Assembly (NCBI RefSeq): GCF_017908595.1
Contig: NZ_JAGKTL010000003.1
Span: forward strand, 372,001-436,000
Direction of reading: 5' to 3'
Origin: Rhodothermus bifroesti
GTDB taxonomy: Bacteria > Bacteroidota > Rhodothermia > Rhodothermales > Rhodothermaceae
DNA length: 64,000 nt
Of this stretch, positions 1 to 64,000 are shown in pieces. The notes beneath the pieces were generated by a model that did no database searches, was not told the origin of the DNA, and saw only the letters and a list, made by a program, of their open reading frames with translations. Position 1 is the stretch's first letter. Every line of letters begins with the position of its first letter. Both the position numbers and the translations under genes were made by a program.

Positions 1-561
1 AGCGCATACGTTTTCAAAACCGCCGCGTTGGAGCATGTCGTGAATAAACGTGTCGGCCCCGATGCTCATGTAAGGTTGTCGCCAGATGAGGTAAAGCGTT
101 CGCAGCGTGGGAAATGTGGGCAAGGTGGCAAAACGCTGCGCAATAGTGGCAGCAAGTGCTTCAGCAGCGTGCTTACGGTGGGTGAGCAGACCCACATGGT
201 GGATCATCATTAAAGCCTCCTCGAGCGTGCGCACGTGCGTCACAAAGACTGGCACATGGGGTTCTAGGGCTTCAACCATCTCGCGCGTGTTTTCTTCTAG
301 GTTAGCGAGCACTAGATCGGGCTTCAACTGGAGCAGCCGTTCCACATTGAGCTGTTTTGTGCCCCCGACGATGGTTTTACGGCGTTTCCAGTCAGGTGGG
401 CGCACGCAAAAGCGCGTTAAGCCTACCACCTGCTCGTCTAACCCCAGCACAGCCAGGAGTTCAGTCAGGCTAGGTACTAGGGAAACGATGCGCTGGGGTG
501 GATGTCTCAGCCTCAGAAGGTGGCCTCGGCTATCTGTTAGGTTAAGCGGAAAAGGGGGCAT
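1..561 (-). CDS. BtuF-like ABC substrate-binding protein (partial, C-terminus beyond window)
   Basis: This frame is open from an ATG at 561 down to base 1, giving 187 residues with no stop, so the gene continues off the left edge. The start of the protein shows the periplasmic binding fold used for cobalamin and siderophore-type ligands: an RIVSLVPSLTE stretch near residue 24, then VVGLTRFC, then LLQLKPDLVLA. This matches the BtuF/helical-backbone metal receptor family. No signal peptide is visible at the chosen start, so the protein may be cytoplasmic, as in several stand-alone members, or the true start may differ. It overlaps the 3' end of mpl by 20 nt and is probably translated from the same transcript. 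The ligand (cobalamin or an iron chelate) cannot be decided from this fragment. Confidence 0.85.
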   Translation of the reverse strand, partial: MPPFPLNLTDSRGHLLRLRHPPQRIVSLVPSLTELLAVLGLDEQVVGLTRFCVRPPDWKRRKTIVGGTKQLNVERLLQLKPDLVLANLEENTREMVEALEPHVPVFVTHVRTLEEALMMIHHVGLLTHRKHAAEALAATIAQRFATLPTFPTLRTLYLIWRQPYMSIGADTFIHDMLQRGGFENVCA

Positions 562-2059
562 TAGGGAAGGAGGCTGGTGTTGTTTGGGTACGGCTTTGCA
601 GGGCGTGCAACAACCGGGCTGGTAGGTTACCAAAAGCGCCGTTGCTCATAAGCAGGGCCACATCGCCTGCTTGTAGGCTTTCTAAAAGGCGTGGAAGCAG
701 GGCGTCGGCACCGTTGGCTACTTCAGCGGGAATACCACGGGCACGAATGCCAGCAGCCACATGCTCCGGGTCAAAGAAATCCTCTGGATGATCGTTATGC
801 CGAAAGGGCGGCATGCTAAGCCATACGGCATCAGCATCGTCGAAGGCTTCTATGTAGTCGGATTCGAAGCGACGACGCCGGCTTGAGTTGGAACGGGGTT
901 CAAAGACGGCTATGAGGCGGCGATTGGGCCACCGCTGGCGTGCTGCCCGCAAGGTTTCCCGCACAGCTGTTGGATGATGGGCAAAATCGTCGACCACCAG
1001 TATCCCGCCCGCCTCGCCCCGTACTTCTAGGCGGCGCTTCATCCCCGGAAAAGTAGCCAGCCCTTCATGAAGCTGCTCGGGTGAAAGGCCCTGCTGCAAA
1101 GCAAACGCGCAAACCGCCAGTGCATTGCGCAAGTTGTGCCGACCGCTTAGCGGAAGAAAGAAGCGACCGATTTTTTGACCGTCGGCAATGAGTTCAAAGT
1201 GCTGCCCCTCAAAGGTAGGATGCAGGCTGCCCACCGTAATGTCGCAAGGCGTGTGCAGTCCATAGGTGCGCACCTGGGCTGGGCACTGACGCGCCAACTG
1301 GCGCACCAGGGGATCATCGCCGTGTGCAATAAGCAGCCCTTGGGTAGGCAAAAGCGCAACCAGCTGCTCAAAAGCTTCTCGGTAATCTTCGAGGTCGTCG
1401 TAGAGGTCTGCATGGTCAAATTCGATCGCAGTGAGCAGTACACTCTGCGGACGGTAATGCAAGAACTTGGGGCGCTTGTCAAAATAAGCGCTGTCGTACT
1501 CATCGCCTTCGATGACAAACCAAGGACCGGAGCCTATGCGGCCGCTCGTTTCAGCACCAATCATGACGCCCCCAATAAAAAAGCCTGGATCCCATCCTGC
1601 ACAGTGAAGCACATGAGCCAGTAGGCCACTGGTGGTGGTTTTGCCGTGCGTGCCAGCGACAACGACAGGGCGCCGATGGCGCAGAAAAAAATGAGCTAGC
1701 GCTTCCGGTAGCGAAAGTTGCGGTAGGCGACGCTCGCGGGCGGCAGCGGCTTCGGGATGGGTAGGCGTGCATGCGTTGCCCACCACAACCAGATCGGGTG
1801 GGGGTTCTAGATGCGCTGGATCGTAGTCCTCATAAAAGGAAATGCCGCGCTGGCGGAGGTACGTACTCATAGGCGGGTAAGCCGCCGCGTCGCTTCCGCG
1901 TACCTTGTAGCCCGCTTCATGCAGCAAAACCGCCAGCGTGCCCATGCCGCTGCCGCAAATGCCAATCAGGTATACCTCGCGCACTGCTTCAGGAGGGGGC
2001 GCAGGTGGACGTTCAAAAAGGCGCAGATGCGCGTCGGGATATTCTTCCAAGCGTTTCAT
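542..2059 (-). CDS. mpl: Mpl: UDP-MurNAc:L-Ala-gamma-D-Glu-meso-DAP ligase
   Basis: A 505-residue Mur-ligase family enzyme that joins recycled L-Ala-gamma-D-Glu-meso-DAP tripeptide to UDP-MurNAc in the cytoplasm, the key step of peptidoglycan recycling. An N-terminal Rossmann segment (IGICGSGMGTLA, about residues 32-43) is followed by the ATP-binding loop GTHGKTTT at 136-143 and the central-domain motif EGDEYDSAYFD, both typical of Mpl/MurC. The N-terminal start and EGDEYDSA context favour Mpl over MurC. It lies 9 nt downstream of the CNNM-type gene on the same strand and overlaps the next gene, so it sits mid-operon. Its presence agrees with meso-DAP peptidoglycan, as does dapF at 57-58 kb. 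Confidence 0.93.
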   Translation of the reverse strand: MKRLEEYPDAHLRLFERPPAPPPEAVREVYLIGICGSGMGTLAVLLHEAGYKVRGSDAAAYPPMSTYLRQRGISFYEDYDPAHLEPPPDLVVVGNACTPTHPEAAAARERRLPQLSLPEALAHFFLRHRRPVVVAGTHGKTTTSGLLAHVLHCAGWDPGFFIGGVMIGAETSGRIGSGPWFVIEGDEYDSAYFDKRPKFLHYRPQSVLLTAIEFDHADLYDDLEDYREAFEQLVALLPTQGLLIAHGDDPLVRQLARQCPAQVRTYGLHTPCDITVGSLHPTFEGQHFELIADGQKIGRFFLPLSGRHNLRNALAVCAFALQQGLSPEQLHEGLATFPGMKRRLEVRGEAGGILVVDDFAHHPTAVRETLRAARQRWPNRRLIAVFEPRSNSSRRRRFESDYIEAFDDADAVWLSMPPFRHNDHPEDFFDPEHVAAGIRARGIPAEVANGADALLPRLLESLQAGDVALLMSNGAFGNLPARLLHALQSRTQTTPASFPNAPFSA

Positions 2060-2068
2060 ACGCTGCCC

Positions 2069-3187
2069 TTAGGAAGGTGATTTACCGGTTAGGCCTAGAC
2101 GGATGACTGCAGCCCGCTCGGCGCTAGCAGTTTCAGAAGGTTGACTGACTTCTGGAAGCAATCCTAAGCGCTCTGCACGGCGGCGCCACTGCTCACGGGC
2201 TAGTTCTTGCATGTCGCGCGTGGCATCGGCCTCGTCGACAATTTCCAGTCCAAGCAGGGTTTCAACAATGTCTTCTAAAGTAACGATGCCGGCGGTGCCG
2301 CCGTACTCGTCGATCACTAAGGCAATGTGCTCTAGCCGATTGAGCATGCGTTCGAATAGTTCAAGCAGCGGAAGGGTTTCTGGAACGACCAGGATTTCCC
2401 GGCGAAGCCGGTGCAAAGGCACTTCGCCATCATCCCGCGCGGCGCGCAACAGCACCTCATCTTTGAGCACATAGCCGGTAATCTGATCTCGCGATTCTCG
2501 GTAAATTGGAATGCGAGAAAAGCGTAACTCAGGATAGCGACGGAGCACCTCGGCAAGGGTCAGGTTTTCAGGCAAAGCAAAAATCACCGTACGTGGCGTC
2601 ATGACGTCTTTAGCCCGCAAGGCGCGAAACCGGAGCAGGTTTTTAAGAATGCGCAGTTCTTCTTGCTCAAAGACGCCCTGTTGCCGCCCTAACTCGGCCA
2701 AAGCAGCAAGTTCTTCTCGGCTTACAGACGGACCTGTAGGTTTACGTGAAAGCAGCCGTGTAATCCCTTGGGACAATAAGACGAAAGGATAAAATGGCCA
2801 GATGAGTACGATCAGTAAGCGGGCCGTTATAGGGGTCAGTACATGCCAGTAGAGCGCCCCCAGTGTTTTGGGAATAATCTCTGAGAGGATTAGAATCGCC
2901 AGGGTGAGGCCTGCGGAAATTAAACCCGTGTACGCATCGCCAAATACCAATACTGCCTGCGCTCCTACACCCGTAGCTCCAGCAGTGTGGGCAGCGGTGT
3001 TTAGGGTTAGAATGGCAGCTAGCGGTCGATCAATATCCTGCTTAAGTCGCCGTAACAACCTTCCTGTGGTTGTGTGCTGGTGTGCTTCAATGTAAGAAGG
3101 AGTAACGCTAAGCAGGACGGCCTCCAGGAGCGAGCACACAAAGGAAACGATTAATGCTAGCGCCAGATAAAAAATCAGTAATTCCAT
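2069..3187 (-). CDS. CNNM/CorC-type transporter (DUF21 plus CBS pair)
   Basis: A 372-residue membrane protein. The DUF21/CNNM transmembrane domain covers about residues 1-145 with three to four hydrophobic helices and the family motif EIIPKTLG at about 103-110. A linker follows, then a CBS-domain pair at roughly 195-315 (VMTPRT, SRIPIYRE, DEYGGTAGIVTLEDIVE). Family members export or regulate Mg2+ (MpfA, CorC, CNNM), often called hemolysin-related. The CorC/HlyC domain usually found at the C-terminus is missing; only about 55 polar residues follow the CBS pair. It is the first gene of the minus-strand group leading into mpl. Mg2+ as substrate is an inference from the family. Confidence 0.88.
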   Translation of the reverse strand: MELLIFYLALALIVSFVCSLLEAVLLSVTPSYIEAHQHTTTGRLLRRLKQDIDRPLAAILTLNTAAHTAGATGVGAQAVLVFGDAYTGLISAGLTLAILILSEIIPKTLGALYWHVLTPITARLLIVLIWPFYPFVLLSQGITRLLSRKPTGPSVSREELAALAELGRQQGVFEQEELRILKNLLRFRALRAKDVMTPRTVIFALPENLTLAEVLRRYPELRFSRIPIYRESRDQITGYVLKDEVLLRAARDDGEVPLHRLRREILVVPETLPLLELFERMLNRLEHIALVIDEYGGTAGIVTLEDIVETLLGLEIVDEADATRDMQELAREQWRRRAERLGLLPEVSQPSETASAERAAVIRLGLTGKSPS

Positions 3188-3276
3188 CGAAGCGTTCTTC
3201 CGGATGCATTCCGGATTCGGTTGATTCGCATAGCCCGAGCAAAAAAGAATGCTACTTTTGGCAAAAGGGTTTCCCT

Positions 3277-3319
3277 ATAAAAAACCCTGCAAGGGCCTGC
3301 GCAGGCCCTTGCAGGGTTT
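3277..3319 (-). terminator. Strong intrinsic terminator after the T9SS cargo gene
   Basis: Bases 3282-3300 and 3301-3319 form a perfect 19-bp inverted repeat (arm AAACCCTGCAAGGGCCTGC) without a spacer, so a few central pairs open as the loop. On the minus strand it is followed by a run of T residues at 3284-3279. It lies 15 nt past the stop of the secreted protein gene that ends at 3334. Confidence 0.9.
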
Positions 3320-3333
3320 AGGCTGCAAACCGA

Positions 3334-5469
3334 TTACTGCCCGCTTACCACGACAGATCGGTGATAGACCTGTCCGGATTGCTGCAGTTGCAGCAGGTAA
3401 ATTCCGGCTGGCAGCGCCTCTGGCTGCCAGCGGAGTTGATGGGTACCTGCGGGTAGAAAACCTTCAAAGATGCGTCCGACCTCTTGGCCGAGCACGTTGT
3501 AGACCCGTAGGGTTAAGGGCCCGGACTGCATTAGCACCACCTCGATGGTGGCCTCGCGACCAACGGGATGTGGATAAACCGCGCGTAATCCTCCCGTAAA
3601 GGAAGCTGGGGCAGCTTCACGGGTTGTGAGCACTTGCTCGGTCACAAAGGCCCCAGTTCCCATGTGTACAAAATAGCGGGCCTCCCTCCAGGGATCCCCC
3701 CCAGTGAGAAAAATCCCATAAAGCGGTGTGTTAGCATCTACCTCTAGGCCGTAATCCGGACCCAGAAAGCCTCCAACTAGCCGTCCCCATCCAGAAGAGA
3801 GGGCGGCCAAAAATTCGGTGGCGTTGTGCGCCAGTGCCGTGTCGGCAGCTTGGTCAGAGTCAACCATGTCCGGGTAGGGCAGTTTGGGTAGGCTGCGCCA
3901 ATCTGCCTCCAGCGTGTCAATATGTACAACCAGATTGTTTGCCAGACGTATCTGTAACGCCTGCCCTCCTGCGACCAGATCAACGCTCCACTCCGAAGCC
4001 TTGCCGCTGAACGGATCAAACGGACTGACTTCGAAACCTATAATGCCATCCCCTTCCTGCCTTGAAGGTGCTTTCTCCAAAGCCGCATTTAGAGCTGCCT
4101 TGGCCCGAATCGGCTCATAAGCTACCTGCTCATTCCCTTGCAGGTTGTAAGCAGCGCTGTATTCCAGCTCGCCCTGTAAGGGCGCTGCTAAAGGACGCCA
4201 TTCTTGCACCAACCAAATGGGCAGCTCTGGATCTAAAGGATAGAGGCTGGGCTGAAGAAAACCTTGACTTGTGAACCAATGATACAATTGTCCAGCCATG
4301 AGCTGAAAGCCGCTGTGTTGCGTACTTGGAAAACGATTCATAAAAGCAGCTACGATCGCGTCAGAATCCTGCATGTCGTTTAAAGGAAGCGGCTGCATTT
4401 GGCGATATGGCCTGGACATTATGGGCTTTAACGCTCCAGGTGCACCTCCCCTAACCTCTAGCGTATAGGCTGTATCTTGTGAAGGAGCGTACGCAGTGAA
4501 GTTCCATACAAAGGAACGGCCGGTGGTGTCCACAAAACCCTGAAGAAAAACAATCTGGGCATCGCTGGCCTCAGCTTGAAAAGCACTTTGGGCTAGGGTA
4601 GCAGCTTCAAGTGCTGTAGTGGTGATCAGACGGATAACTGGAACGTTCAACCCTGAAAGATCTGGAGGAATTTGCAACGCGTCGGGTGTGTCATCCTGGT
4701 TGGCATCATAGATGCCATAGCCTGCAGGTTCTCCTAGATTGCCAGGTTCAAAAAATAAGGCTAAAAGATAATACGTGCCTGGACGTACGTAGTCGAGTGT
4801 AAAAGCACCATCGGCAGCAGAGACTGCAATCCGGGCGACCGTGGTAATTTCTAGACTAGGGCTTGTGGTGAGCAGTACCAACCAGTTACCCAAGTGACCT
4901 GACTGAACAGTGGGAGGCTGTGAGATCAAAAGGCGGGAAGGCGGGGTTTGCCCTGAGGATGAGGCCGCCGAAATGCTGAGGGTAAGACGAGGCATCTGCC
5001 AGGAAGCCACAGAAGATGTAGCCAGCCGAGGATAGATCTCACCGGGTCCCCCAGAAGAAAATTCTACAAGATGACCGCTAACGGTGTGTTCTCCAGCAGT
5101 GGAGGCCGTGGTGTAGTAAAAGGTATACCTTTGTGCCAAGCGGTTTCCAGAGATGCTTTTGGCATAAAAAACAACCCAGAGATAATCCCGGTCGGCCTGA
5201 TGGGTTAGGTTAAAGGTAATCGTACGCCCATCTGGGCTCAAGGAAACCCTGGAAGGGTCACTCAGCTGCTGTTGCAAAAGCGTATCTAAAGGAAAAATGA
5301 GCAAACTGTCTGCTGGATTAATGGCCTGGTTGAATGTAATGGAGACCGGTGTGGTGAGGGCTACGTTTGCCGAACCATGGGCAGGCGAGACCGCTACCAC
5401 TCGCAGGTCTTGAGCCTGAACCAGGGGGATAGTGCAGAAAAGGCTCAAAATGAGTAATGCATGTTTCAT
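3334..5469 (-). CDS. Secreted Ig-like protein with T9SS type A sorting domain
   Basis: A 711-residue exported protein of unknown function. It starts with a clear signal peptide (hydrophobic residues 4-14, VQAQ cleavage region near 17-20). An SbsA-like Ig domain follows at about 22-125 (VVAVSPAHGSANVALTTPV, VSITFNQAINPADS). The middle part contains a carboxypeptidase-regulatory-like segment (FTLDYVRPGTYYLLALF) of the kind common in Bacteroidota envelope proteins. The last 85 or so residues form a Por-type C-terminal sorting domain (RVYNVLGQEV, GTHQLRWQ, LPAGIYLLQLQ), which routes proteins through the type IX secretion system to the surface. The gene is monocistronic by context: a strong terminator follows and the upstream gene is divergent. 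Confidence 0.88.
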   Translation of the reverse strand: MKHALLILSLFCTIPLVQAQDLRVVAVSPAHGSANVALTTPVSITFNQAINPADSLLIFPLDTLLQQQLSDPSRVSLSPDGRTITFNLTHQADRDYLWVVFYAKSISGNRLAQRYTFYYTTASTAGEHTVSGHLVEFSSGGPGEIYPRLATSSVASWQMPRLTLSISAASSSGQTPPSRLLISQPPTVQSGHLGNWLVLLTTSPSLEITTVARIAVSAADGAFTLDYVRPGTYYLLALFFEPGNLGEPAGYGIYDANQDDTPDALQIPPDLSGLNVPVIRLITTTALEAATLAQSAFQAEASDAQIVFLQGFVDTTGRSFVWNFTAYAPSQDTAYTLEVRGGAPGALKPIMSRPYRQMQPLPLNDMQDSDAIVAAFMNRFPSTQHSGFQLMAGQLYHWFTSQGFLQPSLYPLDPELPIWLVQEWRPLAAPLQGELEYSAAYNLQGNEQVAYEPIRAKAALNAALEKAPSRQEGDGIIGFEVSPFDPFSGKASEWSVDLVAGGQALQIRLANNLVVHIDTLEADWRSLPKLPYPDMVDSDQAADTALAHNATEFLAALSSGWGRLVGGFLGPDYGLEVDANTPLYGIFLTGGDPWREARYFVHMGTGAFVTEQVLTTREAAPASFTGGLRAVYPHPVGREATIEVVLMQSGPLTLRVYNVLGQEVGRIFEGFLPAGTHQLRWQPEALPAGIYLLQLQQSGQVYHRSVVVSGQ

Positions 5470-5604
5470 AGCTACGCTGGGGGCTTAAGGTTAGTAGGGA
5501 TCGTGAGAAGGGGGGGTAGTGATCCGTCCCGTTGTAGAAGCGACACAGGTAAATAACAATTTACTATATGATCTTGCATTGTTCAATAGTTCTTATGTTG
5601 TAAC

Positions 5605-6183
5605 ATGTATATGCGTTTATCTGTGACCAAAGTGCTAGAAGCCTACCGCAGGGGATACTTTCCGATGGCTGATCCCCAAACCGGTCGGATTTGGTGGTTT
5701 TCTCCGGATCCTCGGGCTGTGTTGCCGTTAGCAGAATTTCATGTGCCGCGGAGCGTGGCGCGTCTAGTGCGGCGTAGCGTTTTTGAAGTCTACCATGACC
5801 GTGCCTTTGATGCGGTGGTTGCGGCTTGCGCTGACCGGTCCGAGAGTTGGCTTTCTAAGGAGCTCCAGGCAGTCTATCGGGAGTTATACCGTGTGGGCCA
5901 CGCCCATAGTGTTGAATGCTGGCAAGAAGGGCAGTTGGTTGGGGGTCTGTTTGGGATTGCCATAGGTGGGGCTTTTTTTGGCGAGTCGATGTTTCACCGG
6001 GTTACAGGAGCCTCTAAAGTGGCGCTCGTGCATTTGGTGACGCATCTGCGCTGGCGTGGGTTTCGGTTACTGGACATACAGTTTCTTACACCGCACTTTT
6101 TGCAGTTTGGGGCCGAGGAGATTTCACGACACCTTTTTGAAAAGCAACTTGCAGAGGCGTTGGCCTTGCCGGTGCATTGGTAA
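5605..6183 (+). CDS. aat: Leucyl/phenylalanyl-tRNA--protein transferase
   Basis: A 192-residue cytoplasmic enzyme that adds Leu or Phe from aminoacyl-tRNA to proteins with N-terminal Arg or Lys, marking them for ClpAP-type degradation (the N-end rule). Diagnostic stretches are RRGYFPMAD, WWFSPDPRAVLPL, HAHSVECW, LVGGLFGIAIGGAFFGESMF, ASKVALVHL and DIQFLTPHFLQFGA. It is slightly shorter than E. coli Aat but otherwise complete. An ATG six bases downstream (5611) is an equally possible start; no clear Shine-Dalgarno distinguishes them. It is followed 29 nt later by the DUF1460 gene on the same strand. Confidence 0.95.
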   Translation: MYMRLSVTKVLEAYRRGYFPMADPQTGRIWWFSPDPRAVLPLAEFHVPRSVARLVRRSVFEVYHDRAFDAVVAACADRSESWLSKELQAVYRELYRVGHAHSVECWQEGQLVGGLFGIAIGGAFFGESMFHRVTGASKVALVHLVTHLRWRGFRLLDIQFLTPHFLQFGAEEISRHLFEKQLAEALALPVHW

Positions 6184-6212
6184 GGCTGATGTTTGTAACT
6201 TAAGGATCAAAG

Positions 6213-7055
6213 GTGAAAGCGGTAATGATTTGGCTGCTATTCATTGGGGGGCTAACCTTTGCGGGGCCAGATTCGGCCTTGCAGGCCCGTTTTTCAGCCT
6301 TGATGGCTCAGGCGCAGGCGCAGCGCTTAGAAGTTCGGCCATTTGGGGAGATCTTGCAAGCCGTGGGGCTTTGGTTTCAGGGCGCTCCTTATGTTGCTGG
6401 CTTACTAGACGAAGCCCCAGTGGAGACGCTGCTGACGCCACTGGACCGTTTCGACTGCGTGCTGTTTGTAGAAAGCGTGTTGGCTTTGGCACAAACGATA
6501 GCTTTAGGAGATACCCGTATGGAGACGTTTCAGCGGCGTGTGGAAGCTTTGCGCTATCGGGATGGTCGGCTGGGGGGATATTGCACCCGACTGCACTACT
6601 TTACCGATTGGATCGACGACAATGCCCGGCGCGGCATGGTGCGCGATATCACGCAAGTATTGGGCGGAAAGCTTGTGCAGCGCCCTATTGCTTTTATGAG
6701 CACGCATCGCATGCGCTATCCTAAACTGCAGTCCGATAGCACCTGGCAGTGTCTGCGCGCTGTCGAAACAGCACTCAGCCAACGGAAGCGCTATGTGCTT
6801 TCCAAAAGTCAAGTGCGTCAGATAAGCGCTCAGCTACAGGCTGGGGATATTGTGGCCTTGGTTGCCCGTGAGCCGACGCTTGACGTAGTGCATGTGGGGT
6901 TGGTGTACGTCGGACCCAACGGCCGGCGAGGTCTGTTACATGCTTCACCACAGGGGGGAGTGAAGGTTTCTCCGGATCTTCAAACGTATCTTCAGAACAA
7001 CCGTAGCTCAGTAGGCATTGTGGTGGCGCGGCCGATTGACCCGCGTCATCCTTAG
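6213..7055 (+). CDS. DUF1460 NlpC/P60-like amidase-type protein
   Basis: A 280-residue protein with a short hydrophobic N-terminus that ends in FAGPDS and reads as a signal peptide. It starts at GTG 6213, preceded by AAGGATCAAAG. The DUF1460 family, common in Bacteroidota, has a cysteine-protease-like fold thought to cut peptidoglycan amide bonds. The probable catalytic Cys82 sits in the family motif FDCVLFVESVLAL, and a His lies in VVHVGLVYVG near residue 225. It also contains the conserved segment THRMRYPKL. A periplasmic role in cell-wall turnover is inferred from the family. It sits between aat and pfkA with short gaps. Confidence 0.82.
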   Translation: MKAVMIWLLFIGGLTFAGPDSALQARFSALMAQAQAQRLEVRPFGEILQAVGLWFQGAPYVAGLLDEAPVETLLTPLDRFDCVLFVESVLALAQTIALGDTRMETFQRRVEALRYRDGRLGGYCTRLHYFTDWIDDNARRGMVRDITQVLGGKLVQRPIAFMSTHRMRYPKLQSDSTWQCLRAVETALSQRKRYVLSKSQVRQISAQLQAGDIVALVAREPTLDVVHVGLVYVGPNGRRGLLHASPQGGVKVSPDLQTYLQNNRSSVGIVVARPIDPRHP

Positions 7056-7092
7056 CCCGGATGCTCGGCAAACCTTAAGCTGACAGCTCCCT

Positions 7093-8076
7093 ATGGAAGA
7101 AATCCGACGAATTGGCGTTTTCACCAGTGGAGGCGATGCCCCAGGCATGAATGCCTGCATTCGCGCAGTAGTGCGCACCGCGATTGCGCACGACCTGGAA
7201 GTTATTGGTATTCGGCGTGGTTATGCGGGGATGATCGAAGGGGATTTTGTGGAAATGGACGGCCGCTCGGTGTCAAACATTTTGCAGCTGGGGGGTACAA
7301 TTCTCAAAAGCGCCCGCTCCCGCCGTTTTATGACCCCCGAAGGACGTGCGCAAGCTGCTGAACAGCTTCGCCGAGCTGGCATTGATGCATTGGTAGCTAT
7401 TGGGGGAGACGGGACGTTCCGCGGGGCAGCGATTTTTTATGAAGAACACCACATTCCTGTAGTAGGCTGCCCAGGAACGATCGACAATGACCTTTTTGGC
7501 ACCGACGAGACAATCGGTTTCGACACGGCCATGAACACGGCCATTCAGAATATTGACCGCATACGGGACACGGCCGATGCGCATGACCGGCTATTTCTGG
7601 TGGAGGTGATGGGGCGGGATGCCGGGTTTATTGCGCTCAACTCCGGGATCGGAAGCGGGGCTGAAATGGTGCTGGTGCCGGAAACGTTTACCGAGATTGA
7701 AGAGATCAAAGAGCGCATTTTGTCGCTCATGTCTGCCCAGTCACGCTCTTCGATTGTGGTTGTGGCTGAGGGGGGTGAGCATGGGGGGGCAACGCAGATT
7801 GCGCAAGCGTTACGCGAAGATCCGGCATTTGCCAACATTGACCTGCGGGTGTGCATCCTGGGGCATACGCAGCGGGGCGGCTCGCCTACGGCGCGCGATC
7901 GCGTGCTGGCCAGTCGGTTGGGTGCAGCAGCGGTTGAAGCGTTGCTAGAAGGACACGTGAACGTTATGGTGGGCATTATCAATGGTGAGATCAAGCTGAC
8001 CCCGCTAAAGCACGTCTACAGTCGTAAGAAAACCATTGACTACGAGTTGCTGAAGCTCACGCAGCTACTGGGCTAA
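7093..8076 (+). CDS. pfkA: ATP-dependent 6-phosphofructokinase
   Basis: A 327-residue PfkA that phosphorylates fructose 6-phosphate in glycolysis. Near the N-terminus it has FTSGGDAPGMNACIRAVVR, then AIGGDGTFRGA and the catalytic PGTIDND loop. The forms GGDGT and PGTIDND, rather than GGDDS and PKTIDND, are those of ATP-using rather than pyrophosphate-using enzymes. The length matches the bacterial family (about 320). The stop codon overlaps the ATG of ubiE by one base (TAATG at 8074-8078), which implies coupled translation. Confidence 0.95.
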   Translation: MEEIRRIGVFTSGGDAPGMNACIRAVVRTAIAHDLEVIGIRRGYAGMIEGDFVEMDGRSVSNILQLGGTILKSARSRRFMTPEGRAQAAEQLRRAGIDALVAIGGDGTFRGAAIFYEEHHIPVVGCPGTIDNDLFGTDETIGFDTAMNTAIQNIDRIRDTADAHDRLFLVEVMGRDAGFIALNSGIGSGAEMVLVPETFTEIEEIKERILSLMSAQSRSSIVVVAEGGEHGGATQIAQALREDPAFANIDLRVCILGHTQRGGSPTARDRVLASRLGAAAVEALLEGHVNVMVGIINGEIKLTPLKHVYSRKKTIDYELLKLTQLLG

Positions 8077-8810
8077 TGCCGCAACGCAAGCACTATCCCC
8101 CTGTTGGCGAAGCACAAGGTAAAAAGCGGCAGGTGGCGGAAATGTTCAATGCCATCGCGCCGCGCTACGACCTGCTCAATCGCATCTTGAGCGGGGGTAT
8201 CGATCGGCGCTGGCGACGCCGAGCAGTAGGGCTGCTTATGCCCGAAGCTCCTCGCCGCGTGCTCGATGTAGCCACAGGTACGGCTGACCTGGCCATCGAG
8301 GCAGCGCGGCGCTTACCTGTGGAAAAGGTGATTGGGGTGGACATTTCTGAAGCTATGCTGCGTATTGGCCAAGAAAAAGTGGCGCGTTTGGGGCTTAGCG
8401 ATCGGGTGTTGCTGCGCGTAGGAGATGCGGAAAAACTACCGTTTTCAGATCGACAATTCGATGCGGCACTGGTAGCCTTTGGCGTGCGCAATTTTGAAAA
8501 CCTCCAACGCGGGTTGGCGGAGATTTATCGCGTGCTTCGACCGGGGGGCGTGCTTGTCGTGTTGGAGTTTAGCCACCCACGTGCTCCAGTTATCCGTACG
8601 CTTTATCGATGGTATGCCCATCACGTGCTGCCGCGCATTGGGACCTGGCTTTCTCGGGACGAGGGCGCTTACCGCTACTTGCCCGATTCGGTTGAGGTCT
8701 TCCCCGATGGCCCCGACTTTCTGGTACGTATGGAGCAGGCTGGTTTTCGAGATCTGTTGTGGCAGCCGTTGACCTTTGGCATTGCTTCGCTATATCGCGG
8801 ACGTCGTTAA
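8076..8810 (+). CDS. ubiE: Demethylmenaquinone methyltransferase (UbiE/MenG)
   Basis: A 244-residue class I SAM-dependent methyltransferase that performs the C-methylation completing menaquinone, the quinone expected in this lineage. Typical UbiE motifs are VAEMFNAIAPRYDLLNRILSGGID, the SAM-binding VLDVATGTADLAIEAA, VGDAEKLPFSD, VAFGVRNFEN and RVLRPGGVLVVLEFSHP. It is translationally coupled to pfkA. Its TAA stop lies inside TTAA at 8807-8810, which is also the stop of the convergent RsbW-like gene, so the two genes overlap by exactly four bases. Confidence 0.95.
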   Translation: MPQRKHYPPVGEAQGKKRQVAEMFNAIAPRYDLLNRILSGGIDRRWRRRAVGLLMPEAPRRVLDVATGTADLAIEAARRLPVEKVIGVDISEAMLRIGQEKVARLGLSDRVLLRVGDAEKLPFSDRQFDAALVAFGVRNFENLQRGLAEIYRVLRPGGVLVVLEFSHPRAPVIRTLYRWYAHHVLPRIGTWLSRDEGAYRYLPDSVEVFPDGPDFLVRMEQAGFRDLLWQPLTFGIASLYRGRR

Positions 8811-9271
8811 GTATTGGTTGAGGAGGGGGGTGAAGTATTTGGGGCGGGTGCAGGGTGCAAGTATTTGACGAGTTGCACTTCGTTGTAGCGGCCTAAGCTG
8901 CGATACTCTACTTGATCCATCAGTTTACGGATTAAGCGTATGCCCAGACCACCTCCCTGGCGACGGCGAATCAGTGCCTGCAGATCGGGTTCACGGTAGT
9001 GGGTAACGTCAAAGGCATCTCCTTGGTCACGAAGGCGCACCACAAAACGCTCTGGTTCGATGAGCACAGCCACATCGATGGGTTGATCTGTCCTGCCTTT
9101 GTAAGCATGTTTAATGATGTTGGTGCATGCTTCATCGACAGCGAGTTTGAGTTCGTTGATGACGGTTTCGGGAAGACCGGCCTTCCGGGCATGCTGCTCC
9201 ACAAAGCGCCGAACCGTTTCTAGGTAGCGCGTTGAGCTGGGAATGCGGAGGGTGTAGAGCGCGCGCACCAC
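8807..9271 (-). CDS. RsbW-like anti-sigma/ATP-binding regulator
   Basis: A 154-residue GHKL-type ATPase of the RsbW/SpoIIAB family. It shows the N box (NELKLAVDEACTNIIKHAYKG), the ATP-lid glycine motif (RDQGDAFD) and GGGLGIRLIRKLMDQVEY. Such proteins bind either a sigma factor or an unphosphorylated STAS antagonist and phosphorylate the latter. It starts at GTG 9271, with a second GTG at 9268 also possible. It lies 15 nt after the STAS gene and downstream of the PP2C phosphatase, so the three make an RsbU-RsbV-RsbW module. No sigma gene is next to it, so the output could be a sigma factor elsewhere or another partner. Confidence 0.88.
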   Translation of the reverse strand: MVRALYTLRIPSSTRYLETVRRFVEQHARKAGLPETVINELKLAVDEACTNIIKHAYKGRTDQPIDVAVLIEPERFVVRLRDQGDAFDVTHYREPDLQALIRRRQGGGLGIRLIRKLMDQVEYRSLGRYNEVQLVKYLHPAPAPNTSPPSSTNT

Positions 9272-9286
9272 GATGACACTACCAGC

Positions 9287-9670
9287 TTAGGGTTTAAGAG
9301 AGGAAGGCGGCACCGGCCGTTCCTGCCGAGCAAACCGCGCTAGTGCTTCAGCCTCGGTAGGTACAATGTCGAAAAGTAGCGGAAAGCCTAAAAGGTCAAA
9401 TACGTTATACACATTGGGCTTGAGCTCGGCAATTTTAAGATCTCCTCCTTTTTCCCTAATTTCTTCGATGTAAGCCATAAAGACACCTAATCCGGCACTG
9501 GAGATGTAATCCAGGTTGCGTCCATTGATTAGAATTTGGTGGTGGCCTTCCTTGAGGCATTGTTGCAAAGCTGCTTCCAGCTCGGGTGCTGTGTGGGCAT
9601 CCAGCTCACCATGCAAGTCTAGAATCTGGATGTCCTCATGTGTCCGAAAACCTACAGAAAAATTGCTCAT
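9287..9670 (-). CDS. RsbV-like STAS anti-anti-sigma factor
   Basis: A 127-residue STAS-domain protein. The core ILDLHGELDAHTAPELEAAL is followed by the phosphoacceptor loop DYISSAGLGVFMAY, where the Ser before AGLG would be phosphorylated by the RsbW-like kinase. The ATG at 9670 was chosen because AGGTGA lies five bases upstream; a longer frame from 9691 would bury that site. In partner switching the dephosphorylated form sequesters RsbW and so frees its target. It is encoded between the PP2C phosphatase and the kinase. Confidence 0.9.
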   Translation of the reverse strand: MSNFSVGFRTHEDIQILDLHGELDAHTAPELEAALQQCLKEGHHQILINGRNLDYISSAGLGVFMAYIEEIREKGGDLKIAELKPNVYNVFDLLGFPLLFDIVPTEAEALARFARQERPVPPSSLKP

Positions 9671-9724
9671 AGCTTCACCTGCCTGATGCAAACCAGAGGG
9701 TTAGGAAATCTGAGCAAAGGCTTA

Positions 9725-11881
9725 TCAGCAAGCTGACGGTTGGTTTCCGCAAGAAGGATCGTAGTGGAAAATAACCAGCGTGAGGTCGTCGTCGTAGATG
9801 GGGCGGCCAGTAAACTGCTGCAATGTCTCCAAAATCAGCACATGCAATGTCTCCGCGTCTTGATGGGCATGCGTTGTAAGGAGCTGCAGCAAGCGGTCGT
9901 AGCCGTAAGGTTCCCCAGAGGCATTGCGGCTTTCAATGAGGCCGTCGGTATACAAAATCAGTCGGTCGCCTGGCATTAGGGTTAGCGTATAGGTTTCAAG
10001 GGTTTGCTGAAACAGGCCGCTGCGGTCCAGTCCCAGTCCAAGTCCTTGAAGTCGCAGTGAGTGTGGGGGGTGTCCTGTGCGCAGCAGGATAGGAGGCGTG
10101 TGGCCGGCACGGGCGAGGGTGAGTGTGGCTGCCTGAAGGTCAAAGACGCCGTAGACGGCCGAGATAAATGCAGTGCGTTCCAGGGTATCGGAGAGGGCCT
10201 GATTGGCATGGGTCAAAAATATAGGTGGATCTGGGGTTAGGCGACTTAAGGCGCGAAAAATACCTTGAAGCTCGGCCATATAAAAAGCAGCTGAGGTTCC
10301 TTTGCCGGATACGTCGGCCACGATGAACGCCAGGCGGTTGCCGTCCAGTGGAAGCAGATCGTAGTAGTCGCCGCCTACTTCTTGGGCAGGAATGCTGCTG
10401 GCGACCACGTTTAGGTTAGGCAAACGGGGGATCCGCTGGGGTAACAGTCGGCGCTGCACATCGCGTGCGATGGAGAGCTCACGGGCCAAACGCTCTTTTT
10501 CCAGGCGTTCGGCCAAAAGTTGTGCGTTGTCAAGCGCCAGTGCGGCTTGGGCCGCAAAGACAGTGATAGCTTCGACGTCGTCTTGCTCAAAGCCGTAGGC
10601 CACCTCGCGCGCTACGAACAGCACGCCAAGGACTTCGTTGCGGGCAAGCAGGGGTACAGCCAGAAGGCTGCCCAGGCCATGCTCTGGACGGGCCCGCACG
10701 CGATGGTCGGCCAAAGCCTGTTCCAACAAGAGCGGCTGGCGTCGCGCAGCTGCTTCCTGATACAGCGCCTCGAGATCGACCAGCGTGTCAAAAGGCAAGT
10801 CTTTAGGTCCGCTTTGGGCAACCAGCCGCGGTCGCAGTGAACCGCGCTGCAGGTCGGGCAGCGCCAGCCAGGCCGATTGGGCTACGCCCGCTTCAACCGG
10901 TAGGCGGACGATCGTTTCGGCCAGGCGCTCAGCATCGAAGACCTGACGCACCAGTTGCATCAGGGCGTGCAGCGCAGCTAGTTCATCTACTTTGCGCTGA
11001 AAGTCTCCAGTGGTAGGCAGATGAAAAAGCAGCGAAAGAAAGGTTGTGGCAAGGTACAAGATGCCAAAAGCCAGAGCTAGGCTGATAAACGTGCTGAGTG
11101 CTGCGCTGTAATGCCAGAGATAGACGTGCGCTGAGCCGCTGACAAACGCCAGTGCGGCCGACAAAGCGCCAGCTGCTAAAACTGACAAGCCCAGGTTGAG
11201 TAGTTTTTGCCGAAACGTCAAGTACAAAATCCAGGAAACCCGAAAAGCATTCCGCAACATTAGGCCTACCGGCACGATCAGCAGCAGGACCAATACCGGC
11301 TCGCTTGGCTCAAGCCAATCCACCAGCAAAGCCGAAAAGGCCATACTGCCCAGCATGAGGCGCCAGTTGCGCTCGCTTTGGCGCGTCCGCTTAAACAAGA
11401 CCAGCCCGCGCAGCCCAAGCAGCAGCCAGAAAGCCAGTAGGGCCTGCAGGAGCGCCAGCGCGTTCATTTGTACAACCGTGACCAGCGTCAAAGGGACGCC
11501 GGTTTCGTAGGCAAAGCCCGAGGCAGTGGCCTCAGAAGGAAGGCTTCCGATTTGCAGCAGCAGATGACTTGAAGCTTGTACTAGCAAAGCAGCTAGGGCA
11601 AGACTCCAAAACGTGCGTACCGGTGCAGCACTCCGCTGGTGCGTTTCACCCCAAAGCAATAGCCAAAGCGTACCATAGGTGAACAACACCAGGCCATCGT
11701 AATAGAGCACCTGTAGCCAAGGGGATGCCGGTTGGCCCGTTTGCCACTGAACGACATGGAAAATGACCGTCAGAATATACCCTATGCTGAACAGCGGTAG
11801 CAGTAAGGCCCGTCGTGTGCGCCGCTGCTGCAGAAGCACTCCGGTTTGTTGCCAAGAAGAAAGCCTGAGGAGGCGTGCCAT
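9725..11881 (-). CDS. Membrane PP2C phosphatase with GAF domain (RsbU/SpoIIE type)
   Basis: A 718-residue signal receiver. The N-terminal 290 residues contain about eight hydrophobic segments with no obvious ligand signature. A GAF domain spans about 300-460 (SLLAVPLLARNEVLGVLFVA, FAAQAALALDNAQ). A short helical linker then leads into a SpoIIE/PP2C phosphatase at about 480-705, with metal-binding motifs VGGDYYDLLPLDG, FIVADVSGKGTSAAFYMA, ARAGHTPPILL and LYTDGLIESRN. It would dephosphorylate the STAS protein encoded 54 nt downstream. The input may come from the membrane domain, the GAF domain or both. The divergent gene at 12066 shares its 184-nt upstream region. Confidence 0.9.
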   Translation of the reverse strand: MARLLRLSSWQQTGVLLQQRRTRRALLLPLFSIGYILTVIFHVVQWQTGQPASPWLQVLYYDGLVLFTYGTLWLLLWGETHQRSAAPVRTFWSLALAALLVQASSHLLLQIGSLPSEATASGFAYETGVPLTLVTVVQMNALALLQALLAFWLLLGLRGLVLFKRTRQSERNWRLMLGSMAFSALLVDWLEPSEPVLVLLLIVPVGLMLRNAFRVSWILYLTFRQKLLNLGLSVLAAGALSAALAFVSGSAHVYLWHYSAALSTFISLALAFGILYLATTFLSLLFHLPTTGDFQRKVDELAALHALMQLVRQVFDAERLAETIVRLPVEAGVAQSAWLALPDLQRGSLRPRLVAQSGPKDLPFDTLVDLEALYQEAAARRQPLLLEQALADHRVRARPEHGLGSLLAVPLLARNEVLGVLFVAREVAYGFEQDDVEAITVFAAQAALALDNAQLLAERLEKERLARELSIARDVQRRLLPQRIPRLPNLNVVASSIPAQEVGGDYYDLLPLDGNRLAFIVADVSGKGTSAAFYMAELQGIFRALSRLTPDPPIFLTHANQALSDTLERTAFISAVYGVFDLQAATLTLARAGHTPPILLRTGHPPHSLRLQGLGLGLDRSGLFQQTLETYTLTLMPGDRLILYTDGLIESRNASGEPYGYDRLLQLLTTHAHQDAETLHVLILETLQQFTGRPIYDDDLTLVIFHYDPSCGNQPSAC

Positions 11882-12065
11882 GCAAAAAGCCTTCGGAGCT
11901 GACGATCCGTTCCAACAACGTTAACGCATCATACCGGCAAACGCGAGCATTTGTTACATAGGAGTAATTTGCTAAAAACCTGTCAGCAAGTTCAATGCGT
12001 ATGACCTTGTTGTAACTTCTTGCGGCCGCCTTGCGTACGCCTTGCAGACGTTTTCTGCCCTGCCT
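11882..12065. promoter_or_regulatory. Divergent intergenic region, likely promoters for both flanking genes
   Basis: A 184-nt A+T-richer stretch between the phosphatase gene (minus) and the repeat-protein gene (plus). Both genes must be transcribed from here, but no box matched a known consensus well enough to call. In-frame TTG codons within it (for example 12042) could extend the plus-strand gene. Confidence 0.4.
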
Positions 12066-13814
12066 ATGTCGCGCACGTCGCTTGTTCGATGGCAATTGTT
12101 GGTGCTTGCGGTGCTGACGCTGCTGGTTGGACTTCGGGCGTGTCAGCGTCGGGCAGAAGCACCCCACGCGATAACGCTGTTTGCCGACATGGCGCCAGGC
12201 ATGCTGTACCACAAAGTGCTCCATGTCGAGCAGCCCGTACGCTTGCGCTGGAAAGGGATTGGGGCATGGAGGCGCACTGCCTCGGGCCCTGAGCCAGTGG
12301 CCTACGGCTGGGTACTGCGACGTTCAGATCGCCAGGTCGTCTGGCAGATGCAGCCACGCGACGTCGATGATCCACCACGCTTTCGTGTGCAGGATACGCT
12401 TCGCCTTGCACCAGGCGTTTACGATGTCTTTTTTACGACACAGGGCAACGTATCGCAGCCCAATGGCTTTTGGTCTTGGCTGTTCCCTAAAGCTTCCTGG
12501 ATGCGTGGCTACCGCGACTGGGGTTTATGGGCAGAAGTCTTGGATGGACCCGCAAGCCTGCGCCTAGAGGAAGGTTCGCCAGCAGCGCCTGCAGGACCTG
12601 CGTTGTTGTGGACCGCTGCACCGATGGCTAGCGCTTCGTCTCGCATGGCCCTATTGGAAGTGCGACGCCCTACGCGCCTTTTGGTCTACGCTGTCGGTGA
12701 ACTTCAAGCGCAGCCAGCAGACTACGGATGGATCGAGCGCTTGCCCGATGGTGAACGACTCTGGGAAATGCGGCGAGAAAATACCCAACCTGCGGGCGGA
12801 TGGGAGGGGAATCGGATGGCGCGCGATACGGTTGAGTTTATGCCAGGCGTCTACCGTGCTTGGTTTCAAACGGATGCCGCTCACGCCTTTGGCAATTGGC
12901 GTTTTAACCCCCCTTTTGATGTGGCAGCCTGGGGATTGACGCTGTGGCGTCTTCACCCTGAAGATACCAGCGTAGTCCTACTGGATCCCTGGGTAAGCCG
13001 TCGTCCGCTACTGATGCTAGCTCCTGTTGGCAATGCTGAAAACCGTCAGGTTGAATTCTCGGCCAGGGATACTACAGAGGTGCTGCTGTATGCTGTGGGT
13101 GAGCTAGGCACACGAAACCGTCGTTACGATTATGCTTGGCTGACCGATAGCCTAGGCACCACGCTCTGGAAAATGGAGCGTGCACGGTCGGTTCCAGCAG
13201 GTGGCCATCCCAACAACCGCCTTGAAGTAGCAGCGCTGCGCTTGCCTCCTGGCCGGTACGTGCTGCATTATCAAACTGACGACTCCCACGCTTATGAAGA
13301 CTGGCGTAACGGGCGCCCGGAACACCCGGAACGCTGGGGCGTGACGCTATTTCCCTTGCGACCAGGCCGTGACACCCTGATTGTGCACGCGGCATCGACC
13401 AGTGCCCCTTCGGTTGCACCGCCCTCGCCACCGGTTCAGACCACCGGTGCGCTTTTAGTCGACCTAACCCGCGTGCGCAACAACGAACATCGAGAACAAG
13501 CGTTTACGCTGACGCAACCCACGCGGCTGCGCATTCGCGCCGTAGGCGAGCTGTCGCTTAGCGGCCAATACGACTACGGTTGGATCGAGCAAGCTGGCAC
13601 AGGTGAAGTCGTTTGGGAAATGACTTGGCAACATACAAAACCGGCAGGCGGAGACGGACGCAACCGTATGGCCGATACCCTGCTGACGCTCCCTGCCGGA
13701 ACTTATATTGCCCACTTTCGCACCGATTTTTCACACGCCTATGGACAGTTCGAATATCCCGAGCCCCATGAACCCGAAGCCTGGGGACTCCGGATTGAGC
13801 GTATCGACCAATGA
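12066..13814 (+). CDS. Exported protein with four internal repeats, unknown function
   Basis: A 582-residue protein, not recognised as a characterised family. The N-terminus has a single hydrophobic segment (about residues 10-22) ending in LRACQRR, so it is a signal anchor or an atypical lipoprotein. Four repeats of about 100-110 residues follow at about 47-160, 194-297, 330-432 and 478-580. The last three share a run of motifs: a Y/R-AVGEL strand, DYGWIE or DYAWL, LWEM or VWEM, PAGG followed by N-R-M/L, a LPAGTY or MPGVY turn, FQTD/YQTD/FRTD-x-x-HA-Y/F, and a closing WGLTLWR-type strand. The first repeat is divergent. A Pro/Ser/Thr linker at about 442-460 separates repeats three and four. 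Each repeat looks like a beta-sandwich domain, possibly adhesive or carbohydrate-binding. It starts 184 nt from the divergent phosphatase gene and overlaps prmA. Confidence 0.7.
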   Translation: MSRTSLVRWQLLVLAVLTLLVGLRACQRRAEAPHAITLFADMAPGMLYHKVLHVEQPVRLRWKGIGAWRRTASGPEPVAYGWVLRRSDRQVVWQMQPRDVDDPPRFRVQDTLRLAPGVYDVFFTTQGNVSQPNGFWSWLFPKASWMRGYRDWGLWAEVLDGPASLRLEEGSPAAPAGPALLWTAAPMASASSRMALLEVRRPTRLLVYAVGELQAQPADYGWIERLPDGERLWEMRRENTQPAGGWEGNRMARDTVEFMPGVYRAWFQTDAAHAFGNWRFNPPFDVAAWGLTLWRLHPEDTSVVLLDPWVSRRPLLMLAPVGNAENRQVEFSARDTTEVLLYAVGELGTRNRRYDYAWLTDSLGTTLWKMERARSVPAGGHPNNRLEVAALRLPPGRYVLHYQTDDSHAYEDWRNGRPEHPERWGVTLFPLRPGRDTLIVHAASTSAPSVAPPSPPVQTTGALLVDLTRVRNNEHREQAFTLTQPTRLRIRAVGELSLSGQYDYGWIEQAGTGEVVWEMTWQHTKPAGGDGRNRMADTLLTLPAGTYIAHFRTDFSHAYGQFEYPEPHEPEAWGLRIERIDQ

Positions 13815-14652
13815 ACCTACGATTGAGCTGGTACTTACAGCTCCCGAAGCTTTGCATGACCCGCTAATTTTGCACCTAGATGCTTTGGGATTCGAGGCAT
13901 TTTGGGAAGAAGCCGATGTGCTCAAAGCTTACATGCCGGCTTCGCAATGGCGGGCTGCGGTTCGGGAAGCTGTCCGTGAACTCTTGCGAAAGCAGGGGCT
14001 GCCTGATACGATCGAAGTACGCACCATCGAGCCCGAAAACTGGAACGCCCGCTGGGAAGCACAAATGCAACCCATTGCGGTCGGTCCCTTTCTCATTAAG
14101 CCCAGCTGGCACGCCGTGCCTGAAGCGTATGCCACACATATTGTGCTGGAAATCGATCCTAAAATGAGCTTTGGCACGGGCTATCACGAAAGCACCCGCT
14201 TGGTATTGCAGATGCTACCCGATTGCGTCGAACCAGGCGCTCGCGTGCTGGATGCGGGAACGGGAACAGGTATTTTAACCATTGCTGCCCTGAAGCTCGG
14301 GGCTGGCTCAGCTATTGCCTTCGACATTGACCCATGGGCTGCTGAAAACGCTCAAGAGAACTTCGCGCGTAACGGCGTAGCCGACCGCGTCACGTTTCGC
14401 CAAGGCTCCATGGATGTAGTGCCTGAACGGGATTTCGATCTGATCTTGGCGAATATCCACCGTCGCGTATTGCTGGAGATGCTGCCTGCGTTTCGTGAAA
14501 AGGTGCGCCCCGAGGGCTATGTGCTGCTTTCTGGGCTGCTGCGTGAGGAACGGGAGGTGATGCTGGAGGCGGCTGCTGCGCAAGACCTAAAGCCACTGCA
14601 TGAGGCCGTGGAAAACGCCTGGTGGGCAGTAATGCTTAAACGCTCGCTTTAA
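13768..14652 (+). CDS. prmA: Ribosomal protein L11 methyltransferase
   Basis: A 294-residue PrmA that trimethylates ribosomal protein L11. The N-terminal substrate-recognition part starts around IELVLTAPEAL. The catalytic domain carries NWNARWEAQMQPIAVG, the family-specific KMSFGTGYHESTRL, the SAM-binding VLDAGTGTGILTIAALKLGA and the motif ILANIHRRVLLEM. The start is uncertain: ATG 13768 overlaps the upstream gene by 47 nt, and a TTG at 13795 would give a protein nine residues shorter. The longer frame from 13708 is unlikely because it overlaps the neighbour by more than 100 nt. The next gene begins 4 nt after the stop. Confidence 0.93.
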   Translation: MNPKPGDSGLSVSTNEPTIELVLTAPEALHDPLILHLDALGFEAFWEEADVLKAYMPASQWRAAVREAVRELLRKQGLPDTIEVRTIEPENWNARWEAQMQPIAVGPFLIKPSWHAVPEAYATHIVLEIDPKMSFGTGYHESTRLVLQMLPDCVEPGARVLDAGTGTGILTIAALKLGAGSAIAFDIDPWAAENAQENFARNGVADRVTFRQGSMDVVPERDFDLILANIHRRVLLEMLPAFREKVRPEGYVLLSGLLREEREVMLEAAAAQDLKPLHEAVENAWWAVMLKRSL

Positions 14653-14656
14653 AGCC

Positions 14657-15607
14657 GTGCGTCTGGCCGCAATCGATTTGGGCACGAATACCGCGCTATT
14701 GCTGATTGCCGAAGTCACCGGCAACCGCCTGATCCCTTCCTATGAGACCGAGCGGTTTGTGCGATTGGGGGAAGGGCTGGAAGGTCGCGGCAGGATCAGT
14801 CCAGCAGCACTGGAGCGGCTACGCCAGACGCTGATGGCCTATCGTGAACTGCTGCTAGCCTACAACGTGGCTACATGTATTGTTGCAGCTACCAGCGCTG
14901 GACGAGAAGCCGAAAACCAAGACGCACTCCAGGCCGTAGTAGCCGATACACTGGGCTTGCCACTCGAAATCCTCTCGGGTGAAGAAGAAGCGCGCTGGAG
15001 TATGGCTGGTGCTTTGGCAGCACCAGCCATGCCTCAAGGTCCTTGCCTGGCCGTGGATATTGGGGGTGGATCTACAGAACTGATCGCAGGAAGACCAGGA
15101 GCGATCACTTTCCTTCGAAGCTTACCGCTAGGCACTGTACGCCTTACCGAGCGCTACTTTCACCGCTTCCCCCCTACACCAGCTGAAGTCGTCTTAGCCC
15201 AAGAGCACATCTGCAGCGTTTTAGCGGCACAGCCACTCCCGCATGCACCCCAATCCTACACCCTTGTGGGCATTGCCGGCACTTGCGTATCGCTGGCAGC
15301 ACTGGAGACCAGGCGTTTTCCATTGCGTGAACCCGTGGCGCTTTCCCGCGAGGCGATATACCATTGGCGAGATCGACTTTTGGGCATGAAGCCAGAAGAC
15401 ATTCGAGCCCTTTGGCCTGCGTTGCTTGCGGGAAGAGCCGATGTACTACCTATGGGAGCGTTGCTGCTTGGCGAAATCGTAGCCTGGGGTGGCTGGGACC
15501 TGTGCTACGTCAGCCCTTTTGGCTTACGGCATGGACTGTTACTGCGGTGGCTCAGCATGGGTCAAACGGAACAAATCGCCTCACCAGCCGGTCCCACTTT
15601 TGGGTAA
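14657..15607 (+). CDS. ppx: Exopolyphosphatase / pppGpp phosphohydrolase family protein
   Basis: A 316-residue single-module member of the Ppx/GppA family (ASKHA ATPase fold). It has the first phosphate loop AIDLGTNTALLLIAEV at the N-terminus, TSAGREAEN, ILSGEEEARWSMAGAL, the second loop AVDIGGGSTELIAG and GIAGTCVSLAALE. It has only the core module, like the short Aquifex-type enzymes, without the C-terminal domains of E. coli Ppx. Activity on polyphosphate versus pppGpp cannot be told from sequence. It begins at GTG 14657, four bases after prmA, in a plus-strand operon that continues to the Fe-S genes. Confidence 0.88.
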   Translation: MRLAAIDLGTNTALLLIAEVTGNRLIPSYETERFVRLGEGLEGRGRISPAALERLRQTLMAYRELLLAYNVATCIVAATSAGREAENQDALQAVVADTLGLPLEILSGEEEARWSMAGALAAPAMPQGPCLAVDIGGGSTELIAGRPGAITFLRSLPLGTVRLTERYFHRFPPTPAEVVLAQEHICSVLAAQPLPHAPQSYTLVGIAGTCVSLAALETRRFPLREPVALSREAIYHWRDRLLGMKPEDIRALWPALLAGRADVLPMGALLLGEIVAWGGWDLCYVSPFGLRHGLLLRWLSMGQTEQIASPAGPTFG

Positions 15608-15632
15608 TTAGAAGAGAAAGATTGTATTGCCC

Positions 15633-16736
15633 ATGCTTACCCCACAGCAGGTCTTGCGCGTTTTGGCGCGGGTTGTGGATCCCGATTCAGGACGCGATGT
15701 GGTTCGGCTGAAGCGTGTGCGTAATCTGCGCGTTGAAGACGATCGCGTTGCCTTCACCCTTGTTTTGCCGCGTCCAGATACCAACTTTGCCCGTGAGGCC
15801 CCTGAGCAATGCCGCCGTCTGTTGCAGGAAGCCTTTGGTGAAAATCTTAAGCTACACATTGACACCGATACAGAGCTAATCGGGCTTGAAATCCAAGGGG
15901 GGAGTCCGATGTCTACGGTAGAGCCAGAAGGCGTGCTCAACTTTGTGGCTGTCGCCTCAGGCAAGGGAGGGGTAGGCAAAAGCACGGTGGCGGTCAACCT
16001 GGCCGTAGCTTTGGCTCAGCAAGGCTATGAGGTGGGATTGCTCGATGCCGACATCTACGGGCCTTCGGTCCCAACCATGTTTGGTGTGCGTGATGAGAAA
16101 CCCCGCGTAAACGAGCAGCGCAAGATCGTTCCCCTAGTGCGCCACAACGTCCGGCTGCTTTCGATGGGTTTTATTGTCGATCCCGAGCAGGCCGTAATCT
16201 GGCGTGGGCCTATGGTAGCCAAGGCCTTACGACAGTTCTTAGGTGAGACCGATTGGGGAACACTGGATTATCTGATTCTGGATTTGCCGCCTGGTACTGG
16301 TGACGTACCGCTGACCATTGTGCAATCTATTGCGTTAACCGGAGCGATTATTGTTTCTACACCACAACCGGTCGCGTTGGCCGATGCCCGCAAAGGGGTC
16401 GCTATGTTCCGCAACGTGCAAGTGCCTGTGCTGGGCATTGTAGAAAACATGGCTTATTTTGCACCGCCTGACCTTCCCGATCGAAAGTACTACCTGTTTG
16501 GTCGCGGAGGGGCTCGCCGGCTTGCGGAAGAACTGGACGTGCCGTTTTTAGGCGAGATTCCTATCGAAGAGGCTGTACGTGAAGGCGGCGATACAGGCCA
16601 GCCTATTGTGCTCAGCGATCCGGAAAGCACTTCAGCCCGCGCTTTTTTCCAGCTGGCCCAACAGGTAGTCGAACAGGTTAATCTGCGCAATGCCGAGCAG
16701 CCCCCGACGCAAAAGGTGGAAATCCTTTACCGCTAG
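15633..16736 (+). CDS. Mrp/ApbC-type P-loop ATPase (Fe-S cluster carrier family)
   Basis: A 367-residue protein with an N-terminal MIP18/DUF59 domain (about 1-90) fused to a MinD-like ATPase, the usual Mrp architecture. The deviant Walker A is VASGKGGVGKSTVAVNLA, followed by LLDADIYGPSVPTMFG, DLPPGTGDVPLT and a PQPVALADARKG stretch. Members carry Fe-S clusters to apoproteins. The cluster-binding CxxC that many Mrp proteins have after ENMAYF is replaced by APPDLPDRKYYLFG, so no cysteine pair is present there. The same position lacks Cys in other Bacteroidota proteins as far as I recall. ATG 15633 is preferred to the TTG at 15627. It is followed by the Nfu-like gene. Confidence 0.87.
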   Translation: MLTPQQVLRVLARVVDPDSGRDVVRLKRVRNLRVEDDRVAFTLVLPRPDTNFAREAPEQCRRLLQEAFGENLKLHIDTDTELIGLEIQGGSPMSTVEPEGVLNFVAVASGKGGVGKSTVAVNLAVALAQQGYEVGLLDADIYGPSVPTMFGVRDEKPRVNEQRKIVPLVRHNVRLLSMGFIVDPEQAVIWRGPMVAKALRQFLGETDWGTLDYLILDLPPGTGDVPLTIVQSIALTGAIIVSTPQPVALADARKGVAMFRNVQVPVLGIVENMAYFAPPDLPDRKYYLFGRGGARRLAEELDVPFLGEIPIEEAVREGGDTGQPIVLSDPESTSARAFFQLAQQVVEQVNLRNAEQPPTQKVEILYR

Positions 16737-16747
16737 GGCGCAACAAT

Positions 16748-16766
16748 CCCGTAGGAAACGGGTTTT
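16748..16766 (+). terminator. Weak hairpin after the Mrp gene
   Basis: CCCGT at 16748-16752 can pair with ACGGG at 16758-16762, followed by TTTT. The stem is only five pairs, so it may attenuate rather than end transcription before the Nfu-like gene. Confidence 0.35.
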
Positions 16767-16802
16767 AGCTCAACGTATATCGTCGTCAGCTTTACGCGCG
16801 TT

Positions 16803-17081
16803 ATGACCGATACGAAAGCCACACCGCTGACGCCCAACGATCCCGAACTGCACCGGCGCATCGAAGAAGCGCTCGATATGATTCGTCCCTATTTAATGAC
16901 CGATGGCGGTTCGGTGCGTCTCCTTGGCGTGACAGAGGATTATGTGGTTGAGCTGGAGTTGCTGGGCGCCTGCGGAAGCTGCCCCATGAGCCTGATGACG
17001 CTACGGGCAGGCATTGAACAGGTGCTTAAGCGTGCTATTCCGGAGATCACCCGCGTTGAAGCCGTTCAAGCCACTTCGTAA
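16803..17081 (+). CDS. NifU C-terminal-domain Fe-S scaffold (Nfu type)
   Basis: A 92-residue stand-alone Nfu domain. The central RPYLMTDGGSVRLLGV is followed by the cluster ligands C-G-S-C-P (CxxC) in ELLGACGSCPMSLMTLRAGIE. Two such proteins hold a [4Fe-4S] cluster between them and pass it to target enzymes. Placement 66 nt after the Mrp-type carrier supports a joint role in Fe-S cluster delivery. A hairpin with a T-run ends the transcript. Confidence 0.92.
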   Translation: MTDTKATPLTPNDPELHRRIEEALDMIRPYLMTDGGSVRLLGVTEDYVVELELLGACGSCPMSLMTLRAGIEQVLKRAIPEITRVEAVQATS

Positions 17082-17086
17082 TCAGG

Positions 17087-17108
17087 AAAAAGCGCTTAGG
17101 GCTTTTTT
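17087..17108 (+). terminator. Bidirectional terminator between nfu and the ABC permease gene
   Basis: AAAAAGC at 17087-17093 pairs with GCTTTTTT at 17101-17108 around a GCTTAGG loop. A-rich and T-rich flanks on the two sides let it act on both strands, ending the nfu transcript (plus) and the ABC exporter transcript (minus, stop at 17110). Confidence 0.75.
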
Positions 17109-17109
17109 G

Positions 17110-17901
17110 TTAAAAGGTGCTGCGGCTTAGGGGACGGCGCACGGTGTGCACAGCGCTGAAGAGTAGGGCAAGCGTCAGCAGACCTGTGATGAACAGGCAG
17201 CCTGCGGGCGAACCCACGGCTCCTGCTGCGTCGCTACCAAACAATCCTTGCCGCAAGGCACTGACGATGTAGGTAACAGGATTAAGGCGCATGAGAAGTT
17301 GCAAAACCGGTGCCGCTCCTTCAATGGGAAAAACAGCACCAGAGAGGGCCCAAAGTGGCAACAGCACCACATTCATGATCGCATGGTAGCCGCGCGTAGA
17401 AACCGAACGCCAGGCCACGACCAAGCCCAGCAGCGCAAAGGCTAGACCCGCCAGTAGGCTAACGGCAAGCACTTGGATGAGGCCAGTAGGTGTGAGCTGT
17501 GCGCCATTGACAAAAGGTAGCAAACCGAGCAGCAAGAGAGCTTCAAAAAAAGCCAGTGTAGCACTCCCTAGGCCGTAGCCCAGCACCAGCGCTGTGCGTG
17601 CAACCGGCGCAACCAGCAAAGCCTGAAGCAATCCACTACGGCGCTCTTCGATGAGCGCCATGGTCGAAAAGATGGCCGTGAACAGCATGGTCAAGGCCAT
17701 CATGCCTGGCAGCAAGTAGGCCAGGTAGGAGCCTGGCGTAGCAGGACCAGTTAGTTGAATCGACCTGTGAAACCCCAAACCCAGCAGTAGCCAAAAGACC
17801 AACGGCTGGGCCAGAGCGCCTAATAGCCTGGCGCGGTCGCGCACAAACTTCACAAGCTCGCGCCACCAGAGCGCTCGAACGCTCAACATGAAAGTATTCA
17901 T
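17110..17901 (-). CDS. ABC-2 type permease
   Basis: A 263-residue integral membrane protein with about six hydrophobic segments. It has ABC-2 features: an N-terminal amphipathic stretch (WWRELVKFVRDRARL), PGMMALTMLFTAIFSTMALIEERRSGLLQALLVAPV, and NPVTYIVSALRQGLFG near the C-terminus. Its start overlaps the stop of the ATPase gene as ATGA, so the two are one exporter. The pair is tightly linked to ctaB and ctaA. The substrate is unknown; a role in cytochrome oxidase assembly is suggested by context only. Confidence 0.88.
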   Translation of the reverse strand: MNTFMLSVRALWWRELVKFVRDRARLLGALAQPLVFWLLLGLGFHRSIQLTGPATPGSYLAYLLPGMMALTMLFTAIFSTMALIEERRSGLLQALLVAPVARTALVLGYGLGSATLAFFEALLLLGLLPFVNGAQLTPTGLIQVLAVSLLAGLAFALLGLVVAWRSVSTRGYHAIMNVVLLPLWALSGAVFPIEGAAPVLQLLMRLNPVTYIVSALRQGLFGSDAAGAVGSPAGCLFITGLLTLALLFSAVHTVRRPLSRSTF

Positions 17902-18845
17902 GGTGCTTCGGCAAACGGCAAGGGGGAGGTCGCCTGCAGTGGATGGCCGGTATAGGCTAAAAACACATCTTCCAGCGTAGGGTGACGGATGGTTGCGCTT
18001 TGCAGCCGATCCCCTAAGCTTTCATACAAGCGCGGTAGCAGGGCATGGGCATGGGGTGTAGCAACGCGTACTGAATTGCCAATCACGTGAGCTTCCAACC
18101 CAAAGTGGGTTTGGAGCGCTTGGGCTAGTGTTTCGGGCACTGGCGTCTCTAAACAGAGCAATTCGTCCCCTAAGGTGCTGGTTAAAGCTTTCGGTGCACC
18201 GAGGGCAACCAGGCGCCCTGCATCGAGCAAGGCGACGGTGTCGCAACGCTCAGCTTCTTCAAGCAAATGGGTGGCCACAATCAAGGTTACCGTTTGACGC
18301 AGCAAATGCAGCAGTTGCCAGAACGCGTGTCGGGCCAGCGGGTCCAACCCTGTAGTGGGCTCGTCGAGCAGGAGGAGCTTAGGGCGATGCAGCAGACCGC
18401 GCGCCAGGTCTACGCGCCGTTGCTGGCCACCTGAAAGCCGTTTGACCAGGGTGCGTTTTTGGTCGCTAAGGCCTAGTCGTTCGAGCAGCTCCTCAATACG
18501 TTGCGTTAGTTCTGGGCCGCGCAGTCCATAGAAAGCCCCGTGCAAGCGCAGATTTTCTTCTACGGTAAGGTCACCGTCCAACGCCGGATGCTGAAAGACA
18601 ATGCCCAAGCAGCGACGGACGGCGTCGGCTTCGCGTACGGTATCGAACCCGCAGACGCGCAGATGTCCATGGGTAGGGGGAAGCAGCGTGGCCAGAAGTC
18701 GCATGAGCGTTGTTTTGCCGCTACCATTAGGACCTAGAAGGCCAAAGCAACTTCCTGTTGGCACTTCAAGCGAAAGATTGTGTAGGGCAACGTGCGAGCC
18801 GTAGCGGAAGGTAACGGCGGTCAGCGTAACGGCCGCTTCGCTCAT
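17898..18845 (-). CDS. ABC transporter ATP-binding protein
   Basis: A 315-residue ATPase of the drug/ABC-2 exporter class. Walker A is LLGPNGSGKTTLMRLL, the signature is LVKRLSGGQQRRVDLARGLL, Walker B is LLLLDEPTTGLD, and the H-loop lies in IVATHLLEEAERCD. About 90 extra residues after the core form a DrrA/CcmA-like C-terminal region. The ATG at 18845 was chosen because it falls two bases after the ctaB stop; a longer frame from 18887 would overlap ctaB by 40 nt. It works with the permease encoded immediately downstream. Confidence 0.92.
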   Translation of the reverse strand: MSEAAVTLTAVTFRYGSHVALHNLSLEVPTGSCFGLLGPNGSGKTTLMRLLATLLPPTHGHLRVCGFDTVREADAVRRCLGIVFQHPALDGDLTVEENLRLHGAFYGLRGPELTQRIEELLERLGLSDQKRTLVKRLSGGQQRRVDLARGLLHRPKLLLLDEPTTGLDPLARHAFWQLLHLLRQTVTLIVATHLLEEAERCDTVALLDAGRLVALGAPKALTSTLGDELLCLETPVPETLAQALQTHFGLEAHVIGNSVRVATPHAHALLPRLYESLGDRLQSATIRHPTLEDVFLAYTGHPLQATSPLPFAEAP

Positions 18846-18847
18846 GG

Positions 18848-19762
18848 TTAGCGTAACAGCCAGTCCAGCACAATGAGCCCGGTCCATACCGGGATGTACA
18901 CGATCGAGGCCAGCAGTACCCGGCGGGCATCTTGCACGTGACGTGTGCGGTAAAACGCCAGTGCAGGACGCAGGAAGTATAGTCCTAGCAGAAGCGCTCC
19001 TGCGAGGTATACTGGTCCTGCTACCCCAGCAAAAAAGGGTCCCATGCCCAGGGGCAGTAGCAGCGCTGTGAATGCAAGTGTCTGAAAGGCCGTAGCGCGT
19101 CCATCGGGTTCAACGACGGGTAGCATTTGATAGCGTGCTCGCTCATAGTCCTTGCGATACATCCAGGCAAGCGACAGAAAATGAGGCATTTGCCAGGCGG
19201 CCAAAATAGCAAACAACGTCCAGCCGCCCAGCGCTAGGTTGCCTGTTGCCGCCGCCCAGCCGCCTAGTGCAGGTAAGGCCCCCGGGACTGTTCCGATAAG
19301 CGTATTGTAAGGGGTGCGTCGCTTCAAGGGGGTGTAAACGTAGAGGTAAAGCAGAACGGTTAGGATGGCTAGGGCAGCCGTGAGCGCATTCGCCACTGGG
19401 CATAGCAGCCCAATACCTGCAAATACGAGCAGCATACCTAGGTAACGTGCCGTGGCAGCAGACACGCGTCCTGAAGGCAATGGGCGCTGCGCAGTGCGGC
19501 GCATAGCTGCATCATAATCCCGCTCAAGGTAATGATTTAACGTACCCACGCCGGCTGCCGTCAGCGCTGTTCCTAGCAGCGTACCTGCCAAACGCCAGCC
19601 ATCGAGCGCATCTGGAGTGCCCATCAAGTAGCCCGCGAGCGCCGAAAGCGTCACTTGAAATGTAATTTCGGGTTTGGTCAGCTCCCAGCAGCCTTGGAGC
19701 CAGGCTCGACGATGCGCAGGTATCGAGAGTGCGGTCAGCAACGAGCGTGGGGTGGGCAACAC
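18848..19762 (-). CDS. ctaB: Protoheme IX farnesyltransferase (heme O synthase)
   Basis: A 304-residue UbiA-family membrane enzyme that adds a farnesyl group to heme b to make heme O, the first step towards heme A. It has about nine hydrophobic helices and the two Asp-rich sites, NHYLERDYDAAMRRTAQRPLPSGR and AAWQMPHFLSLAWMYRKDYERA. It starts at GTG 19762, six bases after ctaA. The order ctaA-ctaB-ABC ATPase-ABC permease forms one minus-strand operon. Confidence 0.95.
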   Translation of the reverse strand: MLPTPRSLLTALSIPAHRRAWLQGCWELTKPEITFQVTLSALAGYLMGTPDALDGWRLAGTLLGTALTAAGVGTLNHYLERDYDAAMRRTAQRPLPSGRVSAATARYLGMLLVFAGIGLLCPVANALTAALAILTVLLYLYVYTPLKRRTPYNTLIGTVPGALPALGGWAAATGNLALGGWTLFAILAAWQMPHFLSLAWMYRKDYERARYQMLPVVEPDGRATAFQTLAFTALLLPLGMGPFFAGVAGPVYLAGALLLGLYFLRPALAFYRTRHVQDARRVLLASIVYIPVWTGLIVLDWLLR

Positions 19763-19768
19763 GGCGCT

Positions 19769-20776
19769 TTAGGAGTTAGGTTGGACAGTAGCAAGCTCTG
19801 AAGTGTCCGGCACAACAGCTGCGGTGCTTTGCAGGCGACGGAACGCCAGCAGCAGCAGAACCACTGTGCTGCCCATCAGCAGAGCACCAGTAGCGACATG
19901 GGCTGTACGCAACACAATTTGCAGCACGCTACGCAGCGCCATAGGTGTTTCGTAGAGGAGCGCCATGTAGGCCGAAAGGCCCAAGGCAAACTGCAGCGCT
20001 ACGATCCAGAGCATAGCCCAGGCAGCTCGATGAAGCAACGGGTTCGTTTCAAAATGCTTCTGCACGTGGATAAATACAGCCAGCACCAGGCCAGTTACTA
20101 CAAACGCCCCGGCAATGTGCACTACAGCAAAGCTTAACTCGAGGCCTCTACCAGGGTGCCGCAAAAGTACGCCCAGGATGATCTGGCCGTAAAGGGCCAG
20201 TACGGTAAACAGTGCCAGACGACGCAGTTGCACCAGCGGGGGGTTTTCGGGCACAAGCGATCGGGCCTCAAGCCAGGAGGGAGAAGTAAACACCGCTAGG
20301 GCAACAATAAGCGAAAAAAAGAGCTGGGCCGTAGCACCGTGCACGGCTGCCAGAGCAAGCGAGTTTTCCGTAACACGCAGGCCACCTAAAATGCCTTGCA
20401 CAATAACTAAAGCCAAGGCAGCAAAGCCTAACCGATGCATCCAGCGCCGCGGATCGCGCCGCCAGGTCCATAGGGCAACGCCAATGGTCAACAGACCAAC
20501 CAACGCGCCCAGCAGGCGATGGCCATGTTCGGCCAGAATCGGCGTGCGGTGCCACCAGCGCGCAGCGGGATCTGTTGGATCTTGAAAACCGGTACGGAAA
20601 GGATCATACGAGCCAAATGAGGCTGGCCAATCGGGGACGGCCATCCCTGCTCCGATCGTGGTCACAAATCCACCCCATGAGATCAGGGCTAGGGTACAAA
20701 AGGCCGTGAACAATAAAAACCACCATCGCGCTCGCGCGCGAAATGCATAAGCCTGAACCGGAATCCCCCAATTCAT
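19769..20776 (-). CDS. ctaA: Heme A synthase (CtaA/COX15 family)
   Basis: A 335-residue membrane protein with eight predicted helices that oxidises the heme O methyl group to make heme A for aa3/caa3-type oxidases. Visible marks are WGGFVTTIGAGMAVPDWPAS near the N-terminus and paired histidines in ILAEHGHRLLGALVGLLT, VHGATAQLFFSL, FAVVHIAGAFVV and RTAHVATGALL, which fit the heme ligands. The sequence belongs to the longer COX15-like type. ATG 20776 was preferred over the TTG at 20785. It is the first gene of the heme A operon, so a promoter should lie between 20777 and the divergent gene at 20945. Confidence 0.93.
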   Translation of the reverse strand: MNWGIPVQAYAFRARARWWFLLFTAFCTLALISWGGFVTTIGAGMAVPDWPASFGSYDPFRTGFQDPTDPAARWWHRTPILAEHGHRLLGALVGLLTIGVALWTWRRDPRRWMHRLGFAALALVIVQGILGGLRVTENSLALAAVHGATAQLFFSLIVALAVFTSPSWLEARSLVPENPPLVQLRRLALFTVLALYGQIILGVLLRHPGRGLELSFAVVHIAGAFVVTGLVLAVFIHVQKHFETNPLLHRAAWAMLWIVALQFALGLSAYMALLYETPMALRSVLQIVLRTAHVATGALLMGSTVVLLLLAFRRLQSTAAVVPDTSELATVQPNS

Positions 20777-20944
20777 TGCAAACAATCGTGCATCAGTGGT
20801 TGCTATCGGCCAAACGTAGGCTTATAAACGCTGTTCCGTAAAAACGACTTGAAAGTCCAATTTGTCAATGGACTTCCGTTGAAGCCCTCGACTTTTCGGC
20901 CGGTTCTGTGCGAAATTACCGCAAAAAGACACGGTAAACGCCTT

Positions 20945-22324
20945 ATGGAATCCTCAAAAACACTGATTGCTTCAACGTCAGGTATTCGTGGAATTTTTGG
21001 CGCAGGGCTTGGTCCGGAAGAGCTCATGCGCTATGCGGGCGCTTTTGGTGCCTGGTTGCATCGCCAAGTTAGCGGGCGCCGCCCGCGGGTGGTTGTTGGG
21101 CGTGACGGACGCGTAACAGGTTCGATATGTGCCCGTATTGTAACAGCTACGCTTGAGAGCATTGGATGCGATGTGCTGGATGCTGGGCTTGCAACCACGC
21201 CGACCGTCGAAGTAGCCGTGCAAGCAGCCTGTGCCGATGGGGGTATTGTCCTTTCAGCTTCCCACAATCCAGCTGAATGGAACGCGCTGAAGCTGCTCAA
21301 CCGGCAGGGGGAGTTTTTGACTCCTGGAGAAGTCCGTGAAGTACTGGCGCTTGCTGAAGCCAGCGCACTTCCGCTGGTAAGGTATGAAGCCTTAGGAAGC
21401 TACGAAGCTCGGGATTTTCTTGACGAGCACCTACAGCGGATTTTGGCGCTCGATTTTATTGATCCTGAGCGCATTGCTCGCAGGCAGTTTCGGGTGTTGG
21501 TTGATGGTATCAACTCAGTAGGGGCTATAGCGCTGCCAGCATTGCTGCGGCGTTTGGGAGTCGTTGAAATTCGGCTGGTCAATGGTGAACCCCATGGCCG
21601 TTTTGCACATCCACCAGAGCCGTTACCTGAGCATTTGACCGGCACGATCGCTGCGGTAGCGGAAAGCGGCGTCGATTTGGGTTTTGTGGTAGACCCCGAC
21701 GCCGATCGATTGGCCTTGATTGCCGATGGCGGTGTGTACGTGAGCGAAGAATTGACGCAGGTAATCGCGGCCGACTTTCTGTGGCGCTTTCGGGAAGGGC
21801 CCTTTGTGACGAACTTGTCTTCGTCACGGGCTATCGACGAGGTCGCTGCACGCTATGGCATGCCGGTCTACCGCGCAGCTGTGGGGGAAATCAACGTGGT
21901 GCAAAAGATGAAAGCCGTTGGGGCTATTTTAGGTGGGGAAGGCAACGGTGGCGTGATCTTGCCCGACGTGCACTACGGCCGTGATGCGCTGGTGGGGGCT
22001 GCCATGATTCTGCAACACCTGGCTAACCTGGAGCAGTCGCTTTCCGAGCTGGTGGCAACGCTGCCGCGTTACGCGATGGTCAAGTACAAGCTACCGCTTG
22101 ACCACTTGGATGCCGAAACGGCGTTAGCGCGCTTGGCCGAGCGTTACGCCCATGCCCGCATTTCCACGATCGATGGCCTAAAGATCGATCTGGACGAAGG
22201 GTGGGTACATTTGCGCCGTTCGAATACAGAGCCGATCGTGCGTATCTATGCAGAAGCCCGAACGGCAGCTGAAGCCGAAGCGTTGGCAACCCGCTTTATT
22301 GAGGAATTGCAGACGATTGGGTAA
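20945..22324 (+). CDS. glmM: Phosphosugar mutase, probably phosphoglucosamine mutase
   Basis: A 459-residue alpha-D-phosphohexomutase. It begins TLIASTSGIRGIFG, then carries the phosphoserine loop LSASHNPAEWNALKLL, the metal-binding loop VDPDADRLALI, the sugar-binding GGEGNGGVI and the phosphate-binding RRSNTEPIVRIYAEA. GlmM converts glucosamine-6-P to glucosamine-1-P for UDP-GlcNAc synthesis. The start TLIxSxSGIRG and the overall length fit GlmM-like enzymes of Bacteroidota, but a phosphoglucomutase/phosphomannomutase role is possible. ATG 20945 was chosen; the frame is open to 20849 without an upstream ATG that looks better. Confidence 0.8.
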   Translation: MESSKTLIASTSGIRGIFGAGLGPEELMRYAGAFGAWLHRQVSGRRPRVVVGRDGRVTGSICARIVTATLESIGCDVLDAGLATTPTVEVAVQAACADGGIVLSASHNPAEWNALKLLNRQGEFLTPGEVREVLALAEASALPLVRYEALGSYEARDFLDEHLQRILALDFIDPERIARRQFRVLVDGINSVGAIALPALLRRLGVVEIRLVNGEPHGRFAHPPEPLPEHLTGTIAAVAESGVDLGFVVDPDADRLALIADGGVYVSEELTQVIAADFLWRFREGPFVTNLSSSRAIDEVAARYGMPVYRAAVGEINVVQKMKAVGAILGGEGNGGVILPDVHYGRDALVGAAMILQHLANLEQSLSELVATLPRYAMVKYKLPLDHLDAETALARLAERYAHARISTIDGLKIDLDEGWVHLRRSNTEPIVRIYAEARTAAEAEALATRFIEELQTIG

Positions 22325-22414
22325 GAAAACTGTCAATTCGCCTGTTGGGCGTTAACTTCTGCGTCCAGGGGTGGTAGAACCTGTAGCAAGAAACGCCAAC
22401 GGTTATAGCGCGCC

Positions 22415-25201
22415 ATGGAAGCCCGGACTACTGTGCATACTGACCCTTCGCACGAGCTTTTTTTGCCTCGTCGCTTGCACTTGGATGCGATTTTTAAACC
22501 CCAAAGTGTGGCCGTCATTGGAGCTAGCGAGCGTCCTGGAAGTGTGGGACGCACGCTGCTGTGGAATCTAATTAGTAACCCGTTTGGGGGCACGGTTTAT
22601 CCGGTTAATCCCAAACGTTCTAATGTGCTAGGCATCCGGGCCTATCCTTCAGTGCGCGATATCCCGGAGCCTGTAGATTTGGCCGTCATTGCTACGCCAG
22701 CGCCAACGGTTCCGGGCGTGGTCCAGGAGTGCGTTGAGGCAGGTGTCAAAGGGGCGATCATTATTTCAGCAGGTTTCAAAGAGATTGGTGAGGAAGGACG
22801 CCGGCTTGAAGAGCAGATTTTGGCCATTGCGCGTAAGGGAGGCATGCGCATTGTTGGCCCCAACTGCTTAGGCGTTATGCGTCCGGTAACCGGACTAAAC
22901 GCCACTTTTGCCAGCACCATGGCACGGCCTGGTTCGGTGGGTTTTATTAGCCAGAGTGGGGCGCTGCTAACAGCGATTTTGGACTGGAGTCTGGAGGAGA
23001 ACGTAGGGTTTAGTGCCTTTGTCTCGATCGGTTCGATGCTCGATGTGGGCTGGGGCGACCTAATCCACTATCTCGGTAATGATCCGTACACCAAGAGCAT
23101 CATCCTCTACATGGAGTCGATCGGCGATGCCCGGTCGTTTCTTTCGGCAGCACGGGAGGTGGCCTTTCAAAAACCAATTATCGTAATCAAGGCGGGAAGA
23201 ACCGAAGAGGCGGCCAAGGCAGCCTTATCCCATACCGGTACGTTGGCCGGTAGCGACGAAGTGCTCAGTGCTGCTTTTCGGCGCACAGGGGTGTTGCGGG
23301 TAGATTCCATTGCCGACCTGTTTTACATGGCTGAAGTGCTTGCCAAGCAGCCACGCCCTGAAGGTCCTCGGCTTACAATTGTAACCAATGCTGGCGGTGC
23401 TGGCGTGCTGGCTACTGACGCCCTGGTGCAGGGTGGTGGGCAACTGGCAGAACTGTCGGAGACTACGTTGCAGGCATTGAATGCCTTTTTGCCGCCACAA
23501 TGGAGCCGGGGTAATCCGGTAGACATTCTGGGAGATGCGGACCCAGAGCGTTATGCCAAGGCGCTTGAAGTGGCACTGGCTGACGAAAACAGCGATGGTC
23601 TGCTGGTGATTCTGACTCCACAGGCGATGACCGAACCCACGCAAACGGCCGAGCACCTTCGGCGTTTTGCCCAAAGTCGCAAGCCCATTCTAGCAAGCTG
23701 GATGGGTGGGGTTGAGGTGGCTGCAGGACGGCAAATCCTCAATCGCGCGGGCATACCCACCTTCCCCTATCCCGACACGGCAGTGCGCGTTTTTAACTAC
23801 ATGTGGCGTTACAGTTACAACCTGCGTGGGCTCTACGAGACCCCTTCGCTGCCCGACGACGAAATCGACGGCGGGCCTGATCGAGAACGGGCGCAACGCC
23901 TGCTCGAGCAAGTGCGTCAAGAAGGGCGCACGCTGCTTACCGAATATGAGGCAAAGCAGGTATTAGAAGCATACTGTTTGCCGGTTACGCCAACGCGTTT
24001 GGCGCGCACAGCCGACGAGGCAGTGGCTGCGGCCGAAGCGCTGGGTTATCCGGTAGTCGTTAAGCTGCATTCGCTGACGATCACGCACAAAACCGACGTA
24101 GGCGGCGTTCAGCTCAACTTGGGATCTCCTGAGGCTGTACGGCAGGCTTTTGAAAGCATTCGTGCCAATCTCGCGGCGCGTGGCCAGCTTGAGGCTTTCG
24201 ACGGTGTAACCGTGCAACCTATGGTACACCTGCGCGACGGCTACGAGCTGATTATTGGCAGCACGATTGATCCGCAGTTTGGCCCAGTCATCTTATTTGG
24301 TGCGGGTGGAACGCTGGTGGAGGTCTATCGCGATCGGGCCTTAGCTTTGCCGCCACTGAACACTACGCTAGCACGGCGCATGATGGAGCAAACCAAGGTA
24401 TACCGAGCCTTGGAAGGCGTGCGGGGACGCCCACCGGTCAACCTGGATCGCTTAGAAAAGCTACTGGTGCGTTTTAGTCAGCTCGTTGTTGAACAGCCTT
24501 GGATTCGTGAGATTGACATTAACCCATTTTTGGCTGCCCCCGAGCAACTGATTGCGCTTGATGCCCGCATCGTGCTGCATCCTTTACACTTGCGGGAAGA
24601 AGAGCTGCCGCGGCCAGCTATTCGCCCCTATCCACGCCAGTACATGGGCACCTGGCGGCTTAAGGATGGCTCAGCGGTATTGATCCGGCCGATCCGTCCA
24701 GAGGATGAACCGCTTTTGGTTGCGTTTCATCATAAGCTTTCGGAGCGCAGTGTTTACCTGCGCTATGCAAGCCTGCTTAAGCTGAGCCAGCGCGTAGCCC
24801 ACGAGCGGTTGGCCCGGCTGTGCTTTATCGACTATGACCGAGAAATGGCATTGGTGGCTGAGCGGCGTAGCCCAGAAACCGGTCGGCCCGAAATCCTTGC
24901 TGTTGCACGCTTGACCAAGGTTTACGGCACCAACGATGGCGAGTTTGCCTTGCTGGTGCGCGACGATGTGCAGGGTAAGGGCTTAGGTACAGAACTGCTG
25001 CGGCGATTGCTTCAAATTGGAGAGGCCGAGGGTTTGGAGCGCATCGTAGCCGACATCTTGGTACAAAACCATGCTATGCAGCACGTTTGCCGGAAGCTGG
25101 GCTTTCAAGTGCTGCACAGCAGTGACCCGGCTGACCCGATGGTAAAAGCGGTCAAAACCCTTCAGGTGTCAGCCGAGCGTGAATCCCTTGCAAAAGCGTA
25201 A
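22415..25201 (+). CDS. ADP-forming acyl-CoA synthetase fused to GNAT acetyltransferase (Pat/PatZ-like)
   Basis: A 928-residue fusion. The order is a CoA-binding domain (about 20-150, [17 protein letters not shown]), a succinyl-CoA-synthetase-like flavodoxin domain (about 160-460), an ATP-grasp domain (about 480-710, [19 protein letters not shown]) and a C-terminal GNAT domain (about 740-925, [19 protein letters not shown]). The layout equals that of the lysine acetyltransferases Pat/PatZ (YfiQ). The His in [16 protein letters not shown] lies where ADP-forming synthetases carry the phospho-His, so the synthetase half may still be active, unlike in PatZ; this is an inference. Protein acetylation of acetyl-CoA synthetase is the classic role. 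Confidence 0.88.
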
Positions 25202-25272
25202 CAAATAGCCCTTGCTGCAGCGCACCTTATTTTCCGAAATTTGTTAAACAAGCTGTCGGTTGGCCGATATCA

Positions 25273-25292
25273 ACCCTCATGCACCTGAGGGT
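25273..25292 (+). other. Small hairpin in the gap before the TerB-like gene
   Basis: ACCCTCA at 25273-25279 pairs with TGAGGGT at 25286-25292 around a six-base loop. No T-run follows, so a terminator role for the upstream fusion gene is doubtful; it lies in the leader of the TerB-like gene. Confidence 0.3.
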
Positions 25293-25336
25293 AGAGATAG
25301 AACCTACAGAAGGCTTTCATTACTGCCCAATCTGCC

Positions 25337-26143
25337 ATGTCGGTAACACTTTGCGTGGCCAGCCGGCTGCATGAACTGGCGTTGCTGTACTTGACAGCTG
25401 CCTATCGGTCTGGATGGTCTTTCAGTAACGGGCGTTTGGAAGCAGTGATCGAGCAACTGCAAGCGCGCTGCCCTACGTTGCCGCTGGATCAGCTGCGAAC
25501 GATCGTGCTGGAGGCGCTCGACGTGGTGCTTGCTCATGAAGATGCTGAGGTCGTTTTACAGACTGCACTGAACGAGATCGAGCCACATCTGTCACCGGCG
25601 CAGCGGCAGGCGGTGTTGCACGACCTATTGCGCATTGCCCAGGCCGATGGGATCGTTATGGAAAGCGAGCGCCAGTTTCTTGAAACATTGGCCCAACGGT
25701 GGGGACAGGAGCTTCCCTGGGAACACGTCTCCCTGCTGAAGTTCGGTCATACCGATATCCCGGAAGTCTTGATTCATTTGGCTTTGCTGTACTTAGTCCT
25801 GGCACACGGCATCGATCATGAGCTAACGCGCCAGGAGCGGCATATCATCTGGCGCAAGTTGCACGCTTGGTGCCCTGAGCTGAATGAGCAGCAACTGTCT
25901 GCCGTGCTGCAAGAGGCAACCAGTCGCTATGCCGAAGGGGTAGGCCATGCCGAACTACGCGCCGCAGCAGAAGCGGTTAAACTGGCCCTCACGCCCGAGC
26001 AGCGGCTGACAGCTTTCCACGACCTGGTACAAATTGCCAACGCGGACGGTACCTTTCTTGACGTTGAGGAAGACTTGCTCAATGAACTGGTCGAACTCTG
26101 GGAGCTAACGCCCTCTATTGGAGCCGCCGCACCTGCTTCCTGA
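25337..26143 (+). CDS. Tandem TerB-like helical protein
   Basis: A 268-residue all-helical protein that seems to be two copies of a TerB-type domain. Copy one spans about 10-130 and copy two about 140-265. Matching pairs are LHELALLYLTAAYRS with LIHLALLYLVLAHGI, ARCPTLPLDQLRTIVLEAL with AWCPELNEQQLSAVLQEAT, and VLHDLLRIAQADGIVMESE with AFHDLVQIANADGTFLDVE. The acidic xADGxxxxxE pattern is the usual TerB/DjlA mark, possibly a metal site. TerB proteins appear in stress and envelope-linked complexes, but no ter genes are nearby, so the function is unknown. A tRNA gene follows on the other strand. Confidence 0.72.
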   Translation: MSVTLCVASRLHELALLYLTAAYRSGWSFSNGRLEAVIEQLQARCPTLPLDQLRTIVLEALDVVLAHEDAEVVLQTALNEIEPHLSPAQRQAVLHDLLRIAQADGIVMESERQFLETLAQRWGQELPWEHVSLLKFGHTDIPEVLIHLALLYLVLAHGIDHELTRQERHIIWRKLHAWCPELNEQQLSAVLQEATSRYAEGVGHAELRAAAEAVKLALTPEQRLTAFHDLVQIANADGTFLDVEEDLLNELVELWELTPSIGAAAPAS

Positions 26144-26150
26144 ACCATAG

Positions 26151-26224
26151 TGCCCACGGCAGGACTCGAACCTGCGACCAACGGCTTAGGAAGCCGCTGC
26201 TCTATCCAACTGAGCTACGTGGGC
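26151..26224 (-). tRNA. tRNA-Arg (anticodon CCT)
   Basis: Read on the minus strand the RNA begins GCCCACG, which pairs with CGTGGGC at the 3' end. It has a D-arm GCTC..GAGC, an anticodon stem GCGGC/GCCGT with loop TTCCTAA (anticodon CCT, reading AGG), and a T-arm GCAGG-TTCGAGT-CCTGC. The discriminator base is A and the CCA end is not encoded. It lies between two plus-strand genes, antisense to both. Confidence 0.97.
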
Positions 26225-26337
26225 AGAGGCGCTCTGGCGTGCAACGCACGTCCAAGGTGCAAGCTCCCTGGGATTTTGAGGAACTACGCGTAAGCGTTCT
26301 TTGCGTTTTATGTTTCACGCAGCGGCCTGTGATCAGC

Positions 26338-27633
26338 ATGCAAACGTACCCGCGACGTACTCTTTGGGCATGGGCTTTGTATGATTTTGCCAATTCGGCG
26401 TTTACAACCCTCGTTGTCACGTTTGTCTACGCCACGTATTTCACGCAGGCCATTGCCGCTGATAGCGTAACAGGAACGACGCTCTGGTCGCGTGCGGTAA
26501 CGGTGAGCGGGATTCTGGTGGCTTTGCTTTCTCCATTCCTCGGGGCGTTAGCCGATCAGGGGCACTATCGCAAGCGATTTTTGGCGGCTGCAACGGGTGT
26601 TTGCGTGCTCACGACGGCTGCGCTGTTTTTTCCACGTCCTGGTCAGGTTCTTGAAGCACTGATCTTGTTCACGATCGCTAACGTTGCCTTTGAGCTGGGC
26701 AATGTGTTTTACAATGCATTTTTACCAGACATTGCGCCGCACGGACGCATCGGACGCATTTCGGGTTACGGCTGGGCTTTAGGGTACGTAGGCGGCCTGC
26801 TCTGCTTAGCGGTAGCGTTGGTTGGACTGGTGATGCCTGAGGCACCGCTTGGGGGATTTTCCAAGACAGATGGCGAAAACGTGCGGGCGACCAACCTCTT
26901 GGTCGCCGTCTGGTATGCTCTTTTTAGTGTACCACTGCTGCTCTGGGTGCCCGAACATCGGCCTAAGCATCGCGTGCAGCTCCCGATCTTACTACGCCAG
27001 GCCGCGCGGCAGCTTGGGGAGACCTTTCATGAAGTGCGCCGCTACCGGCAGGTAGCGCGCTTGCTGCTGGCCCATTTGCTTTATAACGATGGGCTGCTGA
27101 CCCTTTTTGCTTTTGGGGGCATCTACGCGGCGGGTACATTTGGCTTTCAAACCGATGAAATCATTGTCTTTGGTATTGTGCTGAATGTGGCAGCCGGGTT
27201 GGGTGCGTGGCTGTTTGGGTTTATTGATGACTACTTAGGCGGCAAGCGTGCGCTGATGCTGAGTTTAGGAGGTTTGCTCGGTGCTACGCTGCTGGCCGTA
27301 TTGGCAACCGATCGATTGCTTTTTTGGGTGGCTGCCCTGATCATTGGTCTTTGCGTTGGGCCCAACCAGTCTGCCAGCCGCTCGCTTTTGGGACGTTTTA
27401 CACCCCTGGGCAAACGCAATGAGTTCTACGGATTTTTTGCCTTTTCGGGAAAGGCTACAGCATTTCTGGGGCCATTGCTGCTAGGGTTGTTTACGGACTG
27501 GTCGGGTAGCCAGCGTGTGGGCGTTAGTTCGGTACTTTTGTTCTTTGGGCTAGGCCTTTGGTTGCTGTTGCGTATTGACGAGGCTGAGGGTGTGCGGCAG
27601 GCCCAGGAGCAGCAGAGGGAACCTGAGCTGTAG
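26338..27633 (+). CDS. MFS transporter of the UMF1/Atg22-like family
   Basis: A 431-residue membrane protein with about twelve hydrophobic helices. The start WAWALYDFANSAFTTLVVTFVYATYF is the hallmark of the UMF1 (unknown major facilitator 1) family, related to the yeast vacuolar amino-acid effluxer Atg22. Further family marks are SPFLGALADQGHYRKRFL, YNAFLPDIAPHGRIGRISGYGWALGYVGG and GPNQSASRSLLGRFTPLGKRNEFYGFFAFSGKA. The substrate is unknown. The ATG at 26338 gives the family's normal N-terminus; an open frame back to 26239 would run close to the tRNA gene. Confidence 0.9.
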   Translation: MQTYPRRTLWAWALYDFANSAFTTLVVTFVYATYFTQAIAADSVTGTTLWSRAVTVSGILVALLSPFLGALADQGHYRKRFLAAATGVCVLTTAALFFPRPGQVLEALILFTIANVAFELGNVFYNAFLPDIAPHGRIGRISGYGWALGYVGGLLCLAVALVGLVMPEAPLGGFSKTDGENVRATNLLVAVWYALFSVPLLLWVPEHRPKHRVQLPILLRQAARQLGETFHEVRRYRQVARLLLAHLLYNDGLLTLFAFGGIYAAGTFGFQTDEIIVFGIVLNVAAGLGAWLFGFIDDYLGGKRALMLSLGGLLGATLLAVLATDRLLFWVAALIIGLCVGPNQSASRSLLGRFTPLGKRNEFYGFFAFSGKATAFLGPLLLGLFTDWSGSQRVGVSSVLLFFGLGLWLLLRIDEAEGVRQAQEQQREPEL

Positions 27634-27676
27634 TGTTGGAAAACAAATCGGCGTTGTTGAACCTGTTGTAAGAAAT

Positions 27677-28819
27677 ATGGCGCTGCAGAGCTCCTATCCT
27701 ACACTGCAACAGATTGCTGATGCCTTAGAGGCTTGGGCGCCACCGGCAACAGCGCAGTCCTACGATAACGTGGGCCTCCAGGTAGGGCATCCAGATCGCG
27801 TGGTTCAGCGGGCGCTGATTGCGCTGGATCTTACGCCAGCCGTAGTTGAGGAAGCGCAGGCCCTCGGGGCCGAGCTTATTTTGACGCATCACCCACTGCT
27901 GTTTCGTCCGTTGCGTCGGCTAACGCCCGACGGTTTGGTCTCGGCGCTGGCGCTTCGGCTAGCCGAAGCCGGCATTGCACTCTACAGTCTGCATACGAAT
28001 GTAGATGCAGCTCCTGGGGGCGTCTCGTTTGCCTTGGCTGAGCACTTGGGGTTGCAGGAGATTCGCTTTTTGGAAAAGCTGCCGCAGGCACTCTACAAGC
28101 TGGTGACGTTTGTGCCAGCTTCGCATGTGGAACCGGTGCGCGAGGCGTTGGCTGAAGCTGGCGCAGGCCGCATCGGCAATTACGAGGCCTGTGCTTTTGC
28201 CAGTAAAGGGATCGGCTATTTTCGTCCGGGGGATATGGCGCGACCGTTTATTGGTAAGCCAGGGCAGCTGGAATCGGCCGAAGAGGTTCGTCTGGAGGTT
28301 GAGGTAGCGCGCTGGGATCTGCCCAAGGTGCTTAAGGCCATGCGGGCAGCGCATCCCTATGAAGAAGTAGCCTACGACGTGTATCCAGTTGAGCAGCCCT
28401 ACACACGGGCGGGTTGGGGAGCGATTGGGAAGCTTGATCCGCCGCAATCGCTGGAGGCGTTTTTGCGGCACGTGGCTACGCGGCTTGGGGTCCGGAGTCT
28501 AAGGTATGTTGGAGATCTTGGGGCACGTATCGCAACCGTGGCGGTCTGTGGTGGAGCTGGAGGGGATTTGATCGCTAAAGCCTTAGCAGCTGGAGCTGAT
28601 GCGTACGTAACGGCCGACCTAACGTACCATCGCTTTTTTGAGGTGTTGGGAGCGGAAGGCAAGCCTCGCATGGCGTTGATCGATGCTGGACATTACGAAA
28701 CGGAAGTGCTCTTTGAAACGCGACTTCAAAGCTGGCTGCAAGAGCGTTTCCCATCGGTTGCATGGCATCGCACCCGGCTGCGCACAGCTCCTGTAGCTAC
28801 ATTTGTAGCGGAGCGCTAA
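27677..28819 (+). CDS. Nif3-like dinuclear metal centre protein (YqfO type)
   Basis: A 380-residue Nif3 family protein of the long form, with a PII/CutA-like insertion between the two halves of the Nif3 fold (about residues 135-245). Metal-site motifs are LILTHHPLLFRPL, SLHTNVDAAPGGVS, VAVCGGAGGDL and ALIDAGHYETE near the C-terminus. Members form toroidal hexamers with a two-metal site; a GTP cyclohydrolase 1 type 2 name is often attached but the activity is unsettled. It starts 43 nt after the transporter gene and is followed by the coiled-coil zinc-ribbon protein, a common pairing. Confidence 0.93.
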   Translation: MALQSSYPTLQQIADALEAWAPPATAQSYDNVGLQVGHPDRVVQRALIALDLTPAVVEEAQALGAELILTHHPLLFRPLRRLTPDGLVSALALRLAEAGIALYSLHTNVDAAPGGVSFALAEHLGLQEIRFLEKLPQALYKLVTFVPASHVEPVREALAEAGAGRIGNYEACAFASKGIGYFRPGDMARPFIGKPGQLESAEEVRLEVEVARWDLPKVLKAMRAAHPYEEVAYDVYPVEQPYTRAGWGAIGKLDPPQSLEAFLRHVATRLGVRSLRYVGDLGARIATVAVCGGAGGDLIAKALAAGADAYVTADLTYHRFFEVLGAEGKPRMALIDAGHYETEVLFETRLQSWLQERFPSVAWHRTRLRTAPVATFVAER

Positions 28820-28907
28820 ATCTAGGTTTTGCATAAAACACACTAAACTTTCGCTATGACCATGCGTTTTCTACGACTGGTATTGTTCTCGCTATCAAGC
28901 TTTAAGA

Positions 28908-29702
28908 ATGCCTATGCCCACCACAATGCAGGAAACAGCTTCCATAGCTGAGCAATTACGGGCGCTCGTTCGTTTACAGCTTATCGACACGCGCATTGAC
29001 CAACTCGAAAAACTGCGTGGGGATTTGCCAGAGGAAATTCAGGACTTAGAGGATGAAAAAGCAGGCCTGCAGACGCGCCTAGAAAAGTACAAACGGGAAG
29101 CTAAAGAGCACGAGGTCGAACGGCGGCGGGCGCGTTTGGATATTGAAGAAGCCGAAACGCTTATTAAGCGCTACGAAGAGCAGCAGCTCCACGTGCGTAA
29201 CAACCGGGAGTATGATGCGCTGACCAAAGAGATTGAAGCGCAGCGTCAGCGCATCGAAGTCGCAAAGGCCCGTTTAGAGGAGCTAGAGCGGCTGGAGCAA
29301 GAGCGTGTGGTGACGCAAAAAGAAGCAGAGGAGCGGTTGCAAGAGCTAGAGGCGCTGCTCGCCGCTAAGCGTGCTGAGCTGCAGGCTGTTTTGGAGGATA
29401 CCAAGCAAGAAATGGAAGAGCTGTTGGCCAAGCGCGCCGAAGCCGAGCAGGCGGTTGACCCGCGCTATCTGCGGGCGTATAAGCGGCTGCGTATGCGTTT
29501 TCGGGATGGACGTGCGGTGGTGCCCCTTGAGCGAGGTGCAGCTGCAGGCTATACCGTGCCTCCACAGCAACAGGTAGAAATTCGGCAGCGTAAGCGGATT
29601 ATTGCCTGTGAGCAAACAGGCCGCATTATTGTCGACAGCGAGCTGTTTCATGAAGTGAGCCAGGAGCTTGGTTTCGCGAACGAAGGTAACGGGATAGCGT
29701 AG
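28908..29702 (+). CDS. Coiled-coil protein with degenerate C4 zinc ribbon
   Basis: A 264-residue protein. Residues about 10-180 form a long, highly charged coiled coil (an antiparallel hairpin in relatives). The tail matches the C4-type zinc-ribbon (zf-RING_7/CdsZ-like) module: VVPLERGAAAGYTVPPQQQVEIRQ and IIACEQTGRIIVD. Of the four expected Cys only C234 remains; the first pair is replaced by A-A-G at about 211-214 and the last by T237, so zinc binding is unlikely. As far as I recall, relatives in Bacteroidota show similar losses. Function is unknown; roles in division or nucleic-acid binding are proposed for relatives. It lies downstream of the Nif3 gene and just before rnpB. Confidence 0.85.
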   Translation: MPMPTTMQETASIAEQLRALVRLQLIDTRIDQLEKLRGDLPEEIQDLEDEKAGLQTRLEKYKREAKEHEVERRRARLDIEEAETLIKRYEEQQLHVRNNREYDALTKEIEAQRQRIEVAKARLEELERLEQERVVTQKEAEERLQELEALLAAKRAELQAVLEDTKQEMEELLAKRAEAEQAVDPRYLRAYKRLRMRFRDGRAVVPLERGAAAGYTVPPQQQVEIRQRKRIIACEQTGRIIVDSELFHEVSQELGFANEGNGIA

Positions 29703-29707
29703 AAACC

Positions 29708-30152
29708 TTGCGCTGGCCGGACCATCGCGCCGTCCGCCTGCAGCGCGACGGTGAGGAAAGTCCGAACACCACAGGGCACCCCGCCTCCTAACCGGAGGGC
29801 GTCCTTTGGGCAACCAAAGGGCGACGGCAAGTGCCACAGAGAGTAGACCGGCCGATGGTCTCGCTGTGCGGCGAGACGCAGGCAAAGGGTGAAAGGGTGG
29901 GGTAAGAGCCCACCAGCGTCGCTGGTAACAGCGGCGGCTAGGTAAACCCCGGGGGGTGCAAGGCCAAGCAGCGCCGCACCGCCCTTAGCGCGGATAAGGT
30001 GGCCCGCTGAAAGGCGTCCACTTAGGACGCGGCGGCGCGGGTAGGCCGCTTGAGGCTGCCGGTGACGGCAGTCCCAGATAAATGATGGTCTCCCCGAGCG
30101 ATGTGGCGGCCGTTGCTCGGGTAGACAGAATTCGGCTTACAGGCCAGCGCAT
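29708..30152 (+). ncRNA. rnpB: RNase P RNA (bacterial type A)
   Basis: The catalytic RNA that matures tRNA 5' ends. P1 is formed by GCGCTGGCC at 29710-29718 and GGCCAGCGC at 30142-30150. The conserved CR-I/P4 strand GAGGAAAGTCCGAACACC is at about 29753-29770, with its partner ACAGAATTCGGCTTA at about 30125-30139. Internal landmarks include GGGCAACCAAAGGGCGACGG, GGGTGAAAGGGTG, CCCACCAGCG and GGTAAACCCC. The total of about 440 nt is on the long side for type A, with several extra G+C-rich stems, as seen in thermophiles. The exact ends are estimated from P1. Confidence 0.97.
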
Positions 30153-30171
30153 GCCGCCATGTTTAAACACG

Positions 30172-30197
30172 AAGGGCTGCTCTGCAGAGCAGCCCTT
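30172..30197 (+). terminator. Terminator between rnpB and secG
   Basis: A perfect 26-bp palindrome with arms AAGGGCTGCTCTG and CAGAGCAGCCCTT. On the plus strand it is followed by TTACCGTTTTTG, so it can end rnpB. The secG stop lies 23 nt further on, so it may also stop the converging secG operon. Confidence 0.8.
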
Positions 30198-30219
30198 TAC
30201 CGTTTTTGTGCAAAACGCT

Positions 30220-30558
30220 CTAGTTAGCGTCATCTGCAGGCGCTGGTGTCGTTGCCGGAGGCGTGGCCGGTGGTACAGGTTGCGTTTGCTCTTGCTGTGC
30301 CCGTTGCTGAATAATGCTTTCGCGCCGCGCACCCGTATCAATTGTAAAGTTGGTCAGAATGCACAGCACAATAAAAATCGCGGCTAGCGTCCAAGTGGTC
30401 TTCTCCAAAATATCAGGAGCCTGCCGCGCGCCCAAGATTTGCTGCGCTCCACCGGCGGCAATGCCTGCTAAGCCCCCTCCCCGACCGCTTTGCAGCAGTA
30501 CAACCAGCACTAGCAGTATTGCCAGTAGCGTAATCAGAATAATCAAAAACGTAAACAT
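30220..30558 (-). CDS. secG: Preprotein translocase subunit SecG
   Basis: A 112-residue membrane subunit of the SecYEG channel. Two helices lie at about 3-22 and 57-75, joined by the conserved loop LLQSGRGGGLAGIAAGGAQQILGAR. The C-terminal 35 residues are Pro/Ala/Thr/Gln-rich and disordered, which is common in Bacteroidota SecG. It is the last gene of a minus-strand series (BamA-like, rsmE, ybjQ-type, Nudix, secG) and is separated from the Nudix gene by 61 nt that may hold its own promoter. Confidence 0.95.
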   Translation of the reverse strand: MFTFLIILITLLAILLVLVVLLQSGRGGGLAGIAAGGAQQILGARQAPDILEKTTWTLAAIFIVLCILTNFTIDTGARRESIIQQRAQQEQTQPVPPATPPATTPAPADDAN

Positions 30559-30619
30559 TTTTCGACCTTAGCATTTTGCATGCCTTGCTTAAAAGCAAGA
30601 TACATCAACATAACCTTAC

Positions 30620-31207
30620 TTATCCAGCATCCTTTCGGGTTTTTTGCTGAAGAAAGGCATCTGCCAAGAGCAAAGCCGCGGTAGATTTCATATCGGGAAT
30701 TTTGCCACAGCGCGCCATAGCCACAGCCTCGGCCAGCGGAAGACGGACCACTTCTAACCATTCCCCATCCGCCAACTGCTGGCGACCAGGTTCTAGGTCC
30801 TGGGCTAAAAAGCAGTGAATGACTTCGTTGCTGTAGCCGATGCAGGGATACAATGAACCCAGATGAACCAGGCTACGGGCGCACCAACCGGTCTCCTCCT
30901 CTAACTCGCGGAGCGCAACGGCTTGTGGATCTTCCCCAGGTCGATCTAGCTTACCTGCGGGCACCTCTAGAAAAAACTGCCGGGGTGGATAGCGAAATTG
31001 CCGGACCATCACGGTTGTTCCGTCTTCAAAAAGCGGAACGACCGCGGAAGCCCCTGGATGGTTGATCCATTCACGCACCGAGTGTTGGCCATTGGGCAAG
31101 CGTACCTCGTCTTGATAGACCTTAAGCAGGCGGCCGTCAAATACCTGCTGGGAATGGAGCGTTTCTTCGCGAACGGCGGCCATGTCGAAGGTGTGTTGTG
31201 TTGGCAT
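30620..31207 (-). CDS. Nudix hydrolase (ADP-ribose pyrophosphatase-like)
   Basis: A 195-residue Nudix enzyme. The Nudix box runs GEDPQAVALRELEEETGW within AGKLDRPGEDPQAV, containing the REL-EEETG core that binds the catalytic metals. The first glycine is one residue further from the first Glu than in the strict consensus. Upstream strands VREWINHPGASAVVPLFEDGTTVMVRQFRYPPRQFFLEVPAGKLD match ADP-ribose pyrophosphatases, which clear ADP-ribose and related compounds. It lies 21 nt after the YbjQ-family gene. Confidence 0.9.
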   Translation of the reverse strand: MPTQHTFDMAAVREETLHSQQVFDGRLLKVYQDEVRLPNGQHSVREWINHPGASAVVPLFEDGTTVMVRQFRYPPRQFFLEVPAGKLDRPGEDPQAVALRELEEETGWCARSLVHLGSLYPCIGYSNEVIHCFLAQDLEPGRQQLADGEWLEVVRLPLAEAVAMARCGKIPDMKSTAALLLADAFLQQKTRKDAG

Positions 31208-31228
31208 GGTTTTTTATCAGGGTACGTC

Positions 31229-31552
31229 TTAGGTTACGGTAACTGCTGTGCCGCTGACGCTGACCATGAGCATGTTGCCTCCGCCACCTACGCTAAGGGT
31301 CTCATAGTCGATGTCGATACCCACAATCGCGTTGGCTCCCAACTGACGAGCCTGGGCTTCCATTTCTGCGAAGGCAACTTCTCGGGCTTTACGCAGCTCT
31401 TTCTCGTAGGCTGCCGAGCGGCCACCCACAATATCCCGGATGCCAGCAAAAAAATCCCGAAAAATGTTGGCGCCCAGGATGGCCTCTCCGGTAACAATAC
31501 CGTGGTAGTGCGTAATTCGGCGCCCTTCAAGGATTGGTGTAGTGCTTTTGAG
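31229..31552 (-). CDS. YbjQ/UPF0145 family protein
   Basis: A 107-residue protein of the YbjQ (putative heavy-metal-binding) family. It has [43 protein letters not shown] near the N-terminus, then [19 protein letters not shown] and a [13 protein letters not shown] end. Relatives form pentamers; the biochemical role is unknown. ATG 31552 was chosen because the longer frame from 31726 lies inside rsmE; even so the start overlaps rsmE by 26 nt. Confidence 0.88.
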
Positions 31553-32297
31553 CATGGTAGGAACGGGTTGGTGAACGTTGTGCTTCCCAGTATAGGCTAA
31601 AAGCGCTGGCTGCCACCAGCGCAGCAGTTTCTGCACGTAGACGACGTGGACCCAGGGAGACAAGCTGGAATCCTGCCGCAAGGGCTTGGCGGACTTCTGA
31701 CCCGCTGAAGCCACCTTCGGGGCCAATCAGTACCAGGGCATTGGGCATACGTTGCCCGCAAAGCAGCTGCCCCAGGGGCAACGAAGCGGCGTCAGGTTGC
31801 TCGTGACACAGCAGACGCAAGGCAGCTGGCTTGCGGATTGCTTCGGTGAAGGTCTGCGGTGGTAATACGCGAGGCAGGCGGCTACGGCCGCATTGCTTGA
31901 GGGCAGCTACCAAAATGCGTTGAGCACGCTCCAGGCGAAACTGGACGCGTTCGGTACGCTCTGTTTGGAGGGGTAGGATGCACTGCACGCCCAGCTCTAC
32001 GGCTTTTTCAAGAAAGGTTTCAAAGCGGGCGCTTTGCTTAAGCAAGGCCAAGCCGACAGTCAGGTGATAAGGCGGCTCGCCATGGTCGCGGCGCGTTTCG
32101 AGCACGCGAGCGCCGACGGTCTGACGATCGACTTGCTCTAGCCGCAGTCGATACCAGCCCCCTTCACCGTCGACAGCCACTACCTCGTCCCCTGGGCGAT
32201 GGCGCAAGACACGTACGGCATGATGCGCCTCATCCGGTGGGAGCACGACCCATCCGTCACGGAACATTTCCGGGGGTATGTAAAAGGTGGTGGTCAT
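31527..32297 (-). CDS. rsmE: 16S rRNA m3U1498 methyltransferase RsmE
   Basis: A 256-residue SPOUT-class methyltransferase that modifies U1498 of 16S rRNA. An N-terminal PUA-like domain ([23 protein letters not shown]) precedes the knotted SAM-binding domain. Motifs are [46 protein letters not shown] and [14 protein letters not shown]. The last 20 residues are a polar extension that carries the overlap with the YbjQ gene. It begins 3 nt after the stop of the BamA-like gene. Confidence 0.95.
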
Positions 32298-32300
32298 TGC

Positions 32301-33986
32301 TTAGAGTCCCAGCGCAAGTTGCAAGTGCAGTCGTCCGTCAAGCCATGATTCCTTAGGGTTTAGGGCGTAGCTTAGGTTAAGCAAACCGGCCCGCGTTTGC
32401 CACTGCACGCCTAGGCCGTAGCCGGGATACCAAGCTGTTTGGGCCGTTTCGAGCGTGCCAGGTGGCGTAGCCACATATCCCAGATCCAAAAACGCAAAAG
32501 CATAGCTAGGAAAATGCAGCAACCAGTGCACTTCAAACAATAGGCGGGCTGTTCGATGGCCGGCAAACTGCTCTTCGTCGTAGCCGCGTAGCGAACGCGC
32601 TCCCCCCAGCCGGTACAAATCCGAAGCCTCGTACAGGTCTGCTTGGAGCACGTGCAGATCGCCTCCACCGACAAAGAGCAGCCGCGATGCTAGTGGCTGA
32701 TAAAACCGCACTGAGGCTTCTAGTCGGTGTTGCTGAAGGCGTTGGTGGCTGCGGAGCGTGTCGCCAGTAGGCGTACGCACGCGCCTAGTAAGCAGCTTGG
32801 TTCCCCGCTCGGCTTGGAAGTTTAGGAGCAGGCCTTGAGCAACCGTTACGCTAGGATCGAAAGGCTGCAAGGAGATACCCATGCCGGCTAAATGGGCCGT
32901 GCTGTGGCCAATAGGTGCTTGCCCTGAAAGAAGCTGTACCCCAGCTATCCCGGGCTGCGTAGCTTCCCGGCGCCAGAAACCGATGAGTTCAAGGCCCGAG
33001 GACATGTGATAGCCCAGGGTAAGGCGATAATGCTGTTGGTTATACGTAGAGTCCTGTTGGCGGCCGGCAAAAGCCACGCGGAGTTCAAGCGGCCATCCCA
33101 AGAAAAAAGGGTCACCAGCCTCGAGACGAAAGCGGCTGACGCTACCGGGCAGGCGCATGAGTTGCACCTCGAGCCGACGGCCCGCTCCTTGCACGTGCTG
33201 GAGTTTGAGATGGCCGCTGCCTATGAGACTTCTGGCCTCCGGCACGTACCCCAGCAGCAAGTCAAACGTGCCAAGTGCAGCTTCTTCAAGCGGCACGACA
33301 AGCACAGCAGTTGTGTCGCTGCTTAGGTAGAGCTCGGGGAGCTCCACACGCCGAAATAGTCCGGTAGCCTCGAGGCGCCTTACCATGCGTTCCGGGTGAA
33401 AGGGGCGCAGCCACATCCCTTTTCGGAGCCCAAGCACACGGGCCACAAAGTCTGGTTGCGTGCGCTTTGCTCCACGAAGTAGAATGTGGTCTAGATATAG
33501 CCGTGGACCTGGTTCAATCTGTAACACAAGGATCAGCCGGTCGGGCTTACGCTGATGCAGATCCAAACGGGCAATGCGCACGCGCATGAGCGGATAGCCG
33601 GCCTCGGCATAATGGCGAGCCAGTTGCTCCAGGCCGGCCTTAAGGCGTTCTGTAGTTAGCACCTGGCCTGGATGGACTGGAAAGGTGCGGTAAAGCATTT
33701 GGGGGGAAAGCGGGCCCGTATTTTCAAAAATAACTGTGTCGAGCGTGATGCGTGGGCCAGGTTCGATCCAGAAGCTGTCGGACGCCTGGTGCAGGCGGGC
33801 CAAATAAAAACCTTCCTCTTGGAGCTGGGCCAAACGCCTGCTTAACTGATGGATAAGGCTATCAGATGGGGGAGAGATAAATGGGGCAGTTTGCGCATAA
33901 AGCCGGCCAAGCTGCAGCCAAAGGCTGAACCCAATGGCTAGCCAAACGTATAGCAAGCGCCTGTTTTGCTTGCACGAACGATCCAT
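32301..33986 (-). CDS. BamA/TamA-like outer-membrane protein
   Basis: A 561-residue outer-membrane protein of the Omp85 superfamily. A signal peptide (LLYVWLAIGFSLWLQ, LYAQ) is followed by two to three POTRA-like modules at about 75-240 (LILVLQIEPGPRLYLDHILLRG, ATGLFRRVELPELYL). A 16-strand barrel occupies the rest, with the loop-6 motif as LRGYDE in YRLGGARSLRGYDEEQF. With about two to three POTRAs it is smaller than BamA and resembles TamA or stand-alone Bacteroidota relatives. The start ATG (33986-33984) overlaps the mutY ATG on the other strand; a TTG two codons upstream is also in frame. Confidence 0.85.
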   Translation of the reverse strand: MDRSCKQNRRLLYVWLAIGFSLWLQLGRLYAQTAPFISPPSDSLIHQLSRRLAQLQEEGFYLARLHQASDSFWIEPGPRITLDTVIFENTGPLSPQMLYRTFPVHPGQVLTTERLKAGLEQLARHYAEAGYPLMRVRIARLDLHQRKPDRLILVLQIEPGPRLYLDHILLRGAKRTQPDFVARVLGLRKGMWLRPFHPERMVRRLEATGLFRRVELPELYLSSDTTAVLVVPLEEAALGTFDLLLGYVPEARSLIGSGHLKLQHVQGAGRRLEVQLMRLPGSVSRFRLEAGDPFFLGWPLELRVAFAGRQQDSTYNQQHYRLTLGYHMSSGLELIGFWRREATQPGIAGVQLLSGQAPIGHSTAHLAGMGISLQPFDPSVTVAQGLLLNFQAERGTKLLTRRVRTPTGDTLRSHQRLQQHRLEASVRFYQPLASRLLFVGGGDLHVLQADLYEASDLYRLGGARSLRGYDEEQFAGHRTARLLFEVHWLLHFPSYAFAFLDLGYVATPPGTLETAQTAWYPGYGLGVQWQTRAGLLNLSYALNPKESWLDGRLHLQLALGL

Positions 33987-33988
33987 GG
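33983..33988. promoter_or_regulatory. Overlapping divergent start codons in a CCATGG palindrome
   Basis: CCATGG at 33983-33988 provides the ATG of mutY on plus (33985-33987) and the ATG of the BamA-like gene on minus (33986-33984). If both starts are right, each promoter lies inside the other gene. Neither strand shows a strong Shine-Dalgarno at normal spacing. Confidence 0.55.
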
Positions 33989-35139
33989 CCAAAGCTCAAG
34001 CCTCGCCTTCGCCTACAGCTTCTGATCGGTTACTTGACCGTCTGACGCCAGCGCATCGGCAGACGTTTCGCCAGCTCGTTGCTTGGTATAAGGCCAGAGC
34101 GCGTGACCTGCCTTGGCGTCGCACGCGCAATCCCTACTACATCTGGGTAGCCGAAGTTATGCTGCAGCAGACGCGGGTCGATCAGGTGCTGCCCTACTAC
34201 CGGCGTTTTGTGCAGGCCTTTCCTACCCTTGAAGCTTTAGCTGCAGTGCCGCTCGACGAGGTGCTGCGCTGCTGGGAAGGCTTAGGCTACTACGCTCGTG
34301 CGCGCAACTTGCATCGGGCTGCGCAAGTCCTCGTCGCCCATCATCAGGGTAAACTGCCTCAAACCTACGAAGCACTGCGCCGCCTGCCGGGTATTGGCCC
34401 CTACACAGCAGCTGCTGTAGCTTCGATTGCCTTTGGTGAGCCGCGGGCAGTGCTCGACGGTAATGTCGTCCGTGTGTTGACGCGCGTGCTGGCCGTTGCG
34501 CACAATGCCCGCGCGGAAACCACCCGCCTACAGCTGCAAGAAGTAGCTGATGCGTTGGTGGCAACCGAGGACCCCGGTACCTTCAATCAGGCGCTCATGG
34601 AGTTGGGGGCTACAGTTTGCCTACCCAAGCGACCGGATTGCCCGGCTTGTCCGCTGCGTTCCTGTTGCCAAGCCTTTGCCTTGGGTATGCCTACTGCCTT
34701 TCCGGTACAGCCCCCGCGTATGCCTGTGCCGCACTATGAGGTAGCGATCGGACTTTTGCAAAACGCCCAAGGTCAATTGCTGATCCAGCGTCGTAAAGAA
34801 GACGGACTTTTGGGGGGGCTCTGGGAGTTCCCAGGTGGAAAGCGCCAGCAAGACGAACCGCTCCAAGAGACTTGCCGACGTGAGCTCTATGAGGAGCTGG
34901 GGGTGCAGGTAGAAATCACAGGTCCACTGGCTACTGTGCGCCATGCCTATACGCACTTCCGGGTGACGCTACATGCCTTCTGGTGTCGCTTGCTTGAAGG
35001 AACCCCTGTCTCACGAGAAGGGCTGCAGCTACGCTGGGTGACGATAGAAGAGCTGGATCAGTACGCCTTTCCGCGTGCCAACCGAAAACTTATTGCTCTG
35101 CTCAAACAGCAACGGATGCAACCTGATCTGTTTGAGTGA
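33985..35139 (+). CDS. mutY: Adenine DNA glycosylase MutY
   Basis: A 384-residue base-excision repair enzyme that removes A mispaired with 8-oxoguanine. The HhH-GPD core has the catalytic Glu57 in EVMLQQTRV, the hairpin LPGIGPYTAAAV, and the catalytic Asp158 in VLDGNVVRV. Four Cys at 212, 219, 222 and 228 (C-x6-C-x2-C-x5-C) bind the [4Fe-4S] cluster. From about 250 on there is a Nudix-like C-terminal domain that reads the 8-oxoG partner (LLGGLWEFPGGK, ETCRRELYEELGV). An alternative start further in is not available before the conserved core, apart from CTG codons, so ATG 33985 is favoured. Confidence 0.96.
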   Translation: MAKAQASPSPTASDRLLDRLTPAHRQTFRQLVAWYKARARDLPWRRTRNPYYIWVAEVMLQQTRVDQVLPYYRRFVQAFPTLEALAAVPLDEVLRCWEGLGYYARARNLHRAAQVLVAHHQGKLPQTYEALRRLPGIGPYTAAAVASIAFGEPRAVLDGNVVRVLTRVLAVAHNARAETTRLQLQEVADALVATEDPGTFNQALMELGATVCLPKRPDCPACPLRSCCQAFALGMPTAFPVQPPRMPVPHYEVAIGLLQNAQGQLLIQRRKEDGLLGGLWEFPGGKRQQDEPLQETCRRELYEELGVQVEITGPLATVRHAYTHFRVTLHAFWCRLLEGTPVSREGLQLRWVTIEELDQYAFPRANRKLIALLKQQRMQPDLFE

Positions 35140-35200
35140 AACCGTGCAACAAAGTCTCCTGATTTTCGGTAAGCCAGCAAAACAAAGATGAAGTCGTGCT

Positions 35201-35653
35201 ATGGGTTTTCTGGAGCTTTTACTTTTTTTGTTTGTCCTCTATTGGCTTTTGGGCGGTCGGCGTACCCGGCCTACCATACCAAAGCCTCTCCCCCAGCGCA
35301 CGCGCGATGCCGAGCTTGAGGAAGCGCTGCGAACGATTCGGGATGTTTTGCGGTCAGAACCTACTGCACCGGCTCCGCAACCCCAGCCGTCGACCTACAC
35401 AAACCAAGCTTCAGCATTTCGAAATTTAGAACAAACAGGCCCGGAGTGGCGTGCGCCGGTAGCAGCCGCGCCTGCAGCAGCACTTAAGCCGGAGCGACCA
35501 GCAGCACCCGCTACGCCTTCCTTATGGGTACAACGCTTAGCACAGCCGAAGGCCTTACAAGAGGCCTATGTAATGGCTGAATTGCTAAGCGCACCGCGGG
35601 CACGTCGGCCCTGGCGCCCCCGTATGGGCTTAGAGCACGTCCGGTTCGGATGA
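35201..35653 (+). CDS. Small single-pass membrane protein, unknown function
   Basis: A 150-residue protein with one hydrophobic helix at residues 3-17 (FLELLLFLFVLYWLLGG). A charged segment (AELEEALRTIRDVLR) and a Pro/Ala-rich linker follow. The C-terminal block reads SLWVQRLAQPKALQEAYVMAELLSAPRARRPWRPR. That last block resembles a short A-x-V-x-x-E-L-L-x-x-P tail seen at the ends of some Bacteroidota proteins, but I cannot assign a role. The 3' end overlaps the convergent membrane-protein gene by 24 nt. Confidence 0.65.
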   Translation: MGFLELLLFLFVLYWLLGGRRTRPTIPKPLPQRTRDAELEEALRTIRDVLRSEPTAPAPQPQPSTYTNQASAFRNLEQTGPEWRAPVAAAPAAALKPERPAAPATPSLWVQRLAQPKALQEAYVMAELLSAPRARRPWRPRMGLEHVRFG

Positions 35654-36121
35654 GGGCGTTTCGGAAGCGCCTTTTTTGAAAGTGGCGGCTCCCAAGATGC
35701 CTCCGAAAAGCCCCAAAATGCCCCCAATGAGGATCCCTAAGACGATGCCCCAGAAGCCCGAAAGCACTTGAGCAACGCGAAGAGCTATCTCTGCTTGTTG
35801 AGGAGACATCTGGTCAAGCTGGCCACTGGCTTCCAGCGTAGCGATTGGGTCGGCAAAAAATCCCCAATGGATTAAAAGTAGGGTTAGCAAACCTGAGATC
35901 AAGGCAGCCACTGCTCCGCTTAACAGACCCAGCAAGGCACCTTGCCCACCAGGAAGGGTAAGCTGATGCGTATTGGTGTAGTGCCACACGGTTAGGAGTC
36001 CTGCACCAGCATACCCTAGACATGCTAGGCACCCACCTAAAAACGGAATCTTAGCAATCAATGTGCTTGCAACGCCTACGATGGCGCCACCAAGCAAAAC
36101 CGAGAGGAGCTTGTCCCGCAT
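35630..36121 (-). CDS. Four-helix membrane protein, unknown function
   Basis: A 163-residue protein with about four glycine-rich hydrophobic helices (LLSVLLGGAIVGVASTLIA, CLACLGYAGAGLLTVW, GALLGLLSGAVAALISGLLTLLL, GIVLGILIGGILGLFGGILGA) and a polar tail. A soluble-looking segment, ATLEASGQLDQMSPQQAEIALR, lies between helices three and four. No characterised family was recognised. The ATG at 36121 was chosen; the frame extends to 36223 but would overlap the DUF2085 gene. It is 32 nt downstream of that gene. Confidence 0.7.
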   Translation of the reverse strand: MRDKLLSVLLGGAIVGVASTLIAKIPFLGGCLACLGYAGAGLLTVWHYTNTHQLTLPGGQGALLGLLSGAVAALISGLLTLLLIHWGFFADPIATLEASGQLDQMSPQQAEIALRVAQVLSGFWGIVLGILIGGILGLFGGILGAATFKKGASETPSSEPDVL

Positions 36122-36153
36122 AAGACATAACCAGGCTTGTGACAGAAAGTTAC

Positions 36154-36630
36154 TCAGCGGAAGATGCGAGAAAGCGGCGTTAGCCGTGTGGCCATAAGAA
36201 GCCCCGCGATCCCTCCTAGCCATAGTCCAGTGAACAGACGGCTCAGCGGTGTGCTGGACTGGAGGGAGAAGGCTTCAAGGCTCCAGTCCAGCCCAGCGGG
36301 GATCAAGGCCACCAGAAGAAGCCAGCGAGGCTCTTGGGCTGCAGTGCGCAGTCGTGCATGCACCAAAGGAAACAGCATAATCCCTAGGAAAAGCCCGGCG
36401 TAGATGCCATAGCAGCGGTGGCAGACGGCCAGTTGCACACCCTCGATCCACAGCGAGCGATCGGGAAGTTGGTGGCATACAGGCGCAAACAGCGCCATCA
36501 GCCCTGCGCGCAAAGGTGGCGCAACGAAGGGCGGCAGGGTGGCCAGCACGAGCAGCAGGCCTGTAAGCAGACAGACCAAAAGCCAAAGCCGGTTAAAACG
36601 CCGCATCCTACGCACCGTTAGGTTTGGCAT
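36154..36630 (-). CDS. DUF2085 membrane protein
   Basis: A 158-residue protein with about four helices. The DUF2085 signature is plain: FAPVCHQLPDRSLWIEGVQLAVCHRCYGIYAGLFLG, with three cysteines (CHQ, CHRC) that could bind metal or heme. Function is unknown in all members I know of. A TTG 12 nt upstream could also start the frame. It is transcribed away from the groESL regulatory region. Confidence 0.82.
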   Translation of the reverse strand: MPNLTVRRMRRFNRLWLLVCLLTGLLLVLATLPPFVAPPLRAGLMALFAPVCHQLPDRSLWIEGVQLAVCHRCYGIYAGLFLGIMLFPLVHARLRTAAQEPRWLLLVALIPAGLDWSLEAFSLQSSTPLSRLFTGLWLGGIAGLLMATRLTPLSRIFR

Positions 36631-36722
36631 AAAGCTAAGCAAGCTGGCAGGTGGATGCCAGAGAGTTTAAAAATTTCTTCATGCCTTGTAGGAACCCCTC
36701 ACGATGGGCTCGGGTTGAAGTG

Positions 36723-36749
36723 TTAGCACTCTCAACTGGAGAGTGCTAA
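36723..36749 (+). promoter_or_regulatory. CIRCE operator (HrcA binding site) upstream of groESL
   Basis: TTAGCACTC at 36723-36731, nine bases, then GAGTGCTAA at 36741-36749: an exact match to the CIRCE consensus. The symmetry extends outward (AAGTG on the left, CACTT on the right) over 36718-36754. HrcA bound here represses groES-groEL until heat shock. The site ends 67 nt before the groES ATG. No hrcA gene is present in the window. Confidence 0.97.
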
Positions 36750-36816
36750 CACTTCTTAGACGTTTTTTCACATTCCCGTGCAAGCGATCCAATAAAACCT
36801 AAACGGAGGAGCGGGT

Positions 36817-37116
36817 ATGACGAAGATTAAACCACTCGGCGATCGCGTGGTGATCAAGCCGGAACCACCGGAAGAGCGTACAGAGAGCGGTCTGTACATT
36901 CCGGACACGGCCAAGGAAAAGCCGCAGCGAGGTACAGTGATTGCCGTTGGTCCAGGGCGTGTAGAGAATGGGACGAAGATTGAAATGACCGTTAAGGAAG
37001 GGGACAAGGTGCTCTATGGCAAGTATGCCGGCACCGAAATCTCGATCGACGGCGAAGAGTACCTCATTATGCGGGAGACGGACATTTTGGGCATTATTGA
37101 GGAGTCGAAGAAGTAA
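36817..37116 (+). CDS. groES: Co-chaperonin GroES
   Basis: A 99-residue Cpn10 that caps the GroEL ring. Standard motifs are [36 protein letters not shown] (mobile loop included), [44 protein letters not shown] strong Shine-Dalgarno, GGAGG, at 36806-36810 precedes the ATG. It is the first gene of the CIRCE-controlled groESL operon. Confidence 0.98.
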
Positions 37117-37142
37117 GCGCTGCGGTAAAGGTGGCGCTTTTT
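37115..37142 (+). terminator. Hairpin with T-run between groES and groEL
   Basis: AAGCGC at 37115-37120 pairs with GCGCTT at 37134-37139, followed by further T residues to 37142. It overlaps the groES stop codon. It could end part of the groES transcripts or be an RNA-processing or stabilising element rather than a full terminator, since groEL depends on the same promoter. Confidence 0.5.
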
Positions 37143-37176
37143 TCGTGACGTGTTGTCCGGAAAACCGGTGAGCTGA

Positions 37177-38823
<1,647 letters not shown>

Positions 38824-38840
38824 GCCGGTCTTAACATTGC

Positions 38841-38874
38841 AAGCGGGGCTGCTTCAGGGCAGCCCCGCTTTTTT
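38841..38874 (+). terminator. Terminator between groEL and dnaE
   Basis: Arms AAGCGGGGCTGC (38841-38852) and GCAGCCCCGCTT (38859-38870) around a TTCAGG loop, followed by TTTT. It ends groESL. The dnaE stop codon on the minus strand begins at 38875, so the same hairpin sits just past dnaE and may serve both strands. Confidence 0.92.
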
Positions 38875-41800
38875 ATGTGCGCATAGAGGATAGGCGACGG
38901 CTTTCAAGACGGACGGCTTCGGCGCCAAAAAGCTTCAGTGTCTGTTGCAAAAAACGGTCACTGAGCTCAACCAGGCATTGGCGACTCACCAGACGCTGGT
39001 GTCCGTTGGGGAATTGCGGGCTCAGTAGATCGAATTGCAGCTTGCAGGTCCCTGGATGCGCAGTGCACAATGCATGAAAACGCTCAATCTGCTCTACGGT
39101 CACTTGCTCTAGGTTAATTTGGACTACCAAGACTTCCACGAGCTCCCGCACCTTCCACATGGGCCAAACTTCGTCTACCAGTATTTTTACATTGCCGCCA
39201 CGTACTTCTACCTGACCTTCGACCAGGACTACGGCATCCACTTCTAAGTGTGGCAATGCACGTTCCAGCACCGATGAAAACAGCACGAGCTCGCCTTGCC
39301 CGGTAAAATCTTCAATGGCGGCAAATGCCATGGGGCGGCCGTTTCGGCCAGTTCGGCGCTGCAGCTCGGTGATAATGCCACAAATGCGGTGGCGTGGCCG
39401 GTTGGGCTGTGCGGTAAAGCCATGAGCCGATCCATTCGTATATCCATTGGCCGCACCATTGATTTCCGGCGTTGCGTCGGTAGCTTCGAGCATGCGCGAT
39501 AGCCCGGCCAGTGTGGCCGTAGCAAAGGCATTGACCTCGGCACGGTAGGCCTCAAGGGGATGGCCTGTGACATAAAAGCCGATTAGTTCGCGTTCTTCTT
39601 TCAAACACTGGGCACGTGACCAGGGCTGAACCACGGGCAAGTTGGGTTCGGGGAGGGCCGAGCGGGAGCCGCTAGCACCAAAAAGCGAAGCCTGGCCAAG
39701 AAGCTGCTCCCCCTGAAACTTCTGGGCGTACTGCAATGCCAGATCAATCGCCTCTAGCTTTTGTGCCCGGTGGCCCTCAAGATCATCCAGGGCGCCAGAG
39801 CGTACCAGGGCTTCCAGCACTTTTTTATTGACCACCCGCAAATCGACATGGCGCACCAGGTCGAAAATCGTACGGAAGGGGCCATGCTTTTGGCGTGCCT
39901 GGATGATGGCTTCAATGGCGCTCAAACCAACGCCTTTGATGGCGCCAAGGCCAAAGCGGATGCGGCCTGCTTCAACCGTAAAGTGCGCTTGGCTGTGGTT
40001 AATCGAAGGAGGCAGCAGTTCCAGACCCATACGGCGGGCTTCGTCAAGCACAACAGCCAGCTTTTTTGTGTCGCCCATTTCGCTGGTCATGGCTGCCGCC
40101 ATGAATTCGGCCGGAAAGTTGGCTTTCAGATAGGCTGTCTGGTAGGCCACAATGGAGTAGGCGGCACTATGGCTCTTGTTAAAGCCATAGCCAGCGAACT
40201 TTTCCATCATGTCGAAAATTTCGTCGGCCTTTTCGGTTGGAATGCCGTGTAGGCGCGCGGCTCCTTCGCGAAAGACTTCGCGATGCCGCTTCATCTCTTC
40301 GGGCTTTTTTTTGCCCATGGCCCTTCGCAGCAAATCGGCTTGGCCGAGCGTGTAGCCTGCAATGACGCGGGCCATCTCCATGACCTGCTCCTGATAGACG
40401 GGAATGCCATAGGTGTTTTTGAGGACAGGTTCAAGCAGTGGGTGGGGGTATTCAACCGGCTCTAGGCCATGTTTACGTGCAATGTACTTTGGAATTAAGT
40501 CCATGGGCCCTGGCCGGTAAAGCGCGTTCATGGCGATCAGATCGTCGATCGAGGTAGGTTTCAGCTTGCGAAGCCACTCGCGCATGCCTTCGGATTCAAA
40601 CTGGAAGATGGCCACCGTTTCGCCCCGCTGAAACAGTTCAAAAGTCTTGGGATCGTCAAGCGGAATTTGATCCAGGTCAAGCTCTAAACCATGGTTTGCT
40701 TTGACGAGGGCCAGTGTATCGTTGAGAATGGTAAGCGTTTTGAGTCCAAGAAAGTCCATTTTGAGGAGACCGAACTCCTCGATCCACTTGCCGTCGTACT
40801 GGGTCGTGATGGTGTCGTTGTCTTTCCCTTTGGCGATGGCGATGGGGATGTAGTCACTGAGCCGGCCTGGAGCAATGATGACCCCTGCAGCATGTACGCC
40901 TGTATGCCGGACGGAGCCCTCGAGCACTTCGGCGTAATGCAGTAACTTACGGATTTGCGGATCGCTGCTTTGCTTAAGTGCGCGAAGCTCGGGTACCTCT
41001 TCGTAGGCCTCAGCCAGTGTAACTTTAGGCCCTTCGGGGATGAGCTTGGCGATACGGTCGGCTTGTGCAAGTGGAATGCCCAGCACGCGGGCCACGTCGC
41101 GAATAGCCATTTTGGCCCCCATCGTGCCAAACGTAATAATTTGACAGACGTTTTCCCGGCCGTATTTTTGCACCACGTAGTCAATCACTTTGCCTCGGCC
41201 TCGGTCATCAAAGTCGATGTCGATATCGGGCATGGAGACGCGTTCAGGGTTCAAAAACCGCTCAAAAAGGAGGTCATACTTTAGCGGATCAATGTTCGTG
41301 ATGCCCAGGCAATAGGCCACGGCACTTCCGGCAGCTGATCCGCGCCCTGGTCCAACGCGCACCCCTAGCTGGCGCGCTGCGGTAGTGAAATCCTGCACAA
41401 TCAAAAAATACCCGGCAAACCCCATCTTTTGGATAACCGACAGTTCGAACTCCAGGCGCTCGGCAACAGCTTGAGGTAAAGGATCGCCATAGCGACGGTG
41501 CGCCCCCTGAAAGACCAAGTCGCGCAGGTAGGCATCCATGTCGCCGCCGTACTCGGCCGGGATAGGATAGTGGGGCATGAGCAGTCGGCCTAGAGGAAGC
41601 TGAAAGCGACACTTTTCGGCTACCTCAGCTGTTGTGGCCATCATCTCATCGACTAAAGAAGGAGGGATATCGGCCAGTAGGGCCTGGCGCATTTCAGCAG
41701 GGCTTTTGAGATAGAACTGGTCGTTATCAAACCGCATCCGGTTTGGATCTGAAAGGTCCTTGCCCGTTTGTAGGCAGAGCAATACGTCGTGGGCTTCGGC

Positions 41801-42430
41801 ATCGGTGCGATCGACATAGTGTACGTCGTTGGTGGCTAGCACCTTGACGCCGTATTCCTTAGCCCAGCGAAGCAAAACGGCATTGACTTTTTTCTGCTCT
41901 AGGAGGCCGTGATCCTGAATTTCGATGTAGTAATCCTCGCCAAACAGTTCCAAATACCACTCAAAGACTTTGCGTGCAGCAGCCTCGCCCTGTTCGAGAA
42001 GGGTTTGGGGAATTTCGCCTTGCAAACAGCATGTTGTGGCAATCAACCCCTCGCGATATTGCACCAAAAGCTCGCGATCGATGCGTGGCTTGTAGTAGTA
42101 GCCTTCGAGGTAGGACAGCGAAGAAAGCTTGATGAGGTTACGATAGCCAGTTTCGTTTTTGGCCAGCAAGACTTGATGGTAACGGGTGCGTTCGTTGCGA
42201 TCGAAACGACTGCCCGGTGTCAAATAAAACTCACAGCCGATAATGGGTTGGAGACCCATCTTTTCAGCGGTGCGGTAAAATTCAGGGGCACCAAACAAAT
42301 TGCCGTGATCGGTGATGGCGACAGCCGATATGTCGTAGGCAGCCGCTCGCTTCAGCAAGGATTCGATCCGGGCAGCCCCGTCAAGCAGCGAGTACTGGGT
42401 GTGGCAGTGCAGATGGCAAAAGTGCTCCAT
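38873..42430 (-). CDS. dnaE: DNA polymerase III alpha subunit
   Basis: A 1185-residue replicative polymerase of the DnaE1 type. The PHP domain (about 1-280) opens HLHCHTQYSLLDGAARIE with ITDHGNLFGA. The palm has MPDIDIDFDDRGRGKVI, which includes two catalytic Asp, with RGSAAGSAVAYCLGIT and FAGYGFNKSHSAAYSIVAY further on. A helix-hairpin-helix region and an OB fold (ICGIITELQRRTGRNGRPMAFAAIEDFTGQGELVLF) precede the C-terminal domain. A Gly/Ala/Asn-rich insert lies just before the OB fold. Length and order match DnaE rather than PolC. Transcribed towards groEL. Confidence 0.97.
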   Translation of the reverse strand: MEHFCHLHCHTQYSLLDGAARIESLLKRAAAYDISAVAITDHGNLFGAPEFYRTAEKMGLQPIIGCEFYLTPGSRFDRNERTRYHQVLLAKNETGYRNLIKLSSLSYLEGYYYKPRIDRELLVQYREGLIATTCCLQGEIPQTLLEQGEAAARKVFEWYLELFGEDYYIEIQDHGLLEQKKVNAVLLRWAKEYGVKVLATNDVHYVDRTDAEAHDVLLCLQTGKDLSDPNRMRFDNDQFYLKSPAEMRQALLADIPPSLVDEMMATTAEVAEKCRFQLPLGRLLMPHYPIPAEYGGDMDAYLRDLVFQGAHRRYGDPLPQAVAERLEFELSVIQKMGFAGYFLIVQDFTTAARQLGVRVGPGRGSAAGSAVAYCLGITNIDPLKYDLLFERFLNPERVSMPDIDIDFDDRGRGKVIDYVVQKYGRENVCQIITFGTMGAKMAIRDVARVLGIPLAQADRIAKLIPEGPKVTLAEAYEEVPELRALKQSSDPQIRKLLHYAEVLEGSVRHTGVHAAGVIIAPGRLSDYIPIAIAKGKDNDTITTQYDGKWIEEFGLLKMDFLGLKTLTILNDTLALVKANHGLELDLDQIPLDDPKTFELFQRGETVAIFQFESEGMREWLRKLKPTSIDDLIAMNALYRPGPMDLIPKYIARKHGLEPVEYPHPLLEPVLKNTYGIPVYQEQVMEMARVIAGYTLGQADLLRRAMGKKKPEEMKRHREVFREGAARLHGIPTEKADEIFDMMEKFAGYGFNKSHSAAYSIVAYQTAYLKANFPAEFMAAAMTSEMGDTKKLAVVLDEARRMGLELLPPSINHSQAHFTVEAGRIRFGLGAIKGVGLSAIEAIIQARQKHGPFRTIFDLVRHVDLRVVNKKVLEALVRSGALDDLEGHRAQKLEAIDLALQYAQKFQGEQLLGQASLFGASGSRSALPEPNLPVVQPWSRAQCLKEERELIGFYVTGHPLEAYRAEVNAFATATLAGLSRMLEATDATPEINGAANGYTNGSAHGFTAQPNRPRHRICGIITELQRRTGRNGRPMAFAAIEDFTGQGELVLFSSVLERALPHLEVDAVVLVEGQVEVRGGNVKILVDEVWPMWKVRELVEVLVVQINLEQVTVEQIERFHALCTAHPGTCKLQFDLLSPQFPNGHQRLVSRQCLVELSDRFLQQTLKLFGAEAVRLESRRLSSMRT

Positions 42431-42563
42431 AGCGTAAGGTAAAGATAGGTGAGCGCCTGCGCCGGCTCCTATAAGGAAAGACGTCGCAGCAACCCACGCA
42501 AGCCTTTCGCGAATCTTTTGCGGGGGCGCAGCGTAGCCCGAAAGCTTAAAAATAACAAAACGT

Positions 42564-43181
42564 ATGCTGACAAGGTTTTTGTACCTGGACGAGCAGTGCT
42601 TGGAGGACTTGCTGTTTGTGGATTATCTGGCACGCATCTTAAAGCAGCTCACAGCACCGCTGGTTTTGGTGCATGGAAGCGGAGGGCGTGCTGAGCAGCT
42701 GTTGGAAGCTGAAGGCTATGTGCCTCGAAGGGAAAAAGGCGTGCTCGTGGTACAGTCGGCACGGGAACAGATGCTGATTGAGCGGGGAATCCGAGAGACC
42801 AATCAGCGCCTGGTGGCTGAACTGAGCGAACGACTGGTGCCTGCCGTAGGCATTCAAGGCACCGATCGCGGACTGCTACGCCGAGAATGCGATGGGACGC
42901 TGAAGGTTGGTCGCGTTGACTGGCTGCGCACGCTGCTTGCCCAAGGCATCTGGCCTGTGCTCTCTACCTTAGCACGCGAGCATGCGCAAGCCGTCGAGGT
43001 GAATCCAGCTGAGATGCTCTCCGCTTTAGCCAAAGCTTGGCCTTTAGATGCAGCTCAAGTGCTGCTGCTTGCAGACCCCAAAACGCACCAACCGGCTGCA
43101 GCAGATGTAGCGCACCACCTTCTTCAAGAAGGCATTCCCTTGTGGGTCGGTCCCCTAGAAGCGTTACGCAAGCTACATTAA
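42564..43181 (+). CDS. Acetylglutamate-kinase-like protein with degenerate active site
   Basis: A 205-residue protein that follows the order of N-acetylglutamate kinase (amino-acid kinase fold). APLVLVHGSGGRAEQLL matches the VVHGGGP loop, RGIRETNQRLVAEL the substrate-lid helices, GIQGTDRGLLRRE the GxSGKDGxL segment, and VDWLRTLLAQGIWPVLSTLA the beta-alpha unit before the nucleotide site. The first strand with the catalytic KxGG is missing (the protein begins MLTRFLYLDEQC). The IN(I/V)NAD motif is VEVNPAEML, and the kinase's last Lys-containing segment is not evident. It may be a regulatory relative or a pseudoenzyme. It stands alone, divergent from dnaE, with no arg genes nearby. Confidence 0.6.
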   Translation: MLTRFLYLDEQCLEDLLFVDYLARILKQLTAPLVLVHGSGGRAEQLLEAEGYVPRREKGVLVVQSAREQMLIERGIRETNQRLVAELSERLVPAVGIQGTDRGLLRRECDGTLKVGRVDWLRTLLAQGIWPVLSTLAREHAQAVEVNPAEMLSALAKAWPLDAAQVLLLADPKTHQPAAADVAHHLLQEGIPLWVGPLEALRKLH

Positions 43182-43216
43182 TGCGGTTTTTTTGCGCCTT
43201 TCGCGCTACGCGCTCC

Positions 43217-43245
43217 TTGACAGTCACAGCAGCAGGTGTTAAGTT
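43217..43245 (+). promoter_or_regulatory. Candidate promoter upstream of the Hc1-like gene
   Basis: TTGACA at 43217-43222, a 17-base spacer, and TAAGTT at 43240-43245 resemble a housekeeping promoter with a poor -10 box. It lies 75 nt before the Hc1-like ATG. Bacteroidota-type promoters usually differ, so this is tentative. Confidence 0.3.
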
Positions 43246-43319
43246 GCGCATAAATTCTACCGTATCGGCTACCGATCCGGTGTGCTACTAGAGAACCTAA
43301 AACCGATGGAGGTTTAGCT

Positions 43320-43496
43320 ATGAACCGCTTTGAACAACTCCGTGATTTTGTCATGGGCCTGGAGGCTGATTTCAAAAAATTCTACGAAAAAGGCAACAAA
43401 GCAGCTGGTACGCGGGTGCGCAAAGCGATGCAAGACCTCAAAAAGCTGGCCCAAGAGATCCGCGTAGAAATTCAGGAGAAAAAGAACCAGATGTAA
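43320..43496 (+). CDS. Histone H1-like small protein (Hc1 family)
   Basis: A 58-residue, Lys/Arg-rich helical protein: MNRFEQLRDFVMGLEADFK, then KFYEKGNKAAGTRVRKAMQD, then LKKLAQEIRVEIQEKKNQM. The KFY-x-KGN-AAGTR-RK-x-Q-LK core is the Bacteroidota version of the chlamydial Hc1 family and is expected to bind DNA as a nucleoid protein. A good Shine-Dalgarno, GGAGG at 43308-43312, precedes the ATG, and a strong terminator follows, so it is a self-contained transcription unit. Its small size makes it easy to miss. Confidence 0.9.
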   Translation: MNRFEQLRDFVMGLEADFKKFYEKGNKAAGTRVRKAMQDLKKLAQEIRVEIQEKKNQM

Positions 43497-43530
43497 AGCC
43501 GCGCTTGACCGCTTCTTTTATCGAGTGCGT

Positions 43531-43561
43531 AAAAGGCTATGCGTAAGGCATAGCCTTTTTT
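43531..43561 (+). terminator. Terminator after the Hc1-like gene
   Basis: AAAAGGCTATGC at 43531-43542 pairs with GCATAGCCTTTT at 43548-43559 around GTAAG, ending in a T-run that extends to 43561. Confidence 0.92.
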
Positions 43562-43595
43562 GTTGATAGACAAATATGAAGGTATTGGTTATAAA

Positions 43596-44477
43596 ATGCT
43601 GAAAATTAAAAACTTGTTTGTAGTATTCATAGGGATATCTACACCACTGCAAGCTGCGCCACATGGTTTAGCGGATACGACACAGGTTTGGTGGAAGCGG
43701 TCGCTGGGGGCTCGGCTTTCGGCCACGCAAGCTTCTTTTAGTCATTGGGCTGAAGGAGGACTGAGCGCATTGGCCCTTTCGGGAGCAATCAATGGAACGT
43801 TTGAGCGCTTGTCGCCGGCCTGGCGCCAACTCTACGACATACGCCTCTCGCTAGGGGTGGTAAAGCAGGATACGCTAGAGCTGCGTAAGGCTGAGGATGT
43901 GATTCGGGTAGCCGCTTCTTTGCAGTATCGGGGGGATGGATTTTTTGGCTTGTTTAATCCAACGTTGTCGGCAGATGTGCGCACGCAATTTGCCTCAGGC
44001 TACAACTACACCAAAAATCCGTTTGGTGACGGACGTCAGCCACCGGTAAAGGTGTCGGACTTGTTTTCGCCGGCCATTTTTAACCAAGCCCTAGGGCTTA
44101 CCTATCAGCCCGACGGCTGGTTTCGCCAGCGGCTAGGCGTGGGTGCCAAAGAGACGGTAGTATTGCTGGAGCGTCTACGTGCACTTTACGGATTAGCCCC
44201 AAATCAAACGGTACGCTTTGAGGTTGGGGTAGAATCTCGCACAGAGCTAGACCGGCAGCTTTTTGAAAATGTGCGGCTTAAGTCCCGTCTCGGGCTTTTT
44301 GGCGCCTTCAACAAGCCTGATCTTCCGGATATGCTTTGGGAAAACCTGCTTGAAATGCAGGTCAATAGCTGGTTAGGGACGAGTTTGGAAGTGGTGGCCT
44401 TGTATGACCGGGACATCAGTCGCCGCGTGCAACTCAAGGAAGTGTTTTCGTTGGGCGTTACCATTAAGTTGATTTGA
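43596..44477 (+). CDS. DUF3078 outer-membrane-type protein
   Basis: A 293-residue exported protein. A signal peptide (LFVVFIGISTPLQAA) leads into a DUF3078 domain: WWKRSLGARLSATQASFSHWAEGGLSALALSG fits the family start with its conserved SHWAEGG. Alternating hydrophobic beta-strands and the final FSLGVTIKLI suggest a small beta-barrel. Members are almost confined to Bacteroidota; no function is known. ATG 43596 was preferred over the frame start at 43560, which lies inside the upstream terminator. It opens a run of envelope genes (protease, Plug lipoprotein, symporter). Confidence 0.85.
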   Translation: MLKIKNLFVVFIGISTPLQAAPHGLADTTQVWWKRSLGARLSATQASFSHWAEGGLSALALSGAINGTFERLSPAWRQLYDIRLSLGVVKQDTLELRKAEDVIRVAASLQYRGDGFFGLFNPTLSADVRTQFASGYNYTKNPFGDGRQPPVKVSDLFSPAIFNQALGLTYQPDGWFRQRLGVGAKETVVLLERLRALYGLAPNQTVRFEVGVESRTELDRQLFENVRLKSRLGLFGAFNKPDLPDMLWENLLEMQVNSWLGTSLEVVALYDRDISRRVQLKEVFSLGVTIKLI

Positions 44478-44544
44478 TCGCCTTGAAGGCAGGTGTTCCG
44501 AGGCATTATTCTTAGCTTGCTGCACGCCAGCGGGGCTAGAAAGC

Positions 44545-46692
44545 ATGTGGATCCCGGAACGATACCGCAGTACGCGGGGATGCTTACTGTTGTATGTTGC
44601 GCTGGGGATAGCCTTATGGCCGGTACCACTGTTAGGTATGCTGCACGTCGAGGCAGCGGCGCTATGGGCAACGGTGGCTTTTTTTGTGGCAGGATGGTGG
44701 ACGATCGGCTACGTGCGTTTTGGGGGTAACTTGGATGAGGCCCTTAAGGTGCAACTCGGCTTATTGCTGATACCTTGGCTACTGCTCAGCGTGACCACAG
44801 TATGGCGTCCAAACTGCGACTACCTACGGGGTTTGCTATTTTTTATACTTTTCCCACCTGTCAGCGTAGCTTTAGCGGTTGCATTGGCTGGGGCCCTGGA
44901 GGCGATTCGCCTTAGGCGATCGCGGCTATGGTTTGTGGGTGTGGGGCTTGGGCTGATGGTGATACCGGTTTTTTACGACCTGCGATGGCATCCGCAGCTG
45001 TACACCTATAATCATGTTTTTGGAGGCATTCTAGGCCCTATCTATGAGGAAGCGTTGGCTCTAAGGCCAGGTCTGTTTGTGTTTCGAGCTGTTAGCTTGC
45101 TTTGGGCTTTGTGGCTATATGGTGTTTGGCGGTTTTACCAGGCCATTTGGACAGAGCGCTTCGTCTGGTACCGAGCGCAGGTAGGACTGGCATTGTTGCT
45201 AGCGGCCTGCTACCAAATGGCTGAACCTTTAGGGTTTAACACGTCTACCGCTCAGCTAGCCCGGGCGCTGCCAGGCCAGGCCTCTTGGGGTCAGGTGATA
45301 CTGCATTACGATCCACGTTTTTTGAAGCCTGGGATGGCTGCTCACTATGCCCAGAAAGCGGCTTATTTTTATGAACGACTCTTGCAGCAGTTCGATATTA
45401 CAGATCCAGAGCTGGTGCACCTTTGGGTGTTTTCGGATCCAGAGCAGCGGGCGCAACTTACCGGAGCGCGGCAGGCCAGCGTGGCCTTGGTTTGGCTACC
45501 ACAACCCCAGGTGCACTTGTGGCAGGGAGCCTTTGCACGTACGATAGCCCACGAGCTGGTCCATGTCGCGGCTCGGCGTTGGGGAGTGTTGGGGATTTCG
45601 CCACGCATTGGGTTGCTTGAGGGTTTGGCGGTAGCCTTGGAGCCCCCCGACGGTAGGCCAACGCCACATGAACAAGCTGCTGTAGCGGCCGCCATGGTGC
45701 GGGATCCAGAAAGCAGACTTGCTGATCGGGTTGCCACTCTGGTGACACCGCAAGGCTTTTGGACAAGCCGCAGCGCTGTGGCGTATACCCTAGCTGGATC
45801 GTTTGTACGTTTTCTTTGGGACCACTATGGAGCAGATCCCTTGCAACAGGTTTATCGTGGCGCCTCATTTCAGAAAGCTTATGGCCAACCTTTGGAAGCC
45901 CTGCTTAGGCAGTGGCAGCAGATGCTGCAGCTGTTGCCGGCCGTCGACCGCGGTACATGGGCTTATGTAAGGCGGCGTTTTGCGGTGCCTGCACTCATAG
46001 AGCGGCACTGCCCGCACTACGTGCCGCCAGAAGTCCGCGCCTACGAGGCAGCGCAACGCGCCTTGCTTTATGGCGATACCCTGCAGGCATTGCAGCACCT
46101 AGAACGCGTCGGAGAACGTTATCCTTTAGCGCTTGCGCTTTGGGCACGGATTCGGTTGCTACGCGGTGAAGCCCTAGCGGTACTGGAGCGCCTAGGGGAC
46201 CTGTCGGCTTTGTCTAACTGGCTGGTGCTAGCGCGGTACCGAGCCGATGCCTGGGCTTTGTCTGGCTCGGTCGATGCAGCCCGCCGCGCCTATGCCCAGC
46301 TTTACGCTCGGTGGCCCCTGTATGATTGGGAAGGCCGACTCGGGTTGGTGTTGCGCCAACAGATCGCCGATCAGCCCGAAGCATTGCGCAAGTGGTTTCA
46401 GCAGGAAAATGAAGGATGCTGGTGTGAAGCCGAAGTCCTTGACGTATCTTTAGCTCCGAGCTTACCCGATGGCCAATTGCTTTTGCTGCAGAGCTATCTG
46501 GAAATGCAAACAATGATCCGTGCTTGCCGTCAGGGTCGATGGGATGAAGCGCAGCGGCGAGGTGAGCAGCTTTATGCCTTGCTGCAACAGGCGGGTGCTT
46601 ATGCACAGGCAGCCCGGGTCGCAGAAAATTTGGCATGGTACACTTGGCTACAACGCGCGCTTGCGGGGCGGCCTGCCTACTGCTGCTTTTAG
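44545..46692 (+). CDS. Membrane gluzincin protease with C-terminal helical repeats
   Basis: A 715-residue protein with three parts. Residues 1-230 contain about six hydrophobic helices. Residues about 250-450 form a peptidase-MA-like zinc protease domain: H336-E-L-V-H340 is followed 18 residues later by E359 in LLEGLAV, and YTLAGSFVRFLWDHYG at about 414-429 is the expected supporting helix. The rest is helical with TPR-like spacing (ALQHLERVGERYPLALALWARIRLL, SVDAARRAYAQLYARWPLYD). Zinc ligands and general base are all kept, so it should be active, with the catalytic part facing the periplasm by inference. The 3' end overlaps the Plug gene by 58 nt. Confidence 0.75.
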   Translation: MWIPERYRSTRGCLLLYVALGIALWPVPLLGMLHVEAAALWATVAFFVAGWWTIGYVRFGGNLDEALKVQLGLLLIPWLLLSVTTVWRPNCDYLRGLLFFILFPPVSVALAVALAGALEAIRLRRSRLWFVGVGLGLMVIPVFYDLRWHPQLYTYNHVFGGILGPIYEEALALRPGLFVFRAVSLLWALWLYGVWRFYQAIWTERFVWYRAQVGLALLLAACYQMAEPLGFNTSTAQLARALPGQASWGQVILHYDPRFLKPGMAAHYAQKAAYFYERLLQQFDITDPELVHLWVFSDPEQRAQLTGARQASVALVWLPQPQVHLWQGAFARTIAHELVHVAARRWGVLGISPRIGLLEGLAVALEPPDGRPTPHEQAAVAAAMVRDPESRLADRVATLVTPQGFWTSRSAVAYTLAGSFVRFLWDHYGADPLQQVYRGASFQKAYGQPLEALLRQWQQMLQLLPAVDRGTWAYVRRRFAVPALIERHCPHYVPPEVRAYEAAQRALLYGDTLQALQHLERVGERYPLALALWARIRLLRGEALAVLERLGDLSALSNWLVLARYRADAWALSGSVDAARRAYAQLYARWPLYDWEGRLGLVLRQQIADQPEALRKWFQQENEGCWCEAEVLDVSLAPSLPDGQLLLLQSYLEMQTMIRACRQGRWDEAQRRGEQLYALLQQAGAYAQAARVAENLAWYTWLQRALAGRPAYCCF

Positions 46693-47951
46693 TGGGAGCC
46701 TGTGCCGCAACCCAAGAGGCTGGACAGCCTGTAGGCGCTGCTCGTGCGCAACATGCACCAACACTACCTAGCAGGATAGGCCCGGGTTTGCTCCCAGATG
46801 GAGAAGCGGTGGGATTGGTGCAGCTCTACCAAGGAGAAGATGAGCGCCAGTGGCCGATCTTACGCCTAGGAAGCCGCGATTATTTGACCCTAAGCTTTGA
46901 TCTTTTGGCGGCCCAGGCACGGCCGCTTTCGATTTACTTTTATCATGCCGATTACCGTTGGCAGCGCGACCTATTGCCCGCAGAGTATCTGGCGTCGTTT
47001 CACCGAGACGATCTGCTGGCGGCTGAACCTTCGATCCATACTGACTTGGCCTACCAGCATTACGTGTATCGCTTCCCTAACGAAAGCATCCAGTTTCGGC
47101 TAAGCGGGAACTACATTCTTCGGGTGACCGAACAAGGGCAGGAAGATGCCGTTTTGTTTGAGCGAGCGTTTTTTGTGGTTGAGCCCAGGTTACAGGTGGA
47201 GCTCGCTTTCGATGCGTTTCTGGGGAGTCAGGCTGCGCAGCAGGTGCGGCCGCTAGCTCGCTTCCAGGTGCCCGTTGAAATGAGTGCCGCAGTGTTCGAC
47301 TTTACGGTTTGCTTTGCCCGTAACGGAGGTTTTGAAGCAGTGCGCTGCAGCCGACGGCCACTTTTGGACGAACAGCCTATGGTGAGTTTTACGTTAGCAC
47401 CTGAAGAAGCTTTTCCACCGGAGCCTGCCGACTATTTTCTGGACCTAAGCACCTTGCAACCCGGAGGGCGCATTCAGCGTGTCGACCGAGGCACGCAGCC
47501 GCCGGAGGTGTGGTTGGAGCCGGATTACGTACGTTTTGGCGGAAGTGATGTCGAGCCGCTTTTGGCTGGGCAGTCGGTGGTAACCGCGGTAGTGCGTGAT
47601 GCGCCTGGCGATCCTAGCGTGGCTGCCGCGTATGTGCGGGTACGTTTTCGATTGGTGCCTGAGCGACCTTTGGGCCGAGAAGTATTTCTCATAGGCAGTT
47701 TTTCAGGATGGCAAGTGCGACCTGCTTATCGAATGCGCTGGCATCCAGAGCAGCGTTACTATGAAGGAGAAGCCTTGGTGAAGCAGGGTTGGCATGCTTA
47801 CCGCTATGTGCTTGGCGGCGACGTTGCATTGCGGGCAAATGCACAAGCAATGCCGCGCTCGGAAAATGTATACACTGCCTTGGTGTACTTTCGCGACAGC
47901 AGCCGCGGCACCGATCGGCTCCTTGGGATAGGGAATCAAACCGCACCGTAA
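46635..47951 (+). CDS. Type IX secretion Plug-type lipoprotein (DUF5103)
   Basis: A 438-residue protein of the DUF5103/T9SS Plug family, whose characterised member blocks the SprA/Sov translocon pore in its resting state. A lipoprotein signal is visible: a Leu-rich core, then LVGAC with Cys at residue 23. The family segments follow, VGLVQLYQGEDERQWPILRLGSRDYLTLSFDLL, LSIYFYHADYRWQRDLLPAEYLASFHRDD and YRFPNESIQFRLSGNYILRV. The C-terminal 90 residues include an early-set/CBM48-like stretch, VFLIGSFSGWQVRPAYRMRW. It overlaps the protease gene and supports a working T9SS, as does the cargo protein at 3.3-5.5 kb. Confidence 0.82.
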   Translation: MVHLATTRACGAACLLLLLVGACAATQEAGQPVGAARAQHAPTLPSRIGPGLLPDGEAVGLVQLYQGEDERQWPILRLGSRDYLTLSFDLLAAQARPLSIYFYHADYRWQRDLLPAEYLASFHRDDLLAAEPSIHTDLAYQHYVYRFPNESIQFRLSGNYILRVTEQGQEDAVLFERAFFVVEPRLQVELAFDAFLGSQAAQQVRPLARFQVPVEMSAAVFDFTVCFARNGGFEAVRCSRRPLLDEQPMVSFTLAPEEAFPPEPADYFLDLSTLQPGGRIQRVDRGTQPPEVWLEPDYVRFGGSDVEPLLAGQSVVTAVVRDAPGDPSVAAAYVRVRFRLVPERPLGREVFLIGSFSGWQVRPAYRMRWHPEQRYYEGEALVKQGWHAYRYVLGGDVALRANAQAMPRSENVYTALVYFRDSSRGTDRLLGIGNQTAP

Positions 47952-47999
47952 AACGTTTACGCGGACGTTTTTGCCTACTAACCCTGAAAGCTTGCCGCG

Positions 48000-49382
48000 A
48001 TGCCACTGGTTCTTTTGGGGATAGGCCTCTATGTGCTCATGCAACTCTTTATAGGGGCCTGGGTCTCTCGGCGCATTCGTACAGAAGCCGACTACTTGCT
48101 TGCCGGACGTAGCTTAGGCTATGGTTTGACGACCTTTACGGTGTTTGCTACGTGGTTTGGAGCCGAGACCTGTATTGGTTCCGCAGGATCTATTTACGCC
48201 GAAGGTCTGGCTGGAGGAACAGCAGATCCTTTTGGCTATGGGCTTTGTTTGCTGTTCATGGGGCTGTTTTTTGCGGTGCCGCTTTGGCGACGTGGCCTAA
48301 CCACGCTGGCCGACCTGTTTCGGCAGCGTTACAGCGTTCGGGTTGAGCGTTTAGCCGTGCTGCTATTGGTGCCTACCGGACTGCTGTGGGCTGCTGCACA
48401 AATCCGTGCCTTTGGGCAGGTGCTGGCTGCTTCTTCGGGGTGGAATGTTGAGCTGACGATCACGTTGGCGGCTTTGGTGGTGATTGTTTACACCATCTCT
48501 GGTGGGCTGCTAGCCGATGCGTGGACCGACCTCATCCAAGGGATTGCGTTGATTATTGGCCTAGGGGTACTGGGCGTTGCGGTATGGCAGCAACAGGGCG
48601 AAATGCTGCTGCAGGTGCCTGCCGAACGCATCAACCCCTTTCACGGCTATGATAGCTGGTGGGATGCGGCAGAAGCATGGGCGATTCCTGTCTTTGGCTC
48701 GGTGCTTTCGGCTGAGCTTGTATCGCGCATTTTGGGGGCTCGATCTGCAGAAGTTGCTCGACGCTCTTCCCTGATAGCCTCAGGTATTTACTTGCTGGTA
48801 GGACTGATCCCGGTTTCCTTAGGGCTGATGGGGCCTATGATTCTTCCTGGGCTAGAGCATCCGGAACAACTCCTGCCGCGCTTGGCTGGGCAATACCTGC
48901 CAACGCTGCTTTACGTCGCTTTTGCTGGGGCCCTGGTATCGGCCATTTTGTCGACGGTCGACAGTGCATTGCTGGTAGCTTCCTCTTTGGTTTCCCATAA
49001 CCTAGTGGTTCCTCTGCTTCCCGGGCTTTCAGAGCGGCAAAAGGTGTGGATTGCTCGAGGGGGGGTAGCCCTCTTTGGGGTGATCGCATATATCATGGCC
49101 CTCTATGCTGAGGGTGTGTATGCTTTGGTTGAAGAAGCTTCGGCGTTTGGCAGTGCTGGCTTGTTTGTGGTAATCCTGTTTGGGCTGTTTTCACGCTATG
49201 GCGGGGAGTGGACGGCACTAGCCACTCTGGGAGCCGGGATTACCAGTTGGGTTTTAGGTGCTTACATTTTTGAGTGGCCCCATCCGTATCTCACTTCGCT
49301 GGGCACGGCATTCTCGGTTTATCTGCTAGGGATGTTGCTGGAACGGATGCCGATACGTGCCGAATCGGTATCCACTTCTTAA
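48000..49382 (+). CDS. Sodium:solute symporter (SSS family)
   Basis: A 460-residue transporter with about 12-13 hydrophobic helices. Family features are ADYLLAGRSLGYGLTTFTVFATWFGAETCIGSAGSIYAEG, the helix-2/3 region PLWRRGLTTLADLFRQRYSVRVERLAVL, YTISGGLLADAWTDLIQG, and ILSTVDSALLVASSLVSHNL, which carries Ser/Thr residues of the Na2 sodium site. The substrate (sugar, amino acid, or carboxylate) cannot be told from sequence. It begins 48 nt after the Plug gene. Confidence 0.9.
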   Translation: MPLVLLGIGLYVLMQLFIGAWVSRRIRTEADYLLAGRSLGYGLTTFTVFATWFGAETCIGSAGSIYAEGLAGGTADPFGYGLCLLFMGLFFAVPLWRRGLTTLADLFRQRYSVRVERLAVLLLVPTGLLWAAAQIRAFGQVLAASSGWNVELTITLAALVVIVYTISGGLLADAWTDLIQGIALIIGLGVLGVAVWQQQGEMLLQVPAERINPFHGYDSWWDAAEAWAIPVFGSVLSAELVSRILGARSAEVARRSSLIASGIYLLVGLIPVSLGLMGPMILPGLEHPEQLLPRLAGQYLPTLLYVAFAGALVSAILSTVDSALLVASSLVSHNLVVPLLPGLSERQKVWIARGGVALFGVIAYIMALYAEGVYALVEEASAFGSAGLFVVILFGLFSRYGGEWTALATLGAGITSWVLGAYIFEWPHPYLTSLGTAFSVYLLGMLLERMPIRAESVSTS

Positions 49383-49413
49383 AAAAGTGGGGAAGCCGCT
49401 TGGGCTTCCCCAC
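49381..49413 (-). terminator. Terminator after the DegP gene
   Basis: GTGGGGAAGCC at 49387-49397 pairs with GGCTTCCCCAC at 49403-49413. On the minus strand it is followed by TTTTTT (49386-49381), so it ends the degP-type gene 26 nt past its stop. The hairpin also stands just after the symporter stop on plus. Confidence 0.9.
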
Positions 49414-49438
49414 GGGCTACCCCAAATCGCTAAAAGGC

Positions 49439-50974
49439 TTAAGAAGGTTTGCGTAGTGCAGTAACGAGCGTGCCGTTCGACTGCGGGTCCCGTACGCGCA
49501 GCAGAAACATAGCTCCAGGCTTAATGGCTTTGTAAACCTGCTCAAACTCCCGCACATTGCGCACCGGTTTGCGGTCGACTTCGATGATCAGAAGGCCGCT
49601 GCGCAAGTTGGCTTCGCGGTAAGCGGCGCTGGCAGGATCCACATCCGTAATAAGCACGCCTTGCACATCGGTGTTTTCTAGGCCAAAGCGCTGCGCCAAC
49701 GCCGGCGTCAGGTCGGCAATCGAGATGCCTAGCTCTTGTTTGAGCTTAGAGGCTGAGCCTTCTCCGCCGCTAGGAGAAGGACTGCTGGAGGCTGTCGGGT
49801 TGTCTGCCGGTGCAGAACCCAGGCGTACGGTAACCGTGCGCTTTTCTCCGTCGCGGTTGATCGTGATTTTGATTTCTTCGCCTGGTTTGCGCGTACCAAT
49901 CAGTTTAGAAAGCTGCAGCGAATTGGTTAGCTCTTGCCCATCGACGGCAACGATAATGTCGCCTGGCCGGATGCCTGCTTTTTCGGCGGCTGAGCCTTCC
50001 TCAACCGAAACCACCTGAGCTGCGCCATGAGGCAGGTTGAGCGCGCGGATCACCGCCGGCGAGGCTGCTGTGTATTGCACCCCGAGCCGTGCCCGTTCTA
50101 CCCTGCCGCTTGCGATAAGCTGGGGTACCACGTATTGTACCACGTCCACTGGGATGGCAAAGCCAATGCCCTGATAGCCTCCCGTACGGGTCATAATAGC
50201 CGTGTTGATCCCAATCAGCTCTCCGCGCAGGTTGACCAGCGGGCCGCCCGAGTTGCCTGGGTTAATGGCAGCATCGGTCTGGATGTAGTTTTGCACTGCT
50301 TGGCCAAAGCTCGTGTAGCGGTTAATCGCACTGATGATGCCCGCGGTTACCGTATTGCTCAGCTGCTCAGAAAGGGGTGATCCAAAGGCCAGTACCCATT
50401 GCCCTACGCGGATTGTGCTTGCATCGCCCATGGAGATGTAGGGCAGGTTCTGGGCCTCGATCTTGAGCACAGCCAGGTCGCTTTGAGGATCAGTGCCTAC
50501 AATCTTGGCGCTATAGGTGCTGCCATCGAACAGCACCACCTGCAGCTCGTCGGCCCCCTCAACAACGTGGTTGTTGGTGACCACGTAACCGTCGGCACGA
50601 ATGATCACCCCCGAGCCTAAGCCCTGCGAGCGAAACTCTTCAGGCTGATTGGGAATGCGGAAGTTGAAAAAGTCCTCAAACGGTGTTCCCTCAAACGGAT
50701 TCCACGTAAAGGGCCGGCGGCGGATAATCTTTTCAGAGCGAATCTGGACCACGGTAGGATTCACCCGCTCCGCTACGGCGATGAACGCTTCCTCGAGCGA
50801 GCTGGCATCCAGGTTCGTTAAGCGTGTGCCACCGGTTTCTTGGCTGGCCAGTGTGGGGGTAGTGGCACGTTCTCCCAGGCCCAACAGGTTAGCTCCGGCT
50901 GTGGTAAACAGCACGCCGGCCAGAAAAGCGATAACCAGCAGCGCCACAATCGACAGCGTACGTTTGCGTTGCAT
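49439..50974 (-). CDS. degP: Periplasmic serine protease of the DegP/HtrA family
   Basis: A 511-residue HtrA protease/chaperone. A signal anchor lies at about 7-27. The trypsin-like domain has the catalytic triad H136 (VVTNNHVVEG), D166 (DPQSDLAVLKIE) and S242 (INPGNSGGPLVN). Two PDZ domains follow at about 280-380 and 410-505, separated by a Ser/Pro-rich linker (SSSPSPSGGEG). It degrades or refolds misfolded envelope proteins. Length and two PDZ domains match DegP/DegQ rather than DegS. A terminator follows; the upstream fumarase gene ends in its own terminator, so it probably has its own promoter in 50975-51060. Confidence 0.95.
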   Translation of the reverse strand: MQRKRTLSIVALLVIAFLAGVLFTTAGANLLGLGERATTPTLASQETGGTRLTNLDASSLEEAFIAVAERVNPTVVQIRSEKIIRRRPFTWNPFEGTPFEDFFNFRIPNQPEEFRSQGLGSGVIIRADGYVVTNNHVVEGADELQVVLFDGSTYSAKIVGTDPQSDLAVLKIEAQNLPYISMGDASTIRVGQWVLAFGSPLSEQLSNTVTAGIISAINRYTSFGQAVQNYIQTDAAINPGNSGGPLVNLRGELIGINTAIMTRTGGYQGIGFAIPVDVVQYVVPQLIASGRVERARLGVQYTAASPAVIRALNLPHGAAQVVSVEEGSAAEKAGIRPGDIIVAVDGQELTNSLQLSKLIGTRKPGEEIKITINRDGEKRTVTVRLGSAPADNPTASSSPSPSGGEGSASKLKQELGISIADLTPALAQRFGLENTDVQGVLITDVDPASAAYREANLRSGLLIIEVDRKPVRNVREFEQVYKAIKPGAMFLLRVRDPQSNGTLVTALRKPS

Positions 50975-51060
50975 AGCAGCAAGTAGGTTTTAGGGTTGGC
51001 AAGCTGTGTAGCCTTGTGCCGGAAAAGAAACGATGCGAAGCTGTCGTTTCGTATAAACAA

Positions 51061-51092
51061 CAACGCGCAGGCCGTTTTGTGCCTGCGCGTTG
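51061..51092 (-). terminator. Terminator after fumC
   Basis: CAACGCGCAGGC at 51061-51072 pairs with GCCTGCGCGTTG at 51081-51092 around CGTTTTGT. On the minus strand it is followed by TTGTTTATAC, a T-rich tail, 20 nt past the fumC stop. Confidence 0.85.
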
Positions 51093-51111
51093 TGGAGAGA
51101 CAGCCAGCAGG

Positions 51112-52512
51112 CTATTTACCTGGAATGCCAGGCTCGGTCATTTCACGGACATTCAACACGCGGTCGAGTTCTTCATCAGACAACAGGCCCATTTCCTTGA
51201 CCACTTCACGGACCGACTTGCGCTCCCGAGCTGCACGTTTGGCCACCTCGGCGGCCTTGTCGTAACCAAGGATAGGATTCAGGGCCGTCGCAATAGAAGG
51301 ATTACGTTCAAGCAACTCGCGGCAGCGTTCGCGATCCGCTTCAATACCTTCGATGCACTTAGTGCGAAAAACTTCGCAACCATTTGTCAAAAGCTGGATG
51401 CTTTCGAGCAAGGCATAGGCCATGACAGGCATCATCGTGTTCAGCTCAAAGTTGCCGTGCTGGCCACCGATGGTAACGGTTAGGTGGTTGCCCATAACGC
51501 GGGCGCAGATCATCATTAAGGCTTCGTTGTGCACCGGATTGACTTTTCCGGGCATGATCGACGAGCCAGGCTGCACAGCCGGCAGCCGGATTTCTGCCAA
51601 TCCACTGGTAGGACCGCTGGCCAGCCAGCGAATGTCGTTGGCGATTTTCATGAGCGCTACGGCTAGCGTGTTCAGTGCGCCTGAGACCGAGACATAGGCG
51701 TCTTTGCTGCCTTGCGCCTCGAAATGATTTTCTGCTTCGCGAAAGGGCAGGCCTGTTAGGTCACTGATGTGTTCTATAGCCCGTGGGGGAAAGTCGGGAT
51801 GCCGGTTAATGCCGGTGCCTGTTGCGGTGCCGCCTAAAGCCAGCTCGGCCAGTTCGTGCGAGGCGGTGCGTAGCCGACGAATGGCATGGTCAATCTGGGC
51901 CGCATAGCCACTAAATTCTTGGCCTAGACGCACCGGGGTCGCATCCATTAAGTGGGTGCGGCCACTTTTCAGCACGTCGTCGAACTGTACGGCTTTTTCT
52001 TGAAGGGCGGCCCGCAAGCGCAACAATGCCGGGATCAGTTCATTTTCCAGTGCGACACGGGCCGCAATGTGCATGGCAGTAGGAATGACGTCGTTTGATG
52101 ATTGCGACATGTTGACGTCATCGTTGGGGTGAACGAGCTTGCTGCCCCGCTGCCCCCCGAGCAGTTCAGTAGCCAAGTTGGCGATCACTTCATTAGCATT
52201 CATGTTGGTCGAGGTCCCACTACCGGTTTGAAACACATCGACCACAAACTGATCATCGAGCTCGCCACTGATGACGCGTAACGCCGCTTTTTCGATAGCT
52301 TCAGCTTTGTCAGCTGCCAACAGACCCAGCGCTCGGTTAGCTCGGGCTGCTGCTAGTTTGATAATCCCCAGGGCTTCAATGAACCGGCGCGGAAAGCGTA
52401 TTCCGCTAATTGGAAAGTTTTCTACGGCCCGTTGGGTTTGGGCGCCGTAAAGCGCATCGGCTGGGACGCGCACTTCGCCCAGCGAATCGCGTTCAATGCG
52501 GTAGCTTGGCAT
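51112..52512 (-). CDS. fumC: Class II fumarate hydratase
   Basis: A 466-residue fumarase/aspartase superfamily enzyme interconverting fumarate and malate in the TCA cycle. It begins RIERDSLGEVRVPADALYGAQTQRAVENFPISG. It has the TGSGTSTNMNANEV and SQSSNDVIPTAMHIA loops, the KSGRTHLMDATPVRLGQEF stretch with the catalytic His, and the superfamily signature GSSIMPGKVNPV. The overall pattern fits FumC rather than aspartase. ATG 52512 matches the family start; a longer frame from 52599 adds an unusual 29-residue extension. Confidence 0.94.
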   Translation of the reverse strand: MPSYRIERDSLGEVRVPADALYGAQTQRAVENFPISGIRFPRRFIEALGIIKLAAARANRALGLLAADKAEAIEKAALRVISGELDDQFVVDVFQTGSGTSTNMNANEVIANLATELLGGQRGSKLVHPNDDVNMSQSSNDVIPTAMHIAARVALENELIPALLRLRAALQEKAVQFDDVLKSGRTHLMDATPVRLGQEFSGYAAQIDHAIRRLRTASHELAELALGGTATGTGINRHPDFPPRAIEHISDLTGLPFREAENHFEAQGSKDAYVSVSGALNTLAVALMKIANDIRWLASGPTSGLAEIRLPAVQPGSSIMPGKVNPVHNEALMMICARVMGNHLTVTIGGQHGNFELNTMMPVMAYALLESIQLLTNGCEVFRTKCIEGIEADRERCRELLERNPSIATALNPILGYDKAAEVAKRAARERKSVREVVKEMGLLSDEELDRVLNVREMTEPGIPGK

Positions 52513-52677
52513 GGCTGCATTGGCATTTTCGGTGACACAGCGTGCGTATAAACTACGATCGATTAGGCGGAAAAAGGACCATAAGTGACGCGGCGGCATT
52601 TTTTAGCGCTTTTTTTGGCGAGCACATAAGCAAGGGATTTTTGTAGATTAGGCAGCGGTAATAGTGCCGAAGTTTTT

Positions 52678-53541
52678 ATGGAAGTGATTCAGACCGTGGC
52701 AGCCATGCAAGCCCATGCCGAAGCGCGGCGACGCGAAGGACGCCGGCTGGCTTTGGTGCCTACGATGGGCGCGTTGCACGAGGGCCACTTGACCCTAGTA
52801 AGCGCGGCTCGCTGCCATGCCGACCACGTCACCGTATCGATCTTCGTCAATCCCACGCAGTTTGGGCCTGGTGAAGATTACGCGCGCTATCCACGCCAGT
52901 TAGCACGTGATGTGGCTGCCTTAGAGGCGTTAGGTGTGGATGTGGTATTTGCTCCTTCGGTTGCTGAGATGTATCCCGAAGGGCCCGAGGCAAACCTCAC
53001 TTGGGTCTATGTGGAACGGCTCGATGCGCACCTATGCGGTCGCTACCGGCCTGGGCATTTCCGAGGGGTGACAACGGTCGTGGCCAAGCTCTTTAACATT
53101 TGTAAGCCCCATGTAGCCGTTTTTGGGCTTAAAGACGCCCAGCAATTTCAAATTATCCGACGTATGGTGCGCGACCTGCACTACGATATCGAACTGATCG
53201 GTGTGCCAACGGTGCGGGCTGCAGATGGTCTGGCGCTCTCGTCGCGCAATGCGTACCTAACGCCAGAAGAACGAACGCAAGCAGTGGTGCTCTCGCAAGC
53301 CATTGAGGCTGCCCAGCAGGCTATTCGTCAAGGGGAACAGCGGGTAGAGGCTATTGTTGAAGCCATGCGTCAAACGTTGGCACGTGCGCCATTAGCACGC
53401 GTGCAATATGCTGAGGTGGTCGATGCGGAGACGCTCCAGCCAGTTGACCGCATCATGCCCGGACAGCAGGTGTTGATAGGTGTTGCTGTATTTTTTGGAC
53501 AAACCCGCCTGATCGACAGTGCGTTTGTTGAGGTCCCTTAA
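52678..53541 (+). CDS. panC: Pantothenate synthetase
   Basis: A 287-residue enzyme that joins pantoate and beta-alanine with ATP in pantothenate and CoA synthesis. Motifs are LVPTMGALHEGHLTLVSAA (the HxGH nucleotide-binding site), VSIFVNPTQFGPGEDYARYPR, GRYRPGHFRGVTTVVAKLFN, FGLKDAQQFQIIRRM and the KMSKS-like LALSSRNAYLTPEER. The full family length is present. panD follows 17 nt later, so the two supply consecutive inputs for pantothenate. Confidence 0.96.
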   Translation: MEVIQTVAAMQAHAEARRREGRRLALVPTMGALHEGHLTLVSAARCHADHVTVSIFVNPTQFGPGEDYARYPRQLARDVAALEALGVDVVFAPSVAEMYPEGPEANLTWVYVERLDAHLCGRYRPGHFRGVTTVVAKLFNICKPHVAVFGLKDAQQFQIIRRMVRDLHYDIELIGVPTVRAADGLALSSRNAYLTPEERTQAVVLSQAIEAAQQAIRQGEQRVEAIVEAMRQTLARAPLARVQYAEVVDAETLQPVDRIMPGQQVLIGVAVFFGQTRLIDSAFVEVP

Positions 53542-53558
53542 ATCTTCCCGGTCTACAC

Positions 53559-53963
53559 ATGACGATCACCATGTTTCGCGCGAAGCTGCATGGGCTTCGC
53601 GTCACCGATGCGGATCTGTATTATGAGGGATCAATTACCATCGACGAAGAGCTCTTGGAACTAGCGGGCATTCTGCCCTACGAGAAGGTACAGGTCGTCA
53701 ACGTAAACAACGGGGATCGTCTAGAAACGTACACGATTCCTGGTAGGCGAGGGAGCCGGATCGTCTGCCTAAATGGTCCAGCTGCCCGTAGAGCGGTACG
53801 AGGCGACCAGGTGTTGGTGATCGCGTATGCCCAAATGACCCCTGAAGAAGCACAGCAGCATCGGGCCCGTGTGGTGCTTGTGAGTGAACAGAACGAACCC
53901 CAGCAGATCTTGGAGTATGCCGTGTCGCCTTCTACAGTGGTTGAAAACGGGGCTAGGGTATGA
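53559..53963 (+). CDS. panD: Aspartate 1-decarboxylase (pyruvoyl type)
   Basis: A 134-residue proenzyme that makes beta-alanine from aspartate. Self-cleavage should occur between Gly24 and Ser25 in LYYEGSITID, turning Ser25 into the pyruvoyl group. NNGDRLETYTIPGRRGSRIVCLNGPAARRAVRGDQVLVIAYAQ completes the fold. The ATG at 53559 places Ser25 at the standard number; an ATG at 53571 is a possible shorter start. Its end overlaps the WG-repeat gene as ATGA. Confidence 0.95.
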   Translation: MTITMFRAKLHGLRVTDADLYYEGSITIDEELLELAGILPYEKVQVVNVNNGDRLETYTIPGRRGSRIVCLNGPAARRAVRGDQVLVIAYAQMTPEEAQQHRARVVLVSEQNEPQQILEYAVSPSTVVENGARV

Positions 53964-54982
53964 GACGAGGTGTGTTTTTCGGACTCTTCCTATTGGTTAG
54001 CTACAGTGGGCTTTATGCGCAGTCGCAGGTGCTTTTGCCGGTAGCCACGCCCGACGGATACGGCTTTGTGACCAGCGAAGGCCAGCTCGCCATTACGCCC
54101 CAGTTTGAACGTGTGCTGCCTTTTGCTGAAGGGCGCGCTGGTGCGCAACTGGACGGTCGATGGGGGTTTGTTGATACGACGGGCCGGTGGATTGTTTTGC
54201 CTAAATACGATCATGTTTTTTCCTATCAAAATGGCTATGCGCGCGTGCAGCTAGGGGAGCGCTGGGGTTTTGTCGATAGCCAAGGTCAGGAAATCATCCC
54301 ACCGCGGTATGTGGCTGCGCGTGACTTTGCTCAAGGCCTGGCGCCGGTGGGATTTGCCCAAAAGCTACTTGTTGTCATGCGGCGTACGCGCTGGGGCTTT
54401 GTCAACAGCACGGGTGAACTGGTGATTCCGCCCCAGTTTACGCAGGCGTTATCGTTTAGCGAAGGGCTGGCTGCAGTTGAAACGGGCGAGCAAACGCTTT
54501 TTGTGACTACCGAACGTCGATGGGGGTTTATAGATAGCACAGGTCGTTGGGTCATTCCCCCCCGCTACAGCTCAGCACGGAGTTTTTCGGAAGGGTTAGC
54601 GCTGGTGCGCGAAGGTGGTCGCACGCTGTTTATCGATAAGCAGGGTAATGTTGTGCTGGAGGTCCCTTACCGACAGGTGTTTAGCTTTGCTGAGGGCAGG
54701 GCCCGGGTTTCCGACGGCACCGCATGGGGATTTATTGATCGCACCGGCGCGTTGGTCATTCCGCTGCGCTATGAGCAGGCGCTAGATTTTTCCGAAGGGC
54801 TGGCCGCCGTGCGTATAGGAGGGCGGTGGGGCTACATCAATCCAGAGGGAGATCTTGTCATTCCAGCTCGTTATGAACAGGCACGTCCTTTTACCCAAGG
54901 GCGAGCGCTTGTCGTCGAACAGGGGAGGTTGACCTATATCGATCCTGTGGGGAGGGTCTACTGGCAAGCTGGCACCCCTTGA
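53960..54982 (+). CDS. Exported WG-repeat protein
   Basis: A 340-residue protein with a signal peptide (FFGLFLLVSYSGLYAQ) and about eight WG (KWG/beta-propeller-like leucine-lacking) repeats of 33-45 residues. Typical repeat text is RWGFVDTTGRWIVLPKYD, then FAEGRA or FSEGLA, recurring over the whole mature chain. WG proteins of Bacteroidota are secreted and their roles are mostly unknown. It overlaps panD by four bases (ATGA), so translation is coupled although a functional link to pantothenate synthesis is unlikely. Confidence 0.88.
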   Translation: MRRGVFFGLFLLVSYSGLYAQSQVLLPVATPDGYGFVTSEGQLAITPQFERVLPFAEGRAGAQLDGRWGFVDTTGRWIVLPKYDHVFSYQNGYARVQLGERWGFVDSQGQEIIPPRYVAARDFAQGLAPVGFAQKLLVVMRRTRWGFVNSTGELVIPPQFTQALSFSEGLAAVETGEQTLFVTTERRWGFIDSTGRWVIPPRYSSARSFSEGLALVREGGRTLFIDKQGNVVLEVPYRQVFSFAEGRARVSDGTAWGFIDRTGALVIPLRYEQALDFSEGLAAVRIGGRWGYINPEGDLVIPARYEQARPFTQGRALVVEQGRLTYIDPVGRVYWQAGTP

Positions 54983-55041
54983 GGATAAGATCTGAATTTT
55001 GTACGTTTGAGCCCTGTTGAGACAGGCACCTAAGGCCCACC

Positions 55042-55902
55042 ATGGAGATTTCGACGGTTGCCGTTATCGGGGCGGGTACCATGGGACGCGGCATTGCCCA
55101 GGTGGCGGCTGTGCATGGGCTTACTGTGCGACTCGTCGATACGTCTGAAGCAGTGCTGCAGCAGGCATTTCAAACTATCGAGCACCACTTGCAACGCCAG
55201 CTGAACAAATCGCTCATCACGCTCGAGCAGGTCGAGGCTGCACGCAAGCGGATCACCTGCTTGACCGATATCGCGGCGGCAGTGGCTGATGTAGAACTGG
55301 TTATCGAAGCTGTACCTGAAGACCCTACGTTGAAAGGGCAGTTGTTTGCTGCATTGGATGCGCAGGCACCGGCACATGCTATTTTAGCCTCCAATACGTC
55401 CTCGATTTCCATTACTTGGTTGGGTACCCGCACTCGGCGTCCAGAGCAGGTGATCGGCATGCATTTTTTTAATCCGGTGCCGGTAATGCGCCTTGTAGAA
55501 ATTGTACGCGGCTTGAAGACCAGTCAAGCGACGTTTGAGGCGGTAGCAGCTTTAGCGCAACGGCTGGATAAGGTTCCCGTTGCGGTGCAGGATGCCCCTG
55601 GTTTCGTCTCTAATCGTGTGCTTATGCCCATGATCAACGAGGCGGTCTATTGTGTGATGGAAGGGGTGGCTTCGGTTGAAGACGTTGATCGGGTGATGCA
55701 ACTGGGCATGGCGCACCCGATGGGACCGCTAGCGTTGGCCGACTTGATTGGGTTAGATGTATGCCTGGCTATTTTGGAGGTGCTCCATCGCGAGCTGGGT
55801 GAGGATAAGTACCGCCCATGCCCCTTGCTACGCAAGATGGTGGCTGCTGGGTACTTAGGGCGCAAAACTGGGCGGGGTTTTTATGAATATCCTGCGGCTT
55901 AG
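55042..55902 (+). CDS. 3-hydroxyacyl-CoA (3-hydroxybutyryl-CoA) dehydrogenase
   Basis: A 286-residue NAD(P)-dependent dehydrogenase acting on L-3-hydroxyacyl-CoA. The N-terminal Rossmann fold has VIGAGTMGRGIAQVAAVHG; the catalytic region has VIEAVPEDPTLKGQLF, ILASNTSSISITWL and GMHFFNPVPVMRLVEIV with the active-site His; the helical C-terminal domain has DAPGFVSNRVLMPMINEA and HPMGPLALADLIGLD. Length and motifs fit the single-domain Hbd/PaaH group. Whether it works in butyrate, PHB or beta-oxidation pathways cannot be seen here. Confidence 0.92.
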   Translation: MEISTVAVIGAGTMGRGIAQVAAVHGLTVRLVDTSEAVLQQAFQTIEHHLQRQLNKSLITLEQVEAARKRITCLTDIAAAVADVELVIEAVPEDPTLKGQLFAALDAQAPAHAILASNTSSISITWLGTRTRRPEQVIGMHFFNPVPVMRLVEIVRGLKTSQATFEAVAALAQRLDKVPVAVQDAPGFVSNRVLMPMINEAVYCVMEGVASVEDVDRVMQLGMAHPMGPLALADLIGLDVCLAILEVLHRELGEDKYRPCPLLRKMVAAGYLGRKTGRGFYEYPAA

Positions 55903-55907
55903 AGCTC

Positions 55908-56081
55908 ATGAAAAACCCCACCATGACACCCCCTATCAAACTTCAACGGCCTATGGAAAGCTCTACGATTTCCTACCGCAAGCGCAGCATACCATTTTAT
56001 CGACGCCCCGGCGTGGCTGCATGGGCTGTTATTGTGGTGATGGCGCTGCTGCTGACCCTGTATTTTGTCCACCTGTCGTAA
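55908..56081 (+). CDS. Small single-pass membrane protein (57 residues)
   Basis: An open frame directly after the dehydrogenase stop (6 nt) encodes a basic N-terminal part (PPIKLQRPMESSTISYRKRS, IPFYRRPGV) and one C-terminal helix, AAWAVIVVMALLLTLYFVHL, ending in S. The topology is that of a small bitopic membrane protein. The last 53 bases overlap the end of the convergent phoH gene, within its low-complexity tail. No strong Shine-Dalgarno was seen before the ATG; in-frame ATGs at 55923 and 55953 are alternatives. No family recognised. Confidence 0.5.
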   Translation: MKNPTMTPPIKLQRPMESSTISYRKRSIPFYRRPGVAAWAVIVVMALLLTLYFVHLS

Positions 56082-57063
56082 CCGTCGTACGCCCATTGCC
56101 GTTTTGTTCGCGTTGGGCAAAGCGCTCGTAGGCTTCGATGATGTCTTTTACCAGACGGTGGCGTACCACGTCTTCTCGGTCGAAATAGACAAACCCAATG
56201 CCCTCGATACCCTCGAGGACGTGGCGGACTTCCACTAAGCCGCTGCGTTCAGGGCTAGGAAGATCGGTTTGGGTAATATCGCCTGTAACGATAGCGCGGC
56301 TATTGGCACCTAGACGGGTCAAGAACATCTTCATTTGTTGCGTGGTGGCATTTTGCGCTTCGTCTAAGATGACGAAGGCCGAGTTGAGCGTGCGGCCGCG
56401 CATGTAAGCCAACGGCACGATTTCCACCACGTTCTGCTCCATAAGCGCCCGCAGGCGCTCGCGCGGTAACATGTCTTCTAGAGCATCGTAAAGTGGGCGC
56501 AGGTAAGGATCAATTTTTTCCCGGAAATCACCGGGTAGGAAGCCCAGCCGTTCTCCCGCCTCTACGGCTGGGCGCGAGAGCACAATACGCTTAACCTGTC
56601 GCGCTTTCAGGGCTGCAACCGCCAGGGCTACAGCGGTGTAGGTTTTGCCTGTACCGGCAGGTCCGATGGCAAACACAATGTCGTTTTTCCGGGCCATTTC
56701 GACCAGCTTTCGTTGGTTAGGTGTTTTGGCCCGCACGGGCGTTCCACTGGGCGTAAAGAGGATGACATCGTCAAGGACTGTTTCAGCTAGGCCTGCCCCA
56801 TCACCGGCAGTAAATAGGGCCAAGACGGTGTCGACGTCCCGTTCCAACAGCTGGCCGTTTCGGTTGAGGACCACGATGAGCTCGCGTACAGCCCTTTCGA
56901 TGCACGCTAACGTTTCGCTTTCACCGCGCAGAATAAGCTGGTTCCCTCGAGCAATGATCTGCGTTTCCGGGAAGGCAGCCTCGAGCTTGCGTAGATAAAC
57001 GTCGCCTAACCCAAAGAGCAAGACCGGGTCGGCGTGCTCAATCACCAGTCGCTTTTCCGCCAA
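56029..57063 (-). CDS. phoH: PhoH family ATPase
   Basis: A 344-residue P-loop ATPase of the PhoH/YbeZ type, linked to RNA metabolism and ribosome maturation together with YbeY. The N-terminal KH-like part is followed by Walker A AIGPAGTGKTYTAVALAV, LSRPAVEAGERLGFLPGDFREKIDPYLRPLYDAL, Walker B AFVILDEAQNATTQQMKMFLTRLG and VTGDITQTDLP. The start appears to be TTG at 57063; no ATG fits the family length. The last 25 residues are a Gly/Thr/Ser-rich tail that overlaps the small membrane-protein frame. Confidence 0.92.
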   Translation of the reverse strand: MAEKRLVIEHADPVLLFGLGDVYLRKLEAAFPETQIIARGNQLILRGESETLACIERAVRELIVVLNRNGQLLERDVDTVLALFTAGDGAGLAETVLDDVILFTPSGTPVRAKTPNQRKLVEMARKNDIVFAIGPAGTGKTYTAVALAVAALKARQVKRIVLSRPAVEAGERLGFLPGDFREKIDPYLRPLYDALEDMLPRERLRALMEQNVVEIVPLAYMRGRTLNSAFVILDEAQNATTQQMKMFLTRLGANSRAIVTGDITQTDLPSPERSGLVEVRHVLEGIEGIGFVYFDREDVVRHRLVKDIIEAYERFAQREQNGNGRTTVTTGGQNTGSAAAPSPQ

Positions 57064-57180
57064 TGTAGGTTCGATGCTGGTTTAGGTGAACGTTTGACTT
57101 CAATGGAAAATTCTTTAGGCACCACCGTTTAACGGTGCGTCTTGCACTTGGTGCCCGTTTTTCACCCACGGTTTATACCT

Positions 57181-58035
57181 ATGGCTACACCACTGATTCT
57201 GGAATTTACCAAAATGAATGGGGCGGGGAACGACTTTATCGTTATTGACAACCGGTTTTATGTGTTTTCGGATGAAGAGCTTTCAGCTTTAGCCCGGCGG
57301 TATTGTCCTCGGCGCGTAGGCATTGGAGCCGACGGCTTGTTGGCGCTCAACGCTCCTCAGCAGGAAGGCGTGCACTATCGCATGCGGTATTTCAATGCGG
57401 ATGGCAGCCAAGGAACCATGTGTGGGAATGGGGCGCGTTGTCTGGCACGCTTTGCGCGCATGGCAGGCCTAAAAGCTGCGCCGTTGTGGTTTGAGACCGA
57501 TGCCGGTTTGTACCATGTTGACGTGCCCGACGATCCACAGGCGCCCGTTCGGCTATACGTTCCCCCCCCACAGCACTATACCCCTAGGCCGGCCTTGGAG
57601 ACCTCGCTGCCAGAGACGATTGAGGCTGCCGCGTTCATTTGGACGGGTACCGAGCACTTGGTGTGTTTTGTGCCATCGGTGCAAGCTGTCGATGTGGCCT
57701 ATTGGGGCTTGCAGCTTCGGCACGATCCGGCACTGCAACCTCGTGGAGCAAACGTAAACTTTGTGGAAGTACTCAGCAAAAGTGCCGTGCGCGTGCGCAC
57801 CTTCGAAAAGGGGGTTGAGGCCGAAACGCTCGCCTGCGGCACAGGGGCACTGGCAGCTGCGCTGGTAGCCTGGCAGCAGCAGCGCGTGGAGCAGTTGCCC
57901 ATTGCCGTACACATGCCTGGCGGCGTGCTCACGGTAGGGGTTGATCCAACAGCGCAGCATGGCTTCTTTCTGGAAGGGCCAGCGGTTGTGGTCTATCGCG
58001 GAACAGTGGAAGTGCCTATGCCCTTGGTGCCATAA
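57181..58035 (+). CDS. dapF: Diaminopimelate epimerase
   Basis: A 284-residue cofactor-free racemase converting LL-DAP to meso-DAP for lysine and peptidoglycan. Motifs are FTKMNGAGNDFIVIDN, GIGADGLLAL, the first catalytic Cys81 in MCGNGARCLARFA and the second in TLACGTGALAAAL. The ATG at 57181 matches the family start; an upstream frame begins at 57142. It agrees with the mpl gene in pointing to meso-DAP-type cell walls. It diverges from phoH across about 117 nt. Confidence 0.95.
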   Translation: MATPLILEFTKMNGAGNDFIVIDNRFYVFSDEELSALARRYCPRRVGIGADGLLALNAPQQEGVHYRMRYFNADGSQGTMCGNGARCLARFARMAGLKAAPLWFETDAGLYHVDVPDDPQAPVRLYVPPPQHYTPRPALETSLPETIEAAAFIWTGTEHLVCFVPSVQAVDVAYWGLQLRHDPALQPRGANVNFVEVLSKSAVRVRTFEKGVEAETLACGTGALAAALVAWQQQRVEQLPIAVHMPGGVLTVGVDPTAQHGFFLEGPAVVVYRGTVEVPMPLVP

Positions 58036-58039
58036 AACG

Positions 58040-58075
58040 CCGAAGGCACCTTCTACAATCAGAAGGTGCCTTCGG
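58040..58075. terminator. Hairpin between dapF and the PpiD-like gene
   Basis: CCGAAGGCACCTTC at 58040-58053 pairs with GAAGGTGCCTTCGG at 58062-58075 around TACAATCA, a 14-bp perfect stem between two convergent genes. Neither side has a long T-run, so it may act through the stem alone or as a stabiliser. Confidence 0.65.
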
Positions 58076-58098
58076 GCAGGTGTAGTTCAGCGAGCGAC

Positions 58099-60189
58099 TT
58101 ACAACTCGAAGCGGCGCCGGTGGTCTTTAATCTCTGCTTGTTCACGCAAAGCAGCTGTCCACTGACTGAGTACCTGTTGCCGGCGCTGATTAAGCAATTG
58201 CTGGCGAATTTGGTTTCGCATGGCTTCGGTCAGTGGAGGGGGTTCATAAAGCTGCGTGAGCTGTACTACAAAAGCTGCATTTTCCCCCGCGACAACGTCT
58301 GAGGTTTGTCCTTCCTGAAGGCCAAAGACGGTCCCGACAAAGCGGGGCTCACGGCCTAGGCCTGGAAGGATCGTTTGCGTATAGCTCAGCTGGGTAATGG
58401 TTTGTACGCTCGTGCCCAGGGCACTGGCCAGTCCATCAAACCCGTGTTGGGCAAGGGCCCGGCGCAAGCGCGCCACCTGAATTTCCTTTTTCTTTTCCAG
58501 TAAAACGCGCGGCCGCAGCTCTTCGCGCACTTCCTCAAAGGAGCGGTAGCCTTCAGGTTCTATGCGAACGAGATGCAGCACGATAAACCGGTCGTCTAGC
58601 TCGATAACTGGGCTGACGGCTCCTTTGCGGGCATCGGCCAAAAAGTTTTGTATGGCTCGGCTTTGACCAATACCCGGGATAATTTGCTGGCCCTCCTCGA
58701 TGCGCATGTCCTGCACTTGCAACCCTAAGCGTTGGGCTTCAGCACGGAAATCGCCAGACTCGCTGGCATAGTAGGCCAGGTCTTCCATGCGCTCTTGAAT
58801 GCGGTTGAGCGTGGCCAGCGAAGGGGTAAGGGGGAGCGCTAAATCGGCCAGTTGCACTTCCTGCTGAGCGCGACCGGTTACTTGAATGAGGTGGTAGCCA
58901 AAGCGGGTTTCGACCGGGCCGACCACCCGTCCTAAGGGGGCCTCAAAGGCAGCCTTTTCAAAGGGCTCCACCATACGCCCGCGGCCAAACCATCCTAGGT
59001 CGCCACCACGGTTGGCACTGCCTGGATCATCGGAGTGCTCACGGGCTAGCGTTGCAAAATCGGCACCTTGCTCCAGCTGGCGCTTGAGCGCTAAAGCTTC
59101 TTGGCGAGCGCGCTCACGCGCTGCAGCATCCCCTTCCGGTGCTTGTAGTAAAATGTGGCGGGCGCGAACGACCACTTCGTTCGAGGGGCGCACTGCACGA
59201 ATCTTAATCAGATGGGCCTGATTTCCGGAAATCACTGGACCAACGACAGCGCCCGGTTCCAAATGGCCAAAAACCGCTTCGCCGATTGCTTCGTCGAGCT
59301 CATCACGCCGGAAAAACGCATCGGTGTAGGGCCGCTCCGAAGCATAGCGGACCAAAAAGAGTGAGTCGTTTTCTGCTTCAGCAAAGCGCGTTTTAAGCTG
59401 ATTGAGCTCATTTAGTACCTGTGCTGTATCCTCGGCTGTGGGCGTTTTGGGCAAGCTGGCATAGCTCACCAAATACGTACGCTTTCGCTTGAAGTCTTCT
59501 CGGTGTGCGTTGTAGTAGCGGCGTAGGTCGCTATCGGACACCGAGACCGAATCGTCAGGCACTTCAGCATAGCGTAAGGCAATGTAGTGGGCATCGGCGC
59601 GAAGCGTGCGTCGCCGGTATTCTTCTTCGACTTCTTGATCAGAGACGCGAACGGTTGCCAAGAGCAGTTGCTCCAGTTTTTGCCGACCCCGCTCAGCCCT
59701 TAGGTATTCTTCCAATCGGATCCAGTCTTCTCGGGCAGCCGGGTTGTCAATAAAGTTCTGGAGCAGGGCGCGGTTGACATTGCCATTTTCATCGCCAAAG
59801 TAGGCCTTAATGATGGGGTGGGGATTTTCTCCCAGCACCATCTGTACAACCTCGTCGTCGGTTACGCGGATGCCCAGCTTTTTCATGGCCTGCTCGCGCA
59901 GCCGCTCTTCGATCAGGGCGTTGAAGACCTGCTCCCGGATGAGGTCAGTAAGCTGGGGGGTAGGTGACTCTCCGGTCTGTTGCTGGAAGGCTTGCAGTTG
60001 CGCTTCGACAGCGCGAGCGTATTCTTGATACGAGATGGGTTCACCGTTGACTTCAGCAATAGTGTCGCCGGTGCGGCCGATCACGTCAAAGGCCCCTGTA
60101 TCCTGCAGTACCCAGATGATGCCGAAAGAAATCACCAAAATCCACAAAATGACTCCGGTCTGCTCCCGGAGTTTGTTCATGATGCCCAT
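58099..60189 (-). CDS. PpiD/SurA-like periplasmic chaperone-isomerase
   Basis: A 696-residue protein with one N-terminal membrane helix ([17 protein letters not shown], about 13-29) and a SurA-N-like chaperone region ([38 protein letters not shown]). A parvulin domain ([14 protein letters not shown] to [20 protein letters not shown]) lies at about 345-445. The remainder is helical with a second, weaker isomerase-like region. The architecture is that of PpiD, an inner-membrane-anchored folding factor near the Sec translocon. ATG 60180 (MNKLREQ) is an alternative start. Confidence 0.88.
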
Positions 60190-60230
60190 GCACGCAACAC
60201 GGTTTGGTTGACTACCACCGGGTAGGAATT

Positions 60231-60262
60231 ACGTGGGTAGAAGCGAAATCTTCTACATCACG
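60231..60262 (-). terminator. Possible hairpin after fliA
   Basis: GTAGAAG at 60237-60243 pairs with CTTCTAC at 60250-60256 around CGAAAT, with a further ACGTG/CACGT pair around it at 60231-60235 and 60258-60262. It lies 41 nt past the fliA stop. No T-run is present on the minus strand, so the terminator call is tentative. Confidence 0.35.
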
Positions 60263-60302
60263 TGCTGCATGTAACGGTTAGCAGCAGCGTTTTGTTCGAA
60301 GC

Positions 60303-61064
60303 TCAGGCAACGCGGGGGTGGATGCGTTGGATGTGCGTGCGGAGCATCACTAAGGTTTTTCCCAAAATCTGGGATATGCGGGCTTCGGTGAGTCCCATCA
60401 GCTGGGCAATCTCACGCAGGGTAAGGTTTTCGTAATAGTAGAGGGCCAGGATGTTTTGCTCGCGCTCAGGCAGTTTTTTGATGAGCGAAGCGACGTATTC
60501 GATGAGCGATTTGCGATCGATAGTTTCGAAAGCCTGCTCGGCTTCTTCATTGGGAATGGTTTCCAGGACAGCTTGTTCACCTTCATCGTTGAGGGTGTCT
60601 TGCAAAGAAAGGGCATAGCGGCACTGGGCGTCGGAGAGCAGCGCATAGTATTCGTTGAGTGAAATGCCTAGGTAGTCGGCCACGTCTTGGTCTTCGGGCT
60701 CGCCGCCCAGCAGTTGGCGTAAGCTTTCAAGGGCCTGTTGGAGCTCGGCCAGCTTGCGACGTCGCTCCCGGGGCAGGGCATCGATGGAACGGAGGTAATC
60801 GACCAGCGCGCCGCGAATGCGGCCGTAGGCATAGGAAGCAAAGGGGGTGCCGCGGCTGGGGTCGTAGCTGTCGAGTGCTTGGAGCAACCCCATGAGCCCT
60901 ACATTTTCCAGGTCTTCACGGGTGACCAGCGGATGGTCAGGGATGCTCAGCCGGCCGACCAATGCCCGTACTAAGGGGACGGCCGCCAGCACGACGGCTT
61001 CACGGTTAGCCGGCGAAGGGTCAGCGGCGTGTTGCTCGGCAAGGCGCTGCAGATCCGTGCCCAT
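60303..61064 (-). CDS. fliA: Flagellar sigma factor FliA (sigma-28)
   Basis: A 253-residue sigma factor that directs late flagellar and chemotaxis genes. Region 2 has TREDLENVGLMGLLQALDSYDPSRGTPFASYAYGRIRGALVDYLR, with the FliA-typical PRERRRK after it. Region 3 has DVADYLGISLNEYYALL, and region 4 has LPEREQNILALYYYENLTLREIAQLMGLTEARISQILGKTL. It is smaller than RpoD and lacks region 1. Context, downstream of flhA-flhF-flhG, confirms the flagellar assignment. No flgM was seen in the window. Confidence 0.94.
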   Translation of the reverse strand: MGTDLQRLAEQHAADPSPANREAVVLAAVPLVRALVGRLSIPDHPLVTREDLENVGLMGLLQALDSYDPSRGTPFASYAYGRIRGALVDYLRSIDALPRERRRKLAELQQALESLRQLLGGEPEDQDVADYLGISLNEYYALLSDAQCRYALSLQDTLNDEGEQAVLETIPNEEAEQAFETIDRKSLIEYVASLIKKLPEREQNILALYYYENLTLREIAQLMGLTEARISQILGKTLVMLRTHIQRIHPRVA

Positions 61065-61088
61065 AGAAGGCGATGCGCAAAATCAGAC

Positions 61089-61382
61089 TTAAGCGGCTGC
61101 GGGCGTTGGCGTTCGGGAGGCCGTTGGTGCGGCAGTTTTTGCTGAAGTCTCGGAATCTCCATCCGGTAGGGTTCCCTGCTGATCCTTAGTGGGTTTGGCA
61201 GTCGATGTTTGCTGCAGAATCCACCGCACCGTGAGATAGCCTCCTAGTAGGACCAAATAGCTACCCACTGCTGCAGTAGCAGCACTGAGCAGTGCACGTT
61301 CTAGCGGCACAAATTTCCATAGTTGCCAGAATAGCACAAAGGCACCTAGCAGGCTACTGGTGTAGGTTAGCAAACTTCGCAT
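61089..61382 (-). CDS. Small two-helix membrane protein in flagellar operon
   Basis: A 97-residue protein with two hydrophobic helices (SLLGAFVLFWQLWKFVPL and ALLSAATAAVGSYLVLLGGYLTVRWIL) and a polar Thr/Ala/Pro-rich tail. No family recognised. It lies between flhG and fliA with gaps of 69 and 24 nt on the same strand, so it is probably co-transcribed with the flagellar genes. Confidence 0.6.
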   Translation of the reverse strand: MRSLLTYTSSLLGAFVLFWQLWKFVPLERALLSAATAAVGSYLVLLGGYLTVRWILQQTSTAKPTKDQQGTLPDGDSETSAKTAAPTASRTPTPAAA

Positions 61383-61451
61383 GGCCCTTGAGGGTGGGGG
61401 TTTTACATGGGTTTACAAAGCACAAAAGGCAAGATGCATGCCATCTAAGGC

Positions 61452-62225
61452 TTAGGAGGTTGGGCAAGAGGCTGCGTGGGTCGTTTTGCCGTGAAGGAGG
61501 GCATAGGCTAAGCGTTCAAAGGCGTTACGCACGGGTCCGGGCTGTTGAACGGCTGGTTGCTGCATCAGCACGCTGCGGCGGATCTGGGTCGCGTAGGGTA
61601 TCCAGCCTAGAAATGTTGGGGTTTGGTGGAGGAAGTGCTGCGTTAGGGTAGCGAAGCGATCGGCAATGCTGCGGGCTTCGGCTTCGGTATCGGCAAAGTT
61701 AACGACGCAGCTAAGTGGATAGTGGGGAGCGTGCTGCCACAGCAGTTTGCATAGTCGATAGGCATCGGCTATGGCGGTTGGTTCTCCCACCAGCAGCAGC
61801 AAGCCCAGGTCTGCGCGATCCAAGGCCCAGCGCACTGCGCCTTCGGTACCAGCTGGGGCATCCAATAGCACAATGGTGTGGTTGTGGCGCAGTTCTTTTA
61901 GCAGCCAGTCCAGCGTGGCGTAGAGCTCCTCCTGCTGTCCATCTGCTTGTCCGGCTTCGGTCACGGCCTGAACCAGGGTAAGGCCGCTGCTTGTAGGATG
62001 CAGCACGTCTTCAAGGGTGGCCTGGTCCCGCATGAGGTCTAGCACACTGGCTGCAGGGGATTCGTTCAGCAGGATGCTACAAGCACCTTGGCCAAAATCG
62101 ACGTCTACTAGGGCTACGCGTTCGCCCTGCATAGCCAGCGTTTCCGCTAGGTTAACGGCGAGAACGCTTTTGCCTACGCCTCCTTTTCCACTGACTACAG
62201 CAACAACTGTTGAACGGCGTTTCAT
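61452..62225 (-). CDS. flhG: FlhG/MinD-like flagellar number regulator
   Basis: A 257-residue ParA/MinD-type ATPase. The deviant Walker A is VSGKGGVGKSVLAVNLAE, followed by ALVDVDFGQGACSILL (Walker A') and TIVLLDAPAGTEGAVRWAL. FlhG limits flagellar number and works with FlhF at the cell pole. It starts 3 nt after the flhF stop. The C-terminal membrane-targeting helix of other FlhG proteins is possibly represented by NAFERLAYALLHG near the end. Confidence 0.9.
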   Translation of the reverse strand: MKRRSTVVAVVSGKGGVGKSVLAVNLAETLAMQGERVALVDVDFGQGACSILLNESPAASVLDLMRDQATLEDVLHPTSSGLTLVQAVTEAGQADGQQEELYATLDWLLKELRHNHTIVLLDAPAGTEGAVRWALDRADLGLLLLVGEPTAIADAYRLCKLLWQHAPHYPLSCVVNFADTEAEARSIADRFATLTQHFLHQTPTFLGWIPYATQIRRSVLMQQPAVQQPGPVRNAFERLAYALLHGKTTHAASCPTS

Positions 62226-62228
62226 AGG

Positions 62229-63464
62229 TTACAACCGAAGTAGCTGCTCAATATAGGCAGTAGGTGAGAACGCTTCTAGGCTTTCAGGCACGCGGCTGCC
62301 GCTCGATAGGCAAACAACGGGTCGGGCTAAGGCTACAAGCCAGTCGTAGAGCCGACCAGGCCGTCGCACTTCGTCCCAGTGCGTGAGCACCAACGCATCG
62401 GGCGACAGCGGTAGCCGCTGCAGGAATTCTGGCGGTAAGTCTTCGAGGTTGGTCGTAGCATTGAGCGTAAAGAGTACCTGAAGGGGTACAATCGGCGACA
62501 GGAGCTGCCGCAGCTGCAGCAGAAGACGACGTGCTGGCCCTTCCAGGAGAGGAAGCGAAGGCGTGTCGATCAGCACCTGATCAAAACCTTGTAGGCGTCG
62601 AAGGGCGGCCGCCATCTCATCAGGCCTACTAACTGTCTGGACGGGCAGCTCAAAACGGCGATACAGATCTACAGGGCTGATATAAGGCTGGGATTCAACC
62701 TCCTCTGGCATGAGAACCAACACGGCCACCAAGCGCCTGCCAAAGAAACCTGGATGCCGGGCCAATTTAAGCACGACAGAGGTTTTGCCTGAACCAGCTG
62801 CGCCAATGCATACCAATGTGCCTTGCAATGGTCGAGGCGTGGTGGGCGAAAGTTGGCGTCGCATTTCACGCGCTAGGGCCCAGCGCAACTGCTCTTCGGG
62901 CTGCTCTGGGTCAAATCCTTGGGCAAGAAGCCGGTCAAAGAGCCGGATAACCGTAGCGGAGCGCAACCCCTGGCGCAGCAGCTCTGTGGCCAGCGGATGT
63001 GCCAGCCAGCGATGCGAGGTGCCTACCAGCGCGCTTCCCAACTGTCGCTCCAGCCGTGCCAGTCGACGGCTGAGACGTTCTAGCTGGACCTCTGCCGAAC
63101 CCGCCGTAGCACTAGGCGCAGGTGCTGGAGGTGCTGTGCGTTGCGGAAAAAGTTGCCCGCGCCCGTTTAACGTAGCGGCCGGCTTTTCCGGGCTTGCCTG
63201 CGGGGCTACAAGCACCTCTGCAGTGTCGTTTGCCGCAGGTGTCGTTTTCCCGACCGCTTTTTGTGCTCGAGCCAGCGCAGCTCCATAGCCATAAGGGAGC
63301 GCTTCGGGCATCTCAAGCCGCTCGTCCACCATAATCGTAATGCGGGCCGGCTGATCTCCTTGAGGAGGAATAGATTCCAGCAACACCACGTCGTCGCCAA
63401 AGCGGCGGCGCGCTTCTAGCAAGGCAGCCTGAATGGTTGCTCCAGTGAGTGTTTGAATGCGCAT
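62229..63464 (-). CDS. flhF: FlhF, SRP-type GTPase with altered G3/G4 motifs
   Basis: A 411-residue protein with FlhF layout: N-terminal basic part MRIQTLTGATIQAALLEARRRFG-type start, a Pro/Ala-rich linker at about 85-125, an N-domain-like helical bundle, and a C-terminal G domain. The P-loop is GAAGSGKT at 221-228. The G3 motif, normally DTAGR, reads DTPSLP at 300-305. The G4 motif, normally TKLD, reads THWD at 361-364. The DTYR motif before the insertion box is not evident. It may therefore bind GTP poorly or bind ATP. FlhF places the flagellum at the pole; flhA lies upstream, flhG downstream. Confidence 0.88.
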   Translation of the reverse strand: MRIQTLTGATIQAALLEARRRFGDDVVLLESIPPQGDQPARITIMVDERLEMPEALPYGYGAALARAQKAVGKTTPAANDTAEVLVAPQASPEKPAATLNGRGQLFPQRTAPPAPAPSATAGSAEVQLERLSRRLARLERQLGSALVGTSHRWLAHPLATELLRQGLRSATVIRLFDRLLAQGFDPEQPEEQLRWALAREMRRQLSPTTPRPLQGTLVCIGAAGSGKTSVVLKLARHPGFFGRRLVAVLVLMPEEVESQPYISPVDLYRRFELPVQTVSRPDEMAAALRRLQGFDQVLIDTPSLPLLEGPARRLLLQLRQLLSPIVPLQVLFTLNATTNLEDLPPEFLQRLPLSPDALVLTHWDEVRRPGRLYDWLVALARPVVCLSSGSRVPESLEAFSPTAYIEQLLRL

Positions 63465-63485
63465 GGTTTAAGCTAAAGGCATGCA

Positions 63486-64000
63486 CTAAGGAAGCCGCAA
63501 TTGCTCGACAACTTCTACACGGACATCCGGTAATAAATCGTTGTAGGACAGTATGTTAAGGTCTGAAACTGAAGGTGTTAAGAAGCTATACAACACCGGT
63601 CGGAGTACCGGTGAGGTAAGCAGGATAGGCGGACGCCCTTCGCTCAGCATGCGTTTGGTGAGGCGGTCTGCCTCTTTGAGCAGGCGATCCGCCTGTCGTG
63701 GCTCCAAGCCCAGGGTACTAGGATGCAGTTCTCCTGCCTCGGCTTGGTGTAGCAAGTGCCGTTCCAATACAGGATCCAGCACAAAGGCGTAGATGGCGCC
63801 GTCTTGAGACAGGAATTGGCGCGTGATGGTAGGCGCTAAGGCATGTCGCACGTACTCGGTCAGCACATCCAGGTTTTTTGTGCTAGTGGCATGGTCGGCC
63901 AGTGTCTCGAGAATGGCGACCAAGTCTCGTATAGGGATGCGTTCGCGCAGCAGCTTTTTGAGCACTTTTTGGATAGCGCCCAGGCTGAGTAAGCCTGGGG
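63486..64000 (-). CDS. flhA: FlhA C-terminal region (partial, N-terminus beyond window)
   Basis: The frame continues without a stop to the right edge, so only about 171 C-terminal residues of this flagellar export-gate protein are present. The visible text PGLLSLGAIQKVLKKLLRERIPIRDLVAILETLADHA matches the cytoplasmic domain of FlhA, followed by LTEYVRHALAPTITRQF and RPPILLTSPVLRPVLY. The ending LNILSYNDLLPDVRVEVV is the typical FlhA C-terminus. The apparent start at 63965 is an internal GTG and is not real. flhF begins 22 nt downstream. Confidence 0.93.
   Translation of the reverse strand, partial: PGLLSLGAIQKVLKKLLRERIPIRDLVAILETLADHATSTKNLDVLTEYVRHALAPTITRQFLSQDGAIYAFVLDPVLERHLLHQAEAGELHPSTLGLEPRQADRLLKEADRLTKRMLSEGRPPILLTSPVLRPVLYSFLTPSVSDLNILSYNDLLPDVRVEVVEQLRLP

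Follow-up and report, generated by a model that had tools for sequence, protein, structure and literature searches.

The question raised by this locus of Rhodothermus bifroesti is whether a membrane metalloprotease, encoded directly beside a gene for the Plug of the type IX secretion system (T9SS), is itself a part of that system. The window (the whole stretch of 64,000 nt that was analysed) was initially annotated as holding four same-strand genes, two of them overlapping, and the protease was suggested to process T9SS components or cargo. The layout is as described: by ORF analysis, the genes for DUF3078, the protease, Plug and a sodium:solute symporter (SSS) form one head-to-tail run on the + strand (43596-49382). 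The features of the cluster and its flanks are:

43320..43496, + strand: gene of a histone H1-like protein Hc1, 58 aa (Pfam PF07432, 2.5e-26), a separate upstream unit
43531..43559, + strand: putative intrinsic terminator between the Hc1 gene and the cluster (12-bp stem and T tract; consensus match only)
43596..44477, + strand: gene of a DUF3078 protein (PF11276, 1.4e-13, above cut-off), probably an exported envelope protein; counted from an ATG, the longest frame opening at TTG 43560
44545..46692, + strand: protease gene, 715 aa, with a predicted seven-TM gluzincin-TPR product
46635..46692, + strand: protease/Plug overlap, 58 nt, with the Plug signal peptide coded across the protease C-terminus
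46635..47951, + strand: T9SS Plug lipoprotein gene, 438 aa (NF052315, 3.2e-52; PF17116, 2.2e-27)
48000..49382, + strand: SSS symporter gene, 460 aa (PF00474, 1.4e-37; TIGR00813, 1.4e-44, under its cut-off)
49387..49413, strand unassigned: hairpin between the symporter gene and a convergent DegP-like gene, closing the cluster (11-bp stem; consensus match only)

The symporter falls below every equivalog cut-off, so that no substrate is assignable to what is, by its sequence, a generic SSS protein. A short ArgB-like amino acid kinase is encoded at 42564-43181 of the window (205 aa, under the argB cut-off), and its gene is kept between dnaE and DUF3078 throughout the order.

We begin with the partner whose function is best established. 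In the quiescent state the SprA translocon is sealed by Plug (PMC10994853), and the Porphyromonas gingivalis protein PG2092 is now known as Plug (PMC8754138). The window protein passes the NF052315 equivalog cut-off (177.9 bits against 100, residues 62-433), a match that makes its identity as Plug secure. Its N-terminus carries the lipobox LVGAC with predicted cleavage before Cys23. The other expected parts are present in the same genome, namely SprA, about 45 matches to CTD cargo and 12 PorV-family proteins above cut-offs. The 12 PorV-family genes of this 2.9-Mb genome are spread over contigs C1, C2, C5 and C7 of the assembly (G000), and several have a CTD cargo match no more than a few kb away (C5:188106/188478, C1:208596/209680, C2:196499/196987), suggesting dedicated shuttle-cargo pairs. 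The window itself holds a T9SS cargo, a 711-aa exported protein (3334-5469, - strand) with a type A sorting domain (the TIGR04183 match at G000:C3:375346-375579).

The first gene of the cluster was annotated as a barrel-like DUF3078 protein of unknown role. The DUF3078 identity stands, and a role has in fact been proposed: in Table 1 of Heath et al. 2016 (PMC5053529), PF11276 (PG1786) and PG2092 are both T9SS candidates by differential genomics, with the ratio for PF11276/PG1786 (2.2) being the lowest among the entries seen. This candidacy has to be set against its distribution, however. Three genera that lack SprA (G002, G230/G238, G269), and in which no Plug is found either, keep PF11276, while it is absent from the SprA-less genomes listed for family f23. 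DUF3078 has thus not been lost together with the T9SS and is not a strict marker for it.

We turn our attention to the protease. No Pfam or NCBIfam model matches it above cut-off, neither library covering its family, and it can be called a gluzincin at the library level only because its sole Pfam match up to E 10, a sub-threshold one to Peptidase_MA_2 (E 0.083), points there. The HELVH motif (residues 336-340) is followed by a third ligand, Glu359, within GLLEG, and no variation is seen at His336, Glu337, His340 or Glu359 across 21 aligned Bacteroidota homologues that were gathered without selecting on the motif. The motif is therefore as intact as first annotated, and the protein has the HExxH and the conserved downstream Glu ligand of the gluzincins (clan MA). 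The AlphaFold2 model, built on 39 homologues, is confident (pLDDT 92.6, pTM 0.92) and contains seven membrane helices, a gluzincin domain and a TPR domain:

44557..45216, + strand: membrane domain, residues 5-224, seven TM helices, with a suggestive likeness to the ABC-2 permease fold (VIA-align)
45262..45951, + strand: gluzincin catalytic domain, residues 240-469 (Z 14.9 over 221 residues at 3.1 A to the Vibrio collagenase 7esi_A)
45550..45621, + strand: zinc site in the sequence (HELVH codons 45550-45564, Glu359 codon 45619-45621)
46009..46656, + strand: C-terminal TPR domain, residues 489-704

The best matches to the predicted catalytic domain, whose fold is that of a gluzincin, are the peptidase domains of M9 collagenases (Z 14.6-14.9, 217-221 residues, 3.1-3.6 A), while the full model gives no Foldseek match in the PDB at E 0.001 or better. 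Membership in M9 itself was considered and set aside: the folds are alike, but there is no sequence match to the curated M9 model in Pfam up to E 10. From hydropathy and charge, the positively charged loops and the conserved loops lie on opposite sides of the membrane; following the positive-inside rule, the N-terminus would be cytoplasmic and the catalytic and TPR domains periplasmic. Cys91 and Cys489 are invariant in the homologues and both predicted to be periplasmic, so a disulfide between them is possible. The literature searches, as far as they reached, found neither this architecture nor characterised members, and the protease, a putative peptidase, belongs to an undescribed membrane gluzincin-TPR family.

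The protease and Plug genes do overlap by the 58 nt first reported (46635-46692), from which coupled translation had been proposed. Is this overlap an artefact of the chosen start site? In all seven genus members examined, two starts give Plug a lipoprotein signal, the first 58-70 nt and the second 49-61 nt upstream of the point where the protease stop codon ends. Later starts (-7 to -1) would remove this signal, the lipobox being located at or across the protease stop. An artefact is thereby ruled out. In other families the junction, taken from the longest frames, ranges between a 79-nt overlap and gaps of 13-18 nt, with overlaps of 11 nt and 4 nt in between (the 4-nt one ATGA-like). The long overlap as a conserved trait is demonstrated only within the genus; with the junction geometry of the genus and the other families taken together, coupled translation of the two genes is plausible across the order.

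The next question is whether the adjacency means a common pathway. One reading is that the protease was recruited in this order (Rhodothermales) as a T9SS accessory, maturing or removing Plug, or acting in the periplasm to cut cargo or parts of the translocon. Plug adjoins the protease in 18 of the 21 protease-bearing genomes among the 30 sampled from the order, so that the pair is not a peculiarity of this genome, and the overlap of 58-70 nt shared by the genus members examined, the candidacy of both DUF3078 and Plug in Heath et al. 2016, and the SprA, cargo and PorV-family complement of the genome all argue in the same direction. The order also provides counter-examples. The three exceptions belong to one family (f2) that has both genes, apart: the protease follows nadA and a LolD-like gene with no Plug nearby, and in one of its genomes (G013) the Plug gene is on a different contig. 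Six genomes of the order keep Plug without the protease (G203, G211, G239, G254, G274, G290), and in two of these (G239, G290) DUF3078 still adjoins Plug; at the loci examined in family f7, DUF3078 and the protease are both gone from the block. In addition, an enzyme predicted to sit in the inner membrane would have to reach a partner in the outer membrane, the same block includes dnaE and the ArgB-like kinase, and the protease family exists without a T9SS. We consider such recruitment unlikely.

A second reading takes the cluster as a relic of frozen gene order, with common transcription and no common pathway. The conserved block opens with a divergent dnaE and the ArgB-like kinase (AAK), and across the order loci examined the adjacency of AAK and DUF3078 (45/47) is as conserved as that of protease and Plug (50/60), with DUF3078 and protease adjoining in 48/53; the named loci were found via the protease, which biases these counts towards its presence. 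The gene after Plug is variable (a met-zincin, SSS or others). The cluster has the same gene order in further genera and families, so that it is more than chance, and genes outside the block, used as a rough control for adjacency, are not kept beyond the genus. Conservation is hence higher in the block than around it, yet the conserved members of the block include genes without a secretion role. In the gene tree, the Rhodothermales sequences form a clade (0.98) with Balneolales as the sister (1.00); the linked sequences fall in one group and the unlinked f2 sequences outside it. The linkage of protease and Plug probably arose once, after which the gene order would have frozen, and because one assembly event is the simplest history, the many adjacencies count as one observation and not as fifty. 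Such a founding event suits a relic; the flanks past the block, however, show that order is not generally frozen outside the genus, and the three genes are closely spaced, with protease and Plug overlapping. We find this reading quite unlikely.

Two side observations belong to these loci. A second, unrelated zinc peptidase, a DUF5117/DUF4953 met-zincin, is encoded immediately after Plug in many of the order's genomes (e.g., at L080:12522-15044, L075, L083, L088 and L145), which places Plug between two metallopeptidases. At another locus, DUF3078 is duplicated in tandem upstream of the protease (L106:1979-3885).

Beyond the order, the link to secretion is not kept. In a phylum sample of 296 genomes, we find the protease in 106, Plug in 193, SprA_N in 228 and DUF3078 in 223. 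All 106 protease-bearing genomes carry SprA, as read from the listings, but this is a weak test, with SprA missing from just 5 of 139 genera, and the co-occurrence was discounted as support. Read the other way, the protease occurs in 106 of the 228 SprA-positive genomes and is not present in T9SS lineages generally. Plug is not detected in 18 protease genomes, where divergent Plugs may partly be missed, and the groups whose Plugs score best (f26, f18 and f21 among them) are without the protease. For 30 Plug genes taken from the groups that score highest, profiles detect no DUF3078 or protease in the adjoining 1.5 kb; the result is the same for flanks of about 10 kb around the f2 Plug gene and two Plug genes of the Balneolales type. 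Instead, the protease outside the order adjoins proline dehydrogenase (which it follows in Balneolales), murA or other genes. The position directly after murA, seen in families f22, f40 and f19, represents a second conserved setting for the protease (loci L069, L070, L074 and L098, L099, L101 cover f2 after nadA and f22/f40/f19 after murA).

The family also extends outside Bacteroidota, to 13 genomes titled Dadabacteria, Deltaproteobacteria, Myxococcales/Myxococcaceae or Kofleriaceae. SprA and Plug are both absent in 13/13 of these carriers and both present in 3/3 Bacteroidota controls. The carriers are MAGs of unstated completeness; thirteen concordant absences of two genes are nevertheless hard to put down to gaps. 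The protease therefore does not occur only with the T9SS. Its neighbours in Dadabacteria and Myxococcota are unrelated genes (e.g., ORFs identified by eye as CorA-like and riboflavin-synthase-like) that give no functional hint.

From the observed gene order, zinc ligands, confidently predicted fold and distribution, the reading that we hold to be probable is that the protease is a zinc peptidase of the inner membrane that faces the periplasm, serves the envelope in general and is co-expressed with Plug without being a required part of the T9SS. A general envelope role is preferred over a part in secretion because relatives of the protease occur in bacteria without a T9SS. The mechanism that we infer, in topology, activity, substrates and co-transcription alike, would run as follows. 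The protease would reside in the inner membrane with its gluzincin and TPR domains facing the periplasm, where the TPRs and a conserved periplasmic loop (HPQxYxYN...G...G..YD) may recognise protein substrates and the zinc centre would cut them for general maturation or clearance of envelope proteins. In one branch of the order, its gene would have come to lie between DUF3078 and Plug in one operon and would mostly have stayed there, with translation of Plug possibly coupled to that of the protease.

The initial suggestion that the protease processes T9SS components or cargo thus finds no support: dnaE and the ArgB-like kinase are part of the block, the linkage is probably of single origin, neighbours outside the order are unrelated, protease-less relatives keep Plug, and 13/13 distant carriers have neither SprA nor Plug. 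An obligatory T9SS part is rejected on this distribution, and a T9SS function as the main role of the protease is on balance unlikely. Within Bacteroidota some room for such a role is left, with a link to Plug in this order that is old and tight and a co-occurrence with SprA (106/106) that is weak. The most specific version, in which the DUF3078-protease-Plug operon is a Rhodothermales module for T9SS gating or maturation, where a dedicated inner-membrane metallopeptidase cuts or turns over Plug or SprA-bound Plug to control the opening of the translocon and DUF3078 serves as an outer-membrane partner, we regard as very doubtful.

The membrane domain predicted alone reaches a pLDDT of 93.4. 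ABC-2-type permeases fill the best 50 VIA-align rows for residues 2-206, led by NosY (7o12_E, Z 13.7, 186 residues, 3.4 A) and ABCG2 (Z 13.6), where Z is near the warning level of the tool for helical bundles. A sequence search of PDB chains matched none, and the Pfam ABC-2 models have no match among 21 family members. We keep the likeness as suggestive since Foldseek and sequence searches are unsupportive and high scores arise by chance between helical bundles. It is most improbable that the protease acts as a subunit of an ABC-2-type exporter, its periplasmic peptidase tail trimming the exported substrate and the ATPase being encoded elsewhere: beside this alignment stand Foldseek E-values above 0.7, the missing sequence matches, Z values near the warning level and a cluster without an ABC ATPase. 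Fusions of permeases with M1 aminopeptidases exist; our literature search for permease-aminopeptidase fusions returned nothing.

The main interest of the locus is then the undescribed and widespread membrane gluzincin-TPR family itself, a conserved, membrane-anchored metallopeptidase family that spans Bacteroidota, Dadabacteria and Myxococcota-type genomes and is covered by no Pfam or NCBIfam model. For DUF3078, an uncharacterised T9SS candidate of 2016, sharing an operon with Plug provides gene-context support that is new and independent, and not decisive. More generally, adjacency inside one order is not proof of a common pathway.

Finally, we compare the cluster with known systems. NosY and ABCG2 resemble the membrane domain without any sequence match, and the protease differs from them in being fused to a peptidase and having no ATPase partner in the cluster. 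The M9 collagenases (Vibrio VhaC, Clostridium ColG/ColH/ColT) have the closest solved fold to residues 240-469 (Z 12.5-14.9) and gluzincin zinc ligands of the same kind; the protease shares about 10% identity with them, has no Pfam M9 match and is membrane-anchored and TPR-tailed, whereas the collagenases are secreted. BepA (YfgC, M48) is the best Foldseek match (6ait, E 0.012), and both proteins join a zinc protease to TPRs in the envelope, but the TM-scores are only 0.16-0.30. BepA is periplasmic and lacks a seven-helix domain. The DUF3078 protein shares PF11276 with P. gingivalis PG1786, the window protein being above the cut-off. The closest counterparts of the window Plug are the characterised Plugs (F. 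johnsoniae Plug and P. gingivalis PG2092/PGN_0144). The window protein, with an N-terminal lipobox read from its own sequence, lies above the equivalog cut-off of NF052315 and is set apart by its context, an operon with DUF3078 and the protease that we find only in this order.
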